Assembly: GCA_016875515.1 (NCBI GenBank)
Contig: VGRA01000005.1
Location: 1-16,677 of the forward strand
DNA from: Deltaproteobacteria bacterium
Lineage (GTDB): Bacteria; Myxococcota; Myxococcia; Myxococcales; Myxococcaceae
Direction of reading: 5' to 3'
DNA length: 16,677 bases
Shown here: one piece after another, positions 1 to 16,677 of the stretch
Position numbering within the stretch: the first letter of the stretch is position 1
Layout: every line of letters begins with the position of its first letter
The notes under the pieces: generated by a model
The model's input: only the letters and a program-made list of their open reading frames with translations
Told to the model about the DNA's origin: nothing
The model's database searches: none
Made by a program: the position numbers and the translations under genes

Positions 1-1
1 C

Positions 2-1273
2 GCGTCCGCCGAGCTACCGGAGGTGGAGCCGCTGCGCGCCTACCCTGCCGCGGTGCAGGAGGCCTTCACCCGCGCGGCCCGCGCCGCCGAGTCCGGGGAC
101 ACCGCGGGGGCCACCCAGCTGCTCGAGCAGGTGCTCGCGCAGGAGCCGCGCGCGGACTTCGCCTGGACCAACCTGGGCATCCTGCAGGAGCCCACGGACG
201 GGGCGAAGGCGGAGTCCTCCTACCGCAAGGCGCTCTCGCTCGCCCCGGACCAGGACCGGGCCTGGGACGCGCTCGGACGGCTCTTGTGCCGCACCGGGCG
301 GTGCGAGGCCTTCCTCGCCGAGGCGCGCGCGCGCACGGCGAAGAAGCCGAAGTCGCTGGGTCCCCGCAACGCGCTCGGCTTTGCGCTGGTGCAGGTGGGC
401 CAGCTGGAGGAGGCCTCTGCCGCGGCCAAGGCGGTGCTCAAGGAGGACGAGCGCAACGTGCGGGCCATGCAGGTGCTCGCCCAGGTGTTTGCGCGGCAGT
501 CCAAGTGGGAGCTTGCACGCATGGTGCTGGAGCGCGCCCGCACCATTGACCCGAAGGACCCGCTCACCCACAACGCGCTCGGGCTGGTGCAGCTGCAGTT
601 CAAGACCATCCCGCGCACCACGGCACAGGAGAGCTTCGCCACCGCGGTGCGGCTGAAGCCGGACTTCGTGGAGGCGCTGTCCAACCAGGGGGCCATGCTC
701 ATCGAGGTGGATGACTTCCCGGGGGCCATTGCGCTGCTGGAGCGGGCCGTGGCGGCTGCCCCGGACTACGCGGAGGCCCGGATGAACCTGGCCAACGCCT
801 ACCGCGGGGACGGCAAGCCGGAGAAGGCGCTGGCCGAGTACCAGAAGGTCCACGCGTTGCTGCCGAAGAACGCGGACGCCTGGTTCAACCTGGGCATCCT
901 CTACCTGGACGCGGAGATGCCCAACGTGGACACCCTCGTCCGGTACGAGACCGCCCTCCAGCACTTCGCCACCTATGTGCAGGCCGGGGGCAAGGACGAG
1001 CGCGCTGACCTCTACGTGAAGGACGCGAAGAAGGCGCTGGAGAAGGAGAAGCGCCGCCGCGAGCGCGCGGAGAAGGACAAGCTGCGCAAGGCGGAGAAGG
1101 ATGCCAAGGAGGCGGCAGCGCGGGAGGCCGCCGCCAAGAAGGCCGCCGAGGAGGCGGCGAAGGAGGCCGCCCGTCAGGCCGCGTCCGAGCCGGCCCAGCC
1201 GCCTGCCGGGAACGTCCAGCAGCGCCCCCCTGAGCCCCCGCCCCCCGCGAAGCTGGGAGAGGAGTCCCCGTGA
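2..1273 (+). CDS. TPR-repeat protein, GltE/AglT-like (5' end outside window)
   Basis: The reading frame is open to the left edge. A GTG at 23 is the first possible start inside the window, but nothing signal-like follows it, so the true start and any export signal probably lie upstream. Counted from that GTG, residues 10-320 are tandem helix-turn-helix tetratricopeptide repeats with the usual W/LG...Y...A...P spacing; examples are the PDQDRAWDALG and PKNADAWFNLGILYLD stretches. Residues about 325-385 form a highly charged Lys/Glu/Ala-rich single helix, and the last 30 residues are a Pro-rich tail. TPR proteins are protein-docking scaffolds. The stop overlaps the next start as GTGA, so the two are likely translationally coupled. 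The order TPR / small secreted / FHA-TonB matches GltE-F-G (AglT...PglI) of Myxococcus gliding and its Nfs paralogue. Which paralogue this is cannot be decided from the sequence alone. Confidence 0.85.
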   Translation, partial: ASAELPEVEPLRAYPAAVQEAFTRAARAAESGDTAGATQLLEQVLAQEPRADFAWTNLGILQEPTDGAKAESSYRKALSLAPDQDRAWDALGRLLCRTGRCEAFLAEARARTAKKPKSLGPRNALGFALVQVGQLEEASAAAKAVLKEDERNVRAMQVLAQVFARQSKWELARMVLERARTIDPKDPLTHNALGLVQLQFKTIPRTTAQESFATAVRLKPDFVEALSNQGAMLIEVDDFPGAIALLERAVAAAPDYAEARMNLANAYRGDGKPEKALAEYQKVHALLPKNADAWFNLGILYLDAEMPNVDTLVRYETALQHFATYVQAGGKDERADLYVKDAKKALEKEKRRRERAEKDKLRKAEKDAKEAAAREAAAKKAAEEAAKEAARQAASEPAQPPAGNVQQRPPEPPPPAKLGEESP

Positions 1274-1503
1274 GAGCCCTTGCCCTGGCCCTGGCGCTGT
1301 GCGCCGCATCCGCCTCCGCCCAGGAGGCCGGCAAGAAGAAGAAGGCGGTGATCCGGCTGGACGCCATCACCGTGGAAGGAAAGATCCAGAAACCGCAGGC
1401 CTTCTACATCCTGCAGCGGTCCAACCTGGCCTTTGATGACCTGAACCGGGTGGAGACTTTCGTACCCAAGGTCGTCCAGAGCGTGGAAAAGCCCCCGTTT
1501 TGA
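1270..1503 (+). CDS. Small secreted protein, 77 aa, GltF-position
   Basis: This 77-residue protein starts at a GTG overlapping the TPR gene's stop by 4 bases, with no other spacing. Residues 1-17 are a short Ala/Leu signal peptide ending ASA before Gln18, a good signal peptidase I site. The mature part is only about 60 residues: a KKKK patch, then DAITVEGKIQKPQAFYILQR and a mixed hydrophobic-charged tail. There are no cysteines after the signal peptide and no second membrane segment, so it should be a soluble periplasmic protein. I do not recognise a named domain. Its position between a TPR protein and an FHA/TonB-tail protein is where GltF sits in the gliding gene order as I remember it, so a periplasmic adaptor role is inferred. 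The overlap, signal peptide and composition make it a real gene despite its size. Confidence 0.8.
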   Translation: MRALALALALCAASASAQEAGKKKKAVIRLDAITVEGKIQKPQAFYILQRSNLAFDDLNRVETFVPKVVQSVEKPPF

Positions 1504-1523
1504 GGTACACAGGGCGTGTCCGC

Positions 1524-1544
1524 GGGGAACTCCGGGTGTTCCCC
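1524..1544 (+). repeat. Intergenic hairpin before FHA gene
   Basis: GGGGAAC (1524-1530) and GTTCCCC (1538-1544) form a perfect 7-bp stem around a 7-base loop, in the 58-base gap between the small secreted protein and the FHA gene. There is no U-tract, so it is not a standard terminator. It ends 17 bases before the ATG and could tune expression of the downstream gene or mark an RNA processing site. Function is inferred only. Confidence 0.35.
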
Positions 1545-1561
1545 ACGCGTCCGAGCGAGCC

Positions 1562-2926
1562 ATGGCAAAACCCCTTTCCAGCAAGGTCCTCCGCGTCGGC
1601 GTGGTGCACGGCGGGCGCATCATCGAGGAGCGGCTATTCCGCAAGCCTGCGTCCATCACCGTTGGACAGGGTGCGAAGAACACGTTCTTCGTCCCGGATC
1701 CCAACCTCCCGGACAAGATGTTGGTGCTGGAGTACACGCGCACCGGGTACGCGCTCGTCTTCACCGAGGACATGGAGGGGCGCGTCCGGCTGGGCAGCGG
1801 CGCCGACGTGGACTTCGCGGCCCTGCGCGCGCAGGGCACCGCCTCCCAGCGGGGGGACAGCTGGGTCCTGGGGCTGTCCGAGCAGGACCGGGGAAAGGTC
1901 ACCCTCGGGAACCTGACGCTCCTCTTCCAGTTCGTCGTGCCTCCGCCGGAGCCCACCGCGGCGACGCTGCCCGCGAGTGCGCGCGGCAGCTTCTGGACCG
2001 GCGTGGACCGGGTGTTCGCAGGCCTGCTCAGCACCTGCATGCTGTTCGCGCTCACGCTCGCCTTCACCACGGCCCTGTCCCCCATGCCGACGGAGGAGGA
2101 GCTGAAGCTGGAGGAACTGCCGGACCGGTATGCCAAGGTGATGATGCCGGCCAAGCCGCCGGAGCCGGAGAAGCCCGCGGACAAGCCCGCCGCCAGCGAC
2201 ACCGGCAAGACCGAGGAGAAGAAGCCGGAGAAGAAGGCGGACGAGCCCATCCCCGCGGCCAAGGCGGACGCCACCCCGGCGGAGGCCGCCGCGCGCAAGG
2301 CGGCCATCCAGGAGCGCGTGGCGCAGTCCGGCATCCTGAAGATCCTCGGCAGCACAGGCGGGGCGGGCGGGGGCGCGTTCGCGGACGTGCTCGGCGGAAG
2401 CTCCGCCTCCAACGACATCAGCGCGGCCCTGGCGGGCGCGGGCGGCGTGGGCGTTGCCACGTCGGACATGCTCGGTGGGCCGGGCGGCACGGGGCCGCGC
2501 GGCGGCGCCACGGGCGAGGTGGCTACCATTGGCGCCATTGCCACCAAGGGGGTGGGCGCCGTCAACGTGGGCGAGAAGCAGGAGGTGGCCGTCAAGGCGG
2601 AGACCAAGCTGGAGGCCGCCGAGGTGGAGAGCAGCACCGTGGACCGGGAGGGGCTGGCGCGGTACGTCAAGTCCCGCCTCAAGGCCATCACCTCCTGCTA
2701 TGAGAAGGAGCTGAAGCGCAACCCGTCCCTGAAGGGGCGCGTGGTGGTGCGCTTCACCATCAAGCCTGACGGCCGCACCTCGGACGTGGACGTGGAGGAG
2801 AACACGGTGGGCAGTGACGCCGTGGGGGCCTGCATCAAGACGCTCATCAAGACGTGGACCTTCCCGTTCAAGCCGGAGGAGGAGACCACCGTGGCCTACC
2901 CGTTCGTGTTCGCCCCGGCCTCCTGA
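1562..2926 (+). CDS. FHA-like / single-TM / AgmX-PglI (TonB-like) tail protein, GltG-like
   Basis: 454 residues in four parts. Residues 8-125 are an FHA-type beta-sandwich (ITVGQGAKNTFFVPDP, GRVRLGSG, KVTLGNLTLLFQF). The usual phosphothreonine-contact residues look replaced: GQ instead of GR, and no clear S..H or NG pair. Residues about 150-172 are one hydrophobic membrane segment. Residues 175-250 are a Pro/Lys/Glu-rich TonB-like spacer, and 265-335 are very Gly-rich. Residues 360-452 form the globular periplasmic tail seen in AgmX/PglI proteins, with the conserved pair Cys379 (SCYEKEL) and Cys424 and an RVVVRFTIKPDGR core. The topology is therefore cytoplasmic FHA, inner membrane, periplasmic energy-transducer-like domain. 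This matches GltG/PglI, which couples the AglRQS proton channel to the envelope. No motor genes are present here. The ATG at 1562 is preceded only by a weak GAGCGAG ribosome site. Confidence 0.85.
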   Translation: MAKPLSSKVLRVGVVHGGRIIEERLFRKPASITVGQGAKNTFFVPDPNLPDKMLVLEYTRTGYALVFTEDMEGRVRLGSGADVDFAALRAQGTASQRGDSWVLGLSEQDRGKVTLGNLTLLFQFVVPPPEPTAATLPASARGSFWTGVDRVFAGLLSTCMLFALTLAFTTALSPMPTEEELKLEELPDRYAKVMMPAKPPEPEKPADKPAASDTGKTEEKKPEKKADEPIPAAKADATPAEAAARKAAIQERVAQSGILKILGSTGGAGGGAFADVLGGSSASNDISAALAGAGGVGVATSDMLGGPGGTGPRGGATGEVATIGAIATKGVGAVNVGEKQEVAVKAETKLEAAEVESSTVDREGLARYVKSRLKAITSCYEKELKRNPSLKGRVVVRFTIKPDGRTSDVDVEENTVGSDAVGACIKTLIKTWTFPFKPEEETTVAYPFVFAPAS

Positions 2927-2954
2927 GCGCCGGCCGTACCTCCCGGAGTCACGC

Positions 2955-3932
2955 GTGAAACCTCGCCGCCTCGAAGAGTTGTGCGACCTCATCCAGTCGC
3001 ACGAGTTCCAGTCCTGGTGGACGGAGCTCCAGCGCGCGCGCGCGGAGGAGGACACCGCACAGGAGCGGGAGGACGAGCTGCGCTCGCAGCTGGCGCTGGT
3101 GGAGTTCCGCGCCGAGCACACCCAGCGCGAGGCCATTGACGCCCTCTCGCTCGCGGGCAGCGCAGACGACGACGCGGCGCGCACCGCGGCCGAGTCCAAC
3201 ACGCTCGAGAACCAGGCCTACGTGGCGGTGGGCGAGTTCGAGGAGCAGCGGTACCGCGCCTCGGACGCCTACTACCACCAGGGGGCCGCGGAGCGGCTGG
3301 TCGAGCAGTGCAACGAGGCGCTGCGGAAGCACCCCGGGGACGCCCGGGCCGCGGACGCACTCGCCCAGGCCCGCGAGGCGCTCACCCGTTCCAGCGCCAC
3401 CCTGGACCACGAGGAGCGGCGCAAGGCGGTTGCATGGGCGCGCGTGGAGGCCCTGTGGGAGCGCTCCACCGCGGCGGGGCTGCTGGTGGCCGAGCAGAAG
3501 GTGCGCGCCGGGCGGATCCGCAAGCGCGCGGAGCGGATGTTCGCCGAGGCGGAGGAGCGCAAGCTCCGCGCGGTGGAGCTGCGCTCCCAGGCCACCGCCG
3601 CCACCGCCGCGCGGAGGAACGCAGAGCGCCGGGTCAACGGGCTCGTGGACCAGGCGCGTGTCCGCTTTGACTGCTCCGCCGGATCGGATTTCCTCTATTT
3701 CCCGCAGAAGGACCACCCGCGCCACGCGTTCTGCCTCCCGCTGGTAGAGGACCGCGAGAGCTACAACGTGGAGGTGGTGGCGCTGGCCCTCTACACCGTG
3801 GACCACCAGCGCGGCATCAGCTTCCTTGAACCCGTGGGCACGGGCAGCGCCCCGTCCATTTCCGAGGGAGACAGCCGGTTCGAGGAGTTCCTGCTGAAGG
3901 ACCGCGGGGACAAGGCCCCCCGCCCCAGCTGA
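2955..3932 (+). CDS. Cytoplasmic coiled-coil protein, function unknown
   Basis: The start is GTG 2955, supported by GGAG at 2944-2947 and by the end of the previous gene at 2926; the longer open frame to 2814 would overlap that gene. The product is 325 residues, very hydrophilic, without signal peptide or membrane segment, so it is cytoplasmic. Residues 1-225 are nearly all predicted helix with long Glu/Arg/Ala heptad-like stretches (for example REDELRSQLALVEFRAEH and RIRKRAERMFAEAEERK). A motif RKHPGDARAADALAQAREAL resembles one TPR-like helical pair. The last 90 residues are different: a compact beta-rich segment (DFLYFPQKDHPRHAFCLPLV, YNVEVVALALYTVDHQRG). I recognise no family. It lies 28 bases after the FHA gene and 16 before the cyclic-nucleotide gene, so it probably shares their transcript. 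It could be a cytosolic partner of the FHA domain, by analogy only. Confidence 0.8.
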   Translation: MKPRRLEELCDLIQSHEFQSWWTELQRARAEEDTAQEREDELRSQLALVEFRAEHTQREAIDALSLAGSADDDAARTAAESNTLENQAYVAVGEFEEQRYRASDAYYHQGAAERLVEQCNEALRKHPGDARAADALAQAREALTRSSATLDHEERRKAVAWARVEALWERSTAAGLLVAEQKVRAGRIRKRAERMFAEAEERKLRAVELRSQATAATAARRNAERRVNGLVDQARVRFDCSAGSDFLYFPQKDHPRHAFCLPLVEDRESYNVEVVALALYTVDHQRGISFLEPVGTGSAPSISEGDSRFEEFLLKDRGDKAPRPS

Positions 3933-3948
3933 CTTTCCAGGAGCCGCC

Positions 3949-4395
3949 GTGAACAAGGTTGACCATCTCGCGCAGAGCCCGTTGTTCGAGCGGTTGAGCA
4001 CCGAGGAACTCAGCTACATCTCCTCCTTGAGCCGCCCCACGCACGTGCGTGCCGGGGAGCGGATCTTCGAAGAGGGCTCCATCGGGGACAGCGTCTACAT
4101 CATCATCAAGGGCCAGGTGGAGGTCTCGCGGCGGGACATCACCGGTGAGTCCAAGCGCCTGGCCACCATCTCCGCCCCGGACTTCTTCGGCGAGATGAGC
4201 CTCATCCAGAAGGAGTTCCGATCCGCGAGCATCACCGCGCTCACGGACGTGGAGTTGCTGCAGATGTCCGCTGAAAACCTGGTCGCCTTCCGGCGCCGCT
4301 ACCGGGACGGTTTCACGTTCATCGTGATCAACATTGCCCGGGTGCTGGCGGCCCGCCTGCGGGAGTCCAGCGCCCGCCTGGCCGCCCGGCTGTAG
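3949..4395 (+). CDS. Stand-alone cyclic-nucleotide-binding domain protein
   Basis: 148 residues from GTG 3949, preceded by CCAGGAG at 3937-3943. Residues 5-115 are a complete cNMP-binding beta-roll: GERIFEEGSIGDSVYIIIKGQVEV, then the phosphate-binding cassette FFGEMSLIQKEFRSASITA. That cassette holds Glu82 and Arg91, the two positions that normally grip the ribose and phosphate, so ligand binding is plausible. The C-terminal 35 residues are one amphipathic helix. There is no helix-turn-helix, kinase or channel domain, so it cannot act like CRP on DNA by itself and more likely signals by protein contact. It follows the coiled-coil gene by 16 bases. The ligand (cAMP, cGMP or other) cannot be read from the sequence. 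It may switch the neighbouring envelope machine, which is inference. Confidence 0.9.
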   Translation: MNKVDHLAQSPLFERLSTEELSYISSLSRPTHVRAGERIFEEGSIGDSVYIIIKGQVEVSRRDITGESKRLATISAPDFFGEMSLIQKEFRSASITALTDVELLQMSAENLVAFRRRYRDGFTFIVINIARVLAARLRESSARLAARL

Positions 4396-4410
4396 CGGAA
4401 CAATTAGAGG

Positions 4411-4439
4411 GGCCAGGGCACCCGGGAAGTGGCCCTGCC
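4411..4439 (+). repeat. Hairpin after cNMP gene, possible weak terminator
   Basis: GGC-C-AGGGC at 4411-4419 can pair with GCCCTGCC at 4432-4439, giving 8 bp with one bulged C, starting 16 bases after the stop of the cNMP gene. No T-run follows, so Rho-independent termination would be inefficient. The 100-base gap it sits in (4396-4495) is the largest in the plus-strand cluster and probably separates two transcription units. I could not find a convincing -35/-10 pair in the gap. Confidence 0.3.
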
Positions 4440-4495
4440 GGTGTAGGTTCCTGTAGACTCCGCCCAATCGGCCGCACCTTGCAGATCCTGACTTC

Positions 4496-5017
4496 ATGCC
4501 CCCCACCCTTCGAGCCCTGGCGTGTGTGCTGTTCCTCCCACTGGCTGCCTGGGCGCAGCCGGCAGCTGATGGCGTCCCGGACGCGGAGAAGGTCCGGCGC
4601 AGCGGTGAGGCCGTGGCCCGCATGCGGGAGGTCCTGAAGGACAGCCTGAAGAAGCTGCAGGAGGCGCGCACCAGCAACGACGTGGTGAAGCTCAACTGCG
4701 TCAACGAGAAGCTCACGCAGATCAAGGGCCTGCTGCGCGTCTCCGAGCAGGCAGACGTGGCCCTGCAGGAGGCGCTGGCCCGGCGCGAGTCCACCACCAC
4801 GGACAAGGAGTTCAGCAAGGTGACGCTGGCTGGCCAGAAGGTGGACCTGCTGCGGACCGAGGTGGAGTCCTGCATCGGGCAGCTGGCGTTCCGCACGGAC
4901 GACCAGCAGTTGATCGAAGTGACGGAGCCCGCCTACCTGCCCCAGTGGGATCCCGCGGCCCCCGTGACCCTGGATCCCGTGACGTCACGCGCACCGCCCT
5001 CGAGCCCGACGCTGTGA
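4496..5017 (+). CDS. Small secreted helical protein, unknown
   Basis: 173 residues from ATG 4496. Residues 1-20 are a clear signal peptide ending AWA before Gln21, so the protein is periplasmic or exported. Residues 30-130 are strongly helical and charged, with two cysteines (Cys68 in KLNCVNEKL, Cys126 in VESCIGQL) that could form one disulfide across a helical hairpin. The last 40 residues are Pro/Thr-rich and probably extended. I do not recognise a family. No strong ribosome-binding site precedes the ATG. It stands 85 bases ahead of the beta-barrel gene and 100 after the cNMP gene. A role as a periplasmic accessory to the barrel/OPX pair is guessed from position only. Confidence 0.75.
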   Translation: MPPTLRALACVLFLPLAAWAQPAADGVPDAEKVRRSGEAVARMREVLKDSLKKLQEARTSNDVVKLNCVNEKLTQIKGLLRVSEQADVALQEALARRESTTTDKEFSKVTLAGQKVDLLRTEVESCIGQLAFRTDDQQLIEVTEPAYLPQWDPAAPVTLDPVTSRAPPSSPTL

Positions 5018-5102
5018 TCCCAACCGTTTCACAGCTGACCCGCGGCCCGGGTGTGCTATGCGCACGGGGCCTCCCGGTGCTTGTTCGGGGAATGCCACCG
5101 GC

Positions 5103-6344
5103 ATGACTGTCCGCGCCCTCAGGGTTCAAGCCGCGCTCGTACTGTTGCTCACGGCGGGCGGAGCCCTGCCTGCACGGGCGCAGGAGGCCGTGGAGACCGG
5201 TTTCAAGGTGGGAAACGCGCGCGTCCACCCCCAGCTGGACGTGGCCTGGGGGTATGACTCGGCAGCAGGTTTCTTCCCCACCTCGCCCTTGGCCGCGTCG
5301 AACGGGCTGGCACCGGAATGGGTGGCGCGCATCAGGCCGGGGGCACGTGCCCTGCTGCCCACCTCCATCGCAGACCTCTCCGGTGGCCTGACCCTGGACA
5401 TGGTGTGGCTCACCGGGCTGTTGTCCCCCGGCTCCGGCTCCGCCTCCCGCCTGCTCGGCGAGCTGAACCTCGGGGCCCGGTTCAACCCGCGGGGCCCGTT
5501 TGGTTTCCTCGTGGAGGAGCGGCTGGTCCGGAGCGACCGGACGGGCAATCCCGGGGCCGGGCTGGGCGTGGTGTCGTTCCGCAACGACGTGAGGCTGTCC
5601 GCGCCCATGAAGCCCGGCGGCGGCGCGCTGGAGGTCGTTCCGGCGGTGGCCTACGGCGTGGAGCTGTTCTCCTCCATCGTCAGCCAGGATCTCCCGGGCT
5701 GCACGGACGACGCGCTCTGCAAGGCCTCCGGCGCGTCCCTCTCCAACTTCCATAACCTCCGCGCAGAGTTGATGGGCAGCTACCGGTTCCTCCCCCGCAC
5801 CTCGCTGCTGCTCGACTCCAGCTTCGACGGGCGCAGCTACTTCTACGACTCGGGCAACCCGGGAGCGCTGATGCTGCGCGCCAGCGCGGGCATTGCCGGC
5901 ATGCTCCTGCCGAAGGTGGCGGGGTTGGTGAAGGTGGGCTACGCGCGCAACTTCGCCGGGGCCACGAACACCGTCATCGGGCAGCTGGAGGCGTCCTACC
6001 TGTTCAACACCCGCTCCTCCCTCCAGGTGGGCTACCTCCGGAACGTGGACCCCACGCCCACCTACGGCACCCTGGGAGATGACCGGGGTTACGTGGGCGT
6101 CAACTACGCGCTGGGGGAGAAGCTCCGGCTGACCGGGAACCTGTCGTTCGACTACCTCACCTTCGGCACCAGCCGTGCGGACATGGTCTTCGCTGCCGCT
6201 CCCTCGGCGGAGTACACCGTGACGCGCTGGCTCAGGGCGTCTGTCGGCTACGCGCTCACCGCAAGGTCCACCAACGCCTCCACCCTGTCCACCCTGAACC
6301 TGCTGCGCCACGACGTCCAGCTGCGCGCCAGCATGGCCTGGTGA
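5103..6344 (+). CDS. Outer-membrane beta-barrel paired with OPX protein (Wzp-like)
   Basis: The ATG at 5103 is preferred over the frame's first ATG at 5058, because residues 1-26 from 5103 form a textbook signal peptide ([17 protein letters not shown]...ARA, then Gln27). The 15 extra upstream residues would spoil it. GGGGA at 5087-5091 is a possible but rather distant ribosome site. The 387-residue mature protein is made of alternating polar/hydrophobic strands with short turns ([54 protein letters not shown]). It ends VQLRASMAW, an aromatic-terminated last strand as expected for Bam-inserted barrels. The gene overlaps the OPX gene by 4 bases. In Myxococcus, the short OPX proteins lack their own outer-membrane pore and are paired with dedicated barrels (WzpX, WzpS, WzpB). 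That context is the main reason for the call. It is a member of the general barrel class by sequence, with its substrate inferred. Confidence 0.8.
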
Positions 6345-6964
6345 ACCGGATGGGCGCCTCCCGCCTCCAGCTCTCCCTGGTCCTGCTGCTGCTCGCCGTG
6401 ACGGCGTGCCGGGCGTTCAGGCCCGAAGGGCCCTCGCTCCGCCCCTCGGACCTGCCGGCCGCGGACGGCGGCGCGGCGGAGGCGCTGGGCCCCGGGGACG
6501 TGCTGGACATCCGCATCTTCCAGGAGCCGGATCTCTCCGGGACCTGGCGCATCGCGGCGGATGGGGAGATTGACTACCCCCTGTGCGGCAAGGTGACCCT
6601 CGGCGGCCTCAGCACGGGGGCTGCCGCCCACGCGCTCGCCGAGTGCCTCAGCCGCGGCTTCGTCAAGAGCCCGCAGGTCAACGTGCAGGTCAGGGAGTAC
6701 CACTCCAGGAAAGTCTACGTCTTTGGCGAGGTGGTGCAGCCGGGGACGTTCCCCTTCCGGGACAACATGAACATCATCCAAGCCATCACCCTGGCCGGCG
6801 GCTTCAACAAGGTGGCCGCGCGCAACCAGGTGAACGTGACGCGGCTGGTGGACGGCGAGGAGAAGAAGGTCCGCGTCCCGGTGGAGGACATTGGCCGGGG
6901 CACGGAGCGGAACTTCTACCTGCAGCCCGGCGACATCGTCTTCGTGCCGGAGAGCATGTTCTAG
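6341..6964 (+). CDS. wza: Short outer-membrane polysaccharide export (OPX) lipoprotein, Wza family
   Basis: 207 residues from GTG 6341, overlapping the barrel stop as GTGA. ATG 6350 is a possible alternative start. A hydrophobic stretch ends in the lipobox VTAC with Cys23 as the acylation site. Residues about 46-118 are the Poly_export domain ([19 protein letters not shown]...[15 protein letters not shown]). Residues 122-175 are an SLBB-type beta-grasp domain ([16 protein letters not shown]...AITLAGGF), and the chain ends with [18 protein letters not shown]. coli Wza has further SLBB repeats and a C-terminal helix that spans the outer membrane. Here both are absent, so it belongs to the short OPX class that needs a separate porin. 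It would guide polysaccharide through the periplasm to the adjoining barrel. No synthesis genes are nearby, reminiscent of the isolated WzpB/WzaB pair of the Myxococcus biosurfactant pathway as I recall it. Confidence 0.93.
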
Positions 6965-7776
6965 CGACGCGGCTGCCACCCCAGCGCGTCCAGGAAGGCG
7001 GTGCTCTCCGCCCGCAGCAGCGGCTCCAACCGCACTCCGCACGCCAGGATGTGCCCGCCGTCCAGCTGCAGCGGCTCGCCGCGCGTGCCAGTGGCCACCC
7101 CGCCCGCCTCGCGCACCAGCAGCGCCCCGGCGGCCACGTCCCACGGCTTCAGGCCGAACTCGAAGAAGCCGTCGTACCGGCCCGCGGCCACCCAGGCCAG
7201 GTCCAGCGCCGCTGCCCCCATGCGGCGGATGCCCTGTGCCCGCTGGACGAAGCGGTTGAACATCCCGAGCGGCACCTCCGGCCGCTCCCGCACGTCGTAG
7301 GGAAAGCCCGTGCAGAGCAGCGCCCGGTCCAGGCGCTCGACCGGGCTCACCTGCAGCGGCGCCCCGTCCACGTGCGCCCGCAGCCCCAGCCCGGCGCTGA
7401 ACAGCTCGCCCCGCAAGGGGTCCGCAACGGCCCCCGCCAGCAGCCCTCCCGGTCCCTCCACCGCCACCGAGACGCAGAAGTGCGGCACGCCGTGGGCGTA
7501 GTTGGTGGTCCCGTCCAGGGGATCAATGATCCACCGGAACGGTGCCCCCACCCCGCCCGCCCCGCTCTCCTCGGCGAGCACGCCATGATCCGGGTGACGC
7601 GCGCGCAGGTACTCCAGGATGACCTGCTCGGACGCCTGGTCCGCGTCCGTGACGAGGTCAATGCCGCCCTTATAGGCCACCGTGCGCGGGCCGTTGAAGC
7701 GCTCGGCCAGCACCGCCGCCGCCCGCCGCGCCGCCTCCTCCGCGTCTGCGCGCAGCCCCGCTACGTCCACCGTCAC
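6961..7776 (-). CDS. Inositol-monophosphatase family phosphatase (SuhB/CysQ-like)
   Basis: 271 residues, GTG start at 7776-7774 overlapping the TlpA stop (GTGA). All metal-site signatures of the family are present: GVLAEES (Glu69/70), [12 protein letters not shown] (Asp85, Asp88) and [17 protein letters not shown] (Asp213). [23 protein letters not shown] is the segment that closes the active site. It is a Mg2+-dependent phosphomonoesterase acting on inositol phosphates, fructose-1,6-bisphosphate, PAP or another small phosphate; the sequence does not separate these. It is cytoplasmic and of normal family length. It is last in the five-gene minus-strand operon. Its TAG stop (CTA on plus, 6961-6963) shares three bases with the convergent OPX stop, so there is no room for a terminator between the two units. 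Confidence 0.93.
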
Positions 7777-8321
7777 CGGGCGGCCTCCCCCTCGGACAGC
7801 AGCGCCTCCAGCTCCCGCTCGTACAGCGGCAGGAACGTCTCGGAGAAGCCCTCGTGCACGTGTCGCACCACGCCGCGCCGGTCCACCAGGAAGGAAGTGG
7901 GCATCACCTTCACCTTCAGCAAGCGCTCGGAGAGCGCCGCGTTGGGATCCCTCAGCACCGGCAACTTCACGCGGTGCGCCTGGAGGAAGGCCGGCAGGAC
8001 TGCCTCGTCCTCGTCCACGTTGAGCGCGTACACCCTCAGCCCGCGCGCGCCGTATGTCTCCTGCAGGTGGGCGTACAGGGGCAGCGCCTCCACGCACGGT
8101 TCGCACCAGGTGGCCCAGACGTCCAGGAGCACCACGTTGCCCCGCTCGGCCGCGAGGTCGAACGGCTCCCCGCTGCCGTACCGCGCCACCTGGAGCGCGA
8201 GCAACTCTGCAGGCGGGCTGCTGACCGGCCCGGCCAGCGGAGGCAGCGCTGCCCGCTGCAGGCACCCGCCCCCAAGCAGCAGGACGGCCGCAAACGCCAC
8301 AAGCCGGACCGAGCCTCTCAT
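7773..8321 (-). CDS. TlpA/ResA-like thioredoxin-fold lipoprotein
   Basis: 182 residues from ATG 8321-8319, overlapping the Mpl stop as ATGA. Residues 1-20 are a signal ending LLLGGGC, a slightly loose lipobox with Cys20. The mature thioredoxin fold carries VWATWCEPC (redox pair Cys73/Cys76), the cis-proline VMPTSF (Pro141) and the TlpA/AhpC-type insertion between them. WCEPC, rather than WCGPC, is common in membrane-anchored TlpA/ResA reductants. It should sit outside the inner membrane and reduce or exchange disulfides on a specific client. The client is not identifiable here. Lipoprotein anchoring, size and lack of a TM helix separate it from DsbA and DsbD. It is an odd passenger in an otherwise cytoplasmic peptidoglycan-recycling operon. 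Confidence 0.93.
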   Translation of the reverse strand: MRGSVRLVAFAAVLLLGGGCLQRAALPPLAGPVSSPPAELLALQVARYGSGEPFDLAAERGNVVLLDVWATWCEPCVEALPLYAHLQETYGARGLRVYALNVDEDEAVLPAFLQAHRVKLPVLRDPNAALSERLLKVKVMPTSFLVDRRGVVRHVHEGFSETFLPLYERELEALLSEGEAAR

Positions 8322-9802
8322 GCCCTTCCCTCCGCGGCGGCGCGCAGATGCCCCATCAGCAGGTCCATGAAGCCGCCGAAGCTCCCGTTGCTCATCACCA
8401 GCAGCACGTCCCCCGGCCGGGCAAAACCGGCCACCTGCCGTGCCAGCCCCGGGACCTCTGCGCTCCCCTCCGCGGGAACGCCGCGGGCGCGGAGGTCCTC
8501 CACCAGCCGCGGCACGTCCAGTTCCTCCCCCACCGGCACCTTGTCGTGCCGCTCGGGGACCTTGATGAAGGCGGCGTCCGCGGCGTCGAACGCGGCGGCG
8601 TAGTCCGACTGGTGGATGTTTCGACGGCTGGTGTTGCTGCGCGGCTCGAAGACGGCCACGAGCCGTCGGCCGGCATAGCGCCCCTTCACCGCGGCCAGCG
8701 TCTCGCGCACCGCGGTGGGGTGGTGGGCAAAGTCGTCCACCACCCGGATGCCGCCCACGTCCGCGCGCACCTCCTGCCGCCGCCTCACGCCGCGAAAGCT
8801 GGCGAAGCCCTCGCGCACCTCGGCGTGCGAGAGGCCCAGCGCGCGCGCGCAGCCGTACACCCCGAGCGCGTTCTCCACGTTGTGGCTGCCGCCGAGCGGG
8901 AGGAGCACCTCGCCCTGGGGCTCGCCCCGCAGCACCACGCCGAAGTGCGCACCGGCCTCGGAGAAGCGCAGGCCTGCGGGCACCACGTCCGCGTCCGCCC
9001 CCTCCTGGCCCCGGTAGGTGACGGGGCGCACCCTCGCGGACTTCGCGAGCGCCACCGCGTTGGGATACGCCGCGCACACAGCGAGCGTCCCGTCCGCGGG
9101 CACCAACTGCACCAGCTTCTCGAAGGCAGACTCGTAGTGGGCGAGGTCACGGTAGATGTCCGCGTGGTCGAACTCCACGGACGTCAGCAGCAGCGTGCGC
9201 GGGCGGTAGTGGAGGAACTTGGGGCCCTTGTCGAAGTAGGCGGTGTCGTACTCATCCCCCTCCACCACCACGTGGGGGCCGGCCCCCACCCGGTAGTTGC
9301 CCGCGTAGTTGAGGGTGACGCCGCCCACCAGGAACGAGGGATCCCGCCCCGCGTGCGCGAGCAAGTGGCCCATCAGCGCGGACGTGGTCGTCTTCCCGTG
9401 GGTGCCGGCCACCACCACCGGGTGGCGCTGCGCGAGGAAAAGCTCCCCGAGCGCGGCGGGGAAGCTCACCTGCGGCAGGCCGCGCTCGCGCACCGCGGTG
9501 GCCTCCGGGTTGACGCGCCGCACGACGTTTCCAATGACGACCAGGTCCGGCTTGGCCAGGTCCAGGTTGCCCGCGGCGTAGGGCGTCATGACCGGGATGC
9601 CCCAGGTGCGCAGCATGTCGCTCATGGGCGGGTAGACGTTCTCGTCGCTGCCCGTCACGTGGAGGCCGGAGGCCTTGAGCATGCCGGCAAAGCTGCCCAT
9701 GCCGGTGCCGGCTACGCCCACCAGGTGGACACGGCGAACGCGCGAGGCGTCCACGTGGGTGACGACGTTGCCGTTGTCCGGCGGGGGCGTGGGGGCATTC
9801 AT
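8318..9802 (-). CDS. mpl: UDP-N-acetylmuramate:L-Ala-gamma-D-Glu-meso-DAP ligase
   Basis: 494 residues, close to the usual Mpl length of about 450-500, from ATG 9802-9800 overlapping the upstream stop as ATGA. It is a Mur-ligase-fold protein. The N-terminal Rossmann part has VHLVGVAGTGMGSFAGMLKASG and GSDENVYPPMSDML (residues 26-64). The ATP loop is AGTHGKTTTSALMGHLL (132-148). The Mpl-type segment EGDEYDTAYFDKGPKFLHYRP comes next, followed by the substrate-site motif DDFAHHPTAVRETL and the C-terminal MSNGSFGGFMDLL. The EGDEYDTAYFDK and FAHHPTAV signatures distinguish Mpl from MurC. It joins recycled tripeptide to UDP-MurNAc in the cytoplasm using ATP, feeding back into peptidoglycan precursor synthesis. 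Genes just upstream in the operon plausibly supply the free tripeptide. It is the best-identified enzyme in this operon. Confidence 0.97.
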   Translation of the reverse strand: MNAPTPPPDNGNVVTHVDASRVRRVHLVGVAGTGMGSFAGMLKASGLHVTGSDENVYPPMSDMLRTWGIPVMTPYAAGNLDLAKPDLVVIGNVVRRVNPEATAVRERGLPQVSFPAALGELFLAQRHPVVVAGTHGKTTTSALMGHLLAHAGRDPSFLVGGVTLNYAGNYRVGAGPHVVVEGDEYDTAYFDKGPKFLHYRPRTLLLTSVEFDHADIYRDLAHYESAFEKLVQLVPADGTLAVCAAYPNAVALAKSARVRPVTYRGQEGADADVVPAGLRFSEAGAHFGVVLRGEPQGEVLLPLGGSHNVENALGVYGCARALGLSHAEVREGFASFRGVRRRQEVRADVGGIRVVDDFAHHPTAVRETLAAVKGRYAGRRLVAVFEPRSNTSRRNIHQSDYAAAFDAADAAFIKVPERHDKVPVGEELDVPRLVEDLRARGVPAEGSAEVPGLARQVAGFARPGDVLLVMSNGSFGGFMDLLMGHLRAAAEGRA

Positions 9803-10947
9803 GCAGGGGAGCCTTCGAGCGAGAGCGCGCGGACGGCCGCGTCGTGGAAGCGAGGACGGAAGTCCCGGAGGGCGAGGTTGCCTCGCCCGTGCGCGGTGCG
9901 GTTGGTGGTGAGCGCGACCACGAGCTGCCGCCCCAGGTCCACCCAGAGGCTCACGCCGGTGAAGCCGGTGTGGCCCACCGCCCCCGGCGGCAGGTTGCCC
10001 ACGTGGGTGCCCGCCGAGGCGGGAGGGGCCGGGGTGTCGAACCCGAGCGCGCGGCTGCTGCCGGGAACCTGCGCGTCCGGGGCGAGCGCAAGGCGCCAGA
10101 GCGGCGCAGGGGCGAGGCGGCCCGCGCCTGCAAGCTCGTCCAACACCGCCTGTCCGAAGCGCGCCACGTCCTCGGCAGGCCCGAACAGCCCTGCGTGGCC
10201 GGCAACGCCGTCAAGCACCCAGGCGTTGTCGTCGTCCACCTCGCCGGGCCGGGAGGGGCGGACGGGGAACGGGGTCCACATCGTCTCCTGGCCGGGGGCG
10301 GGTTCGCGCGGTCGCGTGCTGCCGGTCTGGGGCAGCCCGTCACCCGGGGCCTGGGCGGTGATGCGGCGGAAGGTGGAGGTGAGCCCCAGCGGCGCGGCCA
10401 CGTGCTCCGCGAAGAGGACGTCAAGCGGGGCGCCCAGCACCTGCTCGAGCGCAAAGCCCAGCTGCAGGAAGCCCACGTCGCTGTAGACCGCCTCGATGCT
10501 GCGGGGGCGCCGCAGGCCGCAGGCGAGCACCGCCTTGCGCACCTCGGCGTGGACCTCCTCCCACGTGGCGCGGGGGGTGGCGGGGTCGAACAGCTCGGGC
10601 ACCGCGGGCATCACGCGCGCGAAATAGGGGAGCCACGCCGGCAGGCCGGAGCGGTGGTACAGCAGGTCCGCGAGCGTCACGCCCGCCTCGGCGGCGGGGG
10701 TGCCGGGAAAGAGGCGGGAGAGCGGCGTGGACGGCCCCACCCTGCCCTGCCCCCACCCGCGCAAGAACAGCGCGGTGGTGCACATCACCTTGGTCAGCGA
10801 GGCGAGATCAAACGGCGTCTGGTCATCCACGGGGCCGGCAGTGCCGGAGAAGGCCTGCGCGCCGCGGTGGAGCACCACCGCCTGCGCGGCGGGGAAGGCG
10901 CCGTCCTGGACGCCGGCGTCCAGCAGTTGCTGCAACGGGTGGCTCAC
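9799..10947 (-). CDS. AmiE-like serine hydrolase (beta-lactamase/PBP fold), likely muropeptide amidase
   Basis: 382 residues from GTG 10947-10945, overlapping the LD-carboxypeptidase stop as GTGA. It has the three active-site elements of serine beta-lactamase-like enzymes: Ser50-Leu-Thr-Lys53 (LASLTKVMCT), Tyr155-Ser-Asp157 (AVYSDVGF) and His326-Thr-Gly (VGHTGFTGVS). The segment DDDNAWVLDGVAGHAGLFG resembles the one I associate with AmiE/YbbE and NagZ-fused amidase domains, which cut MurNAc from L-Ala in muropeptides. Sitting directly between an LD-carboxypeptidase gene and mpl supports that role. No signal peptide or lipobox is visible, so unlike the secreted Bacillus enzyme it should work in the cytoplasm. 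An esterase or D-Ala-D-Ala peptidase activity cannot be excluded from motifs alone. Confidence 0.87.
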   Translation of the reverse strand: MSHPLQQLLDAGVQDGAFPAAQAVVLHRGAQAFSGTAGPVDDQTPFDLASLTKVMCTTALFLRGWGQGRVGPSTPLSRLFPGTPAAEAGVTLADLLYHRSGLPAWLPYFARVMPAVPELFDPATPRATWEEVHAEVRKAVLACGLRRPRSIEAVYSDVGFLQLGFALEQVLGAPLDVLFAEHVAAPLGLTSTFRRITAQAPGDGLPQTGSTRPREPAPGQETMWTPFPVRPSRPGEVDDDNAWVLDGVAGHAGLFGPAEDVARFGQAVLDELAGAGRLAPAPLWRLALAPDAQVPGSSRALGFDTPAPPASAGTHVGNLPPGAVGHTGFTGVSLWVDLGRQLVVALTTNRTAHGRGNLALRDFRPRFHDAAVRALSLEGSPA

Positions 10948-11846
10948 GCGGCCCCCCGGCGGGGCGACACCCCGGGCTCGAGGAAGGACAGGCTGCGCGC
11001 CGGCCCGTCCAACCGGACACGCACCCCGAGCGGGACCGCGAGGTTCACCTCACCGTGGCCCACCGGGAAGCCGGCCACGCACGGCTTTCCGAGCGCCTGT
11101 GCGAGCTCCCGCAGGACGTCCGCGCTGGACCCAGCCGCGTCCTTCTCCTCGCACCCGGTAAATTCTCCGAGCGCGATGCCGGCCACCGCGTCCAGCGCGC
11201 CCGCCAGCTTCAGCTGCGTCCACATCCGGTCCAGCCGGTAGGGGCGCTCCCCGACGTCTTCGAGGAGCAGCACCGCGCCGCGGAGGTCCGGCAGGTACGG
11301 CGTCCCCACCAGGGACGCGACGAGCGAGAGGTTGCCCCCCACGAGCCGACCCTCGGCCACGCAGGGCACGAAGGTCTCCGTGCCCTCGAGGGCGGGCGCG
11401 GGCTCGGGCGTCTCCATCAAGCGGAAGAGGCGCTCCACGGCATGCGGGGGCTGGCGCCCGAGCTGCGTGACGACCGGTCCATGGAGGCTCATGACGCCGC
11501 GGGATTGGAGCCCCAGGTGCAGCGCGGTGATGTCCGAGAAGCCCACGAGCAGGGCAGGGTTGAGCACCCGGGGCGGCAGGGTGGGCAACAGGTGCATGGC
11601 GCCGAAGCCGCCGCGCGCGCAGACCGAGGCGAGTCCGGACGAGAGCCAGGCGGCCAGTTCGTCCTGCCTGCGCCCCGCTGTACCGGCGAGGTAGCGGTGG
11701 CGGCTGTCCAGGCCGGGGGCGAGCTCCACGGTGTAGCGGGACCGCAGAACGGCGAGCCCTGCCTCGAAGGGGGCAGACTCGAAGGGCCCGGAAGGGGCGA
11801 TGACGCGCAGCGTGTCACCCGGTGCGAGCGCGGGAGGAGGAATCAC
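10944..11846 (-). CDS. ldcA: Murein tetrapeptide LD-carboxypeptidase (S66 family)
   Basis: 300 residues, normal for S66 peptidases, from GTG 11846-11844. The N-terminal APGDTLRVIAPSGP start is family-typical, followed by CARGGFGAMHLLPTL. The catalytic triad is visible: Ser104 in VGFSDITAL, Glu196 in LLLEDVGERPYR and His264 in FPVGHGEVNLAVPLG. There is no export signal, so it is cytoplasmic. It would remove the terminal D-Ala from recycled L-Ala-D-Glu-DAP-D-Ala tetrapeptide, giving the tripeptide that Mpl prefers. It is the first gene of the five-gene minus-strand operon; all four junctions downstream are 4-base overlaps. The related MccF self-immunity peptidases share the fold. Genomic linkage to mpl favours the recycling enzyme. 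Upstream there is only a 68-base gap shared with a divergent gene. Confidence 0.93.
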   Translation of the reverse strand: MIPPPALAPGDTLRVIAPSGPFESAPFEAGLAVLRSRYTVELAPGLDSRHRYLAGTAGRRQDELAAWLSSGLASVCARGGFGAMHLLPTLPPRVLNPALLVGFSDITALHLGLQSRGVMSLHGPVVTQLGRQPPHAVERLFRLMETPEPAPALEGTETFVPCVAEGRLVGGNLSLVASLVGTPYLPDLRGAVLLLEDVGERPYRLDRMWTQLKLAGALDAVAGIALGEFTGCEEKDAAGSSADVLRELAQALGKPCVAGFPVGHGEVNLAVPLGVRVRLDGPARSLSFLEPGVSPRRGAA

Positions 11847-11914
11847 GGCGCGACGTCATAGCACCGGGGCGTGCTGCGCGGTCGCGCTCCCGGTATACGG
11901 AGGAGCGCTTCGCC
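11847..11914. promoter_or_regulatory. Divergent 68-base intergenic region
   Basis: This gap must hold the promoters for the minus-strand recycling operon and the plus-strand secreted-protein gene. On the minus strand, TGCTATGAC (complement of 11855-11863) resembles an extended -10 and would place transcription start almost at the ldcA GTG, suggesting a very short leader; no good -35 is seen. On the plus strand, GGAGGA at 11899-11904 is a strong ribosome-binding site 10 bases before ATG 11915. No convincing plus-strand promoter is visible. Confidence 0.35.
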
Positions 11915-12694
11915 ATGCGTCCCCTGACCTCCACGGCCGCTGTCCGCATGCTCGCCCTACTGGCGTTGACGGTGGCGTCCGCTGCGGGCGCTGACGAGGG
12001 ACCGGTCGTCCGGCGCGAGCTGGCCCCGCACTTTGCCCCGGACGAAGCGTTCCTGGCGCAGGGGGGCGTCCAGTACTTCTACGACTACTTCGACAAGGAC
12101 GAGGCCGCCGGACAGGAGCGGGAGTTCCCGGCCTTCCGGGGGTTGGACCCCGCGGGGCGCTGGGAGGCGCGGCGGGATCCGCTGTACCGGGTGGTTGCGC
12201 GGTTCGTGTACGACATACACAAGGACGTCTCGTTCTTCTCCGCCGCGCGGGTGAAGGACGTGGCGTACATGAACCGGGTGTGCCCGTCCTGCAACATCCG
12301 CGAGGCGCCCGGTGGGCTGTACCGGGTGGGCCAGATGCCGGCCAACACGTCCCGGGTTCGCTGCTTCGACCGGGGGCAGTTCCAGGCGGTGCAGTCCGAG
12401 CCATGGGCGCAGCAACTGCTGGGGCTGACCCGGGGAATGGGGACGCCGGACGCCGTGGTGCTGCAGGAGAACTTCGACTTCGAGCGGATCGTCGGGATGC
12501 AGACCGGCGAGGGCAGCACCACCGTGACGGCCCACTACGCGCTGGGGCCAGGGCGGACGCGCATCGCGGTGCACCTGGTGACGCTGATGCACAACATCCC
12601 GCCCTTCTTCCTGGGGGGAACGGGGCGCGTGAAGGACATCACGCTGGAGGGGGCGCTGTCCCTCATCCGGCAGCTGCGGCGCTACGGCGAGTGA
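11915..12694 (+). CDS. Secreted protein of unknown function with CxxC
   Basis: The ATG at 11915 is chosen over the frame's first ATG at 11822 because GGAGGA lies just upstream and a signal peptide follows (RMLALLALTVASAAG, cleavage near residue 26). The precursor is 259 residues. The mature protein is rich in aromatics (GGVQYFYDYFDKD, YRVVARFVYDIHKDVSFFSAA) and has Cys123-Pro-Ser-Cys126 in RVCPSCNIRE plus a third Cys150. The C-terminal half is beta-rich (TVTAHYALGPGRTRIAVHLVTLMHNIPPFF) and ends in an amphipathic helix. I know no family for it. It is divergent from the murein-recycling operon, and its end overlaps the convergent methyltransferase gene by 13 bases. The lone TlpA-like oxidoreductase nearby could act on its cysteines, which is speculation. 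Confidence 0.8.
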   Translation: MRPLTSTAAVRMLALLALTVASAAGADEGPVVRRELAPHFAPDEAFLAQGGVQYFYDYFDKDEAAGQEREFPAFRGLDPAGRWEARRDPLYRVVARFVYDIHKDVSFFSAARVKDVAYMNRVCPSCNIREAPGGLYRVGQMPANTSRVRCFDRGQFQAVQSEPWAQQLLGLTRGMGTPDAVVLQENFDFERIVGMQTGEGSTTVTAHYALGPGRTRIAVHLVTLMHNIPPFFLGGTGRVKDITLEGALSLIRQLRRYGE

Positions 12695-13935
12695 GGCGCA
12701 TCCCAGGCGGCGGCGAAAAAGCCGTCGGTACCGTGGCGGTGCGGGAGGGCGCGGAAGCAGCCATGGTGGGCGAAGGGGGCGGCCCAATCCGGGAGGACCC
12801 GGCGCAGCTGCGGGTGACGCGCCTCGAAGGCCTCGGCCACGGCCTCGTTCTCCTCGTGGCGGAGGGTGCAGGTGGCGTAAACGAGCCTACCGCCTGGGCG
12901 GAGGTGGCGGAGCCCCTGCTCGAGCAGCTGGAGTTGGAGCGGAGGCCAGCGTTCGAAGCTGGCGGGGTCCATCCGGAAGCGGGCATCCGGTCCGCGGCGG
13001 AGGGCGCCCACCTCGCTGCAGGGGGCGTCCACGAGCGCGCGGTCCACGCGGAGGTTCGCAGGGAGGCTGCCGCAGTGGATGCGGACATGGTGGATGCGGG
13101 CGCGCTCGGCCCGCCGCTGCAAGCGGTCCAGGCGTTCACCGTCGACGTCGAAGGCGTGGACGCGTCCGGTGGGGCCAACGGAGGCGGCGAGCTGGAGCGT
13201 CTTGCCGCCTGCGCCGGCGCAGAGGTCCAGGACGGAGTCCCCTTTTCGCGCCTCCACGAGCTCGCCGAGCAGCTGGCTGCCCTCGTCCTGGACCTCGAAG
13301 AGGGACTCCCGGTGGGCGGTGAGGCCGTACAGGTTGGGGCGCAGGGAGGTGACGTGGAGGCCATGGGGGGCGTGGAGGCAGGGCTGGGTGGAGCGGCCTT
13401 CCGCGGAGAGTTGCTGGGCGAGCGCCTCGCGGGAGGTGAGGAGGGCGTGGGCGCGTAGGGTGACCGGGCCGGGGAGCGAGAGGGATTCGAGGAAGGGCTC
13501 CGCGTCCGTTCCGAGCTCGCGAAGGGCGAGGGCGGCCAACCAGTCCGGGGTGGACCAGCGGTGGGCGAGCGTGTCCGGTTCACCCTCCCGGAGTGTCGGG
13601 GCCGCTGGGAGCCGGGCAAGCTGCGTGGCCTCCCCCGCGGGCAGCCCGGTGCCGGCGAGGAGCGCGAACCAGAGGGCGTCTGGGGCGTCATCGCCGACGA
13701 ACCAGGCCAGCCGGCGGCGCCAGAGGGCGACGTTGAAGGTGGACTCGGCGAGGGCACGGCGCTGCGGGGACGTTGCAGTGCGGTGGCGGCGCAGGAGTGC
13801 GTCCAGCTCGCGCTCGGCGGGCTCCCCCGCGAGTACGCGCTCAAGGGTGGCGAGGAGCTGCGGAGCCACCGGGGCGACCGACTTCCAGTCGATCCCTGAG
13901 AGCCGGGCACAGGTGGGACGTGGGAGTACGGGCAC
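12682..13935 (-). CDS. RsmB/NOP-family rRNA (cytosine-5) methyltransferase
   Basis: 417 residues if started at GTG 13935. The frame stays open to an ATG at 13995, but that extension covers the tRNA promoter and translates to protein unlike the rest, so I reject it; the exact start is uncertain. The SAM-binding motif VLDLCAGAGGKTLQLA begins near residue 235. DAPCSEVGALRRGPDARFR (about 303-321) carries the motif IV cysteine, and VYATCTLRHEENE (Cys356) carries the motif VI catalytic cysteine. This pair of cysteines defines RNA m5C methyltransferases. A preceding GLTAHRESLFEVQDEGSQL segment is the usual lead-in to the fold. The N-terminal 170 residues are helical and may correspond to the NusB-like domain of RsmB, but I cannot confirm it. 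RsmB modifies C967 of 16S rRNA in E. coli. Another rRNA or tRNA target is possible. Confidence 0.92.
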   Translation of the reverse strand: MPVLPRPTCARLSGIDWKSVAPVAPQLLATLERVLAGEPAERELDALLRRHRTATSPQRRALAESTFNVALWRRRLAWFVGDDAPDALWFALLAGTGLPAGEATQLARLPAAPTLREGEPDTLAHRWSTPDWLAALALRELGTDAEPFLESLSLPGPVTLRAHALLTSREALAQQLSAEGRSTQPCLHAPHGLHVTSLRPNLYGLTAHRESLFEVQDEGSQLLGELVEARKGDSVLDLCAGAGGKTLQLAASVGPTGRVHAFDVDGERLDRLQRRAERARIHHVRIHCGSLPANLRVDRALVDAPCSEVGALRRGPDARFRMDPASFERWPPLQLQLLEQGLRHLRPGGRLVYATCTLRHEENEAVAEAFEARHPQLRRVLPDWAAPFAHHGCFRALPHRHGTDGFFAAAWDAPHSP

Positions 13936-13942
13936 TGGGTTG

Positions 13943-13971
13943 TTGACTTCGAAAAAGGTCGGCTTTACAAG
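13943..13971 (+). promoter_or_regulatory. Promoter of tRNA-Asn
   Basis: TTGACT at 13943-13948 matches the -35 consensus at 5 of 6 positions. After exactly 17 bases comes TACAAG at 13966-13971, 4 of 6 for -10. The bases after it (GCGCCCC) form a GC-rich discriminator of the kind found at stringently controlled stable-RNA promoters. Predicted start near 13978 leaves a leader of about 20 bases before the tRNA. Confidence 0.75.
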
Positions 13972-13997
13972 GCGCCCCGTCGTTACAGCCACCATTT

Positions 13998-14070
13998 TCC
14001 CCGATAGCTCAGCTGGTAGAGCAGCGGACTGTTAATCCGCGTGTCCCTGGTTCGAGTCCAGGTCGGGGAG
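13998..14070 (+). tRNA. tRNA-Asn (anticodon GTT)
   Basis: A full cloverleaf can be drawn. The acceptor stem TCCCCGA (13998-14004) pairs with TCGGGGA (14063-14069), with discriminator G14070. The D arm is GCTCAGCTGGTAGAGC. The anticodon stem GCGGA/TCCGC encloses loop CTGTTAA, with GTT at 14031-14033. The T arm CCTGG/CCAGG encloses TTCGAGT. The 3' CCA is not encoded. The gene reads AAC/AAU as asparagine. It lies between housekeeping genes on the left and accessory-type genes on the right. Confidence 0.97.
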
Positions 14071-14116
14071 CTACTTGAGCGTCCGCACCAACGGTCGCTC
14101 CCCAAGTTTAAACAAA

Positions 14117-14142
14117 GCCCTCGGAGAGAAATCTCCGGGGGC
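14117..14142. terminator. Strong hairpin downstream of tRNA, likely terminator
   Basis: An 11-bp stem (14117-14127 with 14132-14142, one G-T wobble) closes a GAAA tetraloop. On the plus strand it is followed by GTCGTCTTTCCC, a weak U-tract. On the minus strand it is followed by TTTGTTTAAAC, a better one. It is well placed to end tRNA-Asn transcription 47 bases after the tRNA and to block antisense transcription from the right. The flanking GTTTAAAC (14107-14114) is an 8-base palindrome. Confidence 0.55.
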
Positions 14143-14216
14143 GTCGTCTTTCCCGCCCTGTATTCCGGGCAGTTGCGCTCCCCTCCCCGCCTACGTGGCT
14201 CTGGACAGGGTTCGAG

Positions 14217-14398
14217 CAGAGAGCGATTCGGCACCCAGGTGGCGCGCCCCGAGGGCGCTCTGGACGGCTCTCGCGCTCTCTGTCTCGTCCAGTGGGGAGA
14301 GAGAAACAGAGAGCGTTTAACGGTTTGGCCCCTCCAGCGTGGACGGGTCCGCGACAGGTTAACTGTCCACCTCGGGCGCGCCCGCCCGACGCTCTCTG
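14217..14398. repeat. Four alternating copies of CAGAGAGCG
   Basis: CAGAGAGCG occurs at 14217-14225 and 14307-14315. Its exact reverse complement CGCTCTCTG occurs at 14274-14282 and 14390-14398. The order is forward, reverse, forward, reverse. The middle two extend to a perfect 10-bp inverted repeat (14274-14283 with 14306-14315) around a 22-base loop, followed by TTTAA. In RNA, segments could pair 1-2 and 3-4, or 2-3, so alternative folds are possible. Confidence 0.8.
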
Positions 14399-14453
14399 GA
14401 GCGCCATGCCGGCCCCCGGCGCGGACACACCCGGCCGCTTTCCGCCTCGTGTC

Positions 14454-14475
14454 CGCCACCGTAGTGGCGTATAAA
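14454..14475 (+). promoter_or_regulatory. Palindrome plus TATAAA, candidate promoter/operator of nuclease gene
   Basis: CGCCAC-CGTA-GTGGCG (14454-14469) is a perfect 6-bp inverted repeat with a 4-base centre. It directly abuts TATAAA (14470-14475), 5 of 6 for a -10 box. No good -35 lies 16-18 bases upstream, so an activator or another sigma factor may be needed. The palindrome would fall in the spacer, where a repressor or MerR-type regulator could bind. Transcription would start near 14482, leaving a leader of about 87 bases before the ATG at 14569. Confidence 0.35.
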
Positions 14476-14568
14476 GCCCGCCAGTCTCAGAGAAACAATG
14501 AGCGCCGCGACGCCAACCGCCGGGAATCCGGGGGCTTCCGTGCGGCGACCACCAGCGGGTCACTTCAC

Positions 14569-15744
14569 ATGAGCGAGCTTTCCCCAGCGCAGGAAGAACA
14601 CCTCTACGGGCGCATCGCCTCCATCCTGGACGAGGCGCGCACCCGCGTCGCGCGTTCCATCAACACCGCGATGGTCCACGCCTACTGGCTCGTCGGGCGG
14701 GAGATTGTCGAGGTCGAGCAGCACGGCGCGGAGCGGGCCGCCTACGGCGAAGGGCTCATGAAGCGGGTGGCCGCACGGCTCTCCGCGAAGTTCGGCAAGG
14801 GCTTCAGCCTCGCCAGCCTCAAGCGAATGAAGCAGTTCTACCTGGCCTTCCCGCAGGGCTCGGCACTGTCCGCGGCCGCAGGCGGAAAAGGCTCAACAGC
14901 GCTGAGCCTTTCTGGCGAGGCGGACGGGGGCGAGAAAGGCGCAACGGCGTTGAGCCTTTCGCAGGACGCCTCGCCCCGCTTCCCGCCCTCGCTGGCCTGG
15001 TCGCACTACCTCGTGCTGCTTCGCGTGGGCCGGCCTGAAGCGCGTGCCTTCTACGAGATTGAGGCCGCACGCGAGAGCTGGTCCGTGAGGGAGCTCGAGC
15101 GGCAGGTGGGCTCGCTGCTCTTCGATCGGCTCGCGAAGAACAAGAGCCCGGAGCAGGTGCTCGAGCTCGCGCGGAAGGGGCAGCAGGTGTCCGTGGCGGA
15201 CGACGTCCTCAAGGATCCGTTCGTGCTCGAGTTCGCCGACCTCCGCGACAACCCGGCCGCTCAGGAGCGCGATCTCGAGCAGGCCATCATCGACCGGCTC
15301 GAGGACTTCCTGCTCGAGATGGGGAAGGGGTTCTGCTTCGTCGCGCGGCAGAAGCGGCTGACGCTGGAGGGCGACCACTTCTACGTCGACCTCGTCTTCT
15401 ACAACCGGCTGCTGCGCTGCTTCGTCCTCGTCGACCTCAAGATGGGGAAGCTGTCGCACCAGGACCTCGGGCAGATGCAGATGTACGTGAACTTCTTCGA
15501 CCGCTTCCAGCGCGAGGAACACGAGGCGAAGACCATCGGCATCGTCCTCTGCTCGGACAAGAACGACGCGATGGTCCGCATCACCTTGCCCGACGAGAAG
15601 GAGCAGGTCCGCGCTGCGCGGTACCAGATGTACCTCCCCACCGAGGAGGAACTCCGTGCCGAGCTGTCGCGCGAGCGCGAGGAAGTCGAACGCGTCCTGC
15701 GACTGACTGCAGAGACTTCAGGGGCCGACGATGCCGAGGGCTGA
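14569..15744 (+). CDS. YhcG/DUF1016-family PDDEXK nuclease with internal repeat insertion
   Basis: 391 residues from ATG 14569. The open frame runs back to 14041, inside the tRNA, so the long version is artefactual. Residues 10-95 and 141-200 match the DUF1016 N-terminal domain (AYWLVGREIVE, FGKGFSLASLKRMKQFYLAFP, LAWSHYLVLLRV, ARAFYEIEAARESWSVRELERQ). Residues 210-365 are the PDDEXK-type C-terminal domain: Glu250, Asp274 in FYVDLVFYNR, then Asp289-Leu-Lys291 where homologues usually have ELK, and Gln302 in LGQMQMY. Residues 97-138 are a low-complexity insertion with KGSTALSLS and KGATALSLS, encoded by two palindromic DNA units. The family is widespread in defence islands and near restriction-modification genes. 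Its biological role is not settled, and nuclease activity is inferred from the fold. The stop overlaps the next gene's start by 14 bases. Confidence 0.92.
   Translation: MSELSPAQEEHLYGRIASILDEARTRVARSINTAMVHAYWLVGREIVEVEQHGAERAAYGEGLMKRVAARLSAKFGKGFSLASLKRMKQFYLAFPQGSALSAAAGGKGSTALSLSGEADGGEKGATALSLSQDASPRFPPSLAWSHYLVLLRVGRPEARAFYEIEAARESWSVRELERQVGSLLFDRLAKNKSPEQVLELARKGQQVSVADDVLKDPFVLEFADLRDNPAAQERDLEQAIIDRLEDFLLEMGKGFCFVARQKRLTLEGDHFYVDLVFYNRLLRCFVLVDLKMGKLSHQDLGQMQMYVNFFDRFQREEHEAKTIGIVLCSDKNDAMVRITLPDEKEQVRAARYQMYLPTEEELRAELSREREEVERVLRLTAETSGADDAEG
14887..14960 (+). repeat. Two 26-base palindromic units in tandem inside the nuclease gene
   Basis: Unit 1 is 14887-14912 and unit 2 is 14935-14960. 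They differ at 3 of 26 positions and are spaced 48 bases (16 codons) apart. Unit 1 is a perfect 9-bp inverted repeat, AAAGGCTCA...TGAGCCTTT, with a 7-base loop. Unit 2 is AAAGGC...GCCTTT with an inner CAAC/GTTG pair. Both are in frame and read K-G-[ST/AT]-A-L-S-L-S. They sit exactly where the nuclease has an insertion relative to the family. Confidence 0.85.
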
Positions 15745-16324
15745 GGACATGGCGACGCGCTACCCGAACCGAAACCGCTACCCGACGCTGACGGACGAGC
15801 AGTTCCGGGATGCCTTCCGCCCGGAGCAACTGCCTCCCCCTCCCTGGCGGTACGCCATCACGCCGTCGCTGGTGCACACGCTGACGCGCGTTGCGGATGC
15901 AGCGGGACAGCTGCGGGCCTCTCCCGTCTCGTACTACCGCCAGAAGGAACTCGCCGCGCGTGCCAAGCGGGAGCGCATCCTGTGGAATGTCAGCGGCATT
16001 CACCGCGGCGTGACGCACGAGGAGGTGGAGGCCGTCCTCCGCGGGGGGCGCCTCGTCGAAAGGCGCCGGGCGGCGGGCGAGGCCATCGAGCGGGCGCTGG
16101 TGCTCGAGGACGCGCTCGCGCACGAGCAGCTCCGGTGGCGCGCTGTCGCACGCAACGAGGAGCTCGTCGTAGTTGACCCGAGCGGGGTCAGACTGCCGCA
16201 GCTTGGAGAGCAGGAGCGGCCACGGCCGCCTTTCGGACGTTGGCATCGATGCCCCAGGCTCGGAGGTAGCCGCGGATCAGCCGGTCGCGGGCCGTGTCGC
16301 GGAGGTTGGTGCTGTTCGGGTTGA
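15731..16324 (+). CDS. Fic N-terminal-like fragment lacking the catalytic core
   Basis: 197 residues from ATG 15731, preceded by AGGGG with 6-base spacing and overlapping the nuclease stop by 14 bases, so probably co-translated. An alternative ATG lies at 15749. Residues 25-60 (PEQLPPPPWRYAITPSLVHTL) and 83-130 (WNVSGIHRGVTHEEVEAVLRGG, then AIERALVLEDAL) resemble, by eye, the N-terminal helices of Fic proteins. In those, a [ST]xxxE[GN] inhibitory motif is followed by LT-EEV and EALNH-type helices; here the motif reads SGIHRG, without the Glu. The HPFxxGNGR catalytic loop is absent. Residues after about 152 lie opposite the next gene and are Arg/Gly/Cys-rich, unlike real protein. It is either a truncated Fic gene whose frame runs into foreign sequence, or an unrelated small protein. 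The assignment is tentative. Confidence 0.5.
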   Translation: MPRAEDMATRYPNRNRYPTLTDEQFRDAFRPEQLPPPPWRYAITPSLVHTLTRVADAAGQLRASPVSYYRQKELAARAKRERILWNVSGIHRGVTHEEVEAVLRGGRLVERRRAAGEAIERALVLEDALAHEQLRWRAVARNEELVVVDPSGVRLPQLGEQERPRPPFGRWHRCPRLGGSRGSAGRGPCRGGWCCSG

Positions 16325-16677
16325 AGAGGCTGATGGTGCGCGTGCGCGAGCGTCCCCCACCCTCGAAGACGAAGCGCAGGTGCACGCCCTCGATGGCGTC
16401 GTCGCCCGCGTTGATTCCGTGCGCCTCGAGCGCCTCGTGCACCTCTGCGATGGAGAGGCCCGGTACGAGGTCCAGGGCGCTCCTGCGCGCACTCGGGTGG
16501 CCGGGCCGCGCCACCACCTTCACGAGCGACACCGCCTCGATGCGGTCCCGCGGGTCGGTCGCGAAGCGGAACGTCGGGCTCCGCAGCGGGGCGAACGAGA
16601 ACTTCGGGCTCTTGGAGGCGTCCTCGAAGTAGTCGCGGTCGCCGACGAGCACCTCGGCGAACAGGTCCCGCAGCTTC
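16188..16677 (-). CDS. Unknown protein, C-terminal part (5' end outside window)
   Basis: The frame is open through the right edge; the edge reads KLRDLFAEVLVGDRDYFED, so GTG 16652 is unlikely to be the true start. At least 162 residues are visible. The composition is normal for a globular alpha/beta protein: FRFATDPRDRIEAVSLVKVV, GLSIAEVHEALEAHGINAG, VHLRFVFEGGGRSRTRTISL, then NPNSTNLRDTARDRLIRGYLRAWGID and an Ala-rich tail. No catalytic motif or membrane segment stands out and I do not recognise the family. Its last 137 bases overlap the convergent Fic-like frame. Its codon pattern there looks the more genuine of the two. Any link to the DUF1016 nuclease is by neighbourhood only. Confidence 0.7.
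   Translation of the reverse strand, partial: KLRDLFAEVLVGDRDYFEDASKSPKFSFAPLRSPTFRFATDPRDRIEAVSLVKVVARPGHPSARRSALDLVPGLSIAEVHEALEAHGINAGDDAIEGVHLRFVFEGGGRSRTRTISLFNPNSTNLRDTARDRLIRGYLRAWGIDANVRKAAVAAPALQAAAV

Follow-up and report, generated by a model that had tools for sequence, protein, structure and literature searches.

The Glt/Nfs-like block and its exporter pair

The window, that is, the whole stretch of DNA analysed here (16,677 nt), is the entire contig C5 (VGRA01000005.1) of a fragmented, 3.9-Mb, 87% complete assembly from a bacterium of the Myxococcaceae. Its first part carries the genes below; those of the module all lie on the forward strand, and in the list of open reading frames neighbouring genes either overlap, by as little as 4 bases, or are separated by no more than 100 nt.

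2–1,273, forward: GltE-like TPR protein (E), 5′ end truncated by the contig start; TPR families, NCBIfam GltE 81.4 bits (cut-off 225), syntenic E in relatives
1,270–1,503, forward: GltF/CglF-like small secreted protein (F); NCBIfam CglF 32.5 bits, 6e-8 (cut-off 90)
1,562–2,926, forward: GltG-like transducer (G); GltG score below and myxo_SS_tail score above cut-off, model and fold comparison, tree
2,955–3,932, forward: cytosolic coiled-coil protein (CC), matching no family
3,949–4,395, forward: stand-alone cNMP-binding domain protein; Pfam cNMP_binding 82.8 bits
4,496–5,017, forward: secreted three-helix protein with two invariant cysteines (cc2); open reading frame, homologues, alignment, model
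5,058–6,344, forward: predicted outer-membrane β-barrel, WzpB-like; BBP2_2 18.2 bits (below cut-off), synteny with the WzpB position
6,341–6,964, forward: short OPX lipoprotein, WzaB-like, class 3; Poly_export and SLBB, identity gap to other OPX paralogues
6,961–7,776, reverse: inositol monophosphatase family gene; Pfam Inositol_P 210.9 bits

The initial annotation, made from the letters alone, had placed GltE-, GltF- and GltG-like genes in this order at the head of 2–6,964, which family searches confirmed. The coiled-coil protein, cNMP domain, barrel and OPX lipoprotein that it read downstream in the same direction were likewise recovered by open reading frames and domain searches; the secreted helical gene at 4,496–5,017 had been overlooked. 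Identity with syntenic F proteins in relatives reaches 80%. The convergent inositol monophosphatase gene is the boundary and lies outside the module. A promoter and terminator scan of positions 1–7,400 returned matches no more often than chance and is uninformative for a GC-rich myxobacterium. C and D, as well as mglBA, would be expected upstream; this genome has them on contigs C160 and C284, and it is the end of C160 that carries C and D.

The G protein comprises an FHA-like cytosolic domain (residues about 5–127), a TM helix (about 150–172), a linker and a TonB-CTD-like AgmX/PglI tail (about 346–454), the last scoring 101.3 bits against a cut-off of 40 (NCBIfam myxo_SS_tail). The FHA–TM–AgmX/PglI architecture originally proposed thus stands for the TM helix and the tail, and for the N-terminal domain as an FHA-like fold in the predicted model (fold comparison). 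The FHA label itself needs qualification: a Pfam search of G returned no FHA domain, and the 18 matches to PF00498 in this genome all lie on contigs other than C5. At the alignment position that we take to be the canonical FHA arginine, 47 of 63 aligned relatives have Q, S or H, so that the domain reads as degenerate. G resembles the TonB/TolA proteins that transduce work to outer-membrane barrels in its TM helix, which in most relatives contains an S-x3-H pair, and in its TonB-CTD-like end. Unlike them, the G type has an FHA-like domain in the cytosol and periplasmic partners of the Glt type, and both S and H are lost in the window copy.

Since the E-F-G and C-D protein order is the same as in the standard gliding (GltG) and sporulation (NfsG) clusters, the locus could be taken for one of these. 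However, G scores 183.9 bits against the GltG equivalog NF033760 (curated cut-off 650), aligning to profile positions 206–648 only. A branch with a support of 97 sets 16 of 17 paralogue rows apart from the window G, and genomes carrying the block also have separate GltG/NfsG-like loci. On score, tree and paralogue loci, we reject a standard cluster as highly improbable; judged by its sequence, the window G is not the direct GltG orthologue of a normal gliding cluster.

The OPX protein (207 aa) has Poly_export at 48–117 and SLBB at 124–202, which leaves no room for an outer-membrane-spanning C-terminal domain and therefore makes it class 3. For the window OPX, a gap in identity separates the WzaB type from other OPX paralogues, and the barrel, although below the Pfam BBP2_2 cut-off, fits the WzpB type, the 18-stranded partner of a class 3 OPX protein, in its pairing with the OPX gene and its synteny. 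Of the other downstream genes, that for CC occurs in 13 of the 59 loci whose sequence continues for 5.5 kb or more after G, and in some lineages only; a weak match of CC to a DECH helicase was dropped. In the cNMP protein, the cassette G-E ... R-S-A-[TS], presumably the phosphate-binding motif, is kept in 62 of 62 aligned domain sequences, and since these are the presumed binding residues, a response to cNMP is plausible.

Conservation of the block in relatives

The order E-F-G-(CC)-cNMP-cc2-Wzp-Wza recurs in relatives, where C-D-E-F-G is contiguous. From 192 relatives, 80 named loci were kept, and 59 of them extend at least 5.5 kb past G; these contain Wza in 45 cases, cc2 in 45 and Wzp in 38. 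Among the 34 loci with a G identity of at least 42%, 33 have Wza no more than 11 kb from G; below that value, Wza is present in 12 of 25. As a control, 20 loci of other G paralogues (GltG/NfsG-like and others, three being G4-derived duplicates; for G4 see below) gave no match to Wza, Wzp, cc2 or cNMP. Presence by genome tells the same: across 59 relatives, a G4-type G and a WzaB-type OPX were both found in 37, G only in 5, OPX only in 4 and neither in 13 (Fisher p = 3e-6, uncorrected for kinship), and in 30 of the 37 the two share a contig, 2.5–10.8 kb apart. Thus, the physical link that had been claimed between the triplet and the porin/OPX pair holds: the two adjoin in most relatives, far above chance by synteny, control and co-occurrence, and a physical and evolutionary link of the Glt/Nfs-like module with a polysaccharide exporter pair is strongly supported.

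Such a link could also arise if the genes are independent neighbours, kept in order beside mglBA by slow rearrangement or shared regulation, with G4 unrelated to polysaccharide. Indeed, housekeeping genes downstream of the block are conserved too in Myxococcaceae, and two genomes (G040 and G046) have Wzp-Wza beside mglBA without C-G, so that a translocon lacking the machine is possible. Against this, the block stays while its upstream flanks vary between mglBA and other genes, mglA being upstream in 26 of the 55 loci that have at least 9 kb there, and in deep lineages it persists with different flanks, the exporter being followed in some by a gene for Wzc or Wzy. The joint absence of G and OPX in the 13 genomes and the lack of exporter genes in all 20 control loci likewise speak against independence. 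Given the deep lineages, gene-order inertia alone is disfavoured, and we consider independent neighbours unlikely. The arrangement has further variants: cc2-Wzp-Wza is separated from G in three genomes (G042, G044 and G053), lies on a short contig of a genome without a G4-type G in another (G049), and one locus (L059) has E-F-G without the exporter.

Counterparts in Myxococcus xanthus

The initial annotation had noted that a third, cNMP-responsive machine would be new. The module corresponds to the G4 cluster already listed in M. xanthus with the gltD homologue MXAN_1922, of unknown function in 2011 (Luciano et al. 2011, PMC3169522, in its available text). The OPX/barrel pair corresponds, by synteny and locus-tag count, to WzaB/WzpB (MXAN_1915/1916), assigned to the biosurfactant polysaccharide (BPS) in 2020–2022 (available portions of PMC7310880, PMC9603273 and PMC9601211). 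The tags MXAN_1926/1925, published for MglB/MglA, together with 1922 and 1916/1915 fit the gene count of locus L061, MglA and MglB there being below NCBIfam cut-offs and named by length, order and tag count. Gene order and tag count place D-E-F-G-cNMP-cc2 at MXAN_1922–1917, like the window order, and G4 would, by the same count, run into wzpB/wzaB. A contig of M. xanthus AM003 (L076) has F-G-cNMP-cc2.

In the available portions of the BPS papers, wzpB/wzaB is the exit for BPS, deletion of wzaB gives a BPS-minus phenotype, spreading driven by type IV pili is poor in strains that lack BPS, and BPS is released rather than retained on the cell. The OPX gene MXAN_1915 is described as orphan-like, the BPS cluster being 1.016 Mb away (PMC7310880). 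As in the window, its short OPX gene adjoins a companion barrel gene, at the matching position in the M. xanthus map. The same portions of the three papers make no mention of Glt-like neighbours: ‘glt’ does not occur in PMC9603273, and in PMC7310880 and PMC9601211 it appears only for gliding or the gltB control. The available text of PMC3169522 presents G4 as a paralogue and mentions neither adjacency to wzpB/wzaB nor embedded motors nor a link to the M2 motor. In the openly accessible journal literature, among the matches listed and in passages of further papers (PMC3858216, PMC12288465, PMC4316618, PMC4546325), no connection between G4 and BPS export came up. A polar MXAN_1922 mutation is described, in the available text, as not appreciably affecting motility, which argues against a gliding cluster and favours independent neighbours.

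Compared with the Agl-Glt and Agl-Nfs machines, the window type has in common the C, D, E, F, G set, the FHA-like domain, the TonB-like tail and, probably, a TolQR-type motor. It differs in that G falls outside the GltG/NfsG branch and is without the GltG N-terminal region carrying the published FHA, that the likely motor is of another clade, that OPX and porin are in the block, and that cNMP and cc2 proteins are added.

The TolQ-TolR-TolR motor and a proposed mechanism

A new observation is a TolQ-TolR-TolR proton motor embedded between F and G in deep lineages. It is present in 8 of the 80 kept loci, 4 of those with Wza. In a set of 40 deep loci for which cc2 was the sole criterion of choice, 10 have G. 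Wza accompanies G in all 10, and the motor precedes it in 9, although L279, counted among the nine, is the same contig as L128; two loci (L115 and L127) show the order motor-G-cc2-Wzp-Wza-Wzc. A motor inside the block of distant relatives suggests that export or placement of the sugar polymer may be motor-driven.

A second motor unlinked to the block, clade A, is found in 28 of 28 relatives that have a G4-type G and in 1 of 11 that do not (p = 2e-8, uncorrected), and in trees clade A nests within the embedded motors (100/96; 100/97 with a cleaner outgroup). In the window genome, the motor set is on contig C48; its clade-A copy (L236) scores 152 bits, under the clade-A limit, and is placed in A by trees only, the TolQ being on a long branch. 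G040, counted as without G4 and clade A, has two TolQ proteins, the second of which (L314, branch 3.4) is very divergent and falls among the embedded motors. The motors of the G4-negative G020, G039, G046, G047 and G051 lie outside clade A and the embedded group, and a score search of G050 gave no TolQ match over 61 bits. NCBIfam gave neither clade A nor clade B the name M2 or AglR. Because one additional complete motor set is reported in M. xanthus (in the available text), and because G4-negative genomes such as G011 have Glt-type loci yet only clade B, clade A is probably M2-type (MXAN_3003–3005) and clade B would be AglR-type. The likely motor of the G4-type machine is this second TolQRR set, not AglRQS. 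For MXAN_3003, GltG and NfsG are published as negative partners in two-hybrid tests.

We favour, with a probability of roughly 0.55, the reading that what lies in the window is the 3′ half of a Glt-like machine of the G4 type, joined in operon-like spacing to a composite WzaB/WzpB-kind translocon, for proton-driven export or placement. Gene content, order, conservation, motor descent and co-occurrence are observed, and the folds are predicted; the genes would be co-transcribed and their products would touch. The TolQ-TolR-TolR proton channel, encoded in the locus in deep lineages and unlinked, probably as the M2 set, in Myxococcaceae, would drive the TM helix of G as a TonB/TolA-like transducer. 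The periplasmic TonB-CTD-like tail of G would pass the work via the C/D/E TPR proteins, F and cc2 to Wza/Wzp, and the energy so coupled would serve export of a polysaccharide, presumably BPS in Myxococcus, or position the exporting complex along the cell envelope. Cytosolic inputs could come from the FHA-like domain and from the cNMP protein, the latter conferring cNMP control. A dedicated proton-driven motor is not generally regarded as part of polysaccharide export across the outer membrane.

The machine might, alternatively, carry exporting complexes or nascent polymer directionally round the cell without powering export. There is a precedent in Nfs, a Glt paralogue that moves with spore-coat polymer on AglRQS (in the available literature); homologues of C, D, E, F and G are all present, and mglA, of the polarity switch, lies upstream in the 26 loci noted above. 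However, BPS leaves the cell, so that an obvious cargo on the surface is missing, and a general family scan named no GltH, GltI or GltJ among the neighbours. We regard such placement as rather doubtful. Extending the favoured proton-driven reading, we tentatively suggest, at somewhat less than even odds, that G4, M2 and the orphan wzpB/wzaB form one proton-driven, TonB-like BPS-release machine, Myxococcota-wide and related by descent to the gliding machine. Lineages with the exporter and without the machine count against both readings, as does the polar MXAN_1922 mutant: if the operon reaches wzaB, a defect would be expected because loss of BPS impairs spreading by type IV pili. The same holds for the genomes and the locus in which exporter and G are apart or one is absent, for the deep loci with cc2 away from both, for the second TolQ of G040, and for the low-scoring TolQ and the lost S and H of the window genome. 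One machine of this kind would give a testable function to unexplained M. xanthus loci.

The cc2 family reaches well beyond the block: of 193 genomes sampled across the phylum, 145 gave a match, and most of these gave one. Of 1069 homologues, none among the 120 matches listed has a functional name. The two cysteines are invariant in an alignment of 48 sequences, and the predicted model (pLDDT 85) had no match at E ≤ 0.001 in fold comparison; weak matches to Succ_DH and Avd were dropped. The use of cc2 as a polysaccharide-specific marker was also rejected, 26 of the 40 deep loci being without G or Wza nearby, several of them short contigs. In some of 15 deep loci inspected, cc2 sits among apparent housekeeping genes, and in one deep group the flanks were recognised by eye as ribosomal-protein/Obg-like.

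The exporter block and its probable counterpart in Myxococcus xanthus

Eight co-directional genes, no more than 100 nt apart and overlapping by 4 bases at two junctions, open the window:

2–6964, co-directional, in order: GltE-like; GltF-like; GltG-like; coiled coil; cNMP-binding; cc2 (secreted helical protein, 4496–5017); outer-membrane barrel; short OPX
closing the block at 6961, convergent: inositol monophosphatase

The initial annotation overlooked cc2. The window spans the full length of contig C5 in a fragmented myxobacterial assembly of 3.9 Mb, in which homologues of the machine proteins C and D end contig C160 and mglBA lies on C284, as expected from the gene order in relatives. At the window's right end, a YhcG/DUF1016-family PDDEXK nuclease gene (14041–15744), the early start of whose ORF overlaps a tRNA-Asn (13998–14071), looks like an accessory gene adjoining the tRNA.

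The order in Myxococcus sp. (L061) is mglB, mglA (products scoring under NCBIfam cut-offs), an A/B-like gene, C, D, E, F, G, cNMP, cc2, Wzp (the barrel) and Wza (the OPX lipoprotein). The gene count there agrees with the published tags, namely MXAN_1926/1925 for MglB/MglA, MXAN_1922 for the gltD homologue of the Glt-like paralogue cluster G4 (PMC3169522), and MXAN_1916/1915 for WzpB/WzaB, the exit for the biosurfactant polysaccharide BPS (PMC7310880). Therefore, by locus-tag arithmetic and not by direct alignment to MXAN_1915, the window-type block most likely comprises G4 and the BPS exit. F-G-cNMP-cc2 is also present on an M. xanthus AM003 contig (L076).

Linkage of G to the exporter

The Glt paralogue G4, already described but unexplained, forms one evolutionary unit together with a polysaccharide exit and a motor lineage of its own. 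A search for relatives of G yielded 192; among the 80 that we retained, 59 reach at least 5.5 kb downstream, and within these, Wza occurs in 45, cc2 in 45 and Wzp in 38. The proposed neighbourhood of triplet and barrel/OPX pair holds in most relatives: Wza accompanies 33 of 34 G proteins of at least 42% identity (L059 is the sole exception) and 12 of 25 below that, and none of 20 loci of other G paralogues (17–18 kb each) matched Wza, Wzp, cc2 or cNMP. Across 59 relatives, 37 have both G4-type G and WzaB-type OPX, five G only, four OPX only and 13 neither (p = 3e-6, kinship not corrected); 30 of those 37 genomes hold the two on a single contig.

The window's G is not a GltG orthologue, the case that the initial annotation had named as refuting its reading: when 98 G proteins were placed in a tree, a branch (97) put 16 of 17 paralogue rows on one side with the window outside, the remaining row (L165) being a G4-derived duplicate. 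Deep motor-bearing loci sit between the two sides; the root is weak, and this tree does not establish G4-type G as a single clade. A second G paralogue, related to G4 and about 34–40% identical (L114, L116, L118, L123, L129, L134, L164–L166), has neither exporter nor other module genes nearby. L072, titled Comamonas sp. KCTC 72670, is a myxobacterial locus sister to G023 in the tree, and the record is probably mislabelled or contaminated.

Embedded and unlinked motors

Eight of the 80 kept loci carry a TolQ-TolR-TolR motor between F and G. Wza is also found in four (L115, L125, L127, L128), while the L133 contig ends before Wza could be judged. Wzp-Wza-Wzc continues the locus in L115 and L127; in L132, Wza is followed by a Wzy_C protein with a relative in L124 and L128. 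Wzc occurs together with a nucleotide-sugar dehydrogenase in L108 and L119, which would suit a uronic-acid polymer like BPS. Among 40 deep-phylum loci chosen through cc2 alone, G occurs in ten, all with Wza; nine have the whole motor (including L279, which is L128's contig again) and the tenth has two TolR genes at a contig edge. Four others have Wza without G, and 26 neither.

A large secreted protein (about 1280–1900 aa) follows cNMP in L128, L113, L106, L120 and L048, between cNMP and cc2 wherever both are present; that of L128, the one scanned, has FG-GAP repeats. The window lacks this gene. In L301 (7746–10667), a cc2-family protein adjoins another, divergent TolQ-TolR-TolR set.

The relatives' motors divide into clade A (45–54% identical to L115 TolQ) and lower-identity sets, B. 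Counted at 174 bits or more, an imperfect limit since the window genome's own clade-A TolQ scores 152, clade A occurs in 28/28 relatives with G4-type G and 1/11 without (G049; n = 39, p = 2e-8, uncorrected). It nests among G4-embedded motors both in a tree with outgroup rows, one of them misplaced (100/96), and in one whose five-row outgroup stays together (100/97); the branch uniting A with the embedded motors (98/96) excludes B as well as five further G4-negative motors. G040, which lacks a G4-type G, has a second, very divergent TolQ (branch 3.4; L314, C1:2936001–2941000), accompanied by a TolR2-like gene; this TolQ nevertheless falls among embedded motors.

Clade A is probably the M2 motor, MXAN_3003-3005, since this is the one complete set that M. 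xanthus is reported to have in addition to AglRQS. The published two-hybrid assay, in which MXAN_3003 interacted with neither GltG nor NfsG, fits a different partner. The window genome's clade-A set (TolQ, TolR, TolR; contig C48, L236 221–2192) retains the membrane Asp in both TolR proteins.

Evidence bearing on a single machine

For the G4-exporter-motor unit we observe linkage and descent and infer the function; several facts bear against one machine. First, a polar MXAN_1922 mutant was reported as not appreciably impaired in motility despite the poor spreading of BPS-minus strains, which counts against a machine-exporter model. Second, G040 and G046 retain Wzp-Wza beside mglBA with C-G gone, and cc2-Wzp-Wza persists apart from G in G042, G044 and G053; cc2 is distributed more broadly than the system. 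Third, the window's genome has a divergent G and a divergent TolQ, so the machine may be altered in this lineage.

In L176 (9100–13200) and L183 (1213–4900), mglBA lies close to Wzp-Wza with no C-G between, which looks like natural deletion of the module. The L236 TolQ has a long branch and an altered GTxxGL stretch, and the same genome's G has lost its S-x3-H pair; motor and transducer possibly changed jointly.
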